A DNA stretch of 64,000 bases, taken from contig JABYQQ010000002.1 of NCBI GenBank assembly GCA_022605405.1, positions 186,001 through 250,000 of the forward strand, in the 5' to 3' direction. Below the pieces are notes generated by a model that saw only the letters and a list, made by a program, of their open reading frames with translations, had not been told where the DNA came from and ran no database searches. Positions within the stretch are counted from its first letter, which is position 1, and each line of letters begins with the position of its first letter. Origin of the DNA: Earliella scabrosa (taxonomy: Eukaryota; Basidiomycota; Agaricomycetes; Polyporales; Polyporaceae). Positions 1 through 64,000 of the stretch are shown piece after piece. The position numbers and the translations under genes are program-made.

Positions 1-1351
1 GGCTGGAACGCTATTCTCCTCTACCTTCTTGTCCGAGTACGAGTCTTCGTCTGATGTGCCACCCGACCAAGACCTCCTCTCGACCCGCCCGTCATGTTCG
101 GCGACTGGGATGGCAAGGGTCGCGCGACCGACTGCGAGCTTGAGGGCGCTTCTGTTGCGTAACACACTCTCCGCATACTCGTAGTCAAACATTCCCCATC
201 GCCACATATCACCAACCAACCATCCCCGCGCATACCATCATAATCAAACACTCATCAATGTCCGCTATCCCCTCCTACGCACAACATGAAGCATGACTCT
301 CCAGCTCACAGGAACTCCCTGGTCGTTCAGGAAGATGGACGACGGGACGCTGTCCATCGACATCCCTCTGACAGTTCGCTACACCGAGTACGTCCGCGCA
401 AGACTCCTACGAGCGGATGTAGTTCTCTGTGTAGGAAAAGAGAACAAATTGAAGCGCCCTCGTCGTCATTGCTCTTGTTGTCCGCGCTCATAGACGGTCT
501 GAACGACGCCCCTCGTGCCACTTCCAGGACTCGGACGCAGCTGCGTAGCCTGCTTCCAATACCGATCCTCATTCTGGACACTGAACGAACCTCTTCATCG
601 GGCAATTGAAGTGGACGGCGATGCAATCAAACCGTCCAACCTACGAGCTTGGCACGCCACTGAACTAACACCAGTGAGTGGGAGGTTGTTCAAGACGTAT
701 CGGAGCACAAGCTCAGGCTCACCAACTCCATCATATGCGGGTCCCTCAAGGCCATGCCGCATTCAGGCTTCGTTCAAGCCGGATTACCCATCATCCTTCA
801 GGTTGCTCGCCAGTTGCCTCGTGACCTCGTCGACTTGTCCTTGGTCCAAACGATCCCACCCGATCCCCCAACCATCGCATTTAGACCCTAAGTACGGCGT
901 TATCGTGTTCAGCTCTCTCACCATCGCGTCCGGATTCCAAGCCATCGCGCGCAGGTCCAAAGCCATCGCGCACGATTGTTGTGCACGGCCCGCTTCGTAG
1001 CCCCTCACATCGCGGCAAGGAGCACACATGGCCACCCCTCAGGCAAGCCCCGTCGTCCAGGTATCGGATAGCCAGCCCCGTACCTGCTGTAGCTACGTAC
1101 TGCTCTTCGTTACCTTTGTATTGCTTATTACTCCCACCGTCGCTACAAACTCATATCGGCGAATAAATATTTACACTTTGCTAGTACATAAACTACACGA
1201 CGGAGGTGGGAGCCAAAGGACCGAAATTGAAATTGGGATGATCGGACACAAACAGAGTATCAGTGAGGATTCCGGCCAATTCACAAGTACAAGTCCATCG
1301 ACGAGTCGGCCGTGACCGCAAGCACACCAGACAAATTGATTCATATACGCA
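1..1351. other. No gene supported
   Basis: Short open frames on both strands show no family motif, no consistent chain of splice sites and no long coding stretch. The region lies downstream of the minus-strand P450 stop and may hold its 3' UTR. Nothing can be assigned to the left edge. Confidence 0.5.
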
Positions 1352-2889
1352 TCAAGCCCCGAGCAGCTCAGCGACATTCGCGGCTCGCGGGACGAGTCTG
1401 ACGCGGAACGGTACAGGCGACCGCCCGGATACGCCGTCGTACTCGCGCAGGTCGATCGGCTCGCCGGGAACGGAGGAGATCTCGAACGCCCATAGCATGT
1501 ATGCCAGCCCGAGGAAGATCTCCTTCTCAGCGAGAGCCATGCCCGGGCAAATTCGGCGCCTGAGAGAGGGTAAACAGGCGACGTGAGCTGCGCTCATGCG
1601 TACGACGACGGATGAGGGTGGGGGGAGGAGGGACGCACCCGATGCCGAATGACCAGTGGTCGCGCGCCATTGGGTCCGCCAGGCGTGCGGACTCCGCGGA
1701 GGTGAGTGTGTCGCCGAGGTACCTGTCAGGCTAGGCGCATGTGGGTATAGTGAATACGTGGTTCACGTCAGGGGCCAGCAACACCGCTTACATTGAACGT
1801 GCAAGGGTCCGGGTAGCGCGCAGGGTCGCGATGCATCGTCCACTGTGCACCATTCGACACGATCAGCATGATCCACCGTAGACGACATAGAGGTAAAATA
1901 CACACAGTATTGGCAATGACAACGGTCCCCTTCGGGATCCAGTACCCATCGTACACAAAGTCCGCCGTGCTGTAGTGCGGTGTGCCGAGCCAGAACGGGT
2001 TGTGGAAGCGCACGACCTCCTGCGTGTACGAGCGGGTACCGTCAACAGCAGGATGACAAGAAACGCCGTACTACGTATGTGGCACGTAGACGTCGATGCG
2101 CACCTTTGCAATGGCTCGGATGTAAGGCAAGTCTCGCTCGTCGCCCTCGCACGGCATCCGCTCGCGCCCAACGACCGCGTCAAGCTCCGCGTGCGCCCGC
2201 GCCTGCACGTCCGGCCGATCCGCGACGTGCGCCGCAAACCACTGTTGGACCGACGCGGTCTATCAGGTACCAATGCACATCCATGCATCATACCCGCACC
2301 AGTCGGTTAGCCTCAGGACGCCTCCGCCACCACCGTCATTCCACACACGCACCGTCTCGACCCCGCCGATGATTAGGGTCCCACACATGATGAGGATGTC
2401 GAGCTCGTCCAGGCCCTCCGCCTCGCGCGTCAGCGCGAGCGTCTTCGCGAGGCATTCAGGGACGTCCTCGCCGCGCTTCAGACGCGTCTCGATGTCCACG
2501 AAGAGCGGCCGGTTGAAGGCAAGGATGTCGGCGTGCAGCTTGCGCGCGCGTGTGGTCATTTGATTCGGAAGGTGTCGTAGAATCGGGAAGAAGTCGACGA
2601 GGTTCGCGACCGAGCCCGTCGTATTCCTGTCGATTGGTTCATCGTCGGTCCGTCAGTCCGTATCTCGGGACGCGCGAGCGGTCGAATGAAGAGGAGTCAA
2701 CAGATGGGCAGTCAGCGAGGCGCCACACCCTGCGCCCCCGCACTCTAGCATACTTACCCGTGTGCCAAAACGAACCACAAACAACAGGACTCACATGAAC
2801 TCGCGCGAGATCCGGAGAACCTCCTTGACCACCGGGTCCGCTATTGACGCCGTGCGCGTGCCGTACACGAGCGCGAGAATGTTGTTCAG

Positions 2890-2937
2890 GCAAAAAGGAC
2901 ATGTGTCCCCCGCGTTTAGCTTCTTGTCCCGTGGGAT
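2890..2937. repeat. Terminal inverted repeat, left
   Basis: A 48-bp end of the element inside the P450. It matches the reverse complement of 3539-3586 at 36 of 48 positions with no gap. The best conserved part is about positions 24-41 of the repeat. Confidence 0.85.
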
Positions 2938-3538
2938 CGACCAACTGTCCGGAGCACCTACAGCGCCCTCCCCTGCCATCCGTTCCACGTCAAACTTGGT
3001 ACAATAGCACTATGTACAGCCCTGACCTCGGGAAAATTATTGATATGTTGTGAAAATGCTTCGTTCGAGTAGGAGTACGGTACGACATTTCGATGGTCCA
3101 CCGGCGCTTCTTCACCGATGGCCTACCATATATGGCATCCCAGCCACACCCGACTGATGGCGCTTCCCCGCCCTCCTCCCTCCGCTATCCCGACGAAGCT
3201 TAGCGCTCTTGACTCCCAACGGGCGCTGGTACTCTGCGTTGGGCTAGACAACGGGATCAAAGCATTTCTCCCCCTGAGAATAATTTTCTGTATATGTACT
3301 CGATGGTACCTTTTGAATGACACCTTTTTCTAGGGAATAGGTGCTCTGGAAGAGGAGTTCCAGCTAGGCCGGACAGAAATGCAATAAGCAGCGGACAGAA
3401 AAGCGCCAGACGGCGGGCAAATATCTCCCACGAGGCGGACGAGTATCTCCCAGTCTAGGGACCGTTTTGCAATATTATGCGGACATCAATGAAATCTAAC
3501 AGCGGGCAAATTTCTCTCTAGACACGGGCCACATTCAC

Positions 3539-3586
3539 ATCCGATGGGACAGGAAGCTAAACGTCGCGGACATATGGACCCCTTGC
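3539..3586. repeat. Terminal inverted repeat, right
   Basis: Partner of the left repeat at 2890-2937. It abuts the second copy of the 9-bp target duplication at 3587-3595. Confidence 0.85.
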
Positions 3587-4376
3587 GTTGTTCAGCGCGG
3601 TGTGGCTCGCGTGAGGCGACGGGTCCAGTGGCACCGAGCCCTGCTGCGAGGCGACCAGTAGTGTGCGCACCATCTCGCGCGCCTCGAACTGGAGCGCCGC
3701 GCCGTACGTCGCCACCGCGCGCTCGGTGAACGGTTTGCCTCCGATCCTGCGGTGCTTGCGCCTGGTTGAGGGGGTCGGAGTAGGCGGTAGAGGAAACGGA
3801 AGTCATTGAGAAGGAAGAGGGGGACGAGGGGTCAGCTAGCCGCAGATTGACGACAAGTAGGTGGGCGGAGAAGCGGGAACGCACCAAACTTCGTTGTACC
3901 CTGATGCGGTGATGCCGCGATGGACGAGGATGGTTTGGACCTTGATAAACATCTCCTTGCGGGACGAGAAGATCGCTCCGTTCGTGACAAGCACGTCCTT
4001 GACCGCGCGCGGGCTCGAGAGCACGACAAAGCGCTGCTCGCCGATCGTGAACGAGAGCACGGGGCCGTACTTCTGCGCCCAACGGTGCAGGCTCAGCTCC
4101 GGATATTGGTGCAGGTACGTGAAGCATCCTGAGGAGAGGGGGGCAAGGCGATGAAGAGACGCGCCATAGGGGCACAAGGGGTACTGAGGACTGACCGAGG
4201 ATGGGGAGCCCTTTAGGCCCAGGAGGGAGAACGTTGCCCGTCTTGTCCGTGAGAGGGCCGGACCTCCTCCGGAGGAGCGAGAAAGCGACGATGATGCATG
4301 ATAGGAGGGCGACGGCCCAGAAAAACGAGTATGCGGTCCAGGATGCGGATGCGAACGAGTGCAAGGGGCGCGCCAT

Positions 4377-5805
4377 GGCAGGCACTCTGGCAGCTCTCGA
4401 GGACTCGATGCAGATACTGGGACTCTGACAGAGCATCGTGCGCATATAAAGGATAGCCTGTTGGAAGAGGAGGCGGCACCTCCTGCCTGCGCAACGTCTC
4501 TCGAAGGCATAGCTCCAGGGAAGGACCGCGCGCTGGAGGCCCATGACGCGGGACCATGATGATACGTTCCCTGAGGAGCTATACACCGGTAGGTCTTACG
4601 ATCACCCCGCAAGGGTTCATGCATGTCCGGGATCTGCACAACATATTGAGTCGGCTCCGGGAACAGCTGAGCACAGCGAACACGATTTGTCCAAACGTGC
4701 GATCCGTGGACAAGGAGGTGCGCACGGCTCCACGCGGCAGATGCGTACATGGGAGGCGGGCGCAGCGAGCGAGAGACCGGGTTGCTTCAGCCTGGCTCGT
4801 GCTCATGATGCACACATCGCATCAGCACTGGTACAGGAGTTCCGTTCGCATGCGTACTCACAGAGCGACGCTGGGGGCGGTCGTACATGCGTGTTGAAAG
4901 CGGTCGCGTTTCTTGGAGTTTGGGTCCCGTTGGTAAGCAGTCAGGGTGGAACGCCTCCGAGACATGCGCTGAACCATCCGGAAACATCGTCTTGATACTG
5001 CAACCACCCCCCAAGCTCGGCATGCGGACATCGATAGTACCGCCAACACCGGAAAGGATGATTCTTGTCGAGTTCAGTGGGAACGTTGAATTTTAGAAGT
5101 CCGGAGGCATGGGGGCGCTGGCAGGACCCTGTGCGTAGGCTATAAGACGATCAACTAGTACCAGCAGAGGAACCAACCGTATGCCCACCGGCGTGCTTCT
5201 GAGCGTCTTTGGACATCGTGAACTTCGCTTCTTCACTATATGTGCCGCTCTTTGATGAATTTGATGATCATGTCGAGTATGGAGGCTCACCGCTGGTGAC
5301 ACTGATCAGGGGTATGAGCCTGCCGTCACCGTCCCACCTAGGCGATCCACAGCGACTGTATGCCGTTGAACCAGGAATCAGTGACTTGAATCAAAAGTCG
5401 AATGCATTGATGACGGCATACCTTGATATCAGCGATGGTATGTCATAAAGGCTGGCAAGCGAGCAGTATGAGCACTTCGAAAGAGCGCAGGCAGTCGCTC
5501 TCGCGGGGAGTACCGCCAGCCTGTTGTCGACATCACGATCCCGCCGCGGTCGTGCCTGTGCGCCGTGCGGTAGTAGGGACTGAGAGAGTCAGTGCCAGTG
5601 GGGCTCCAAGCTTGAGCGCTGAGCTCTACAGTCTACTAGGGATGCCGAGTCTCAATGATTTGATTGGAAGGTGTCGCATTCTGTTTGCTTCTTGAAGTCG
5701 AGCTTATGAAGTTTGAACGGGTGTCACTGCCTCGAGTCTAAGTGTTATCGTCATGTGAGACATTTGCTTGTCCATCACAGCTAGGTTTAGGGCGTATTGG
5801 ACGTC
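4377..5805. other. No gene supported; P450 upstream region
   Basis: This holds the P450 5' flank (from 4377 upward) and then about 1.3 kb with only short open frames, none with a motif or a splice chain. The P450 promoter should lie in the first few hundred bases, but I cannot point to a clear TATA box. Confidence 0.45.
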
Positions 5806-5878
5806 GCCGGGATAGCTCAGCTGGGAGAGCAACAGACTGAAGTTCTGGAGGTCGCGTGTTCAATCCACGCTCCTGGCA
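5806..5878 (+). tRNA. tRNA-Phe (anticodon GAA)
   Basis: 73-nt cloverleaf without intron. Acceptor GCCGGGA pairs with TCCTGGC with one G-U; D arm GCTC/GAGC; anticodon loop CTGAAGT gives GAA; T arm GCGTG-TTCAATC-CACGC; discriminator A. One mismatch closes the anticodon stem. A TTTTT Pol III stop follows near 5903. The same gene occurs at 20156-20228 (minus) and 24833-24905 (plus). Confidence 0.95.
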
Positions 5879-7689
5879 TTGCAGACCAGTGCTAGTAGGT
5901 CTTTTTGTCGACCGATGGATGGCACTGTCGACAGGATGTTGTGCACTCAGTACGAGTCGTACAGAATAAAACGACTCGGTGATAAGCTATCTTGCCATGG
6001 CCACGAATACAGCGTGATACCCAGTACTCCCACGATGTGCACGAATTTTGAGCGATAGATGGCTTCAGTTCGCGATTCAAGCCCTTTCAACACCGTGCGT
6101 GATGACACTTTACCTACTACCGGGTGGTCCCCTCTCGACCAAAGCGGAGGCGCGTCAATCTTCTAGCGAGACATGAGACAACGTAGTAGATGCACGTAGC
6201 GTACGAACAGACTGCGCCCAAGCGGCCACTGGACAGGGCTCCAAGTGTGGCTTGCTCGCTGCGCTCCTGAGCAACATTGACGATGGGCCGGCACTAGGCA
6301 GCGCGCGCAGTCTTCGCTCCAGCTCCGGGCATGCTGGCTGGCGACAGTGAGATGGGTGGACACCGCGCGTCTCGACGAGCGACGATCGTGCATCGCGCGG
6401 CGGTACCGTTCGGCGGGGGCATGAACGGATGACGCACGCATGGATCTGCGCATGCTGACCATCAGATGCATCAACATCGAGCATTGTCGACGACGCTGAC
6501 CACTCGTCGTGCCATGATCATGCCAAGTCCAGCGTAGCGTCCACCGTGAACGCACGAACGTCCATCGAACCCGGCCGACCATCGCGCGCGCGCGTCGCCA
6601 CGTATACGGAGGCCCTGCGAACCCAAACAGCACATCTGTCAGCCAAAACCGCCCACGCGCACAGAGTGACACAGAAGAAGCGAAGGGGGGCGCAGAGGCG
6701 CGTAAACAGCGTCTGAATCAGAATGCGGATACACGAAAGGGGGCGACGTCCAACAGAACCCAAGAGTACTGCGGCTGCGAGGAGTGCGAGGGACCGAGGA
6801 CAGCGCGGGGAACGGGAAAAGCGAAGAGGGAGGGGGAAGAAAAATGCTACGCGATACATGGATATTGTCCGTCTAACGCTACCTATTTACATTCACAAGA
6901 CAGGAGACCGGGAGGGGGACACTGTACAACGAGGGGGTTCTATACTTCTGCTTCGACTTCTGCGCAATCAAACAAAGGGGGGAGGGAGGAGGGAGGGAGG
7001 ATGGGGAGGTGGACGATATCGTACACGCGCGGCTGGCGAGCACCAGCTCATGAAGCCAAGGCACGCACGCGTGCGCAGAGCTGCCAACGCCGTGCACGAC
7101 GCCCGCGACGCAAGAAAGGATGATGACGTGGGGGGAAATGGAGGACGGGAGATGGAGTCAAGGAGCCAAGCAGAACGGCGACGTCGTAGGAAGAGAGACG
7201 GGATGGGGGGCAAGAATGGTAAGCATACAGGGAAACCGAGGCAACTCAGCTACCTAGGGTCGCAACTGCGAGACGAGACGGGAAGGAAACACTACGGCTA
7301 CTGTACAAGGTAGGGACTAGGACCGGGGACGGACAATCGTACGATATCGAAGGGCAGCATAACGCATAACGAGGACAGCAAGCGACGAGCGGATCGGAGG
7401 AGGGAAACGGTAGCGCAGCGGAACGGGGAGAGGGGGGAGAGGGGGGGAACATGGAGACCAAGAAAGACAGCACTCACTATCGTACACCACATCAGGGACG
7501 CAACACGGGACCGAGTCCAGACGACGAGGCAACAGACACTGAGACGGAGAGAACACGTCACAAACACAGACAGCACAGCGATGAGAGCATATACACATAC
7601 ACGGGAGACGTGAGACGGTAGCGCCAGACGGAGGGTCGAAATCACAAGGTCCATAGGCGGCGCGCGTCGGCGTCGCTGCCTGTCGTTCC
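5879..7689. other. Intergenic; purine-rich tract downstream of the Gti1/Pac2 gene
   Basis: No coding gene is supported. From about 6700 to 7480 the plus strand is strongly purine-biased with runs such as GGGGGGAGGGAGGAGGG, which opens long but meaningless frames on both strands. Part of this probably belongs to the 3' UTR of the minus-strand gene ending at 7690. Confidence 0.5.
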
Positions 7690-10191
7690 TTACGCTCCTC
7701 CGCCGCCGCCGCCGACACCGCTGTTCCTGACGTCGCTCTCGGTGATCTCCTGGAGGCTTGCGCCGGTGCTCTGAGAGGCACCCGTCGGCGGCGCGTAGCT
7801 TCCATACGCAGGCCAGGGCAGCGTGGGGTAAGCGGCGTACCCGTGCGGGGGTGGCGGCGCTGTGGGATAATACGAAGAATAGACGGGCGCTGCTACGCCA
7901 GCGGATGCCGCGGGGTCCGGGGGAGGGTAAGTATACGCAGACGTCGACGTCGTCGCAGCATTGGTGGGAGGAGGAGACGGACTGTCCTGCGGTGGTGTCG
8001 TCGCAGTGTGGGTAGGAAGAGGGTAAGGAGCAGGCGAGTAAACATGAGGGACGGGGTAGTATCCGTACGGGGGATATCCCGAGGACACGTTCGGGTCAGT
8101 GTAGGCGGGTTGGGGCTGGTGGACGGCGAGGGGCTGCGTAGGAGATTCTCCACCAGTGGCTTCGCTCTGACTAGACGCCGAGTTGTTCTTCTTGCGCGAC
8201 CTCTTCGGGGGGTTGGAGTTCGGGCTGTAGGGATCGTAGCGCTTTCCTCGCTTGCTCGATCCCACGTCAGAATCAGCGTAGTACCCGTTCGAGAGAGGGG
8301 CTGGGAGCAGGCGAGGAGAAATGTCGACGTCGTCAGCTTCGCCCCTGTAGCGTGGGATGCCATCCACCCCAATTTCGACCTTGGGAGGATTCCTGAAGTG
8401 CGTCTTGTCCAGGTATTCCGGACTGATGGTCAGCGACGCCAGCTCGGGCAGCGACGATGGCGAACGGAGGCGGCCCTGCTCGACGTCCTCGATCTTGTAG
8501 TACGAGATCAGGTGTTGTGCGACCCCACCAATGGTAAGCGAGAACGTCTGTAACACATGGTCAGCGTCGGGCCCGGGCTGGGAAGACGGGAATGAAGACA
8601 ACAGAGCGTCGCCGATGCGTCAGGGCGGTGAATGAGACGCCGAGGTGGGAGAGCTGACGACATCTCTGCATCGTTCTCCAGAAGCACTGCGCTATCTGTC
8701 ACCTTACGACACGGAAGAGAAGCATGGGAATAGCCACACATGCAGTCTGCGGCCCACATTCTGCCACGCCCGGCGGCAAAGGAAGGAACCCCAGAGACCC
8801 AGGCCCTGCGAACCCGCTCCATGACGCTCATAGCATGCAAACGTGGTGGAGAGCTGCGCTGCGAAGCCGCAGCTCGCGACAAGATGCACCACCACGGAGA
8901 ACACATGGTCGCTCGCACTGGGCAAGCGGTGGCCTCGCGAGGGACCGGGTGGGCGCGTGTGGCGTTGGTGGTGCGCACAATGCGCGCAAGGCAGTGGGTC
9001 ACGACCTGCGAGCTACGGCGCCGCGAATAGGATGAAGACCCCATTCTCACCAGAGAAGCGCGGCGGTGCCTGCTTCGTGGCTTCTGGGGCCAGGCCGGTC
9101 AATGTCGCTGGAGCAGAGACGGGACAGGTTGGACAGGAGAGCCACTATTCCTGTCCCGCAACCCCACGCGGACATCTTGGACGTGGGCAACCGTGGCGCG
9201 CTCACGGCCATGTCGGCTGCAACGGGACACGACCGTGCGTAGCGCGCAAGAGCAGCAACCACCGAAGCACTGCGCCCGAGCCAAGTGCGACGGTCGGGCC
9301 TATAGGCGACCGCAGGGAATAGGAGTGCGAGAGCGGGCGTGATAACGACCGCGGTCGACCAATGGGTGCGGCCTCCTATGAGAACCTGCGTCGCAGACCG
9401 CATATACCCCGGTCAAGGCATCAGGAAGGCCTACATCATGACACCGCTGACTGCTTCCAACATGGGAGCAGCCAATCCGAGCGAGCGAGCAGGGCATGAA
9501 CGGTTCAAGACGCATATAGCCGCTGCACATGCGCGACGTTGACAGATTCGGGGTGTATGCTTGTGTAATGCTTATCGCTGCGGGTCCTGCACGCTGAGTA
9601 GCGCAGAGTCGAGCAGGACGCGTAGGACGGCGAGAGTTGCGCGCGCATCGCAGAGGGAGAGCAGGGAGAGAGGCGGAGGGGTAGACGAGAGGGACAACAA
9701 CGCACCTTCTTCATCATCCCGCCCGGTTTGAACTTGTAGCTGTTCGTGAGGCTCCCGACGAGTATCCTCTCCCGTTGCCTATCGATCCCGAGGCGGTTCG
9801 ACTCGCTCTTTGGCCTGGACAACGTCTGTCCCTCCTGCTTGACACTGTCCTCGTCCGCATTGGCAGCTGCCTCCGCGCGAGCGCTCCTGTGGCCCGCGCC
9901 CCTTTTCTCCGTCTCGCGATAGAGGAGGAAGTTGCCCAGGATCCTGCTCGGGCTCCAGAAGAACCCGTCCGTCCACCGCTTGATGCCGCTCTCGTCCTCG
10001 TCGAAGACGAAGACGGAGCCAGAGGTGATCATCTTGCGTTCGGAATCGACCAGACGGCGGGTTACGCGTGGGATTAGACCCCTCCGTGCGGCCTCGAGGA
10101 TGAGCAGTGCGTCGCCCGTCGTCTCTATCCACCCTGACCACGGGGGCTCGGTCCACTGGGTGTTGCTCGACTGGGAATCGTGGGCGGACAT
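7690..10191 (-). CDS. Gti1/Pac2 (WOPR) family transcription regulator
   Basis: DNA-binding regulator of the family that includes Wor1, Ryp1, Pac2 and Gti1, which control morphological or developmental switches in fungi (known for the family). Two exons, 10191-9706 and 8547-7690, give 447 residues. The conserved block lies in exon 1 (WSGWIETTGDALLILEAARR, then KRWTDGFFWSPSRILGNFLL) and runs across the junction: LTNSYKFKPGGMMKK joins TFSLTI...QHLISYYKIEDVE. The rest is a low-complexity tail rich in Pro, Tyr, Ser and Gly, ending in a glycine run, with a basic KRSRKK stretch that could be a nuclear signal. The start is the ATG just before the conserved block; upstream in-frame residues look like 5' UTR. 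The single intron is 1,158 bp, far longer than the 45-80 bp typical here. Target genes cannot be inferred. Confidence 0.9.
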
Positions 10192-12134
10192 GAGGGTAGA
10201 TGCGCAAAAGAGCGATAGGAGCTGCACATCGTCGACGGCGACAAGCGCGACACCGAGGACGACCACGCCGAGGACGGGACGCGTCGAGGACGGCCGGAAC
10301 GTCAGCGAAAATACGAACAAAGTTTGGAAACAAAGTTGACTGACCGCGAGTTAGATTTCGTCGGGCTGGTGGGCGAGGCAAAAGAAGGTTCGCGCCCCGC
10401 CCTGCCGACCACGCCACAATTGGTGTCCCTCCGACTCGCCTAGTTCAAGCTCCGACACTCAACTCCGCTCGCTTCAGCCACACCAGGCCTACCCGGCCCG
10501 CCGCCCTCCAGCTTGCTCTCCGTTCACCACCTGCTCATCCTCTGTCGCCGCCGCCGACCCCGGGCGGACATCCAGGATAGTCCGGCTGAATTCTGACGAG
10601 TTCAATTTGTGTCGGAGCTCGATGCAGGCCCCGCGACAAATGAACCTGAGATCTAACCCAATCTGGGGGCCAAACTTCGCCCCACCCCTTCAGATCACTT
10701 CGCGGCAGGTCGATCATCTTCGCGGTTGAATGCAGCCATCCTGTTTTTAAATGAAACAAGCGATGCTTTCCTACACTCTGGCTCAAGCGCGGTCTGCGAA
10801 CTCGAAACTGTATGTAATTTTCTCGGCTAGACCGACAGAGCACGAGGTCCGTGTCCGGTACGTGTTCCAGCCTCGAGGACTCGTACGCACTCGTCGGAGG
10901 CTGATGCATGATGTTCGCGGGTTTGCGTAGACACACTCCCGAAATGGCCACCCATCTCTTCCAGCGATCCATTCATGTCCAACAACGTTTTCGTGCTGAG
11001 TCATGCCCCATGACCCCGCGCGCGGAAAGATGCGGCCGCACACTCGCTCTCTGCATGTGTGGTGCGAGATCCTTGATGGATCTTCCATGGCACTCTGAAA
11101 TAATCGGACGGAAAATCCCACAGCGGTGAGATTCTTCCATGTGCTGTCGTGCGGCTCCTTATGCTCAGTGCTCATTGTGTAGATAGCGTTCGACAGCACT
11201 GCGCGATCTACCGTGCAGTACCGGGCTCGCAGACGAATTCCATGGTACACGCCATGATCTGCGTCTGCAGTTGAATGAGTAGTGCTCGCGGAGATGTTCT
11301 GAATAACAATCGGGAGTTTTGTGCCGACGGCACCGCTAGTCCAGATTCCTGACTCGATCGTCCTCCCTCGCAGGTACTTTTGACATCACTGCGTCGATGC
11401 GCGACTCCACTCCTGGTGCGCGAGGTCGACATGGCTAAAAGACACTTTATATCACGGCGAACATGAGGGCAGGTACAAGTCACCAGCTCACTAGACGCAC
11501 ACACTTGGCAACATTCTAGGCACCCGTGAAGCCGCCCTTGTGTACTTGATGCTCTGCGTCGTGCGATTAGCTAGCTAGTACTGACCACAAATGCGACGAG
11601 CTCGGGCGGTGACCACGGCACACAGATGATCACGCACTCAAGAAGACAGAGCGCGTTCAGATCCGGCATCCCACGGCCAATCCTCGCTGCGGTCGATCCT
11701 CAATCACGACGGCCCTTTACTGTGATCCCGGAGAGTCCACATCATACAAATACCCTCAGCTCGCCTCGCCCACGCACGGCGAGTCGCCGTACATCATGAT
11801 GTATCTCACATCCCGCCGTTTGACATTTCATGCATAAACGGCGCCAATATCAACATCCATTCGAATAGCTCTACGCGGTGCGTGTTATTACATGGTCCGC
11901 ACGAGCTTTCGGTATCTAACACTCTCGCGAACTTCACAGAGATCCGAGTTGCACCCAATCTAGAGGTGGAGCTGAGAGTAGTTCCACAGCCACGGTGCAT
12001 AGTAGCACTTGCCGTTGTCAAACGGATAGGTAAGATCACGTTAGAGCCCGGGGACGGTGAGTCTGCACCAAAGAGGCGTGAACGTGCACGTTGGAGTTGT
12101 ACTGAGCTATAGGACAAATACACGAGAGCATACG
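10192..12134. other. No gene supported
   Basis: The first few hundred bases are the 5' flank of the Gti1/Pac2 gene. Beyond that, open frames of 76-155 codons occur on both strands, but none has a recognisable motif or splice continuation. The block ends just downstream of the FunK1 gene stop at 12135. Confidence 0.45.
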
Positions 12135-14809
12135 TTACTCCTCGATCTCCTGCTCGCCCGTCGACGAGCCTGTCCGTGATCGGGGCGAAGCGACGGACGA
12201 ATCCGCGGCCGCAGGCATTGCTGATACAAGCGATGTTTCACGAGTAGAATGAACGTGGGTGCGCTTGACCTTCTTGTTGACGGCAGTCCTTGTCATCGTG
12301 GACTGAACCGTGGAGTCGTACAGGTCCTCGGCGACGCTGCAGTCCGCGATTCTGTCACCGGCCTTGTCGGTCGTGGTCCACTCGGGGAACGTGAGCACTT
12401 CAGTGAGGACTTCTTCCATCATGGTATGGTCGCGGAGCAGAGCGGAAAGCTGGTAATCCTGGGGAGATGGCATGGGAACTCCGCGGTTTCTGCGTAGAAT
12501 AAGAGCCAAGGCACGATTGGTGCCTGTGAGCTGAGTAATAGGCGGGCAGGATGGAGTCCGTGCGGCGGCTGATGTCGTGCTGAGGGACGGGGTGGACGCT
12601 GTCGGTGCGGTGGCAGATGTCGACGTGCTGAGGGGCGTGCGGGAGTCGGATGATGAGTCGACGGGAGAGACCTGCGCTTGTCCTTTCTTGACCTGGCTCA
12701 ACTCGTACTTCGTCACGATGTTATGCGCCCGAAACCAGGAAAGAAGCGCGACGAGCAGCTGGTCCATGGGGCTCCCGAATGTCAGTGTTGTATCCACGCA
12801 GATGGTGAGCTGGCCGTCGTGGATGACCGCCCGTTTCGTCGGACCGCAAACGTATCTCCCGCCGTTGTAGGTGTACGTGTCGAAGAACGCGTGGAGGAAG
12901 GCTGCGACCGTGTCCCTGTCGCAGTTGGAATGGAGGTAGCGAGCAGCGTAGTATATGATGACATACAGGAACGCCTCCAGCTCGTCACAGATCTCCACTG
13001 CTTTGTTTCGAGTTAGAAGTGCGACCGACATGAATGGCCACGTTCCCTGCGTGATCATAACCATGTCAACGATCATGAGGAAAAGTCAGACATAGAAGGA
13101 CGTACGATTCTCTCGGATTGACGCATTGGTGCTGTTCGCGCACCAAGACCGTCCAGTGGCCTGGACAGCTCCCAGTCGGTCAGCATACCCACCCACTTGA
13201 TGTGCACTCCGTCGTCTCGCTTGTCCAAGACGGGTAAGATCATGATGTTTCCGCCGCTCACGTCGCAATGAAGAATCCTCGTTCTCTCTGTTGCTTCCCG
13301 ATGCGCTATATGACAGCAATATGTCAGCACAGTGAGTAACCTGACACGATGAGTGCTGACCCTTGATGCAATCTCTCACGATTTCAAGGAGCTGCTTCCC
13401 GAATTCGAATTCGGAGAGAGGAAGGGCGACCTCCTCCATGACAAGCCGGTAGTGACGATGAGGTTGTAGGGGACAGTCAGAACGGAAGGCCGGTACAAGA
13501 TCGCTGCCGTTCGGTTTGTTAGACGAACCCTCGTCGGCGTAGCGTCCCACATCGTCTTCTTGCCTCTTGCGCTTGAGACTCGGTGACGACTCGGATGACT
13601 CGCGGGAGGATGGTGAGCGGGGATTGGTTCGCTCCCACCACGAGGGCGTGAGCGTCACCTGGTCTTCGATATCGCCGTGACAGATGAGTGTAGGGACATG
13701 AGAGACGTTTGCTGCGTTGAGCTGGGCCAAGACGTCGCCCTCCCTCTCAAAGAGGAGGTAGTGTGCCCGCCAGGAGTCCTTGAGCCACACGAAGCGCCTC
13801 GTCTCGCAGTCCAAGGCGATGTAACCGCGTGTTCCACGCCCAGTCAGACCTTTGGCGCGGAAGATGGGCTTTCCGACCAAGAAGCAGCGCGTCCTGTCGC
13901 CGGCAGGGACCTTGAGTCGGTATCGTGGCCAAAGTGGATGGAGTGTGCTTTCAAACTTCTCGAGGACATATGACCACTCGGGATGATTCTCTGGAATCTC
14001 ATGATCCTCGAGTTTACGTGGGCTGTAATCTAGTTGCACTCGATGCGTTATAGCACTGTCCATCGTCTTCCAGTCGTCGTCGGCCGGTAGAAGACGCTCG
14101 GCTGTAGGATCGCACCCAAGCTGAACGTCCGAACACTGCGATATCCGCCATAAGATGTCGCAGAACAACTCCCACTCCACGTAGTAGTCCATGGCGCGGG
14201 TGACGATGGACCCGGACCGATCCCAGCGGATGAGACGGAAGCGACGGCCGATGACAAACAGCATGAAGACGGCGAGCCGATGCTGGACAGCCATGAGACA
14301 CTCGACGTACGTGGTATTCTGTTTATGGACCCGCTTGCACGAATCCGATTGAGCAGAGACGACGCGTCCGTCCGTACTGTCCTCATATGGGTCGTTCGCT
14401 TGACCTTCGGTTTGGCGCGGCTTGATCCTGAGAGGGATGAGCTGAGTTCCCCACTGAGGTCTACCATTTCTTTCAGACGTAATATCTTCGCGATAGAGTG
14501 CAACGTCGATGTTCGGTCCTTCGATGAGGTCCGGCCGGTCTTCGCAGTACTGAAGCTTGAGGCCAGGTATGAGGCCTTCGGTGTTCACGACAGTGATCTG
14601 TAATCATGAAGAATGCGTGAGCGAGGTCCAGCAAGAAGTCGCTGATCGCTCACAAACGTCTTGATCAGATCTTCCTCGTCGAGTTCGTCTGCTTTGGCCA
14701 GTGGCTCGAAAGGATTGTGAGTGAGACTGGGAGAACCACTGTAGGGTGGGAGGGACCGCGAGGGGCTGAGAGGTGGGGGAAAGAAAGCATCGCAGAAAAC
14801 TTTGGCCAT
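12135..14809 (-). CDS. FunK1-type protein kinase, copy A (catalytic loop HCD)
   Basis: Fungus-specific kinase-like protein of the FunK1 group, a family expanded in mushroom-forming fungi with mostly unknown substrates. Exons 14809-14654, 14597-13361, 13305-13106 and 13046-12135 are in phase and give 834 residues. Visible blocks: GRRFRLIRWDRSGSIVTRA, RGYIALDCETRRFVWLKDSW, YRLVMEEVALPL, catalytic loop ILHCDVSGGNIMIL, LTDWELSRPL, and the C-terminal block TWPFMSVALL...ELEAFLYVIIYY. The usual HRD is HCD here, with Asp and the loop Asn kept; DFG is DWE, as in the other copies. The start is the first ATG in frame (MAKVFCDAFF). Copy B has about 55 more residues before this point, and upstream of A no matching exon is seen. 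Ser/Thr-rich linkers sit in the last exon. Function beyond kinase fold is not inferable. Confidence 0.88.
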
Positions 14810-15014
14810 AGTCTCAAGAGTGCACCGTCGTGACAATGGATCTGACTGAGGTGGGTATGTTTTCCGTATTCCGAGTCCTAACCAGCTCTAGCCTCCGAGG
14901 ACGGTGGTTTCAACTGAATCCTGTAGCACGCCGCGGTTGTGGAGACATACAGGTGTGTCCGGTGGATGAGACGGAGGAACGCCGTGAACCGTGGTCAATG
15001 AAAGGGGATGAAGC

Positions 15015-15055
15015 CTCACTTACTTCAGAGATGGTGGTGGTAGCACATATAGAGG
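15015..15055 (-). promoter_or_regulatory. Shared FunK1 promoter block, copy A
   Basis: Read on the minus strand, CTATATGTGCTACCACCACC lies about 235 bp upstream of the copy-A ATG and is followed at once by GTAAGT. The same arrangement (CTATAAAAGCTACCACCACC, then GTAAGT) precedes copy B, and CCACCACCACCATCTC precedes the truncated copy. The first part looks like a TATA box; GTAAGT may start a leader intron. Confidence 0.55.
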
Positions 15056-15470
15056 CAATGTTCGTCTTGGCGGTCTCCCTTGAGTCACTGAAGCGCCCAC
15101 ACCCTCACGCACTGACCCGGGCCGAATCGACACTGTTCCAGCAGCTGGAAGACAGGGAGATGACAATGCGCCAAATGCACGAAGAAGGCGGTGGAGAAAG
15201 AACTAAACCTGCAGGGTTTTGATCATTCCTCCCGGCATAACCCTCCCAGCAGACACTGCAGATTGTGACCGACGTGCCAGTTAGCCTACGCGACCCGGGA
15301 CAACACACACGGAGTCGCGACTCGGAGAGAGTCTTCCCGCGGTGCCAGGACGAGTTCGCAAGCGCGAAGCACTGTGGCGAACTCGATCATTGATCGTTGA
15401 TTCGTTAGACTTGAGGAGAGAATACGAGGTAGGAGAAAAGTATAGGAATACAGCAGGATATCAACTAACA

Positions 15471-16069
15471 TCAGTCCATCTCATCCGCGCAAATGGGGTG
15501 GAATAACATATGACGTTGCTGAACAGCCATGAGGAACTCTCCGCACGCGAGGCTCTGCCCTTGCCAGGTCCTCTTGCGCATGGCTACCGTCTTTGACGAG
15601 TTTCTGACCGGTGTATCATGATATGTGTCGCTGACCAAGTTGCTGGCAGTGAACACGACAGGAAGAATCTGATCTCCCCAAGGGGCTCGCTCATCGTCAG
15701 CGACTACTACTTCTTTCCGGTAGAATGCTACGTCAGTCTTCTGTGCCTCATCGAACATTGACGGGTTTGGTCGGTCGCCACAGAAACGCATAACCAGCCC
15801 CGGGGCGAGGCCGTTGTCGTTAACGGCCGTCACCTATATAGTTATAAATGAAAGACATGTCAGTGTAAAATACTGTACTACGGATGCATGACTAGCGAAG
15901 CGTTACGGACAAAGCGAGTGGTAAGCTCATGTCCACTCATGTTATCGGCGTGCTTGAGAAGTACGAACGGGTTGGAGGACACTGGCAGGGTTGACGCCTT
16001 GATAGATGGCAGGTGGAAGAAGTCTCCACAGAAGACGTCAAAAGCTTCCCCTCGATTTGCCATTTCCAC
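15471..16069 (-). pseudogene. Truncated FunK1 fragment (N-terminal part only)
   Basis: Exon 1 (16069-15911) encodes an N-terminal segment matching copies A and B in layout (VFCGDFF...NPFVLLKHADN...ELTTRF). A 77-bp gap spliced GTCCGT...AG leads to exon 2 at 15833 (VTAVNDNGLAPGLVMRFCGD), in phase. The match runs to EFLMAVQQRHMLF and is then replaced by a few unrelated codons and a stop at 15471. About 600 residues of a normal FunK1, including the whole kinase core, are missing. The donor GTCCGT is weaker than the GTGAGC or GTGAGT of the intact copies. It lies between copies A and B in the same orientation, so it is most simply a decayed third member of a tandem array. It might still make a short protein. 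Confidence 0.8.
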
Positions 16070-16150
16070 CTCAGTCGATGCGTCGTTGCGAAAGATGCGA
16101 GAAGAGGAAGAGATGGTGGTGGTGGTTGGAGTTAAACCCGATGATAAGCG
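16070..16150 (-). promoter_or_regulatory. Shared FunK1 promoter block, truncated copy
   Basis: The minus-strand sequence just upstream of the fragment's ATG contains CCACCACCACCATCTC, the same block that precedes copies A and B. This supports origin of the fragment by duplication of a whole gene including its promoter. Confidence 0.45.
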
Positions 16151-16522
16151 CGCGTGTGCAATTACTTTAATAAGGCGTCCTCATGTAACATACGGGGCCT
16201 CCGGTTAATTGCTTCGGTTAATCTGTCGCGAGTCTAACATGAGCTAATAGACGTGCATGTCCACCCTGCCAGTGAACGATCCAGAAGAGGTTGATAATCT
16301 CACCGATCATGTTTCCTACCAGCACCGCGACCCTGGCGTGAGCAGTGGAGGGTTTGCCCGCGCTGCTCAACAGTCCACGCCGCCAGAGTCGCTGCGCTGC
16401 ATGCAACTCATTCAATCTCAGCATTTCGATAGATGCGCGAATGCGGATAGTAGACGACTAGCGATAAGAGTACACGACTATGATCAACATAGATGATGGG
16501 GGAAAGTGCGATCGTACAACAG

Positions 16523-19350
16523 CTATTCCTCCTTCTCCTCTTCCTCATCCACTGCTGAGGCACGAGTGCGAGGTGGGGTAACGGGCGCACGGGGGGTAAC
16601 CTTCACAAGCGTGACCAACCCTGCAGGCTCACTGGACTCGACTTGGCTCCGTTTGGCCTTCTTGTTGACAGAGACCTGGGTCATTGTGGACTTGACCGTG
16701 GGGCCGTACAGCTTGTCTGCGATTTTCCAGCCCACTGGAATCCTGTCACCGACCTTGTCGGTCGTGGTCCACTCTTGGAGCGTGAGCACCGCAGTGAGGA
16801 GGTCTTCCATAGTGGTCTGGTTGATCAGCAGAGCCGAAAGCGCGTAGTCTTGGGTGGATGGCACGGAGACGTGGGCATCGCATAGAAGGTCCAAGACGTT
16901 GGAGGGTTTGAGTTGAATAGCAGGCTGGAGGCCGGATGACGACGGTGCGGTAGCTGAAGTCAAGGCGCTGGGTAATGTAGGAGGGAGCGGGGACGTATGA
17001 GCATGAGTCTTTCTCCTTTCCGCCTGCTTCAACTCGTATGTCGTGACGATGGTGTGCGCCTTGAACCAGCCGAGAAGCGTGGCTAGTAGCCTGTCCATGG
17101 GATTCGTGAATTGCAGTGTCGTCCCCGCGTCGATGGTGAGCTGACCGTTTTGGATGGCCTCCCGTTTCGCCGGACCGCAGGTGTATCTACCGCTGTTGAG
17201 AGTGTATGTGTCAAAGAAAGCGTCGAGGAAGGCCGCAATCGTGTCTCCGTCGTGCTCCGACTTGAGGTAGCGTGAGGCGTAGTAGATGATGACATAGAGA
17301 AATGCCTCCAGCTCGTCACAGATCTCCACGGGCTTGCGTCGAGTTAGAAGCGCGACCGACATGAATTGCCACGTGCCCTGCATAGAGACACATCATGAGC
17401 GGCCGGAACAGCCCAAGTGCTCATAGAAGGACTTACAGTTCGTTCTGGTTGCCGTATACCACGAGAACCGGGACCATTGAGTGGCTTGGACAGCTCCCAA
17501 TCCGTGAGCATACCCACCAGCTTGACGTAAAACCCGTCGTCTCGCTCCTCCATGATAGGCAGAATCATGATGTTCCCGCCGCTCACATCACGATGGAGGA
17601 TCTGCGTCTTCTGCGTCGCTTCCCGGTGAGCTGTACGATACAACATGTCAGCACGAGTGATCCGACAGGTTGAACGGGATTGCTCACCCTTTATGCAATC
17701 TCTGACAATTTCGACTAGCTGCCTCCCACATGCGAACTCAGAGAGAGGGAGGGCGATCTCCTTCACCACAAGCCGATAGTGACGGTGGAGTCGCAAGGGA
17801 CAGTCTGAGCGGAACGCCGGGTCGGTCTCGGTTGCGCTGGGTTCCTCGGACGACTCCTGGTTGGCGTCGCGTCCGTCGTCGTCTTCTCGCCTCTTGCGCT
17901 TCAGACTCGACGATGAAGACGAACCGACGCTGCGCGCAGAGTCGACTGGAACGGCCTTGGCGGCCGAGGATGTCGAGCGGGGATGCTGTTGCTCCCACCA
18001 CGAGGGCGTGAGCGTCACCTGGTCTTCGATATCGCCGTGACAGATGAGTGTAGGAACATGAGAGACGTTTGCTGCGTTGAGCTGGGCCAAGACGTCACCC
18101 TCCTTCTCGACGTTGAGGTAGTGTGCCCGCCAGGAGTCCTTGAGCCACACGAAACGCCTCGTCTCGCAGTCCAAGGCGATGTAACCACGTGTTCCACGCC
18201 CAGTCAGACCCTTGGCGCGGAAGATGGGCCTGCAGACCGCGAAGCAGCGCATCCCGTCGCCGGCAGGTACTTTGAGCCGATATCGTGGCCAGTCCTTGTG
18301 AAGTGACGCTGCGAACTTCTCTTGAATGAAGATCCACTGGGGGTGTCGCTTCTTGTCGCTCTTGTTCTTCATGGGGATCTCATAGTCTTGAAGTTGACGT
18401 TCGGCGTGGCGGATGTGCCATTGACGGGGCTTAGCAGCCCTGTCCATACGCTTCCAGTCGGGGTCGTCGGGTAAAATCAGCTCGGCTGTAGGATCACACC
18501 CAAGCTGGACGTCCGAACACTGTGAGATCCGCCATAAGATGTCGCAGAACAACTCCCACTCCACGTAGTAGTCCACGGCGCGGGTGACGATGGATCCGGA
18601 CCGATCCCAGCGGATGAGACGGAAGCGACGGCCGATGACGAACAACATGAAGACGGCGAGCCGGTGCTGAACGGCCATGAGACACTCGACGTACGTGATG
18701 TTCTGGCCGTTGACCTTTTTCCGCTCGTCGGACTCAGCAGGTACGACGCGATCCGACTTAGCGTCATCGTCGTATGGGTCGAGGTTTGTGGTGCTCTTGC
18801 GCTTGAACTCGACAGGCATGAGTTGGGATCCCCAGTGAGGTTTTCCGTCGCTAGGAGCATTAGCATCGCGGTAGAACGCAGCGTCGGGCTTCTTCCGTTC
18901 CTTGTCGACAATCGCGGGGTCCGGTCGGTCGCCGCAGTAGAGGAGCTTGAGGCCAGGAATGAGACCGTTGTCGTTTACGACGGCGATCTGTAACCATCGG
19001 GACACCACAACACGTAAGCTACATCAAGTAAGAACCCTCATGAAACTCACAAATTTCTTCGTTAGTGTGTCCTCGAGAAGTTCATCTGCTTTGGCGAGAG
19101 GCTCGAATGGGTTTTCGGTCGGGCGTTTGTAGGATGAGGTGGGGGGAAGTGGAGGGAAAAACGCATCGCAAAAGACCTTCGCCATGACGCCGATAACCTT
19201 CTTCGAGGTGTCGCTAGCAGCCTTCAGACGTCGTTCGAGAAGAGGTGGATGTGCGGTCTGCCCAACAGTAGTTTGCTGAACACGGCTGCTGTGATATAAT
19301 TGGGAGGCGGGGGTTTCTGGCGGGACATTGATGGCGGAGACGTCAGCCAT
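16523..19350 (-). CDS. FunK1-type protein kinase, copy B
   Basis: Second full FunK1. Exons 19350-19051, 18987-17688, 17630-17437 and 17377-16523 are in phase and give 882 residues. It keeps the full catalytic loop ILHRDVSGGNIMIL, then LTDWELSKPL and the C-terminal block GTWQFMSVALL...YVIIYYASRYL. Intron positions match copies A and C exactly (after the N-terminal exon, after DCIK, and before GTW). The start is ATG 19350 (MADVSAINV), 58 bp below a TATA-like CTATAAAAGC, with a possible 29-bp leader intron between. Some segments are almost identical to copy A at DNA level (for example 17992-18105 against 13627-13740) while neighbouring linkers differ strongly. A basic KRKRRED stretch in exon 2 may be a nuclear signal. 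Substrate unknown. Confidence 0.9.
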
Positions 19351-19375
19351 GGCTGAGGAAGAAGAAGCCAGGCAT

Positions 19376-19414
19376 ACTTACGAGTGAGGTGGTGGTGGTA
19401 GCTTTTATAGAAGA
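19376..19414 (-). promoter_or_regulatory. Shared FunK1 promoter block, copy B
   Basis: On the minus strand CTATAAAAGC (TATA-like) is followed by TACCACCACCACCTCA and GTAAGT, matching the block upstream of copy A. It lies 26-64 bp above the copy-B start codon. Confidence 0.6.
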
Positions 19415-20155
19415 GGGAACTGGTTTGGATTCGAGGTGTGCAAGGGCCAGGGCGCGTGGGCGGGGAGGTGCGGTAAAGGTGCGGCGTGACCCTGACTTAT
19501 GAGTCACGGCCAAAGGAAAGCGCGAGAGGTCGCTGGATTTGAAGCACAATGGCGACGAGCCACAAAGGCGACAAAGGACGGTGGTCGTCCAAAGCCAACA
19601 GCTAAGCGCGGTGTTCGTGTCCAACGCGCCATGCCATATTGGGACGCAACACGAGGCTCGCTTGTTCATCCAAGCGCCCGGGCTCCAGCACCTCCGTCCG
19701 CAAGCTCTGCCTGTTATACGACAAATTCATTCATCTTGTGTACTAAGTGCGCCATTTTGTATCCGTTTGGCCTACTGCTACAGAGTATACATACTGTGGT
19801 ACGAGATGTCGTAGCGCACTATGAAAGCAGCTTGATGAAGTGGTTAGAACTGGCACAGCCACCTCGCCAGTCGTCCATGGGCCCCCGGCCATGACATGAC
19901 GACGGCAACCCGGGCGGAGCACCGCGGCGCACTAGCTGTGGCAGACCTGGATACCATCGATCTCCCTACGGCATGACCGCTTCACTTGGTCCGCGCTCCG
20001 CTCGAGCGGCTTATGCATCTGAACGTGTGTACACCATTGTCCGATAAGTTGTCCACTGCTTCATAAATGTCACAAATCATGAATTTCAAAAACATAGATG
20101 GCATATTGACAATGACAAGAACACCGCAAAAAAGGTCTTCAACAAGTCATGCCAA
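19415..20155. other. No gene supported
   Basis: Region between the FunK1 copy-B promoter and the minus-strand tRNA-Phe. An AT-richer part near 20040-20130 includes the Pol III stop of the tRNA (A run on the plus strand near 20133). Short open frames carry no motif. Confidence 0.5.
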
Positions 20156-20228
20156 TGCCAGGAGCGTGGATTGAACACGCGACCTCCAGAACTTCAGTCT
20201 GTTGCTCTCCCAGCTGAGCTATCCCGGC
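20156..20228 (-). tRNA. tRNA-Phe (anticodon GAA), second copy
   Basis: Identical in its 73 nt to the gene at 5806-5878, on the opposite strand. A T6 stop follows it on the minus strand near 20133. Flanks differ from the other copies. Confidence 0.95.
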
Positions 20229-20312
20229 AACGCAGGTCGTTTCAATGTGCACCATATGGAACACATGGCCATACATCGTTCTGTACCATGAGTAGTACCC
20301 AGAATAGTGTAC

Positions 20313-21790
20313 TTAGACCTCTGCTGGCGAGTGCTTCGCAATCTCCGTATCCGAGTCCGCATCCCCAGTCGGCGCCTTGCCCCTCGCTTGCGGTAGCGCG
20401 AAGTCCGTCACGGTCTGCCGCTCCACCGTGCGCGTCATGTTGAACGTGATCATGCGGAGCGGGGACGCAGGGTCCCGCCCATCCGCACGGAAGCGGCCAC
20501 GCGTCGCCGTCGGGACCGTGCCGACCGGGGTCTCTGTCCACGAGGAGAAGCCGAGGCCGACGCGGACGATGATGAGCATGAAGGAGATCCCGGTCGCAGC
20601 GGGGATGCAGTGGAAGGCGAAGTCGTAGATGACGGAGCTCGCTGAGTAGGAGAGGAGGAAGAAGAGTGTCCATGTTCTGTAGTGGAGAGGGAGATGGTCA
20701 GTGACGAAGCTCTGGGGTGCGAGCGCAGATGGTGCGATCGTACGTGTATAGGGCGGCACTTTCGACGAAGATGACGAGCGCTTCCTGCGATGGTGATGGA
20801 TCTGCGTGGGTAGGAAGACTTGCATGAGCCTGGAGACGTGCTTACTGCGACGCCCGTTGGATGAACATTCATCCGCTCGTGTTTCAAGAGTCTGTTCGTC
20901 GACCAAATGCGATATGCGATAGATACTGTTCGGTGCACGAGTTACTCACTGACCCGGCAAGGACCGCAAAGCGACTGGATGTCGTACCTGTGCCATATAT
21001 ATTCGTCCTGCATCATGTGTGAGCATCAAATTGTCAAGAATGGAACTGGACATACGTGAGTGTGAGAGCCGCGGTCAAGATGATGCGGCGTTGCGATTCG
21101 TTCGCGAACACGCTCTCTCCCGGAGTGAAGACAGCAAACAGCTGCACTACGCTGATTCCCGACGCTATGGCTGTGCTCAATACCAGATGTGAAAGATTGG
21201 AGTCGGACGTGCGCACCAGCATAGCCCATGGTGCAAAGCGTGGGGAAGATCACCATCGCGAACTTGCGATCCCACACCACCCATATGCGATAGGTCTGTA
21301 TGTGAGCAAGATGAGAAGGTCTGTCGACTGAAGCAACCAACGGCACGTACTAAGATGATGTCACCGACTATCACGGAAGCTACGACGAACGCAGTCGCAG
21401 CGACGTTCGTCGGAGCCTCGACGAGCGCAAAGAACTGTTCAGGTTCTCGTCCGGCTTCGTGGTAGATGAACGCAAAGAATGCGCGCTGTATTGTGAGCAC
21501 CCAGTGCTACAAATCCCAAATGATCTGACTATCAGCTGTGTGCCTCATCTCAAGAGGACTACGGAACTCACCGCAGTGACCGTGAGGAGAAGCGTTAGGG
21601 TCGCAATGAGCAGGGGCGAATGGAAGACGCCTCTAGTCAGGACCCTCGCGGCCTTCACGCCGTTAGCGTCCTTTCCGTGGCGCACGACTCCGAAAGAAGT
21701 GAGAGCGAGCACGAAGAAAATGCCGTAAAGCGCGCTCTCAACGCAGGTCAGTGCTAGCGCAACGTCCAGCACTGAGAGGTGACCAGCCAT
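20313..21790 (-). CDS. Seven-helix membrane protein, unknown function
   Basis: Exons 21790-21572, 21506-21351, 21295-21217, 21170-21056, 21007-20988, 20925-20846, 20784-20744 and 20676-20313 join in phase to 357 residues. Hydrophobic segments in order include LDVALALTCVESALYGIFFV, LIATLTLLLTVTAHWVLTIQ, VAATAFVVASVIVGDIIL, FAMVIFPTLCTMGYA, SGISVVQLFAVF, IILTAALTLT, EALVIFVESAALYTTWTLFF and ATGISFMLIIVRVGL. The layout (YRIWVVWDRK after helix 3, YGTVSIAYRIWSTNRLL after a later helix, ESAALYT before the last pair, then a cytosolic tail) is that of a large mushroom family of receptor-like proteins of unknown role. Exons of 20 and 41 nt are unusually small. The C-tail from about residue 285 is polar with several Thr/Ser. 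The start is ATG 21790 (MAGHLSVLD). Ligand and signalling partner cannot be inferred. Confidence 0.8.
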
Positions 21791-23586
21791 TTCGAGTTCT
21801 TGACAAACAGGCAATGGGATGAATCGCGGTGGGTAGGGATGGATATATAGCAGAGCGATGACCTAAGTATACGATGTGCCGCCGAAAGGGCCCCGGATAT
21901 CGCCATATGATGACAGAGAAGTTGTGGATACTGTGTAGACCATCTGTCGTGGGGCAACGTTGGCTGAAAGCTGAGAGCGTGGTGGTCAAGCTGAGGTCGG
22001 TACGGAGGCGGAACACTCACCTGCTGTATCAAGGCTATAACGATGTGATAGGGTTGTGTCCTGCAGTGGAACCGCCCCAAGCTTCCAATGATCTCGGGGT
22101 CTGTAGAGGAGAAGTCGGATAGTGATGATTCTGTAGGAAGTTCCCGCTCGTCCTGCAAAGCCGAGCACGGAAAAGAGACGGAACAGGTGTACTCTATATC
22201 CAAGTTGAGGGTTAAGTTCTGCCCTCGTTGAAGTGCAGCATATCTCAGGCTGTGGCAGGTCGGCCGCTGGGGAAGTACTTATCACGTTGGTCCTGTACTA
22301 CTCTGTCTTGCAACGCAACTCGTCAGAAACAGCGTATTTTGGGTGGTTTGCGTTCGTCGATGAGGTGGAGAAAACGGTGAGGTGTAGGGTAGATCGCCGA
22401 CGACGACTCGTCGGACACAACTTGAAATGGGCAGCCATCTGCACTAGGCGCTTATCTAATCTTATCTACGCTCTTCACAAAGCCGCAGTTCGAGTCCGTC
22501 CCATCACAATTTGCTCACTCTGATACCCATGCCATTGTCCGAGTCCAGCCTTCAAGCACAGCGACGCCGTGTATGCAAGCGTTCGTCATGTAGGTGAGCA
22601 ATTGTGTTTATAAAGCTTGAACTGCCCCTGATAGTATCGAGGACCCGTCGACGTTGAACTACAGCGATGATCCTTGCTGATCCTCAATACGTTCCATAAG
22701 TCAAGTATATACTACGAACGCTCATAGCCCACGGCCTGCAATCTGATTAATTAGGGTATATGTGGCCGGGGACTTCTCAAGACATGGTTGCACCACGGAG
22801 AAGTCAAGGTGCGCAGTTGTGTAGCCGACGCCCAACTCTATTGCCAGTTTAAATCATCAAAATCTTATCCAGCGACCATGGACTTTGGTGGACATGACGC
22901 ATTTCCTGGGGGATATCCCCATATCTGCCACCGGTTGTGCTCCCCGCCCCTCCCGGCCTGAGTATTATCCCTGCGAGACGCCTAGCAACCACCTCGTCCG
23001 AGATCTCTCCGACTCCTGGATAGAAGACCCAGTACCGCTGGTTCAATAGATTTCAAGGTCTCGTTGCTGTAAGTGCCGGCCTCTTCTCATGACGTGCACA
23101 GCCTTAGCCTTGAAGGAAAGCTGACAATCCAGCTAATAAAAGCACGGGCCTGTGAGTCCGCCTTCGCCTTCATCGTGTATGTGGAGTCTGACCTTCTCCG
23201 TCTCATCACCTTCCCAGATATCAGCGCGCGGCATCCCCATCTATGCTACACCGCATGGATGGTCATAAGTGCGCGCGACCGCACGAAATCTTCAGGAAGC
23301 GGCGCGTGCATGTAATGACCGGGTAGTCATACGACGCAATTCAATCGTAAGCACCAACATACACAACGCGCACGATCTGTAAGATACTCTCATGATGGTG
23401 CGTACATGGCAGTGACTAGGATCTGAGATGCTGACAATGTCACTTCAAAGCATGAACCCACATGGACGAGATCGTTCGTCGGCCTCTCGCGTTATTTGTA
23501 CTAGTATGCAGCTGGCCTCGTGCATCGGAGGCGTCTACCGACCCGCCCTTGCTACGTTGTGGACATTGCGCATTTTCTTGCCAGTA
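21791..23586. other. No gene supported; ends at a MITE
   Basis: The first part is the 5' flank of the seven-helix gene. A minus-strand frame around 22010-22203 is open but has no homologous-looking motif. Nothing else is recognisable up to the MITE at 23587. Confidence 0.4.
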
Positions 23587-23744
23587 CAGTCTTCCCCCGC
23601 TCGATGGGTCACCCCGCTCAATGGGTCGCCTCGCACCACAGCTGAGCGCTTTGTTGGAGTTCTGGTGCCACCTCCCGCCAAAAAGTTGCCCTATAAGGCA
23701 GGTGACCCATCGACCGGGGTGACCCATTGAACGGGGGATGACTG
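23587..23744. mobile_element. 158-bp MITE, Tc1/mariner-like (TA target)
   Basis: Inverted repeats of about 46 bp start with CAGTCTTCCCCCG and, on the other strand, CAGTCATCCCCCG. Each contains two ATGGGTC motifs, one in ATGGGTCACCCCG. Both ends abut TA (23585-23586 and 23745-23746), which fits a TA target duplication. With under 70 bp between the repeats there is no coding capacity, so it would be moved by a related transposase elsewhere. Confidence 0.85.
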
Positions 23745-23980
23745 TACGTTGACTGCTATGTCCTTTCGCCAGGCCGTCATCGCCGGACATGGCTTCCTCC
23801 GTCCACCTTGTTAATCACGACCCTCTGACACGCTCCATGCGTCTTCGCAAGGTTGGCTCTATCCGCCAGGGAAGCGTCAAGACTCCGATCATTGATACTA
23901 GACGGGAATACAAGTACAATCATATGATCGTATATTACAGTGCTTGCCAATAAGTACTAGTCCATGTCCATGTGCTCTGA

Positions 23981-24643
23981 TCATGCAGCGTTCATCTCGC
24001 TGGGAGGCTCGTCGAGGCCGACAGCGGCCTCAACAGCGCTCGCGACGGCTTCTATGCCTCCGGTCACCCCGGTCGCTTTCTGTTGCGCCGCACCATCAGG
24101 ATCCACGAGGAATTGGACGGCGGTGCTGGATAAGGAATGACGTCAGTGGAACGCCGATTGACAGGACGTGGGTGAGCCTTACCCAGACGGCTCGTGGGCA
24201 GCGACGGACGACAAACTCGCAGGCGGGACATGGTCGCGCACCGCGTCGGCGATGGCAGCAGACAGGTCAGACGAGGGCATACCGAGCGCGGCAGCCAGGT
24301 CGTTGATCCTGTCTTCAACCGTCGGCTCGCCCCTCTCCCTCTCTCCGGACTCTCCGTACACCTTCCGGCCATCCGCATTGTTTTGCAGCGCGTCCGCGCC
24401 CGGTGGACGCTTCCCCAGGGCGAGGTTCCACCAACCACCGACGTCGGTCTTCCACTGGAAGAGCCGCCAGCTGTAAAAGGCGAGGAGCGCGAGACCGAAG
24501 AGTGCGATGTAGTAGTTGAAACGGTGGAGGGGTGTCTTTGAGAAGGGAGGGGAGACGGGGCGAATACCTTTGCGGTCGCGCGGAGGCGGGAGGTCTGAGG
24601 ATGACTTGACCGCGGAGGAGTCGCTACGGATGTTTTCGGACAT
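23981..24643 (-). CDS. Single-pass membrane protein, hypothetical
   Basis: Exons 24643-24183 and 24125-23981 join in phase to 201 residues. After a polar, proline-rich N-terminus comes one hydrophobic helix (YYIALFGLALLAFYSW, about residues 45-60), then an acidic and polar domain with RINDLAAALGMPSSDLSAAI. The C-terminus (TAVQFLVDPDGAAQQKATG) is read from exon 2. An alternative in-frame ATG at 24769 would add 42 residues; the shorter start is chosen because the extra stretch has no hydrophobic or conserved look and would bring the start within 64 bp of the tRNA-Phe. I do not recognise the family. Subcellular site unknown. Confidence 0.65.
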
Positions 24644-24832
24644 GCTGAGGATGCGATGGACAGGGTTTTCTGAGACGTGTAGGTGGTGGGTAGTGTTGGC
24701 CAACGGCCGAGCATTTATGAAGCCTTGGGCCGCGGGCGTCTGTAATGGGGCTTGTAGCAATGACGTCATGACCAAAGTGAGGCGGGCGCGTGCTCTGCGG
24801 GTTAAGGGTTCATGGTGCGCCGTCTCATCGTC

Positions 24833-24905
24833 GCCGGGATAGCTCAGCTGGGAGAGCAACAGACTGAAGTTCTGGAGGTCGCGTGTTCAATCCACGCTCC
24901 TGGCA
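24833..24905 (+). tRNA. tRNA-Phe (anticodon GAA), third copy
   Basis: Same 73 nt as the genes at 5806 and 20156. A T5 Pol III stop follows near 24924. It is divergently placed 190 bp from the one-helix protein start at 24643. Confidence 0.95.
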
Positions 24906-25696
24906 TTTCAGAAATCGTTCGACTGTTTTTGGGATTTTACTCAACGCCGGTATGGTGTATATGTGATCAAACTCCTACATAGCAATCGTCGGTACGGATG
25001 TCTGATCCCAGTTCTCGAGGACATCCCTACAGCGGCGCGTCCATAGAAGGCGACTCCTTGAGAGCGCGTTGTCCAGCTTGTGTCCAGCGGTGGAGTCTGG
25101 TGGAGTCCGCCTCGTGCGCAACTGGCGCGCTCTCGATATCCTTGGCACTTGCGCGACGCTCGCGATCAGCCCACAAGTACTATGTAATAAGTAAGCATAA
25201 CAGTCCGTTTGGCGAAGCGTGCGACTCCTAGTGCGACTCTCCGAGTCTCCCTGCAACGGCGTCTGTATTGCCTTTCTCGGAACTGCAATCAGCATCATGA
25301 CGTAAGTTGTGAACCTCTCACGTTTAACTCACTTAGTCTTACCCCCTCGCCTTTGCTGTACTGCGATGATTCCGATTCTTCCCAAGCGTGAGCTCGTGCT
25401 GCAGGACGTGATGACAGACCCACTCAATGGTCTGACATCATGATATCCCTCGCACCCTGTCTTTAGTACACTCCTGCCACACCGACTTCGACGCTGGCAG
25501 TGGATACCTATGTTTGTCACTCGTCAGACAGTGAGACCAGCGCTACGCCCGCTCATGGGCGGTGCCAGCGAAGGGCTTGCTTCTCAATTTCCCAACGAGC
25601 GCTGGCTAGCTGTCCTTACTAAAAACCAACAGCCTGAGGCTTGAGCTGAGCCTCACAGTGTCACTATTTCTCCAACCCCGCCAATCCGACACCACA
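24906..25696. other. No gene supported; F-box gene upstream region
   Basis: Only short open frames. The last 100 bp is the likely promoter and 5' UTR of the F-box gene that starts at 25697; no clear TATA box is seen. Confidence 0.45.
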
Positions 25697-27396
25697 ATGC
25701 CTCCCGCTGAGGGTGGTGCAACTATTCAAGTTCCGATTTCCCTTGAGAACTCCCCAGTTGGCAGTATCGCTGCCGATCTGCACTACGATATTCTCTTACT
25801 GATCTTCCAAGAGTTCGACCTAGGGCTTCTTATCGGCCGCACGGACTGCGCGCAATGTGCCCTCGTATGTCGCGCCTGGTCTGATCCGGCGTCCAAAGTC
25901 CTTTGGAGGACGTTCTGGTACTCCACGATCCCCTTGTGCCATATCCTCCTTCCTCTACCCAATGCAAGCGAGGCGTATAACAATCCGGGAGAGAGCGGAT
26001 TGACCGAGTACTATGACAAGGTGCGTAACTTCACTGGCAACCGCGTCTTTGATTATTCCATCACAAGACCGAGACTCACCCTTTGCATTCGCAGATCATC
26101 GCGGAACGACCGTGGACCGCGCCGAACGTATGGGAACGCTTCCTCCACTGCGCCGCTCGTGTGCGAGAGATCAGCATGTGGACGCCAAACCCATCGGAGG
26201 CGAAGCTGCTGGATGTCCTTCTGGAGTACAACGGCGGGACCACGTTCCTCCCTTCATTGCTCTCATTGGGGTGGACCCAGACTGCGTCAAGGGAAGCTCG
26301 CGACGTCGTTTGTGCACTCGTCCCCTCATCCCTACAGACGATGAACTACGAGGTCGCGGTCGACGTACCCGAAGATGAGGTCTCAAGCGCGCTGAACCGT
26401 CTAGCAGCGAAAGCCCCCCATCTCGCTTCCCTCACAGCTCCCAACTCTCACGGCGAAACCTCTCTCATCCCATCCATGACGGCCTTCGCATCCTTGCGCA
26501 GCCTGTACTGCTACGGCCCCAGACCTCTCACCCCGGCAGACTTCAAGACGTTCGCTGCGACGCCGCTCTCAACGCTCGAGTCGCTCCTGTGCCGCGTCGA
26601 CGGCTTCGCCGGCTGTCCCCCCAGCGAGACGTTCAGCGCGCCCAAGCTCCGACACATGCGCGTACACGGCGTCAAGCGCAGCGCGCTCTCCGGGTTCTTC
26701 CCCCATCTGCGCGCGCCCAGGCTGGAAGACGTCGAGATCGACATCACGGAGATGGGCGGCGACTACAGTGCGTTCGGGAACGCGGACCTACTCAAAGAGG
26801 TCGCCGACGCAGCGTTCGCACCAAGCCTGCGAGGAATCAAGTTCCACACCCGCCCGCGGCATCGCGCCTACGGCAACGTTCCCTCCGCGCCTATCGGCGA
26901 CGTCGTGAAGCCCCTGCTCGCGCTCCCGGATCTCCGGCGCGTCGACATCAAGTACGACTGGCTCTCGTCTTTGACGGACGAGGCGGTGCTCAACCTCGCG
27001 CGGGCGTGGCCCAGGCTCGAGGAGCTCCACCTCGCGTTGACGAACTACCGGGGTCCGTTCCCCACCCACGCCGCGTTCTCGCATCTCGCGCAACACTGCC
27101 CGAAGCTCGTACAGCTGAGTCTGAAGACACCGCTCAATATCGAAGGCGGGGTGAGCCTCGTCGTACCGGAGAACACCTCCGGGGCCGGACACCCTCTGCG
27201 CGCGCTGAGGTTCAACGTACGGCTGTGGGACACGGAGGGCATCCCGCCAAAAGACCTCGCGCGCCATCTCCATGCTCTGTTCCCGAACCTCGTCCTCGAC
27301 CAGGGCAACCTCGACGACTTCCCTCCTTTGGTCCGCTTGCGGGATCCGTGGGAGAGGTTGTGGGACGAGCTTCGGACCCTACAACAGTCTCACTAG
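25697..27396 (+). CDS. F-box-like protein with degenerate leucine-rich repeats
   Basis: Exons 25697-26020 and 26095-27396 join in phase to 541 residues. The N-terminal F-box-like segment reads ADLHYDILLLIFQEFDL...CALVCRAWSDPASKVLWRTF (about residues 30-85). Beyond residue 150 the sequence shows repeated leucine-rich units such as FASLRSLYCYG, LSTLESLLCRVDG, PKLRHMRVHGV, PRLEDVEIDI, LPDLRRVDIKYDW, PRLEELHLALTNYR and CPKLVQLSLKT. Such proteins usually select substrates for SCF ubiquitin ligases (family knowledge); the substrate here is unknown. The start is the ATG at the head of the F-box frame. These genes are very numerous in Agaricomycetes. Convergent with the sugar transporter downstream. 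Confidence 0.85.
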
Positions 27397-27726
27397 AAGA
27401 TCATTGCATCTCCTTCGTTCGGCCGTTTACCTTTTGCTCATCTTGACTACTGACGATTATTCGACCCCCTCAGCTGACCTGTGCGCATCCTCTCCTTCGA
27501 TCCACAGCCCGCTGACACCGTCCCCATTGTTTGCGTCCCGGCCTCGACTTCGTTTTCGTGCCAATGTGTTCACCCCAAATGAACGAAGCCTCCAAGATCC
27601 GTGGTATTATATTATGCTACAGTACATGCGCACGAGATACAAGTACACTTGCGTCACTCGCACAGTCCTTTATTCGTTGCGTGAGGAACCATGTCCACAC
27701 CAGGTGATCTTCTGTCGTCCACAAAG
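27397..27726. other. Convergent 3' region
   Basis: 330 bp between the stop of the F-box gene and the stop of the minus-strand transporter. It should hold both 3' UTRs. No further gene is seen. Confidence 0.6.
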
Positions 27727-30067
27727 TTAGACGGTCTCCCGCACCCCTTTCCGGGAAGAGTACGCGGGAGGCGACGCCGTACCCGTCTGGGAACGCCGGC
27801 CCTTCTCCGCGTGCTCGAACCTCGACTCCTCGCCCGCGCCCGCCTCAAGCGGCTTATGCGCCTCCGCCGCGCGTCCCTGCTCCACAAAGTCCCTGCGCGA
27901 CGCGAACCCCTCCGGCGCCCAGTGGCGGGACGTCCACGGCTTGCAGTTCGGGTCGCAGTACATCATGTCGACGCTCTCGAGGGAGAGGTCCGAGGACTCG
28001 TAGAGGAAGAAGTAGACGACGATCGCGCCCGCGAGGTTGCACCCCGCAAAGACGAAGCCGTAGCTGTAGTGGATCGCGTCGGTGATGAAGGGCGTGAAGA
28101 AGGCGAGGAGGAAGTTCCAGAGCCAGTTGCTCGCGGTGGCGAGCGCGGCTTGGCGCGCGCGCGTGCGGGTCGGGAAGGTCTCGCCGATGAGGATCCAGAT
28201 GCCCCTGTTGGCGGGTGAGGAAGTGATTGAGAAGAGTGGAGAGGGAACACGATACGTACGGTGCCCAGGTCATGGCGTATCCGAAGATGAAGAGACATGC
28301 AGAGACGATCATCACTGTGCTCACAAGTGAGTCATGTGAATATAGATGTCTGCTGAGCACACTCACGTTTGCCGATGCCCTGATCAGCACTAGGGTCCCT
28401 TGCGGTACCAGCAGCGGCGAATACGAAGAGCCATGCGGACTGCCACAGACCGCCGACGATGAGTGGCATACGACGTCCGAACTACAAGCGGTATGTCAGA
28501 CCCCTTCGTCGCTGAAGTACATCGTGGACTGCACGAACCTTCTCCATAACGTACATGCCGCCGAATGTGCAGCCAAAGTTGACAGCACCGAGGATGATTT
28601 GCGTCACGAACGAGTCCTGGATTCCTACGGATACGAAGATGGTCGCACCATACTATATGTTCAAGTGCGTTCAGAACGGCAATCGACGTCATCCGTGGAC
28701 CTGAATGCCACTTACGTAGAAGAAGTAGTTGGCGCCAGTGAGCTGTTGGAACATTTGGAGCGTCATGCCTGCGGACTGTCAACGCACTGCGATCACCAGT
28801 GGAACGATGGATACGTACAGAGCAGAGTGCGGTAGAGTTGCATGCGCTGGGGACGGAAGCAGTCGACCCATCCAGCCTTAACCTTGCTCTCGTACTCAAT
28901 CGCGGATCGCATCTCTTCCAACTATGCGACCGAATGCTTCAGTAAGTAGCCTGCTGAGAAACAAGAGAGATCGCGTACCTCGCGATGGACGAATCGGTGC
29001 TGCTCTGCCTCCTGCTCAGGAATACCACGAGCAAGGGCAATCGAGCGGCGTGCGTCGTCAAACCGACCATGTGCAGTCAGCCATCTGGACCGATGCATTC
29101 AGCGAGGAGCTCGCGCACGTGGCAGAATAGGCGTACCTCGGAGACTCTGGCATGAACAGAATGCCGATGCCGAGAATGAGCGGCCAGACAAAGCCAATGC
29201 CGACGACGGTGCGCCACGATCCAGAGCCCGGGATCTCTCGCGCTCCGATCGATATGCAGTCTACATCGAAGCGTCTGTCAGCTGTGTGTGCTTCTGCCAA
29301 TAACGGAGCCTCTTACAGGCAACGAGGATACCGAAAGTGATGAACAGCCTAGGTCGGACGTCATGGTGAGCGTCGTGTGACGTACGTGCAGAGCACTCGG
29401 GACGTACTGATAGGTGGCAGTGAGCGTGCCCCGGATTTGCGGAGGCGCGGTCTCGGCTTGGTACATCGGCACTGCAGCGCTCAGGGAGCCAACACCCAGT
29501 CCGCTGACGAGACGCCCGATGGCGAACTGCTCCCAGGAGTGGAACGCCAGGATCTGGATGAGCACACCGACCATGAACACGCCGCACTCCACCGTCATTG
29601 CATACCGACGGCCGAGGTAGTCAGCGGTTCTGCAGCGCAGGTACACAGAGCGTCAGCTATTGCATCCATGCCGTAAGTATGGAACTTACGGGGCTCCAAT
29701 AAGCGCACCGACGAGCGTGCCGACGCTGAGGAGTGCCACGATGAGGCCCTCGCGGACGACGGTGAATGAGCATGTTGAGGCGTCGCTTGGGTCCGAGCAG
29801 TCGGCGAAACGGAGGAGGAAGTCGTCCATGAGGAGGATATCGGATATCTGACCGGTGTCGTACTACACATACACAACGTGTTAGTCGTACTCCGCCGTCA
29901 TGCTCGCTGAGATGTGCTCACTCCGAAGATGAATCCTCCCATGGAGGCAAGGAGGGCCAGCATGATTGCGATCCATCCTATCGGCAATCCTTCACTAGAG
30001 CATGAATCACATCAGTCTCTCTGCGCTTGACTCTAAGACGCTACACGCACACATAAAATAATGCCAT
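27727..30067 (-). CDS. MFS sugar transporter
   Basis: Proton-coupled hexose-type transporter of the plasma membrane (family knowledge). Thirteen exons join in phase to 554 residues: 30067-30051, 29994-29922, 29862-29690, 29629-29408, 29348-29317, 29260-29137, 29084-28979, 28921-28819, 28768-28716, 28652-28539, 28481-28367, 28314-28260 and 28204-27727. Signatures in order: GGFIFGYDTGQIS in helix 1, ADYLGRRYAM (the D-x-x-GRR loop), GRLVSGLGVGSLSAAVPMYQ, PPQIRGTL, MPESPRWL, LQMFQQLTGANYFFYYG, the second FGRR, GIWILIGETFPTRTRAR and ESSDLSLESVD. About 12 hydrophobic segments fit the usual fold. The C-terminal tail past VDMMYCDPNCKPW is polar. The start exon codes only MALFYV. Exact sugar specificity cannot be told from sequence by eye. 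Confidence 0.93.
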
Positions 30068-31417
30068 GACGGGTGGAGGTTAGACGCTGTGGGGCTGGCA
30101 GTAGGGGCAAGATGCGGGGATGCGGGGGACGTGGAGAGCAGTCGTGCCAGTCGTCAAGGCCGTTGCAAAATCGTACGTCGGATGCAAACGAAATGCAAAG
30201 ATAGAGCGGGGAGGAGGGCGCGGAAGCCTGGTTATATAGCGATTCCGCCCGGGGGATGACATCACCGTCAGCGCTTTACGACGTCGTGCACCCCGGTGAG
30301 GCGAGTGGAGAGGCCCGCAGATTCGCACGAGAACATGGACGGCAGCGAGCGTGTCTCTCGCTGCCGTCGGCCGCACGGGTTTGAGATCTGTCGGCGTTTT
30401 CGTCGAGTTTCGTCGTCGGCGATCATCGCAACGGGCGCTTAATACAGGTGCAAGTCCAACCCATGATGGCCAGGCTCGGCGGAACTTGCTGGGATGAACA
30501 TTTCAGTCCTGGCTTATGCCCATGGACCGGAGTTGTTGAGGCGGAAGAGCGGCGAGAACGTTTAGGAAGCCGCAATCGGCGGTTGGGCGACGGAAAGCCT
30601 TCCGAAAGCGTGGTGGTTTGTCAGAACGAGTTACACAAGGACTCCGGATCACTAAGCGAACGAGGATCCTCACAAGCTGAGGCCTGAGGGCTCAGCGCTC
30701 AGGCTGAATCCTCGTCGCCTCGTGGCAGGAGCTGCGCGATTCCCGGCAACGAGATAGAAGACACCGATGCTCCTGGTCCATGCGGTCAACCTGTAGATTG
30801 GGATTCGGGAACGCGGGGAACGATCTTCAGCGGCGGGGATATGAGAGGGCGTGTGGATCTGGTAGCGGGTATTAGATGGATATGCACTGATCTGCGAGAT
30901 GTGATCACGTACAAACCAAGTCATGCCTCGCCTGTCGTAAGAACGGCCCTTCACACATGTAGCGTCGATGGCCAGGAACGGACAAAGATCAACAGTAGAA
31001 CTTGGTGGCAGGGGAAGAGTGCGTGGCAGGCATAGGCAAATGTAGGCGAGGGCAAGGCTAGTCATGAAGAAGAAAACAGGCATCCCCAAGAGATCACTCC
31101 AGCTGCAGTCTCGGAGCAGTGGCTTGTCGGAACTTTTGAGCGTCTATCGGGATGCATCCCGATGGCCTTTTGCATCCGGATGCACTTGCTATCTTCCTAT
31201 CGAGAATATCACGACAATGAGTTGCACCATAAAACTGTAGTATGATACTGTATGACTGCACTATACGACCTACTTGCCAGGAGATGGAGCGTAGCAATGT
31301 CAGGAGGAGGCGAAAGTTGGGCGCTTAATGGCCTTTCCTCCAGATACCCGTGGGAAAGTTCCGACACTGTGTGCGGAAAGAGACCATGAATCAAAAGGTC
31401 TGCGTCCGCCAAAGAGA
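30068..31417. other. Upstream region of the sugar transporter
   Basis: No gene is supported. Near 31146-31161 there is a 16-bp perfect palindrome, TCGGGATGCATCCCGA, followed within 25 bp by another GCATCC-rich stretch; it could bind a dimeric regulator or be chance. Short open frames have no motif. Confidence 0.4.
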
Positions 31418-31489
31418 TGCCCATTGGCTGGATTGAACAACCGACCTCACCATTACGAGTGGCGCGCTCTACCACTGAGCTAAACGGGC
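31418..31489 (-). tRNA. tRNA-Thr (anticodon CGU)
   Basis: 72-nt cloverleaf on the minus strand: acceptor GCCCGTT pairs with AATGGGC; D arm GCTC/GAGC; anticodon stem CGCCA/TGGTG with loop CTCGTAA giving CGT, which reads ACG; T arm GGTTG-TTCAATC-CAGCC; discriminator A. A TTTT stop lies about 20 bp downstream on the minus strand. Identical to 34536-34607. Confidence 0.93.
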
Positions 31490-31600
31490 ATAGAAAACAT
31501 AGGCAGACACAGCGATACACCCGCGTACGGCGAAGAATGAGATGCATACTCTTTTGGAGGTTAAGTATCCTCTACTCTCCGCAACGCACCAGGTACTGCG

Positions 31601-32364
31601 ATGGCCTCCAGCTCGTCTGCACAACCGCAACAAATCAACGTCACAGACCTCGACGTCCCGCAGCTCGCGGACGTCCGCAGGCAGCTCGAAGAGGTGCGCC
31701 AGCCCCCACATCTCATCTCGCAGCCCCGCGCGAACGCGCCGTCCTATTACTAACCTCTCGATCCATCCACGCGCAGGAGCTCACCCACCTCTCGAACTCG
31801 TACGCGCAGCTCCGCCAGGCGCAAGCCAAGTTCCGCGCGTGCATCGACAACGTCGGGCAGGTCAAGCCCGAGAACAAGGGTGCGTGCGTCCGCTCCTCCC
31901 TCTCCTTCCCCTCCCCCCTCAATCCTGACGCCTTCCCGCTTCCCTGTCCTGACCTTCCCCTTCTCTCGCACGCGATCCCAAACGCAGGCAAGACGATCCT
32001 CGTCCCCCTCACGAACTCGCTGTACGTGCCCGGGAAGCTGCGCGACGTCGAGCACGTCATCGTCGATGTCGGGACGGGGTACTACGTCAAGAAGGTGCGC
32101 CCTTTCCCCACTCCCGTCCTCCCTTTGCTATCGCGCGCGATCTCAAGCCCGCTCATCCTCCCCCGCTTTCCCCGTGTCCCCCGTGTCCAGACGCGGCCGC
32201 AGGCGTTGAAGCACTACGAGAACAAGGTCGAATTCATCCGGACAAACCTCGAGGCGCTGCAGGAGACGATCACCAAAAAGCAGGAGAACATGAACTACCT
32301 GATCAACGTCCTCCAGATGAAGCTGCAGCAGCAGGCGGGCGCGAAGGACGCCAAAGCGGGGTAG
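31601..32364 (+). CDS. GIM5: Prefoldin subunit 5
   Basis: Alpha-type subunit of the hexameric prefoldin co-chaperone that passes unfolded actin and tubulin to the CCT chaperonin (family knowledge). Exons 31601-31693, 31777-31879, 31988-32094 and 32191-32364 join in phase to 158 residues, the usual size. The fold is visible as coiled coil, beta hairpins, coiled coil: DVPQLADVRRQLEEELTHLS, then TILVPLTNSLYVPGKL and HVIVDVGTGYYVKK, then HYENKVEFIRTNLEALQETI followed by KQENMNYLINVLQMKLQQQ. The start is the first ATG, giving the short Ser/Gln leader typical of the family. Its 5' end lies 112 bp from a divergent tRNA-Thr. Confidence 0.95.
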
Positions 32365-33051
32365 TGCCCGGGCCCCACGGGGCGGCCAGAACACGGTCAG
32401 TGCGCGAAAGCTACCGACCGATCCGCTCTCGAGAATCTTGCGCTTACCATACCACTCCCCGCACCAGCAGAACGGGGATGTACGCATAGCTGTATAGGTA
32501 GACTCGGAAGATATATTCATATAGTCAAGACCATATCGGAGCGACGGATCAGGAGACATCAGACGAGGGTAAAGGGAAACATAGAGGGGGAAAGAGTATT
32601 CGTATGCATGCATAAGGGTGGGGAGGGGATGTGACCGGGACACGCAACTGCAGACACAACACCCGAGGCAGAAAGTATCCAAATCAGAACTCGGTACCAC
32701 GCCAAGATGAGAAGGGGGAACCCATACTGCATACCATGGTGCTCGAAACCTCGATCTGCTGGGAACATCGCGACCAACGCGGCCGCGCGGTTCCCTGTCG
32801 GATGGAAATGTCCAGCCATGCCACTGAAGCCTGTGTCCGGGTGGACCGATGAGCGTCGGCAGGCCCTATGCTTTTCGCGCGTGGGCGATGCACTGGTGGC
32901 TGACATCCGGAGCGGATGATTCCTCTAGGTAGGTCTGTCGGGTGAGTTAGGTCGAGTGACTGACAATGCGTCATCTAAGGTCGTGTCAGCGAAGGCAGGA
33001 ACCCACGGCTGAGAAATGCGCACCTGTTGTTTGGTTGACGAGTAGCGTCAG
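32365..33051. other. Convergent 3' region
   Basis: 687 bp between the prefoldin stop and the stop of the minus-strand PIN gene. Only shadow frames; presumably the two 3' UTRs and spacer. Confidence 0.5.
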
Positions 33052-34278
33052 TTAAGGGTCGAGCTTCTCGCCACGCGCGAGAACACGGACGACGCGGTTG
33101 GGCTGGGTGACCATCTCCATCATGGTCATGACCGCCTGCGGGCGTTCGACCAGCCCTGTGCCTGTGGCCATCGAGGGCGGCCTCGAGCCCTGCGCGGCTC
33201 CGCGCGAGTTGCGCCGCCCACGTCCAGCCTGAGTCCTCTTCGCACGCTCTTCTTCCCCAGAGCGCCGCCCGCCGTCGCCCGACCGACGGCCTTTGACGGA
33301 TGGATCGGCCGCGCCATTGCCCGGGTGGGCCTGGGGCGGGGCAGACGTCACCTCCAGCACCTCCACGCCAGCCTTTGCGGCCCAGCTTGCAACGAGAGAG
33401 CCAGCGAGCCGGGACTCGTACCTGTTCGGCTGAGGAGCGGGGAGGGGCACGGGCGAGGCGGAGATAGGAGCGGGGTTCGCGGGCTCGACCGGGGTGTCTG
33501 CGGGAGGGGAGAGAACGGCGAGCACGACACGGGGCGTTGCCGTCTTCTTCTCAGCAGCGTTGAGCTCCTCGGCCGCGTGTTCGACCTCCCAGCGTGCGCA
33601 GCAGATGGTGCGACGGACCCATTCTGGGGAGGCGCCGAGCGTGGCGGCTGGCTGGCCGTCGAACGGGATGTGGTCCCAGAGCACGAATGCGTCGTCCCGC
33701 TGCACGCGGATCCGCGGGTTGGTTCCTACTTGCGCCTCGAGGATGCGGGACGCGGCGCGGGCGCGTTGGGCGAGGACGCTGGTGCCCTTCTTGAGCAGAT
33801 CCAGTGTGTTCAGCGCTGTGGCGCGGGGCACTGTTAGGCGGGCGAGGCGGGTAGAGCGGGATCGGGGCTGCTCACCTTCGAGGGGGATGATCACAATCTC
33901 CTCACGGCCCTCGCGGCACCACTTCTTGAGGTGGTAGAGGCCGTGGATGAGGACGCTGGCGTCGACGACGACGACATCCGCATCCTTGGGGCCCTTCCCG
34001 TCCTCGCTCCGCCTCTCGTGCTCCCGCTCGCCCCGCTGCCCGTCCGGATGCCTCGCCCGCTCCTCCACGCCCTCGTCGCTGCGCTTCTTGATGACCTTCG
34101 GGCCCGTGACGGACCTCTTCGTGTCGCTGCCCCGCCAACTGTCCGGAGCACGGCGCTCGCGCCAGTTGCCGCCGGTGTGGACGGATTTCTCGAGCTGTTC
34201 GACTTTGTGGTTGAGGAAGGCGGCGCCGAGAGCGCGAGACATGGCGAGCTTGCTGGGAGCGACCTTTGTGTCGGCCAT
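33052..34278 (-). CDS. PIN-domain protein, putative RNase
   Basis: The core reads DADVVVVDASVLIHGLYHLKKW followed by EEIVIIPLE, the first strand, helix and second strand of a PIN nuclease domain with an acidic residue after the first strand. The rest of the domain (ATALNTLDLLKKGTSVLAQR and later VLWDHIPF) follows. The C-terminus is a basic, Arg-rich tail (RGRRNSRGAAQ). PIN proteins of this layout act in RNA decay or rRNA processing; I cannot tell which. The frame is open for 408 residues, but a 45-nt in-frame segment (33875-33831) begins GTGAGC and ends CTAACAG, a normal intron, so the protein is probably 393 residues. The start is ATG 34278 (MADTKVAPS). The 3' end is GC-rich and antisense frames there are shadows. 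Confidence 0.75.
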   Translation of the reverse strand: MADTKVAPSKLAMSRALGAAFLNHKVEQLEKSVHTGGNWRERRAPDSWRGSDTKRSVTGPKVIKKRSDEGVEERARHPDGQRGEREHERRSEDGKGPKDADVVVVDASVLIHGLYHLKKWCREGREEIVIIPLEGEQPRSRSTRLARLTVPRATALNTLDLLKKGTSVLAQRARAASRILEAQVGTNPRIRVQRDDAFVLWDHIPFDGQPAATLGASPEWVRRTICCARWEVEHAAEELNAAEKKTATPRVVLAVLSPPADTPVEPANPAPISASPVPLPAPQPNRYESRLAGSLVASWAAKAGVEVLEVTSAPPQAHPGNGAADPSVKGRRSGDGGRRSGEEERAKRTQAGRGRRNSRGAAQGSRPPSMATGTGLVERPQAVMTMMEMVTQPNRVVRVLARGEKLDP

Positions 34279-34535
34279 GGTCGTGGTAATGGTGCAAGAT
34301 GAGTTTGGGTTTGTGGAGGCCCGGGCCCGGAAGTCGGAGCTCAGCCACCGCTGCGCCTCATCCCCAAATGTGGGTAGTGTCACATTCCGAGTCACAAAGA
34401 CGTACCGTCGACGAGTTGTGATGCAGGGGCTCTGAGAGAGATCTCCTTCGACTGATCATGCTTGTGTACATTCGTGTCCACATCTGAAGTGGTTCGGTAA
34501 GTAAAAGCTGCGAAAAATGATTTTCCGAAGCACGA

Positions 34536-34607
34536 TGCCCATTGGCTGGATTGAACAACCGACCTCACCATTACGAGTGGCGCGCTCTACCACTGAGCTA
34601 AACGGGC
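34536..34607 (-). tRNA. tRNA-Thr (anticodon CGU), second copy
   Basis: Identical over 72 nt to 31418-31489, on the same strand 3.1 kb away. The GATGCCC context at the 3' end is shared as well. A TTTTT stop follows on the minus strand near 34515. Confidence 0.93.
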
Positions 34608-34727
34608 TACAATGACGTAACCCCAATGTTTTATCTACGTCGACACCGCGCTATGGAACTCTAATACGCGTACGCATACACTGACCTGTGTGTACTATAT
34701 TCCGTTTCTCCTCCACCACAATCTGAG

Positions 34728-36281
34728 ATGACGAACGAGAACAACAATCCCCGACGGAGTGGCAGCCCTTGGGCACTTCCGTCCAACACAGGGCCACGCA
34801 TAGGTCGCGTCGGAGCGTGGGGCTCGACGCCATCCTCCAGGTATGCCACTCATACACGCTTGCGCGTACATGGAACGTCCCTGACATCGCTATAGCAGTG
34901 GGAACTCGTCATCCGGAGGCCGACGTATCGCGACTCTTGGGGACGTATCCAGTGCTGGGCCCGCTTCAGGAGGAGGCGGCCACAGCCACCCGCACGGCGA
35001 CGAGGACGATGAGGACGACGAAGGAGCAGGCGACAGGCGAGAGGACTGGTATGCTGGTGGTGAACGGAGGTACGCCCGCATGCATCCCGTCCCTACCGCA
35101 GCCCACATACTTCAAGATACATCGCTGACCCGACGCGTATACAGCGGTCTTTCTGTCCAGAACCCCGACAGGCCGAACGCCGTCCCCGGTGGCAATCTGG
35201 TGCGCGATCTGCTGAGGAGGGCCGCAGAGTACGCTCGCGTCTCGCATCCGGTGCTCTCACACGTCTGATCAGCCGTCATCGTCGTTTTCCGCAGAGCAGG
35301 ACCACCTTCCGAATCTGGCGCCCCTGCACCTAGGAGCCATACGTTCATCGGCGGAGGACATACTCTCGGGAGTGACGAGGTCGAGAGCACGTTCATCCCT
35401 GATCCCAACGCGCAGAACGCAGGTGTGTCTGACCCGTCAATACTCGTCATTTTATGCATGCTGACGTTCGGCAGAGCCCGAGGAGACTGCGATCCGCCAC
35501 CTGACTTTTTGGCGCGACGGTTTCACGGTGGAGGATGGAGAGCTGATGCGGTACGATGACCCTGCAAACGAGCAGATTCTGAACGAGATCAATGCCGGGT
35601 ATGTCCTCAATACTGGATTGCTTGCGGTTCATAACTGATACGTCTTCAGACGCGCGCCGCCGCACATTCTCAACGTCCGAGTCGACCAGCATGTCGAGCT
35701 GCGCGTCGTCAAGCGGCTCGCGGACGACTACGTTCCTCCGAAGCGCAAGGCGTTCTCAGGACAGGGGCAACGCCTGGGCTCTCCCGTGCCCGGCGCGTCG
35801 TCATCTAGCACGGAGCAGACCACACTTCCTGGCTCTTTCCCGACGGGTACGCCTGGAGGTAGCTCGCTGCCCACCCAGCGGTCCGCAGACGACTTTGGGA
35901 CGAGGTTTGAGGTTGATCAGACGAAGCCCACCACGAGCGTCCAGATCAGGCTTGCCGATGGGACGAGGTGAGTAGCACGAGTTTGAGTGCGTGTCCTCGA
36001 TCATGTCTGATCTGGCGTCACGATCAGGATGGTCGCTCGAATGAATTTGACACACACTGTGGGCGACATCCGCAACTTCATCAACGCGTAAGTCGTCCTT
36101 GTACTATCGCCGCCATGTGAAGTACCTCCCGCTGACGGATCCCCTCAGGTCGCGGCCCGAGAACATCTCGCGTGAATACGTGATCATGACCACGTTCCCG
36201 AACAAGACTTTGGAGGACAACGGCCAGACGATCGAAGCAGCCGGGCTCGTCAACAGTGTCGTCGTGCAGCGTTGGGTGTGA
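34728..36281 (+). CDS. SEP-UBX domain protein (p47/Shp1-like Cdc48 cofactor)
   Basis: Adapter that links the AAA ATPase Cdc48/p97 to ubiquitin-dependent processes such as membrane fusion and ER-associated decay (family knowledge). Eight exons, 34728-34840, 34896-35069, 35145-35228, 35295-35422, 35475-35598, 35650-35967, 36028-36087 and 36149-36281, give 377 residues in phase. An N-terminal Gly/Asp-rich linker is followed by a short SHP-like motif, the SEP domain ([20 protein letters not shown]...[19 protein letters not shown]), a Ser/Pro linker, and the UBX domain ([20 protein letters not shown]...[18 protein letters not shown]) that ends the protein. Unlike yeast Shp1 and animal p47, no UBA domain is seen before the SEP domain. 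Either the first exon is missed upstream or this is a UBA-less form. Starts 120 bp from the divergent tRNA-Thr. Confidence 0.9.
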
Positions 36282-36791
36282 CACGGTTCCTTGGCCAGTG
36301 TGGAAGGTGTCTTCTTGGGATGAGAGGGCCGTCTCGAAGTGTGCAGTGTGTCACCGTGGTGTATTGTTAGACTGTATCATTGCGAGCAACCCGGGGGCGA
36401 TTCAGACTGATTCTTGGTAGCCACTGCCGTACACGTTTGTCAGCCGACCCCCGAGACGAGCAAGAGACTAGCTCGAGCGGGACGCCCCCTTTTGGGGGTC
36501 AAAATTTCTGATGACGGGACGCCACCATCGCTCCCCCGCCGCGCCCCCCGAGCCCCCGACGCGTCTTGGAGCTTGCCTTTGTCCCTCTCGCCTGGTGCGA
36601 TGCCCACCTAGACTCTGCACGCGTTCTCCACGCGCACGACATTGCATTGTCCGCCTGGGACGCGCTCGGAGGCCGTGTGACGCCTCGGACGACGGCCCGC
36701 ACGCGTTCAAAGTGAGTAGCGCGCGAACCCCTCCTGGACTCGTGTACGAGCTCAATGCGATTGCGATGATATAGAATTCGCGATTGAGGTG
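36282..36791. other. Upstream region of the zinc-module gene
   Basis: About 0.5 kb without a clear gene. A hairpin GCCCCCTTTTGGGGGTC lies near 36483-36501, flanked by two copies of GGGACGCC. An unannotated first exon of the next gene could lie here, but no motif supports it. Confidence 0.4.
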
Positions 36792-39700
36792 ATGAACGCG
36801 ATAGCCATGCCCGTTATGCCTATGCCGCCGTCGTCGACGATGCACGCCAGTGTCGGTGCGACCACCGCGGCCAGTGCGAGCGAGACTCAGAACTTGAAGA
36901 TCAGAGAAGACGCGCCCGGGATCACAGCAGCCGCACAGATGGAGGAGTACTGGCCCGAGTTCGTCGGCGGTAAGCGCGTCTGCGCGTCAACGGGGTGCAC
37001 GACGCTGCTTGAGGCGGGCTGGCCGTGGCCGCGGTGCAAGGCCTGTCGGGATGAGCGGAGGCGGTCGGTGAGAGTGGTGAGTGCCGTCGTTGCTGTGGGT
37101 CCGCGTGTATTCCTGATCTCTTCCCATGCACCTCAACCCTATCCAACTCTCTTTCTCAAAACGAAGAACGTACCATGCACATGCTGTTTCGTAACAGCGG
37201 TCTCCATCAGCCTTGCACAAGCCAAGTCGGGCAAGCGGTACCTCTGTCCTGCTTGCCATGAGCGGAACAAGGCGCTCGTCGCTGCGAATGTGCACCTCCC
37301 CTCGCTGCAACAGGCCACTGAAGCGCAAACTGTACCGGTTCATGCTCAGCCTGCCGCGCCATCTGTCCCTCCTGCGCCCCAACATCACAACTCTGCGCCC
37401 TCTGCCAGTGCGTCAGGACATCTTCCATCACAGGCCCCCCAGCCCGCACCGTCCGCCCAGCCGTACGATGTTCTCGTGGCTGCGAGGATGTTCGTCCACC
37501 CCCACCACCAACATCTGCTCCAACGACACGCTGTCCCCGTCACTTCCATTCCAGTGGTGCCCATGCCGGCTTCTGCCATTTTGGCTATCGCGCAGGCATC
37601 GCGACGCCCGTTCGTCGGCCTGCCGCATTACGGTCCACGTGGAGAGATATACGCGGTCAATCCGGTGGATGTTCATGTGTACGGCCCGCAACCCGGTGTC
37701 GTTTCGATCCCACAGGTAGTCGCACCCTCCGTGACGGCACCATCGGTCCCCCTGGCGTCCCAGCAGCCCACAACACAGCTCTCAGGCGCCACAGATCGGA
37801 GGGATTCTCTATTCGTCCCCAAAGTCGGTGCCCCGGAGATCGTTCCGGCGCTGACCAACACTATTGGCTCTGATCCAAGTTCGCAGAACATGCAACACTC
37901 GGCGCCCCTTCAGACGAGCATCAATGCCTCAACGAAAGACTCTAAGGCGGTACCGGAGGTGAGCAATTACGTTCGGTTGCGATGCTCCCAACTAACGACG
38001 GCTCACAGGGCCATACCGGCGCAAACAGTAACGGACAGGCTTCGGAACCCCCGTCAGTGCTCCGCAAGAAGCGCAAGAGGGGATTGCCTCGAAGCAAGCG
38101 CCTCTGCGCCGCGCCTGACTGCGGTCGGCCAATCCCATCTCAATTCCAGGGAACTCTTTGCCCAGGCTGCGGCTTCGATCGCTGGCGAAAGCAACTTCGT
38201 GCGAGTTTCGAGAGCGTGCGCACGGCGATGACCACCGAGAGCGACGCGCAGGTCGATGACAAGGAGAACGAGGCGCCAGTAGCGATGGTGGTGGACGGGC
38301 CTCCAACTTCTCCGGCGCCGACATCGACCTTGCAAACCCACCGCAGAATAGTCAACAGTATCCCGATCAAAGCTCAAGTGACCAAGGTCGCCGAAGTGAA
38401 GACTGAGCCCATTCGCGCATCACAGGCTTCACCAGTCCAACCTACGGATACTCCAGCTCAGCCCACAACACCCGTTTTCGTCCCACCCATGCAACATGCT
38501 GAAGCCGCCGTCTCTAATGTTGTTTCGAACGCCATGGAAGTTGATCCTCAGTCGTCCTCTGATGAGGAACCCTTATCATCCAAGCCTAGGATGATCCAGG
38601 ACGTCTCCTCTGATGACGAGCCGCTTGCTACCAAGCTCAAGGGAGATGTGTCTTCCGATGATGAGCCTCTAGCGACCGCGTACGCCACAGGTGCGGTCTC
38701 TTCTGATGACGAGCCTCTGGCCACCAAACTCTGCGGTTCGATGTCATCTGACGACGAACCCCTCGCTGATGTCGTCAAGCCGAAACCGTCCCCCTCCCCA
38801 TCCAAACCGAGCGCAGCAAGGCTCGTATCAAGTCAAAGCTCCCTGCGGATCGTGATCCCACCCTCGTTACAGCCCCACCCGGTGCAGCCTCCTCCCTTGC
38901 GCATACGTCGCGTTCGTTTGATACTAGGTCCTCGGCCTCCCACCCCGGACTCAGACTCTTCGTCCTCTTCTCGCGAGTCTTCTCCGGAGCGTTCATCGCC
39001 GTCCTCCTCTCGATCCTCGTCGCCGCGGTACAAGAAACGGCGATGGGTCTCCTTGAACTGGGACTCGGACATGTCTGAGCTGACCCCTCTGGAGGATTCG
39101 ACGGACGAGGGCGAGTCTGAGATCGACCCGCCTGAAAGTCCGGTCGAGACTCCTGCCCCCACCCTGATGCCCACCCCCTCATCGTCACTGCCCTCAATCA
39201 CCCCTACGGAGACCAAGCGTCAACCACGTCCTGAGAAGCACCGTTTACAATGCGCGTCCCTGGAGTGCGTGAATCTGCTCCCCCGGTACTGGAACTTCCG
39301 GTTCTGTGACGTCTGCCGATTGCGCAGTCTCCACGCCCGCAGGCAACAGAAGCAGGCCATGAAGGAGGGGAATCGCGCTCTAGACGCATGGGAGGACATC
39401 CCGGTGAGTGGTCTCTCGTGGCTACCTTGAATACGGATACGGGGGCTGATGATACACATTGCCTACAAAGCTTCCCCCTGATGGCGACCTGACGGGTTAT
39501 CGCACGTGCAGTAAGTCGCAGTGCCAGCAACTCGTGCCGCCGGTTGAGCGATACAAGTACAAGAGGTGCCCCCGTTGCCGAGCGTATGGACGCCAGTATC
39601 ATAAGAACGTCCTTCGCGTGGGCAAGCAGGGCTCTTCGGACGCCAATACTGCTCTATCCGAGGCTTCGTATGCAGTCAGCGTTCTGCCAGGCGGCGCGGG

Positions 39701-40413
39701 CGCGCTGGAAGGACAACCGGAGGAGCCTCGCAGCGCTGGGAAAGCAGGCTTCGAGGATAGCGGTAGCGATAAATTGCTAGAACTGGTACGTCCTCCTCGC
39801 CTCCAGTATACTACCGTCCGTGGTATGCTCAAACCCTCGGGTGTCCGCCGCACTGCTTGCAGCCGGCCTTCCAGCACTTCTCTGCGCTCCTGGGTGCGCT
39901 CCGCGCGCGCTTCCAGGACTTCCGGGCGGCGCAGACGCGGTACGTGCAGCTCAGGGCGCTGCAGGGCGCGGAGAGCAAGCCGATGGTGTTCAGCTTCGAC
40001 GGCGAGTACTCGATCGTCGCCGATCCCTCCGGCGGGTCCGTCGACGCGATCGTGAACGGCGCGATCCGGGACATCACGCTCGGACTCGGGCTCGTCTTTT
40101 CGTACGTCGGATATTTCCCTTTGTCTTGTCGCCCGTTGGTGTGATTTAATCGATACCCGACAGGCTCGTTGGTGTTCCGTCGGGGCCCGAGGAGAGCATC
40201 ATCGCGGCGCTGCAGTGCTTGTACACTGCGAAGATCCCGTCCTTGAAGCCAAAGCAGCGCAAGAAAGGCACGGCGTCGGAGCTGAGCCCTAACAAAGCCC
40301 TTGCGCGAGAAGTCGCCATGGCGGGGGAGCTGCAGATCTGCGTCGCGTGGGACCGGAGACACAAGTTCTTCCCCGGGCAGAGGATCATGGTGCGCTTCCG
40401 CCTCGTTGGGTGA
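36792..40413 (+). CDS. Unknown protein with four CxxxxC/CxxC modules and acidic repeats
   Basis: Probable exons: 36792 to about 37076, about 37227-37958, 38009-39403, 39471-39785, 39863-40101 and 40164-40413, roughly 1,050 residues. The first intron is uncertain because the frame stays open through it. Four similar modules of the form C-x4-C-x(12-15)-C-x2-C appear, each followed by a basic stretch: CASTGC...CKAC RDERRR, CAAPDC...CPGC GFDRWRK, CASLEC...CDVC RLRSLHARR and CSKSQC...CPRC RAYGRQYHK. A further CPACHERNK follows the first. Between modules 2 and 3 lies an acidic Ser block with five units like SSDDEPLATKL, then Ser/Arg-rich and Pro-rich linkers. The C-terminal 160 residues (VFSFDGEYSIVAD...RHKFFPGQRIMVRFRLVG) look globular. 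The cysteines probably bind zinc, and the acidic Ser units resemble CK2 sites; nuclear role is a guess. I do not recognise the family. Confidence 0.75.
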
Positions 40414-42261
40414 CCCCTCCCCTTTTTCTCCTTCTTCCGACGTCGCCGTCGTCATGATCAAATATATGCGCCATACGATATCTGTGCGAGTTATTCTTGA
40501 TACCGTTCGAGCTTCTTATAGTGTGTAGGAGTATAATCTGATCTCGGGCTTGAATATGTAGCTGACGCCTCGCTGCTAATGTTACTCGTATACCTTTTTA
40601 ACTACGCTTGTGGTCGATTGCAGCTTGCTTCGCATGTCTTGTATTACATGCAGCTCCCATGGCCCAGGGATCCCAACTCGACTGGGCGACGGTGCCTCTT
40701 CCGCGCCTATCCTGTTGCGATCCCACACCTCTAGGGAGGTACGTGCGCGTGAAGAGGTATTCTATTCTCGAGGACGGGACGGATATCAGTACACTACCTG
40801 AGGACGTCCAACAGCGCGTGTATTATACACGGTAGTCACTGCGACATATGTCGCGAACCTACCTAAACATCTGGTCATCTCTGAGCATGGTTTTTGGAGG
40901 GATTGACAAAGATAATTTATGGTCCTCACAAGGACGGAGAATGCGGGAAGCGCCTGGACCTTGCAAGCACCACGGGCGTCTGTATTGCCATTCTGGGCCC
41001 AGGCTTCTCCGCCACGTCGTTCATCCAAACCACGACTTTGTGTCCACACCGCGGCACGCATTCTCTACTCCTAACGACTTGATCGCATTTGAATCTCTCT
41101 CATGTATTACGGCTTTACGTACGTAAGGCCTCGTGCTTCACTGCCGGCCGGTTCAACTTCGTAGTCCCACAGCCTGACTGGTGAGCATCAAGGAGCTGCA
41201 GCGCCCTTCAGAGGACATGGCTATCGGGCATTGAGGCATGGACCTAGCCACGATACTTGTGTACGGTGAGTGAATGGCGTTTGTAGGGTTTTTTGCTTTC
41301 ATGAATTATTGACTAGTATCTCAGGCTTCTCAGCTGTTCAGACGTCCGGGTACGGGGCACACCCGGGCCTTCAGCCGGCGAGTTGGTGACGAGTTAGTGC
41401 GTCAGGACAGAGGCAGTGCAACGGTCAACAACATCGTCTCATCGTCGCGTGCGCTATCCTCCTGATAGTGCGCCACAAGCCGGGTTCTAGTCCTGAGCGA
41501 CACAACTAGCTTGAGCGCTGAGAAGACGCCTGCTCCGGGCGCACATCATTGAATTTGCTGCATACTCTCTCAGCGAGCCGCCTTGGCTACTGGTTAGCAT
41601 CCGGAGCCGGATGGCAACATCGACAGGTCAAGCGCCTCTACTCATACGTGTACGTATATACCAATCTTCTCGATCCTTAGTATATGAGGGGGAGGAATCG
41701 CTACTGACTTTTAGAATTAGATACAGGGACACTTGTACCCTGATATCCTCCATAGTCTCATTCTAGAGCGTATTTCCATGTTGTCTGAGTTCCATTCGCA
41801 ATGTCCGTTGACTCGTGGCGCTGATTATTCTGTTTTTAGAATCGGTCGCTTACAAGGAACATCAACGCGAATAGCGAGCAGGACAAATTCGGATGGCCAT
41901 AGGGCACCTGGTCGGTGACCGTGCTCGAGCGCGCCCCAATGAATTTGAGGTTTGACTGCGATGCTTTACGACATCCATCCCTCGTATGTATTGGACAGCG
42001 ACCACTTCGGGCCGCCCTCGACATTTTCGACCGAGCCGATATGCCCGACACACACTTCTCCCCCTGCCGCTCACTAGTCTCATCATTCGGCCGTGTTTCA
42101 AACCATGTGTTGGCGCAAGGAATACCAGTCGCCGATGCATTCCGGACAACCACGGGCTGGGTGTGGCCTTTCGTGCGTGCTGGAGTCGCTGGCTCGCGAT
42201 ATAAATGGGAGATGTCTCCAGCATAGGACATCAGCAGCGAGGGGATCTCATCCGATTCGCA
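40414..42261. other. No gene supported
   Basis: 1.85 kb of intergenic DNA with only short frames. The last 100 bp includes TATAAATGG near 42200-42208, a plausible TATA box about 55 bp before the ATG of the secreted nuclease-like gene. A stretch near 41455-41510 looks faintly tRNA-like but does not fold (see rejected items). Confidence 0.45.
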
Positions 42262-45200
42262 ATGCTCGCGAGCCTGACGGTCTCCTCCTTCGCCCTGTTG
42301 GGCGCGACATTTGCCTCCAGCATACCCCATCTACTACCTCGTGCGCCGGCAAACGGCACGTGTCTCTCCGCTCCAGACGACGCCTGTCTCTCTCTCCTAG
42401 GTCTATGCGTCTCCAACATTGTGTCCGGCTCTGTGAGTACCTACCTTCCACCGGCAAACGTGATCGCTTAATGTCCATCCAGGTTCCCTCGAATGCATTT
42501 TGGAGTGATCGGGTCTGCACGGCTGCCGCGACTTGCGCAGGCGTGAGTCATCGCCACTCTTAGCCCGACCTTGGTTTATAATTGACCATGCATACCACCA
42601 CAGATGGGTTCGGTGCTTAATGCCGCATGCTGCGCCGGAACGTGTAGGCAACCTTTGGACATACAGAACCTAGACACGAATGTGGGTGTTGATGTCATGC
42701 ATCACACTGATTCATGAACCAAGCGTCGTTCGACCAGGTGTATGCAGCAATGGTCGGCAACTGTGGCTCTCAGCCCGTCACCAACTGTGCTCTCACTTGG
42801 CGTGAGCATCTTCGGGCCTTTGTTGTGTCTGTACGTCGCTAACATGCGTGATTGGCACACCAGAACCCTTCGTCGACTGGTTCTACAATACGATTCAGAT
42901 GACCGGGACGAACCTATGGCCTGAGTACGTCTTTGCACGTTCTAAGTACAACACGAGTCTGACGGCTCTTCGCAGGTCCGGTGATGATGTACTCGCCGAG
43001 TGGGCCGACATCGCGACATGGACGGCATTCTGCGAGGGGACGAACTGCGTCGACGCTTCCATTCCGTACAGCAACTTCAACGACTGGTTCCACTTCTCAG
43101 CGACGGTCGACGTCACAACGCCCGGAACGCCCCAATACACTGAGCCGCTGAGCACCGATCCCGCGACAAACGAGAATAATATGACCCCCGATTTCACGTG
43201 GCCATGTGTCTTCGACGACCCTGGTGACTGTGGTTGGGACTACGGTCCCCCAACCCCGCCAGAGAACCTCACTGCCCTCGCAGTCGTGAATAGCCCACGG
43301 CGCACCAACCCCTTCGAGGACAACGACGCATTCCCCCCTCTCACTGCCAACCTTTCCGCAATCGCGCGCTCTGATGGCTATCCATTCGGGCGAGCAGAGC
43401 ACCAGCCGCATAATGTTCCTCCTCCTGTCTATGTGATGGGCGAGCCGCTCACCCTCCATCTCGATGGACCCGACGCCTACGAAGTCCCGGAGGAGCTGGA
43501 CGACCTCCTCTTGGCCGACGAGTCCGATGGCATCCCACTGGACGACCCACTCCTTGCGGCGAACCTCACAGATGACGGTTCGTCTCCCGTGATCAACGCC
43601 ATCACTCCTGATCGCTGCCTCGGTCCTATCGATACGCCCACTACCCTGCCAACACTGACATACTTCTGCGAGTTCCTTCCAAACATCTGCGCGAACATCC
43701 GCGGTCATTCGGACTGGCCGTTGGCTGACTCCATGATCCTCACTTACGATCCGTTCAGCGCGAGTACTGGCCGGAGGCGACGTGGTGTCTGTACGACTGC
43801 TGTCAAGGCACGGTTCCAGACCAGGGCGTGCGACAAGCGGCAGCATGACCCGTCATTTTGGCCCGTGAGTACATTTTCCCTTTCTTTGTTCCGCCATTCA
43901 CACTCACACATCTTGCTTCCAGATATCCTGTGACGAGTTCCCGTTTAACTCGGTGCTCGAAGGAGGAGCGGCCAATACTGTGACTAAAGGCGTGCCCATG
44001 CGCGAGCAGCAATACCAGGGCTCACTGCAGACATCGGTCACCAACCTCCTCAGCCGGTCAAACAACCTGCAGACACTCTGGAAGGGCTCGACCAGGAGGA
44101 GGTGTCACAGGTGGCGGCTCAGACTTCTTGACACTACTCCTGGGAGTGCGCCAGCGAATGCCGTTGGGACGCTCAGCTCAGGGTCCGCGTTCTTCCGCAA
44201 AAAGGTGAACAACAGCAACACCGGTATCCGCTTCATCACCGACCGCCGCAAGCTGAGGCCGATGGGACATGAGTGCTCGCACGACTGGAACTACCGGACC
44301 ACGGACCGCAGCGTGCGTGTTCCCTCCTTCAACAAAGGGTTCGATTGCAGACCCTGCAAGATTGGCCCGACGAGGGTCAATCGCTGCACCGATCCGTTCG
44401 CTCGGGGGAAAGCGGTCATGCCCACATCTGCTCCAGCCGAGGACCTCGATCTCGCCAAACGCCAGGTTGTGCCCACGACATGTCCATTCACAACCTCGAC
44501 CTCAGCATCGACTGTCGCGGAAGCTACTGCTGTTGCGAAGGATTCTGCCGCTGCCGCTGCCGCCGCTATGGCCGCTGCTGCCGCTGCCGCTGCTAACGTT
44601 CCCGCGGAGGCTGCCCCGGCCGCCGCCGCCGCAATTGCTGCTGGGGAAGCTTTGATACCTGCGGCTGCTGCACTGGTATGTCCTCACGTCACGACCTCCA
44701 GAGCACACAGTTAATCGCTTCTTCAGACTATCCCGTTGAGCGATGCCGCGTGGGCCGATGCCTTCTCTGCGGCTGAAGCCACCCTTGAAACTGCCTCCGA
44801 CGCTGTCTCATCTCTATGGGACTGGATCTTCAGCGATGATGACGACGATCCGGTCAAGCAAGTAGTGGACCAGGTAAGTCTCTCGAAGTTGACATGCGCG
44901 GTATTTCTATAACGAGGTGTGTATCTCGCATCTGTAGGTGTCTGAGGCAACCAACTCGGTATCCGATGCGATGGACACCGCCAAGGACGTGATGGACCCC
45001 ACTGTTGCTGTTCCTCCTGACCTCGATCCTGCCAAGAACCCGCTGTTGAACTCAGGACCGCCCCCCGATACGCCCCCTGCGGCGTGCTTTGGTGCGGGTT
45101 CAAGGGGGTTCCTGAAGGTTGGAGACGCGTATGTCACCAACGCGAACGGCAAGGCTGCAGCCACGCTCCTCGATGCCGGATCCAACGCATACTTCGGCCT

Positions 45201-45486
45201 CAACTTGAATCCCGATAATCGACCTATGGTTCCGATTTCCGGATGCCGAGGCGTGTACAGCCTGGGCCTCGGGGATCCTACTGCCCAGTACCAGGTCGAC
45301 TGCTCTTCGATGGAGCTCGGCGTGTACTGGAGCGGGATCAAGCAGGCATGTTACACTTACGATATTGGCGGTGGTCTCTTCTACCTGATCTGCTCCAATG
45401 ATCTCGGGAGCGCTTATCAGTGTCTTCGAGGCATAGGCCTGGATGGTAACCTCATAACGGCGTTCCTCAGTTGGGCTACTTCCTGA
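42262..45486 (+). CDS. Secreted protein with NucA/NucB-like nuclease motif
   Basis: Exons 42262-42432, 42483-42542, 42604-42643, 42724-42801, 42864-43864, 43923-44675, 44727-44873 and 44938-45486 give 932 residues in phase. The N-terminus is a signal peptide (LASLTVSSFALLGATFAS). A Cys-rich region follows (CLSAPDDACLSLLGLC, LNAACCAGT, MVGNCGSQPVTNCALTW). Exon 6 opens with ISCDEFPFNSVLEGG and then TKGVPMREQQYQGSLQT, which fits the core of the DNase NucA/NucB fold (C-D-E-[YF]-P-F with Glu/Asp catalysis); TGRRRRGVC just before it also fits. A run of alanines (about residues 570-625) links to a C-terminal domain (VGDAYVTNANGKAAATLLDA...DCSSMELGVYWSGIKQACYT). DNA as substrate is inferred. Roles could be nutrition or attack on competitors. 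TATA-like sequence lies 55 bp upstream. Confidence 0.75.
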
Positions 45487-45720
45487 GTATCGCCAATGTA
45501 CCTCTTATCATTGACCTACCTCATCTCTAGTGTTGTACTGCAAATGTTACGATCTCAACGAGTCGACATTTTGGTATTCCACGATTGACTTGAGTCATAT
45601 TCGTCACACGTTGACTAGTTACTTAGTACTAGAGTGTTGCTCTTGGACGTCAATGTGGTAGCAGAGAGCGCACCACTTGAGGAGTGCATAGCAGCAGCAC
45701 AAGGGATAAATACAGAATAA

Positions 45721-48508
45721 TTACTTCCTCGTCCACCCCGCGCCCGACCTCAGACCCGTCCTCCGGGCGATCCGTTCCCTCTCCTTCCTCTTAGGGGTCT
45801 CAGGCTCCATCTGCACAGCGGGGTTGAGCGGCAGTGAATTGAAGCCCTCGGGACCTCCCGTCTTGAGCCGTTCGTTCACGTCGTCGATGATTGTTGACTT
45901 GCCTATCGGACCGACAGGACGTTTCGACCGCCATTCCTTCGGTATACGGTCGCCGACCTTGTCGCCACCGTGGGGCCATTTGGGGTCCACGAGCACGGAA
46001 TGAAGGGTGAAGAGCATGCTCTCGTGCTTCGTTACCATCTCCGCCAGCTTCCTATCAGCCGCAGTCAATCGCCTGACCGGCTTCGTGGGTTGGGCGCTTG
46101 CGGATGTGACGTATCCTTCCGCATGAGCATCGAAAGGGAGATCAGACACGAAGAAGTCGTCGTCATCTGAGGATTCGGAGTCGGATTGAATGGGGGATGG
46201 TATTGATAGGTTCTTGATGGAGGATCGCAGCTGGGCTGCAGTCAAGCGCGCCGCGTTGTGCGCCTCGACGCGATAATGGGCATGGAAACGCTCGAGAAGG
46301 GTCGACAAGATGCCATCCATCGGACTGTTGAATTTGAGCAGCTGTGCCGGGGACCCAGAGTTTAGGGCGAGCGTGCCCGTAAACTGCATCGCCTCCTTCT
46401 TCTTTGAGCCGCACCGATACTCGCCCGCCTCGAGGGTGTAGGAGTCAAAGAAGTCTTCAATCCAGTTGGGAACGTCGGGGCAATTGGAATGTAGATAGCG
46501 GATTGCATAGTATAGCAGCACGTAGAAGAATGCCTCGAGCTCGTCTGACACCGAGACCACTTTGGACAATCTCGAGAGTAGCGCCACGGACATGAACTGC
46601 CAGGTACCCTGTGAAGGGGGTCAATATCAACGCATACAGCACGATAAATCGCACTTACAGTGCGCTCAGGTTGGCGACGAAGATGTAGCGTCCTGGCGGT
46701 GCTCGGCTTGGACATCTCCCAGTCGGCGAGGAGACCAGTCCATTTGACGAGATGTCGCTTCTTCTTTTGATCGTAAATAATCTTGGGTAGAATCAGTATG
46801 TTTCCGTCGCTGACGTCGCGATGGAGAATGTGCCTGTCCCTGAATGCTAGGAAGTGCGCTGGAATAGCTCTGGTTAGTGTTGCGATGAAGAGGGGTCGTG
46901 CAAGCGCCACGCACCGGTTACGCAGTCGTAGATGATCGATACCAGTTGACGTCCGTTCGAAAATTCGACAAGAGGGATAGCGACCTCTTCGATGACCAGC
47001 CGGTAATGCTGATGCAAGCGCAGCGGACAATCCTTCCGATATCCTGTTTCATCCTTCATCTCATCGTGGGCCCTCTTGCCTTTGGATTTCGTGGAAGTGG
47101 AAGAACCGGGCAGAGGTAACCGTGATGAGGATGCGACAGGGGCAGAGTCCGTTGGAACCGATGGTTTGGGAGGGTCGGGATGTTTTAGAATCCACCAGTC
47201 AGCGGTAATGGTGACCTGGCCAGCCAGATCTCCGTGACATACGAGCGTCGGGATGTGGGGCAAACCAGAGAGTGTCTTCAGGACGTTGCCTTCAGGTTCT
47301 ACGCCGAGATACTTCGCTCGCCATGCGTCCTTCAGCCACACAAATTCACCCGTGGAACAGTCAAGCGCAATGTAGCCCCGTGTGCCACGACCTGCCATAC
47401 CTGGGGCACGGAAGACAGGCTTGCCGACCAGGAAAGACCGCATCCTATCTCCATCCGGAACCTGGAGCCGGTATCGAGGCCATGCCTCGACGAGAGTTTC
47501 GCGGAACATCTTGCGAACGTAGGCCCACATGGGGTCGTCGGAGGGAACTGTGTCTTTGCCGAGAACGCGTTCCTCATGGTCGAGGTCGTCGTCGTTGTCA
47601 AGCGCGGCTTCATCCATACGGTAATACTGTACAGACCCCGGCAAGATCCGTTCAGCAGTCATGTCGAAGCCGAGCTGAGCACGGGAGAGTTGAGAGAGAC
47701 GCCGGAGGACGTCACAGAAGTCTCGCCACTCCGTGACGTAGTCGATCGCCCGCGTGACGATAGTTCCTGCACGATCCCAGCGCATGAGGCGGTATTTGCG
47801 GCCAATGACGAGGACCATGAAGAAGAAAACGCGCTGTTGGACGGCGAAGACGAGCTCGGTGTAGGTGATGGTTTGGCCACGGATCTGGATTCGAGGCTCC
47901 GAGGTGGCTGGAACGATGTCGTCATCCGTGTCGATGAAAGGGTCCTTGTCTCTCTTGTCCGGCTTGAATTCCAGTCCCGCAAGCTGATCAGCCCAGTGCG
48001 GACGTCCATCTGTGGGAACGCTATCCTCGGGGAAGAACGCAGCGTCGATTCTCTGCCTGGTGGGGTCGATGGTTGAGGGATCTGGTTTGCGTTCTGAGAG
48101 CGCAAGCTTGAGACCAGGCGCAAGCTTGCGTCTGTTGACAATTTTGGTCTATGATCGTTGTCAGTAACTGGCAGGCGCGGCGCGCCACCAAAGAGAGTCC
48201 CAACCACTTACGAAACGTTGTGAGATCTCGCCTTCGGAGACATTCTCCAAGTTCCGAAGGGCCAGAAACGGATTTCTGGATGGGCGGGGCTTGTTAGAGG
48301 AGTCGGGAGGGGCAGGGAGAAAGGCTTCGAGGAATGCGTCGAAGTCGGCGGCGACGACCTTGTTGGCCATGTCTTCAGACTTCTTCGCGCGGTACTGACT
48401 GAGGTGTTGTCGATGAGGGTCGCCAGCGATGGACTGCGCGAAAAGCGCGAGGTAGTTGCCGTTGACAGGACTGTCCTCAAAGCCGTCAGCGACAGAGAAG
48501 GTGGACAT
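45721..48508 (-). CDS. FunK1-type protein kinase, copy C
   Basis: Exons 48508-48212, 48148-46915, 46867-46659 and 46608-45721 join in phase to 875 residues. The intron positions equal those of copies A and B, but the sequence is much more diverged: GRKYRLMRWDRAGTIVTRAI, RGYIALDCSTGEFVWLKDAW, YRLVIEEVAIPLVEF, ILHRDVSDGNILIL, LLADWEMSKP and GTWQFMSVALL...YVLLYYAIRYL. HRD and the loop Asn are intact. The start is ATG 48508 (MSTFSVADG); the N-terminal exon includes DPHRQHLSQYRAKKSEDMAN, comparable in length to copy B. A last-exon insert rich in Ser/Asp (SDSESSDDDDFFV) and basic KRKERERIARR near the end are specific to this copy. It lies convergent to the secreted nuclease-like gene, 234 bp apart. 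Substrate unknown. Confidence 0.9.
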
Positions 48509-49210
48509 GGTGGAGAAGGATTGGCAAACCAACCTGTGGCCGTCTGGGGAACTTAAGTATACTACCGGGCCGGTTTGCTTTCAAGTGTGCAAGTGCTCGT
48601 ACAGGCCACAGATCCTAGCAATCGCTTAGCACTAACCGCTTGAGGGGCACAATGCGGGACGGGGACAATGGGCACGGTGATGGTGGCCGTTCGAGTTCAG
48701 GTTCCAACATGCCTAATTTGGACACGTGAAGCTCTCGGGTGTTTCCGGACACGCGCGACTGTATGTCTCTTTCACAACCAATTACCTCCATCTCGGCACA
48801 TTGTAGAAACCACGGCTTTCGATGAGAGGTATGTCGACTACATGCATGTGCAGTATCACACAGCGCCTACTACCTTACTAGACGTGGAGAGAGAGGGTGG
48901 TTAGGGTTGAACATACAGCACAGCCACAGTTGGCTCACGCTCGTCATGACATTACGATTCAAGTACATCTTCAGCGAGATCGAGCCTCTACCATGCGATT
49001 TCCATGCTATCTTGAGTTGGAAGATGCTTCAATGAACTCAAGCCTATTGAGCAGAGATGAGTCTCGAGTGAAACTTTATCGGGGCAGTGGCTCAGGGTAG
49101 TAGAGTAGTACTCGCCTGCTCTGCAGCACTACTTTGCTCCGATGACCCGGCATGCTGAGAGCTAAGCGCAATAACTGTAGTGAGCTGTTATTTTACCATG
49201 AGCGCTGTAT
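48509..49210. other. No gene supported
   Basis: Promoter side of FunK1 copy C (TATA-like ACTTAAGTATACTAC on the plus strand near 48550) and then 3' flank of the DUF6534 gene. Short frames only. Confidence 0.45.
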
Positions 49211-51372
49211 TCAGCATGGTCCCTCGGATGACAACGATTCGAAAGGGCTGCGTACGTGATCACCCCGCGTCGTTTCTAAGTCTCTACTCTTTGCGTCAGT
49301 TCCCATAAGAAGCCTGCTCCGGCGTTGGTTCTCAAACGTGCTTCGCATGCGCGTGCCAGCACGAGCATTCAGCATGGCGAGAAATGAGTTAATATATACT
49401 GCCAGGTAGATGTTGATCAATAGTACTGTACCATTTCGACCAATTCAACCAGTCACACGTCACCGCATGCCTGTTTGGTCAAAATTTGGCGGCCTGTCAC
49501 CGGTCACATTGATGGGGGTCGGATGGGCCCTCCGGGCGCTTACTGCTTCTGGTGGCGGCGCGCTGTCGCGCGCCCCCATTTGGTCGAAAAGTCGGCCGAT
49601 GTCACGGTCATCCGGCCGGTGGTCGAATGCGCCCACCAAGATCGACCTGTCACAGGTCACAGGCTAGGTTGAATTGGTCGAAATGGTACAGTAGTAGGAC
49701 CACGATGATGTTGCCCTGGTTAGTAGTAGTACATCGAAGGTTGCGGACAAAGTAATACTCACGTTGACTATAGATGAAAAAGAATGCGAAGTAGATGAAG
49801 TTGTTGGTCATGAGCGTAAACTACATGCCCTGGCCTGTCAAATAGGTCATCCTTGTATCAGGGTAGTACGTCAGCTCACGGTGATTAGAGATGTCACTGC
49901 ACACAGGCTTCCCATTCGTTAGTACACATCCCCAGGTATTTAGGAGCTTATACGAAGTAATACCTTGTCAAAAGACCCGTATTGATGCTGTACTTCATCA
50001 GCAGGGCGATGACCGAGTCAGGACTGCAGGTATCTTGAGCGAACAGCGCAGATGCTAGGACACAGAGCGCAGTTGTACTACTAACCTCTCGAGCCCGGTC
50101 TTCATCCGCATCAGTAGGAGACACTGTGATACCGTGATGATGGCGTCTGCGGTGATGTCTGTTGCCAGACCGGACCAGACGGTCCACTGCCACATGCATA
50201 TTAGTAGTCTGTTCTTCGTTAGAGCAATCAGATGTACGGACTGAGAATTCGTGCACTTCGAACATCGACTCTCCGGCCATGCTAGGCGGTCTATCAGTTG
50301 GACCTTGATAGTTTGCATCTACCTCAGACCCACCCTCTCACTACAAAATCTATAGCTCAAGTCGTCAGCCAGTTCGGAGCTGCCCATCATGATCAACGGA
50401 CTCACAGGTACCGACGACTACGCCCGCGTGGACATGGCGGGTGAGTCTTCGAGTCAAGAGGATCGCTGGTTTGTACTGACTTAACGAGAACAACGAGAAC
50501 GTGTTCTTCCAATGATAAATCAGCTGCGTTCGACAGCGTATCGTGGGCCTAGCGTACTGACTACGATGAAAACGGGAATATACCAGCGGCGTTCGCCTAC
50601 TGTTTTCCAAAGGACGGCTTAGCACGCGGAGGTAGTAACATGGAGCGAGGTACTCACGTTTCAATATCTTCATCCCAAAAAGCCTATAATCATCATGTGC
50701 CAGACCTTTCATAACCTAAGATCCACGAATGAGGATACACTCACGCGCGGACAAGCAGATTGCTGAGGAGCTGGAAGACATGGAGCGATCATAAAGAGTT
50801 ATGAGGTCTTCCAAGACGTACCCCCACTTCTTCCATGGCCTGTCGAGCACGTCATTCACATCACGAGTACGGGTATATTTTTGTCAGAACATACCGCAAG
50901 ACTCCTGATCACAGAACGGGTCATGACCTTTTTCAGATTAGGCCAGACTCGGAACCCATCAACATACCAGTGCGGTTTGACGACGTTTAGGAAGTTTCCG
51001 AATTCCGTAACGGCGTAGTGATACAAAGCGACGATCAGCAAAGCGACATGCATCGTGTCGAGAGCCCTGCGATGAGCACAGTGCATGAGTTAGAGACTCG
51101 TGCAATTGAGATCGAGCCCAACCATAGCAGCAGCACCGAGCGCCGCAGCGGCTTGCCGTCGTTGAAATTATACCCGAAGTACATCCACGTCTGCAGGCTG
51201 GTGATTCCATAAAGTCTATGCAAGTTCCGGCATTGTAAACAAACGCGGGAGGACAGAAGAGACGAAACACTGACAGATATACTCACATGCAAGTGAATGT
51301 CAGCCCCAAGAACGTCGCGCCCAGCGTCGAGTCGAGCTTGCTTCGGATTGCTTCCGGGAATGTGTCGGGCAT
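49211..51372 (-). CDS. DUF6534-type seven-helix membrane protein
   Basis: Basidiomycete membrane-protein family of unknown function. Exons read with good phase: 51372-51287 (MPDTFPEAIRSKLDSTLGAT), 51215-51123 (LYGITSLQTWMYFGYNF), 51066-50968 (ALDTMHVALLIVALYHYAV), a 10-nt exon 50904-50895, 26-nt exons 50770-50745 and 50683-50658 (LLSNLLVRALFGMKILK), and 50599-50558 (RRWYIPVFIVVS). The next exon or two (50555-50200) are unclear. Then come DITADAIITVSQCLLLMRMK, SVIALLMKYSINTGLLTSLC, FTLMTNNFIYFAFFFIYSQL and the last exon 49398-49211 (YINSFLAMLNARAGTRMRS), which together match the DUF6534 core and the typical LNAR ending. The last intron (49762-49399) carries a MITE. Because one central exon is unresolved, a defect there cannot be excluded. 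Confidence 0.75.
49426..49691. mobile_element. 266-bp MITE inside the last DUF6534 intron
   Basis: The ends are perfect inverted repeats of 25 bp, beginning CTGTACCATTTCGACC. The flanks are TAGTA on both sides (49421-49425 and 49692-49696), so the target duplication is TA, or 5 bp TAGTA. Inside lie further inverted motifs built on GTCACAGGTC and GACCTGTCAC. No coding capacity. The repeats are unlike those of the 158-bp MITE at 23587 or the element at 2890. Confidence 0.85.
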
Positions 51373-52298
51373 CGTGGTCGTTGGCTGTATGTGATTGTGA
51401 GTATAGTAAAGTTGAGAAGATGGAGGAATGGAGAGTTAAACGGTCGTACGGATGGGAGTCGAAGATATACAGGAGGAAAGACGGGACAGAAGTACCAGTC
51501 GGAGTATGTGACCGACTCCGTGCTCTCCGGCGGGGGGGGGGGGCAGGGAGAAAGCACCAGCAGTCCAAACTGTAAATGTGGTGTTCTATGTCACTGCAAT
51601 CACCACTGTTGACGGGGTCCTACATACCGTGACCTTCTCGTGTCAGAAGCACGAAGCCGCAGTTAGCGCTTAGAACTGTCGTAGTGCTGTAAGTAGCATG
51701 AAGTCGCTAACTTGATTGTTTCAGCTGTCTAGTCCACAGCTTCTTGGTTTATCAAATGTTGCTGATTATCCCTTGGAGGAGCGGTCTTGCCCAAAGAGGT
51801 GAAGGCGTCACGGTGGTCCCTATAGTCCATCTGATAGAAGTAATCTATATCGTGGAGTGTGTCAGTCCTTGAGAGATCGACCCTATCTTAACAACTCACA
51901 CACAGATTGTGGAGCAGGCGCTATCAGTCCAGCCCACCATTGACGCTAGAGAGGTTGGGCTGATATCCGCTGGAATGTGACATCGAAGTTGATCATAGCA
52001 GGCGCGGGGATGTCCGAATCCACAAGAAGCCTGTGAGCGGCTGACACGACGGGATGCCAGCTGTCTGTAGCGGAATAGGTGGCAGGCGGGAATCGATGTA
52101 CTCTGCAATGCAAGTTCGGGATCACCCAGCCAAGGGACGAACAGATGGATCTGAGTTCCAACTTCGAGAACGATAGAGTAAGCATCATCTGTAAAATGGA
52201 AGCGAACGTACACCACACTATCCGCACTCATCCATCTAGGTACATGTGACGGAGTCACCGTTTCCTTCCATCCGCCGTCGCCGTCTGTGCGCTAGCAT
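51373..52298. other. No gene assigned; includes a G homopolymer
   Basis: Upstream of the DUF6534 gene there is a run of 12 G at 51532-51543. A minus-strand frame at 51896-52258 (MSADSVVYVRFHFTDDAYSI) is open for about 110 codons but I find no motif or splice partner. Possibly an exon of an unrecognised gene. Confidence 0.35.
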
Positions 52299-53926
52299 TC
52301 AGGGAAGGTTCGGGGCGCCATCGAAGATGACGTTGAGCCAAGCAGCCAGCCTATACCCTTGCTTCGCGAGCTGGAGGTCGATGACGGGCACCGCCTGGGC
52401 AAAGTAGCTGCTCGTGCACAGGTCCTGGCCGCTCGAGTACGCGAACACGACCGACTGCGCCAATCACGAATCATCAGCACAACAGGCATCCGACAATAAT
52501 AACTGTCAGGAGCGCGACTCACACAGCAGAACGCGTTGGATTCGCGCGCCCACACGAGCGGACATTGCAGCGGGGTGATCGGCGTTGCCGCCGGCTGCGG
52601 TCCAATCGCCGGGGAGCGCACAAGGAGGCGGTTCACGTCGTCCTCGATAGTGTGCGAGACGTTCAGGTTGGGGGCGAACCGCCGGGACACTGGCTGGGTG
52701 ATAGATGTGCAGCTGAGCCAATCGCTTGTTAGGTTACTGTACGAGCCCGTCTGTTTGTGACCGCGGTTAGACTGTTGTTGTAAGGCAATTAATTCAACAA
52801 GGGTAACGTACACGGATTCTCGCCACAAGATCAGCGGCGTAGGTCACGGCGCTACGGCCATGATTGTCATTGATGTTCTTGGTGACCATGCCAGTGTCTG
52901 CGCGTCAAGCGGTCAATTAGAGTTGCGCGATAGGACAGAGTGGACGTGAGTTACCCCATGCGGAGTGGAGATTGGTGCTAGAGCCGGAGCATCTGGCAGA
53001 TATGTCGTTACCACCGACTTCGTATGCCTGTTGGACATAGTTGGGTTCGCATGCCATGAACCACAGATCAATCCCACACGAAAGCATACCTCGACATGCA
53101 GGGGCTGTCCAATGTCCCCGAGGAACTGTGCATCATATAAGTGACACGAAGCTGTTGGCCCCGCAGAACGATACATACATGGTCTGTGGTCTTGTTGAGT
53201 TCGAATATGACAGCATACAAGAATCGAGCTCACCAAGGAACATCAATGCTTCCTGCCGCTGCGCGGCGCTCAACGACGTCTGCGCAACCCGCGTGGTGTA
53301 GTTCGCGATCGCAGTCACTGAGCGGTCGATATATGAGCCTGGGCACGATCCGCTTGATAATCGAGCAGAGGATCGAAGACGTACAGATACAATTGCCTCT
53401 TCCGCAGTCGCGTGTCTCCTGTACTGAACAGGATCCAGCAAGCGGAGAGTCTGCCAACAATGCGCCATGAATATCTAATGCCTTGCCTTGCCTGTACCTT
53501 CCACGCACCTTCGGCATCAACGTAGTGAAACGGGGCGGACCAGGTATAACCGCTCGTGTACCTCACGTTATCTGCCCACTGACAAGTAGTGAGTCAGTGC
53601 AGGTTCATAAGGAAGTTCTTGAAAGCCTACCGTCGCAGCGGGCCCCAGAGACTGATTGTAGGTGGAGCCAAGAGACGACTGTACGAACGCTCGCGCGTTA
53701 GGCGCGAGAAACTGCGGATGTAACGGTTAGCCATCATTGACGTCGTACATTGGCAGTATACTTGCCTGCTGGGCGATGTAACTGGACACAGGTTGGTTGA
53801 CAATACTGCTATTCAGTCAGCGGGCTGATGTACATACCCAACGGTTTGATGACCCAGCGCACCCCACCCTAGCACGCCATGGGTATAGGTAGCTAGGATA
53901 TAGAGTGTAGTTCCGAGAACAAGCAT
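52299..53926 (-). CDS. S1/P1-type secreted nuclease
   Basis: Zinc-dependent single-strand nuclease and 3'-nucleotidase, secreted (family knowledge). Eleven exons: 53926-53838, 53781-53766, 53711-53631, 53578-53509, 53450-53385, 53317-53234, 53151-53090, 53027-52955, 52897-52812, 52750-52523 and 52454-52299, in phase for 336 residues. A signal peptide (MLVLGTTLYILATYTHGVLG) runs straight into WGALGHQT, so the mature enzyme should begin with the zinc-binding Trp. Other ligands are visible: APFHYVDAE, FLGDIGQPLHVE, and NLHSAWDTG. The core RYTSGYTWSAPFHYVDAE, NYTTRVAQTSLSAAQRQEAL, AYEVGGNDI and the ending QGYRLAAWLNVIF fit the family closely. Exon 2 is only 16 nt and uses a GC donor (CAG|GCAAGT). 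Two relics of its 5' part lie near 56.3 and 58.7 kb. Confidence 0.93.
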
Positions 53927-54779
53927 GACGATAGTGCGATGCGCGAGAGATGGGTTGGACGTGCTGGATACTTGGTTGTCCAGCCCTGCTCATATATCAT
54001 GAGAATTGCAACCGACCAACGGGCCTATGTTAGCATAATTACAGAGGACCCCACATGTTCAATTGCAGTATCGCGTCACAGTGGCATGTTGGACTACGCA
54101 ACAGGAAGCTTCTCCGCATGTCCCAACACGTTGCCAGCGGCACATGGCGCGACAGCGCGGGTACGTTACATAGCCTTCGACCATACCCAATGAGCTTGTT
54201 CGAGCAATGGACACGGTGCAGCCATCTGGTCGAGTGTTCGGGGTTCCAGTCGCCCACCCGAGTAAGTACAATTTATGGTTCCATTTGGAGCGGGAGGCGT
54301 GAAGTAAGTACTGTCAAATCTATGAGGTTGAATGAGGCAACATTTGGAGTATAAGTCGGGGTGAATGATCGAATAAGAGTATTTGATTGGTAAAGTACGC
54401 ACCACATCAGTGTCATGAGATGAGTGGAGGTCGAACATGAGCGCAGAGCCGGCGAGGATCGTCAACATCAGCGTCGCCGTTGAGTTAGACGCGGCGCCAC
54501 GTGGATAGATCGATATCGCAGTTCGCGCGCTAAGCGCCCACCTACGTTACCACAAAGTTGAAAGCTTCAAGCCCTGGGTGGATTGCGATCCTTCCAGATT
54601 GCTTGAACGCCTGCCAATGAGATACTCAATCCATTGCTGCAAACCCCTAGACAGACTAGCTCGCCCGCGGACGGCAACGAGGAAGAGAAGTCAACGAAAT
54701 GTCACTAGCCTGAGCAGTCGTACAACTTGAAAATAAGTATGTGCCGGAATCGTAGAGTAGACATGATCACGCCAGATCC
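53927..54779. other. S1 nuclease upstream region, homologous to 56345-57000
   Basis: About 0.85 kb upstream of the S1 nuclease start. Large parts resemble the block after 56345: for example TATTTGATTGGTAAAGTACG (near 54380) against TATTTGATTGGCAAAGTACG (near 56805), and GTCGAACATG in both. The minus strand has a short hydrophobic frame with MLTILAGSALMFDLHSSHD near 54420-54468, which might be an exon of another gene. I cannot build a gene from it. Confidence 0.4.
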
Positions 54780-56195
54780 CTAAGTCGACTCCTGCTCACT
54801 CACACACTCATCAAACATCTCCTCGTTGGTGAGCATGACCTCGGTTTCGCATGAGGAGGCCAAGTCGGATTGCGGGCATGTTGGGACGTCATCCAATCGC
54901 GTGATACGTTCCACGACAGCTGGCTCGTCTCCCAACGTGTCATCCGCTTTCAGCGTGCGTGCGGTTTCCCAGTCCCAACTTGATACGGGCATGTAGTCGT
55001 CGCAAGAACCTATCACGGGGGTCCACGGTGTTTCGGCCGGCAGCTCGAGTGCACTTTCCTCGTCTACAGTCAACCTGACCCTCCGCCAACCAACCGGAGC
55101 CGTATCATCAGCGATATCGTAGTCGAAGTTGTCCAGGCGTCCCGGTGCTACTGCCTTGAAGGTGCTTTGCCAACGGGAGTAGTCTGGGCTCTCGGTGAAG
55201 TCTAGTCCGCGACAGTAGTCCACGAAGGCGCCAAACACCTTAGGCCACCCCGCGCACAATACTTGCCCGGAGTGGCTCTGCTTCCACCGACAGATCCTGG
55301 TAGAGTCTCTCCCAAAAACCGCGCTTCCGAAACGCAACCATGGGAGGTCCCCGAGGAGGAGGGCGGCGATCGCATAAGAGAGAGACTCCATGTCGTCTCG
55401 GCGAGATAGTGCTACATAGGCATCAATGATCCAGTCGCGTGTGGATAGACCATGGTGAGTATCTTACTATGATGGTGATGGTTATTGATACTGGCGTAGC
55501 AGAAGCTTCCTCTGATGCGAGGGGTGGGAATGTCTGGAACGTGCTTCTCCTCGTGACGATACGGTCTGCAGATACCGAAGTCGATGAGGTATATCCGCGC
55601 CGAAGGCGTTGATCCACACTCGAACGTCATGTTCTGTGGGGCGATGTCACAATGTAGAATTCCCTGAGAGTGAACATGCCTGAGCGCATCCAGCTACAGA
55701 CAGGCATAAGCTGGATTGAGCACTGCATATGGCGATTGACATACCATCTGTATCGCGATCGCTCCTAGATTCCGCACGGTCAAGCTACGAGGGCGTTTCC
55801 GGAAGTACTCGGCGAGATTCACCCCTAGTAGCTGCATGGCAAGGTACTCGTAATATTGTGTCGCTCCCCAGGCATATACTTCTGCGATGCTTGGATGACC
55901 TAACTGACTGAATCAGCCCCCTGGTACAAAATCCACACTTTACCGACCTTGGAGGAGCACAAGGGCGCATGCCTCATGGCGTAGTATCGGGTGCGGTGTA
56001 TACCCCCACGCGAAGCGGACCCGCTTCAGGGCAACCACACTGTTACCGCTGGGCGTAGTTGCCTCGGCACGATACACGTTCCCTATGCGTAACGATGAGC
56101 GAATATCAATACTGCATTGCGTGGTGCATGCAGAGAAATCACATACCAAAAGACCCCGAGCCAAGCTTCGAGTCTGCGTGATAGCTGAGGCGCAT
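54780..56195 (-). CDS. CK1-like protein kinase (catalytic loop HCD)
   Basis: Exons 56195-56147, 56082-55948, 55899-55745, 55693-55468 and 55411-54780 join in phase to 398 residues. The kinase starts almost at the N-terminus with a normal glycine loop, KLGSGSFGNVYRAEA, then VVALKRV with the Lys, HEACALVLLQGHPSIAEVYA, YYEYLAMQLLGVNLAEYF, catalytic loop ILHCDIAPQNMTF, LIDFGICRPYR (DFG intact), RGSFCYASIN, and LSRRDDMESLSYAIAALLLG, a casein kinase 1 hallmark. HRD is HCD here; Asp and Asn are kept. The last 130 residues are an acidic tail (VDEESALELP...TNEEMFDECVSEQ). Intron 1 had to be recognised to recover the glycine loop. Mushroom genomes often carry many such CK1-like genes; substrate unknown. 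Divergent from the S1 relic upstream. Confidence 0.88.
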
Positions 56196-56320
56196 GGAGG
56201 AGTACACCGTAGTCGATTTCGGGTTGCCCCTAACTCAGTAGCGCCGGCCAGCGGCATCGCCCGATACCGACCCAAGTAGGTTAGCCATTATTTCAAGTTG
56301 ATGTCGTGCGTTCAACTTCG

Positions 56321-57000
56321 ACTTGCATGCTGGGCGATGTACTTAGTTCGGAAAGTACCCATGACAATAGTGCAATGCGCAAAAGATGGGCTGAACGTGC
56401 TGGATACCTGGTCGTCCAGCTCTGCTACCAACGGGCCTATGTTAGCGTGATTCCCGAGGAACCCACATACTTGGCCAATATCGTCATCGCGTCCGAGTGG
56501 GATGTCGAACCACGCGCCAGGAAGCTAATACGCAAGTTCCATCACTTTGCCGGCGGGCACATGGCGCGACAGTAGATCCCTTCCCATCATGACCGATAAG
56601 TTTGTTCGAGCACAACTGGACACGGTGGAAGCCATCTACTACTCAACTGTTCTGGGGTCCAGTCGCCCATCCATAATCAATGATGTTATTTGGAGCTCGG
56701 AGCTACCAGTCTGAGGCTGTCGCAGAATACTGTCAAATCCACGAAGTTGAATGCCAGCGGGGCCGGCCCAGCGACAACATCAGGTCGGAGTACCAGATCA
56801 AGAGTATTTGATTGGCAAAGTACGCACCACTTCAGAGTCATGAGATCAACGCAGGTCGAACATGGGTCAGAAAGTAGACGACAGCCTACATCGTCAAGGT
56901 TAGTGTCACGGTCGAGTTAGACGTAGCCCAGGACGAAGTTGCGGTTCAGTATATCTGCCACGTGGAAAGATCGCACCGGTTCACGCGAAGCGCCCATCTA
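56321..57000 (-). pseudogene. Relic of the S1 nuclease 5' region, copy 2
   Basis: CTTGCATGCTGGGCGATGTA near 56323-56342 matches CTTGCCTGCTGGGCGATGTA at 53761-53780, the exon-2 region of the S1 nuclease. It then jumps directly into sequence matching the 5' UTR and promoter (CCATGACAATAGTGCAATGC against GCATGACGATAGTGCGATGC). Intron 1 and almost all of exon 1 are deleted. Similarity with the S1 upstream region continues in patches to about 57000. No usable coding sequence remains. Confidence 0.75.
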
Positions 57001-57083
57001 CGTACATCCCTCGTACATCCACGTCGCCAATACTGGGCCCTAATACCTCTTCCACATAGACACCGCGCTCCCGACCGTCCACC

Positions 57084-58582
57084 ATGGTGAGTGGATATGT
57101 TTCCGCGTCCGTTGCTTTCTTTGACCGTCGCTGCAGCCATCGACGACCACGGGCGAGCCCGTGCCCATTGAGACGTCCCATGAGGACATGATTGTGCGTC
57201 TCGCTTCTCTCCGACACCCAGGGCTGCGCGAATTGACCGCGGAATAGCATGATGCGCAACTAGACTACTACGGAAAACGACTCGCGACGTGCTCGTCGGA
57301 CCGCACGGTGAAGGTGTTCAATGTCGTGGATGGGGAGACACAGCGCACGGGTGGACACACGCTCAAAGGGTGAGTACTGCTGTCGCTTTCCCCCTCGCCG
57401 TTCGCGAACGCGTCGAAACCAGGCACACCGGCCCCGTGTGGCAGGTCGCATGGGCGCACCCCAAGTTTGGCGACATTCTCGCGTCGTGTTCGTACGACGG
57501 CAAGGTCATCATTTGGAAGGAGCAGTTGGGTCAGGGTCCTGGTGCGGGTGGCTGGACGAAGATCAAGGAGCACACTCTCCACAAAGCCTCAGGTGCGTGC
57601 ATTGCTGTTCTGACATCTTTCTTTCTTCTCTGAGACCGCGCAGTGAACTCGGTTTCATGGGCTCCTCATGAGCTCGGTGCCATCCTCGCGTGCGCGTCCT
57701 CTGATGGCACAATCTCCGTCCTCACCTTCAAAAGTACGTGTTCCCGACCTTCTTTTTAACGTGTCCTTGACCTGATCACTGCACTTCGCCGCATACAATC
57801 AACCCCGCACGCGCTGCCTACTACCGTCGCTCGCCTTCCACCCTCACGTTCCATATAATGTGACCACCCTACGCGTGTCTGCCCCGCCCAACTACCTTCT
57901 CTCGACCCACAGACGACGGCACATGGGGCGCAGACGTCTTCGAAGGCCACGCCATCGGCTGCAACGCCGTCTCCTGGGCACCTGCCGTCCAGCCCGGGTC
58001 CCTGCTCGTCCCCCAGCCTTCGAACACCCTCCCCGGCCAGGCCCCGGCCGCGGTACAGAGCGTGAAGCGCTTTGCAAGCGCAGGCTGCGACAACCTCGTC
58101 AAGATTTGGGGCTTCCGCGACGACACGCAGGCGTGGGTCGAGGAGGACGTCCTTGACGGCCACGCCGACTGGGTCCGTGACGTTGCTTGGGCGCCTAACA
58201 TTGGTCTCCCGAGGAGCTACATTGCCACTGCGTCACAGGTGAGCACTCTCCTGCCGCCTTGTTTTCTTCTCTCCGTGGAAATACGAGTGTCATGCTGATG
58301 GACGCGTGCGCTGTGCGTGTGCAGGACAAGACCGTGCTCATATGGACAAAAGACTCGCCGACGTCTCCGTGGGTCAAGACCGCGCTCGACCCTTCTTCCG
58401 CGTCCGTGTCCCCCACTGGCGGCGCGTCTGCGCCCGCGGGCAAGTTCCCCGACGTCGTCTGGCGCGTCTCCTGGTCGCTCGCGGGCAACATCCTCGCCGT
58501 CAGCTGTGGCGACGGCAAGGTCACGCTCTGGAAGGAGAACCTCAAGGACGTGTGGGAGTGCGTGAGCGACATGACGAGCTAG
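57084..58582 (+). CDS. SEC13: Sec13, WD40 coat protein
   Basis: Beta-propeller protein shared by the COPII coat, the nuclear pore Y complex and SEA/GATOR (family knowledge). Exons 57084-57086, 57137-57193, 57248-57369, 57423-57592, 57644-57733, 57913-58238 and 58325-58582 join in phase to 341 residues. WD-type blades are visible: [40 protein letters not shown]...[66 protein letters not shown]...[13 protein letters not shown], and [20 protein letters not shown]. The first coding exon holds only the ATG, followed directly by GTGAGT; the next exon adds [18 protein letters not shown]. The order and spacing match Sec13 throughout. Confidence 0.97.
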
Positions 58583-58724
58583 GCTGTGTGCGCTTCATGT
58601 TGTACATACGTGGTTCGTGGTGTGGACTCCCTGGAACGAACGATGCGCGTCGCAAGACGCGGGCTGTAATCTCTACGTGATGATGGGTGTTCAGAGCTTA
58701 TGAACTCTGCGCAGACCTTGGTGG

Positions 58725-59000
58725 GTCTATTCATGGGGACGAGGACCCAGCGCGCCCCATCCAAAGACCCATGGGTATAGGCAGCTAGGATATAGAGTGC
58801 AGTTCGGCGGGCGACCATGACGGTGATGCAGTGCGCGCAACATAGGTTGGACGTGTGCTGAATAGTTGCCAGCCTTCGCGCTCTGGATAACTTAAAGATA
58901 TCATGGAGGTTGCGGGCCACCCGGCCTATTTTAGCACAATTCTCGAGAGGCCCACATGTGCAACATTCAAGTAGATGTTAGACCGTGTAACACAGACCTT
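58725..59000 (-). pseudogene. Relic of the S1 nuclease exon 1 and promoter, copy 3
   Basis: The minus-strand frame MVARRTALYILAAYTHG aligns with the signal peptide of the S1 nuclease (MLVLGTTLYILATYTHG), then sh shifts so that GWGALGH is lost. DNA such as ATAGGCAGCTAGGATATAGA is nearly identical to 53884-53903, and the promoter (GGCCTATTTTAGCACAATTC against GGGCCTATGTTAGCATAATT) is shared. Only this fragment is present; downstream exons are absent. Confidence 0.75.
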
Positions 59001-59443
59001 CTCCGCACAAGTCCCGTCACTGCGCCTTGGCCGGCGTGGAGACGGGGCTGCGAATACGTTTGTCCAGATGGCATCGGAGGAGGGCGTTGAGATCGGAGTC
59101 CTGTTGGATGTCGGAAGATACACCAATGACTTCAAATTGACCCCTTAGTCACAGTCGCAGTAGACCAGCTGCCTCGCAGGAAGTCGAGAAGTGTTGAAGC
59201 CGTCTGATAGTTCTCGATGTCGTTACGGTCGGATACTAATGTTGTAGACGTTAGCGCTTGAGCGGGTTTTGGCACTTCGGGAATAGCCGGAATGAACGCA
59301 TTACCTCGATGAAGTTCAATAGACGCTCGACGTGGTACTTGCTCTCATTCTCCCTGTCTTTTTCTCCTCTTCCTCCTCCCCTCCTTCCTCCCCTCCTTCC
59401 TCCTCCGCCTCCGCCTCAGCTCAGCGTCTGAGGCGTTGAGGAG
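59001..59443. other. Upstream region of mitochondrial EF-G
   Basis: No gene seen. A pyrimidine tract (TTCTCCTCTTCCTCCTCCCC and similar) runs from about 59350 to 59418, just before the start codon at 59444. Such tracts are common near fungal transcription starts. Confidence 0.5.
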
Positions 59444-62215
<2,772 letters not shown>

Positions 62216-62565
62216 GACGTAATGGACGTGACTTATATTGCATAGACGTGCTCTGCACATTGCTACTCACCGCTCATCGCTCATCGCATGCTCGCTCGCT
62301 CACATTACGATTACTCAATGTATAATTCACGTAGCACTAGTACCTAGACGCGAGTCCTCACCTCGTTACCGCGATGCACTGGAAAATGAATCATTCATCT
62401 GCCGTGGCTGTCTCCTATGCGCCTAGTGATGTGTGTAGCACCCGCGGGAAGTATGCGTTGGAACTTGGACTGACCAGAGGAGGAGGAGGAGCGTGTTGGG
62501 CGCATAGGGTGCGTCGGCTATTCCCGAAATGTCAGGTAAACGCCGCTCTGTCAAGAACGACCACC
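62216..62565. other. Spacer between mitochondrial EF-G and the HNH gene
   Basis: 350 bp holding the EF-G 3' UTR and the next promoter. No further gene is seen. Confidence 0.6.
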
Positions 62566-64000
62566 ATGAACGTCAATCCATTCAAACAGCCCCCGCCTAG
62601 CCGCCTTCATGGCCAAGTTGCCATCCTTCATCCCCACTACCGCGAATGTATACTTTGCTTCCCTGCCTATGATGATATCCCCGGCGAGTCGGCCGGTGGA
62701 GTGTACCACCGACTTGTTCAAGACGCGTGTTACGTCGTCGCCAACAATGCACACGGCTTCCTCACACTCGATCGCGAAGGCAAAGCTCGTGTTTCCGACA
62801 GGCTCTTCCTGAAGCCAGGAATGTATTTCTACCATCTCCACTCGGGACTCGTCGACTACCCGGTTGTCGCCCACTTTGCCGCCTGGACCCCTGAGCCGGT
62901 CCCAACCCACTGGACGCGCCATAGGACCGAGCACGAGAGGATGGAGATCGTATCCTGTTATGCAACAACCGAGACAGGAATGTCGGATGGAGTGAAGGCC
63001 CAGGATGGGGCTTGTATCGTTACAGGGTTTTCTCAGTGTGCGTTCTTATCTTCACTGTTGTTGTCGATAACCACCACCGCTAATGCTTGATGTGGCTGTC
63101 CGACAGCATGCGAGAACGCTCGCCTCGTTCCTTTGGACCAACGCGAGTGGTTCAGTGCGAACTTTATGAGCCGACACAGCCTCAACACAGGAGCGGGCAT
63201 CAACGACGTCGGAAATGGCGTCACATTGCGCAGCGACGTGCATGCTTGCCTTGACCGAGGTGGCTTCGTCTTCTATCCTACCGAGCGCGGAGGATTTGCG
63301 GGCTACATTGTGAACATTGAGGAATGGAACTATGTGGAGGTGCTCCACCGACGCGAGGTTAACATGCATGACCGCGTGGTCGGGGAATTCCTCTACGCGC
63401 GGTTTGCGTACAACATCATCCAGCAGCTTCCGTCGTTCTGGAGGTCTCTTGATTCTGTTCCCATTCCGCAGGCGATATTGGATGCTCGAAAGCGTCGATT
63501 GCAAGCGGAGAAACAGAAGAACGACGAGGACTCAGTTGACTCTGAGTATGAGCACGAGTGTGAGGATGGTGCGTCCTTTCCGACCTGAATATGTGCCGTG
63601 TTCATTCGTCAATATACCATCCGTTGCCATCGTCTGAGTACGTTACAGGGCCTTGTGCAACATGTCTTACTGATACCTGGATGTCCTGCAGATGTGGCCC
63701 AGTCTCCACGACACACCGAGGCATCGTCGTCAATGCAGCCACTCGTATGTGACGATAGGCGTTGGCAGGAAGCGCTCGTCACAACTTTTCCAATAATCCA
63801 GGAGCGTACGTCCCCATCTCCTTGCAGGGCATCTAAACATCTGCTCGGGCTCATTCCTTTGGACAGTGCCAGAAGTCGAACACCCTCCTGACATCCGTAC
63901 CGGCGCCCACATGGAGACCCCCCACATGCTGCGGCTCATGGAAGAGTACATCGAGAAGAACCCTCAGGTGCGGCAGGTGACTGGTCGGACGGCGCCCGAG
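62566..64000 (+). CDS. HNH-type protein, 3' end outside the window
   Basis: Exons 62566-63037, 63107-63568, 63692-63805 and 63867 onward are in phase; the gene continues past 64000. The middle part matches the fungal HNH_2 layout: CIVTGFSQSCENARLVPLDQ followed by EWFSANFM, then GINDVGNGVTLRSDVHACLD and GGFVFYP. In family members the first motif normally reads A-H-[IL]-V-P; here it is A-R-L-V-P, so a catalytic or structural His is replaced by Arg. The Asn in NDVGNG and the His in SDVHACLD are present. An N-terminal domain of about 150 residues (MNVNPFKQPPPSRLHGQVAI) has no motif I know. After the HNH region comes a charged stretch (ARKRRLQAEKQKNDEDSVDS). Such genes are common in mushrooms and their role is unknown. 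Confidence 0.78.

Follow-up and report, generated by a model that had tools for sequence, protein, structure and literature searches.

RanBP2-type zinc fingers follow the consensus W-x-C-x(2-4)-C-x3-N-x6-C-x2-C and fold as two stacked hairpins round the zinc, without a helix, and those of the FUS type have C-x4-C and C-x2-C pairs. Fingers of the A20 family end in a helix after the last cysteine pair and bind ubiquitin, and GATA fingers (PF00320) have the spacing C-x2-C-x17/18-C-x2-C. Exchange of cysteine for histidine is common among zinc ligands. Several RanBP2-type fingers bind single-stranded RNA (GGU), as stated in PMC6384913. We analyzed a 64,000-nucleotide stretch of the Earliella scabrosa genome (the window), for which a sequence-only reading had described a long protein with four repeated zinc-type modules, basic patches, disordered linkers and a globular C-terminus, had recognized no family with this plan and had suggested a chromatin or RNA-binding scaffold of mushrooms. 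Splicing on the + strand gave one uninterrupted frame, 1091 aa long, which starts at 36792 and ends with the stop codon at 40411-40413; its six exons are separated by introns that are all GT-AG (37077-37166, 37959-38008, 39404-39470, 39786-39862 and 40102-40163). Its features are as follows.

36792..37076, + strand: exon 1, with the start codon, the N-terminus and module 1 (open frame, GT donor at 37077)
36981..37046, + strand: module 1, C-x4-C-x12-C-x2-C (aa 64-85)
37167..37958, + strand: exon 2, with a fifth module and the first long linker (acceptor picked from relatives)
37176..37256, + strand: fifth module, unlike the others, C-x2-C-x19-C-x2-C (aa 99-125), its pattern seen in 16 of 26 relatives
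38009..39403, + strand: exon 3, with modules 2 and 3 and the acidic serine linker
38063..38104, + strand: basic run RKKRKRGLPRSKRL, directly before module 2
38105..38170, + strand: module 2, C-x4-C-x12-C-x2-C (aa 392-413)
38558..38764, + strand: five S-D-D/E-E-P-L (SDDEPL-type) acidic repeats in the linker
39251..39316, + strand: module 3, C-x4-C-x12-C-x2-C (aa 774-795)
39471..39785, + strand: exon 4, with module 4 and a short linker
39507..39578, + strand: module 4, C-x4-C-x14-C-x2-C (aa 837-860)
39863..40101, + strand: exon 5, first part of the C-terminal alpha/beta domain
40164..40413, + strand: exon 6, with the last part of the C-terminal domain (WDRRHKFFPGQRIMVRFRLVG, 40348-40410) and the stop codon, in the family's best-conserved region

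Protein searches, one of which scored those 7,993 candidates with the most shared words, revealed 26 relatives, among them Fomes fomentarius C8Q74DRAFT_126746 and Cristinia sonorae BXZ70DRAFT_698222, and each is named merely hypothetical or uncharacterized. The closest shows 56% identity to the first gene model across aa 770-1071. Four of the 26, from Sparassis, Grifola, Obba and Epithele, were obtained when conserved C-terminal blocks served as the query. Twenty-five of the relatives belong to Polyporales genera and one, Cristinia sonorae, to the Agaricales, in line with the suggestion of a mushroom protein; for Obba and Sparassis (Polyporales) and for Cristinia sonorae the order comes from a look-up, and the remaining genera we take to be Polyporales. 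A word-based search from the Cristinia protein found itself alone, and the lack of further Agaricales relatives may reflect the limit of such searches. The Polyporales relatives and the Cristinia protein share the same plan of modules, long linkers and a C-terminal domain, and differ in the number of recognizable modules: four in 14 relatives, three in 10 and two in 2, counts that come mostly from one order and are not independent. Several of the shorter relatives have a late start, perhaps because their gene models are incomplete.

The relatives also guided the gene model. The protein start, MNA, is common to 9 of the 26. The acceptor at 37227, which gave a first model of 1071 aa, was dropped for that at 37167, because the segment opened by the latter is present in relatives; the fifth module falls partly in the stretch that the first model treated as intron. 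An acceptor at 39875, 12 bases after 39863 and likewise keeping the frame, was set aside because relatives start at the position of 39863 with FQHF or YQHF. A scan of the upstream region for bacterial-type promoters and terminators found nothing, which is uninformative for a fungus. The end of the upstream gene (36144-36278, + strand) matches a UBX domain (PF00789, E 1.4e-4). Elsewhere in the window, three frames on the − strand match Pkinase_fungal (PF17667; 13089-14603, 17347-19023 and 46877-48148), and a + strand frame at 31390-32361 matches prefoldin (PF02996). Five tRNAs are predicted (5806-5878, 20155-20229, 24833-24905, 31416-31490 and 34536-34607), three of them tRNA-Phe (gaa) and the other two tRNA-Thr (cgt); the tRNA-Thr at 31416-31490, on the − strand, lies inside the prefoldin stop-to-stop frame, perhaps before its true start.

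The window protein has 24 cysteines, of which 16 lie in modules 1-4 and 5 in the fifth module. In 20,000 residue shuffles of this protein the mean was 0.004 modules, at least one module arose in 80 shuffles and two arose in none, and four modules are thus far above chance. We collected 92 distinct modules from the window protein and its 26 relatives, which together with five from a second gene, described below, made a set of 97. All four cysteines were invariant in 35 aligned modules taken from the 92, an invariance that is partly selection because all modules were picked by their cysteine pattern. The 14 residues after the last ligand carried a net positive charge in 96 of the 97 modules, with means of 4.9 Lys+Arg and 0.6 Asp+Glu. 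The repeated modules and basic patches noticed at the outset were therefore borne out, the gaps between the second and third cysteines being 12, 12, 12 and 14 in modules 1-4; the four C-x4-C modules stood at the places given for them, whereas the total of four did not, the C-x2-C-x19-C-x2-C module having been overlooked.

Conservation was compared with 13 of the first 20 relatives, 7 being left out as short or missing part of the protein. The five modules had an identity per window residue of 0.34-0.47 and the C-terminal domain one of 0.53, as against 0.23 in the N-terminus and, among the linkers, 0.20 and 0.24 for the two long ones and 0.12 for the short one before the C-terminal domain. By this measure, the modules and the C-terminal domain are conserved and the linkers poorly so. 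AlphaFold models were those of a Fomes relative, plus a Fomes fragment model, and carry no zinc. They show short strands and a helix in each module, the helix being 19-27 residues long in modules 2-4 (27 after module 2) and 7 in module 1. The pLDDT was about 84-93 for module 3 and about 83-94 for module 4 in the fragment model, and about 85-89 for the fifth module, which in the Fomes relative forms two strands and helices. Of the 1025 residues modelled for the relative, 616 had a pLDDT below 50, in keeping with disordered linkers; with the poor conservation, this agrees with the disorder that had been proposed.

Short motifs occur within the linkers. The basic run RKKRKRGLPRSKRL is a probable nuclear localization signal, and 20 of the 26 relatives have a basic run at most 60 residues ahead of a module in the first 55% of the protein. 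The SDDEPL-type repeats number 0-4 copies in the relatives, 11 of which have none. The WDSDMSELTPLEDSTDEGESE motif (window 39059-39121) has eight positions that are invariant across 22 aligned relatives; conserved though modelled as disordered, it is perhaps a short binding motif. Within the first linker, a FVHPHH stretch (window 37491-37520) has a like pattern in 20 of the 26 relatives and a PHYGPRGEI stretch (window 37620-37655) in 19 of the 26, the Cristinia protein having PHFNSKGEY.

The C-terminal domain ends in RFRLVG, or nearly so, in most relatives, and searching the E. scabrosa genome with it returned the window gene as the sole match. Against PDB sequences, the C-terminal 160 residues gave a best E of 0.62 and a C-terminal fragment profile a best E of 0.41. 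The solved fold nearest to this domain is that of Yer067w, a likeness of fold that by itself shows no function. The closest known systems for the domain are Yer067w/Rgi1 and the Mog1/PsbP-like two-layer alpha/beta folds. Yer067w was found associated with membranes, according to PMC2887356.

Searches of the E. scabrosa genome with single modules uncovered a second gene with the module, on contig C10 at about 265978-270058 on the − strand (within 264500-271500). It holds five modules across three open frames, which from their order and strand we infer to be one gene: RHCSVKGC..KMCEECR, RFCSIKGC..KMCEPCR, RMCTVSHC..LRCERHR, HVCSIKSC..KMCDLCR and AHCSGKNC..TLCERCR. The fourth ligand is histidine in one of them. 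A profile of 35 modules of the window family scored the four all-cysteine modules at 35.8, 31.1, 29.7 and 31.5 bits and the histidine module at 15.6, compared with controls of at best 9.7 bits in other frames of the window and the C10 stretch and 10.0 in reversed frames; the window's own four modules score 43-48 bits but belong to the scoring profile. Profile-profile comparison of the C10 modules with those of the window family gave a probability of 98.5%. Judged on these scores, the modules of the two genes are homologous, and with five more copies in the C10 gene the module looks like an undescribed finger. The C10 gene has a Pro/Tyr-rich stretch between its modules 4 and 5, and no match to the C-terminal domain of the window gene was found in it. 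Weak matches on contigs C1, C7 and C20 were left uncounted, there being no cysteine pattern in a stop-free frame; one of them, C20:144132-144233, matched the module 2 query at E 6.6e-4 without the cysteine pattern and is either chance or a decayed copy.

No known family accounted for these modules in the databases searched. Pfam returned no family at E ≤ 10 for the whole protein, in either the first 1071-aa or the final 1091-aa model, and nothing over the cut-off for 4 of the 26 relatives and the three C10 frames. When 35 of the 92 modules were scanned singly, 13 families appeared at E ≤ 10, each matched by 1-2 modules, with a best E of 0.0092. The module profile reached at best E 0.031 against PDB sequences, in a 21-position match to an RNA polymerase I subunit. 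The clear match to a known zinc-finger family that the sequence-only reading had named as contrary evidence thus did not turn up in the Pfam and PDB sequence searches, in agreement with its view that no family with this plan was known. Open-licence literature searches returned nothing on the window protein. Searches on the spacing formulas led to one paper, on plant AN1 fingers, in which the formula is a stretch of a longer pattern.

We compared the modules with three finger types using small hand-made profiles, built from 11 known-finger sequences in all. GATA fingers differ in spacing, gave a profile probability of 1% and had no GATA Pfam match in the whole protein or the 35 modules. A possible distant link to GATA is that 1 of the 35 modules matched ADD_DNMT3 (a GATA1-like finger) at E 0.021, and a GATA-1 chain was a weak PDB match of the module profile (E 4.8). 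The modules resemble zf-A20 (PF01754) in that the Rabex-5 and ZFAND5 fingers show C-x3-C-x11-C-x2-C in alignments. The A20 profile gave 2% (three sequences), the A20 family had no match among the 35 singly scanned modules, and the Pfam A20 model yielded five sub-threshold matches in the E. scabrosa genome, none at either module gene.

Our preferred reading, held with about even confidence, is that the window region is one gene, probably encoding a nuclear scaffold with zinc modules that contact nucleic acid, disordered linkers and a partner-binding C-terminal domain. Each C-x4-C-x(12-14)-C-x2-C module would bind one zinc ion, as its conserved cysteines suggest, with short strands predicted on either side of the first cysteine pair and an Arg/Lys-rich helix predicted to begin at the second. 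These helices would contact RNA or DNA; the long linkers, with their acidic serine repeats, may allow the fingers to reach separate sites and might be phosphorylated, and the conserved C-terminal alpha/beta domain would bind a partner protein. Cysteine pairs with one histidine exchange, a basic helix, basic runs and disordered linkers together point to zinc-held helices on a nuclear scaffold, and the proposal of a chromatin or RNA-binding scaffold is plausible from the basic helices and basic runs. Against this reading, acidic proteins or membranes can likewise be bound by basic helices, the modelled helix of module 1 is short and the models are without zinc. The membrane association of Yer067w also counts against it, with the reservation on fold and function given above.

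An unlikely but serious alternative is that the modules are protein-binding fingers, whose basic helices hold acidic partners or ubiquitin on a docking platform. The A20-family fingers, with their similar spacing, terminal helix and ubiquitin binding, offer a precedent; a helix likewise closes modules 3 and 4, and fingers set far apart on disordered linkers suit docking as much as nucleic-acid binding. The low A20 profile probability and the lack of an A20 Pfam match at either module gene argue against it, and strongly basic helices fit nucleic acid better than docking.

We consider it doubtful, indeed quite improbable, that the modules are a diverged RanBP2-type offshoot binding single-stranded RNA, as several RanBP2-type fingers do. 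The RanBP2 profile (five sequences) was the best of the three, at 55% in an alignment of 25 columns that pairs all four cysteines, and the modules share C-x4-C and C-x2-C with the FUS type; the likeness thus consists of the four cysteines, the C-x2-C pair and a weak profile match, and C-x4-C and C-x2-C/H are present in all 97 modules by selection. By contrast, the hallmarks of the consensus fail: tryptophan two positions before the first cysteine occurs in 3 of the 97 modules, asparagine four positions after the second in none, and a gap of 10 in one, the other 96 having 12 or 14. In the models, modules 2-4 have a long helix past the last pair. Moreover, RanBP2 against the five C10 modules gave a profile probability of 1%, and zf-RanBP (PF00641) was absent from the 13 Pfam families matched at E ≤ 10. 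The fold matches listed include no RanBP2 structure, an absence that excludes nothing. Because the hallmarks fail and the C10 modules score 1%, the modules may be at most a distant RanBP2 cousin and not a member on these tests. It is very improbable that exons of separate genes have been joined here by mistake or that the gene has decayed: although 12 of the 26 relatives have fewer than four modules, the frame is single and its introns GT-AG, the modules and C-terminal domain are conserved and the linkers are not, and 14 relatives keep all four modules in one protein, itself a prediction, so that on predicted proteins the region is not split into separate genes.

Returning to the nuclear scaffold that we favour, the window gene belongs to a real, well-formed and unnamed family with a recurring module, ordinary in kind, being a small cysteine finger, and new in detail. 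Many conserved mushroom genes lack annotation. Tentatively, and as a possibility rather than an expectation, we propose that mushroom-forming fungi have a zinc-finger family not yet described. Its short basic-helix finger would be present 4-5 times per protein in two or more long proteins without any other recognized domain in common, one of them fused to an unnamed C-terminal alpha/beta domain, and the family might form a lineage-specific nucleic-acid-binding toolkit. The recurring finger offers a handle on at least two unannotated genes, through its profile, counts across fungi and single purified modules. The development of mushroom fungi is only partly explained by known regulators, to which the fingers would add a lineage-specific class should they recognize a particular RNA or DNA motif.
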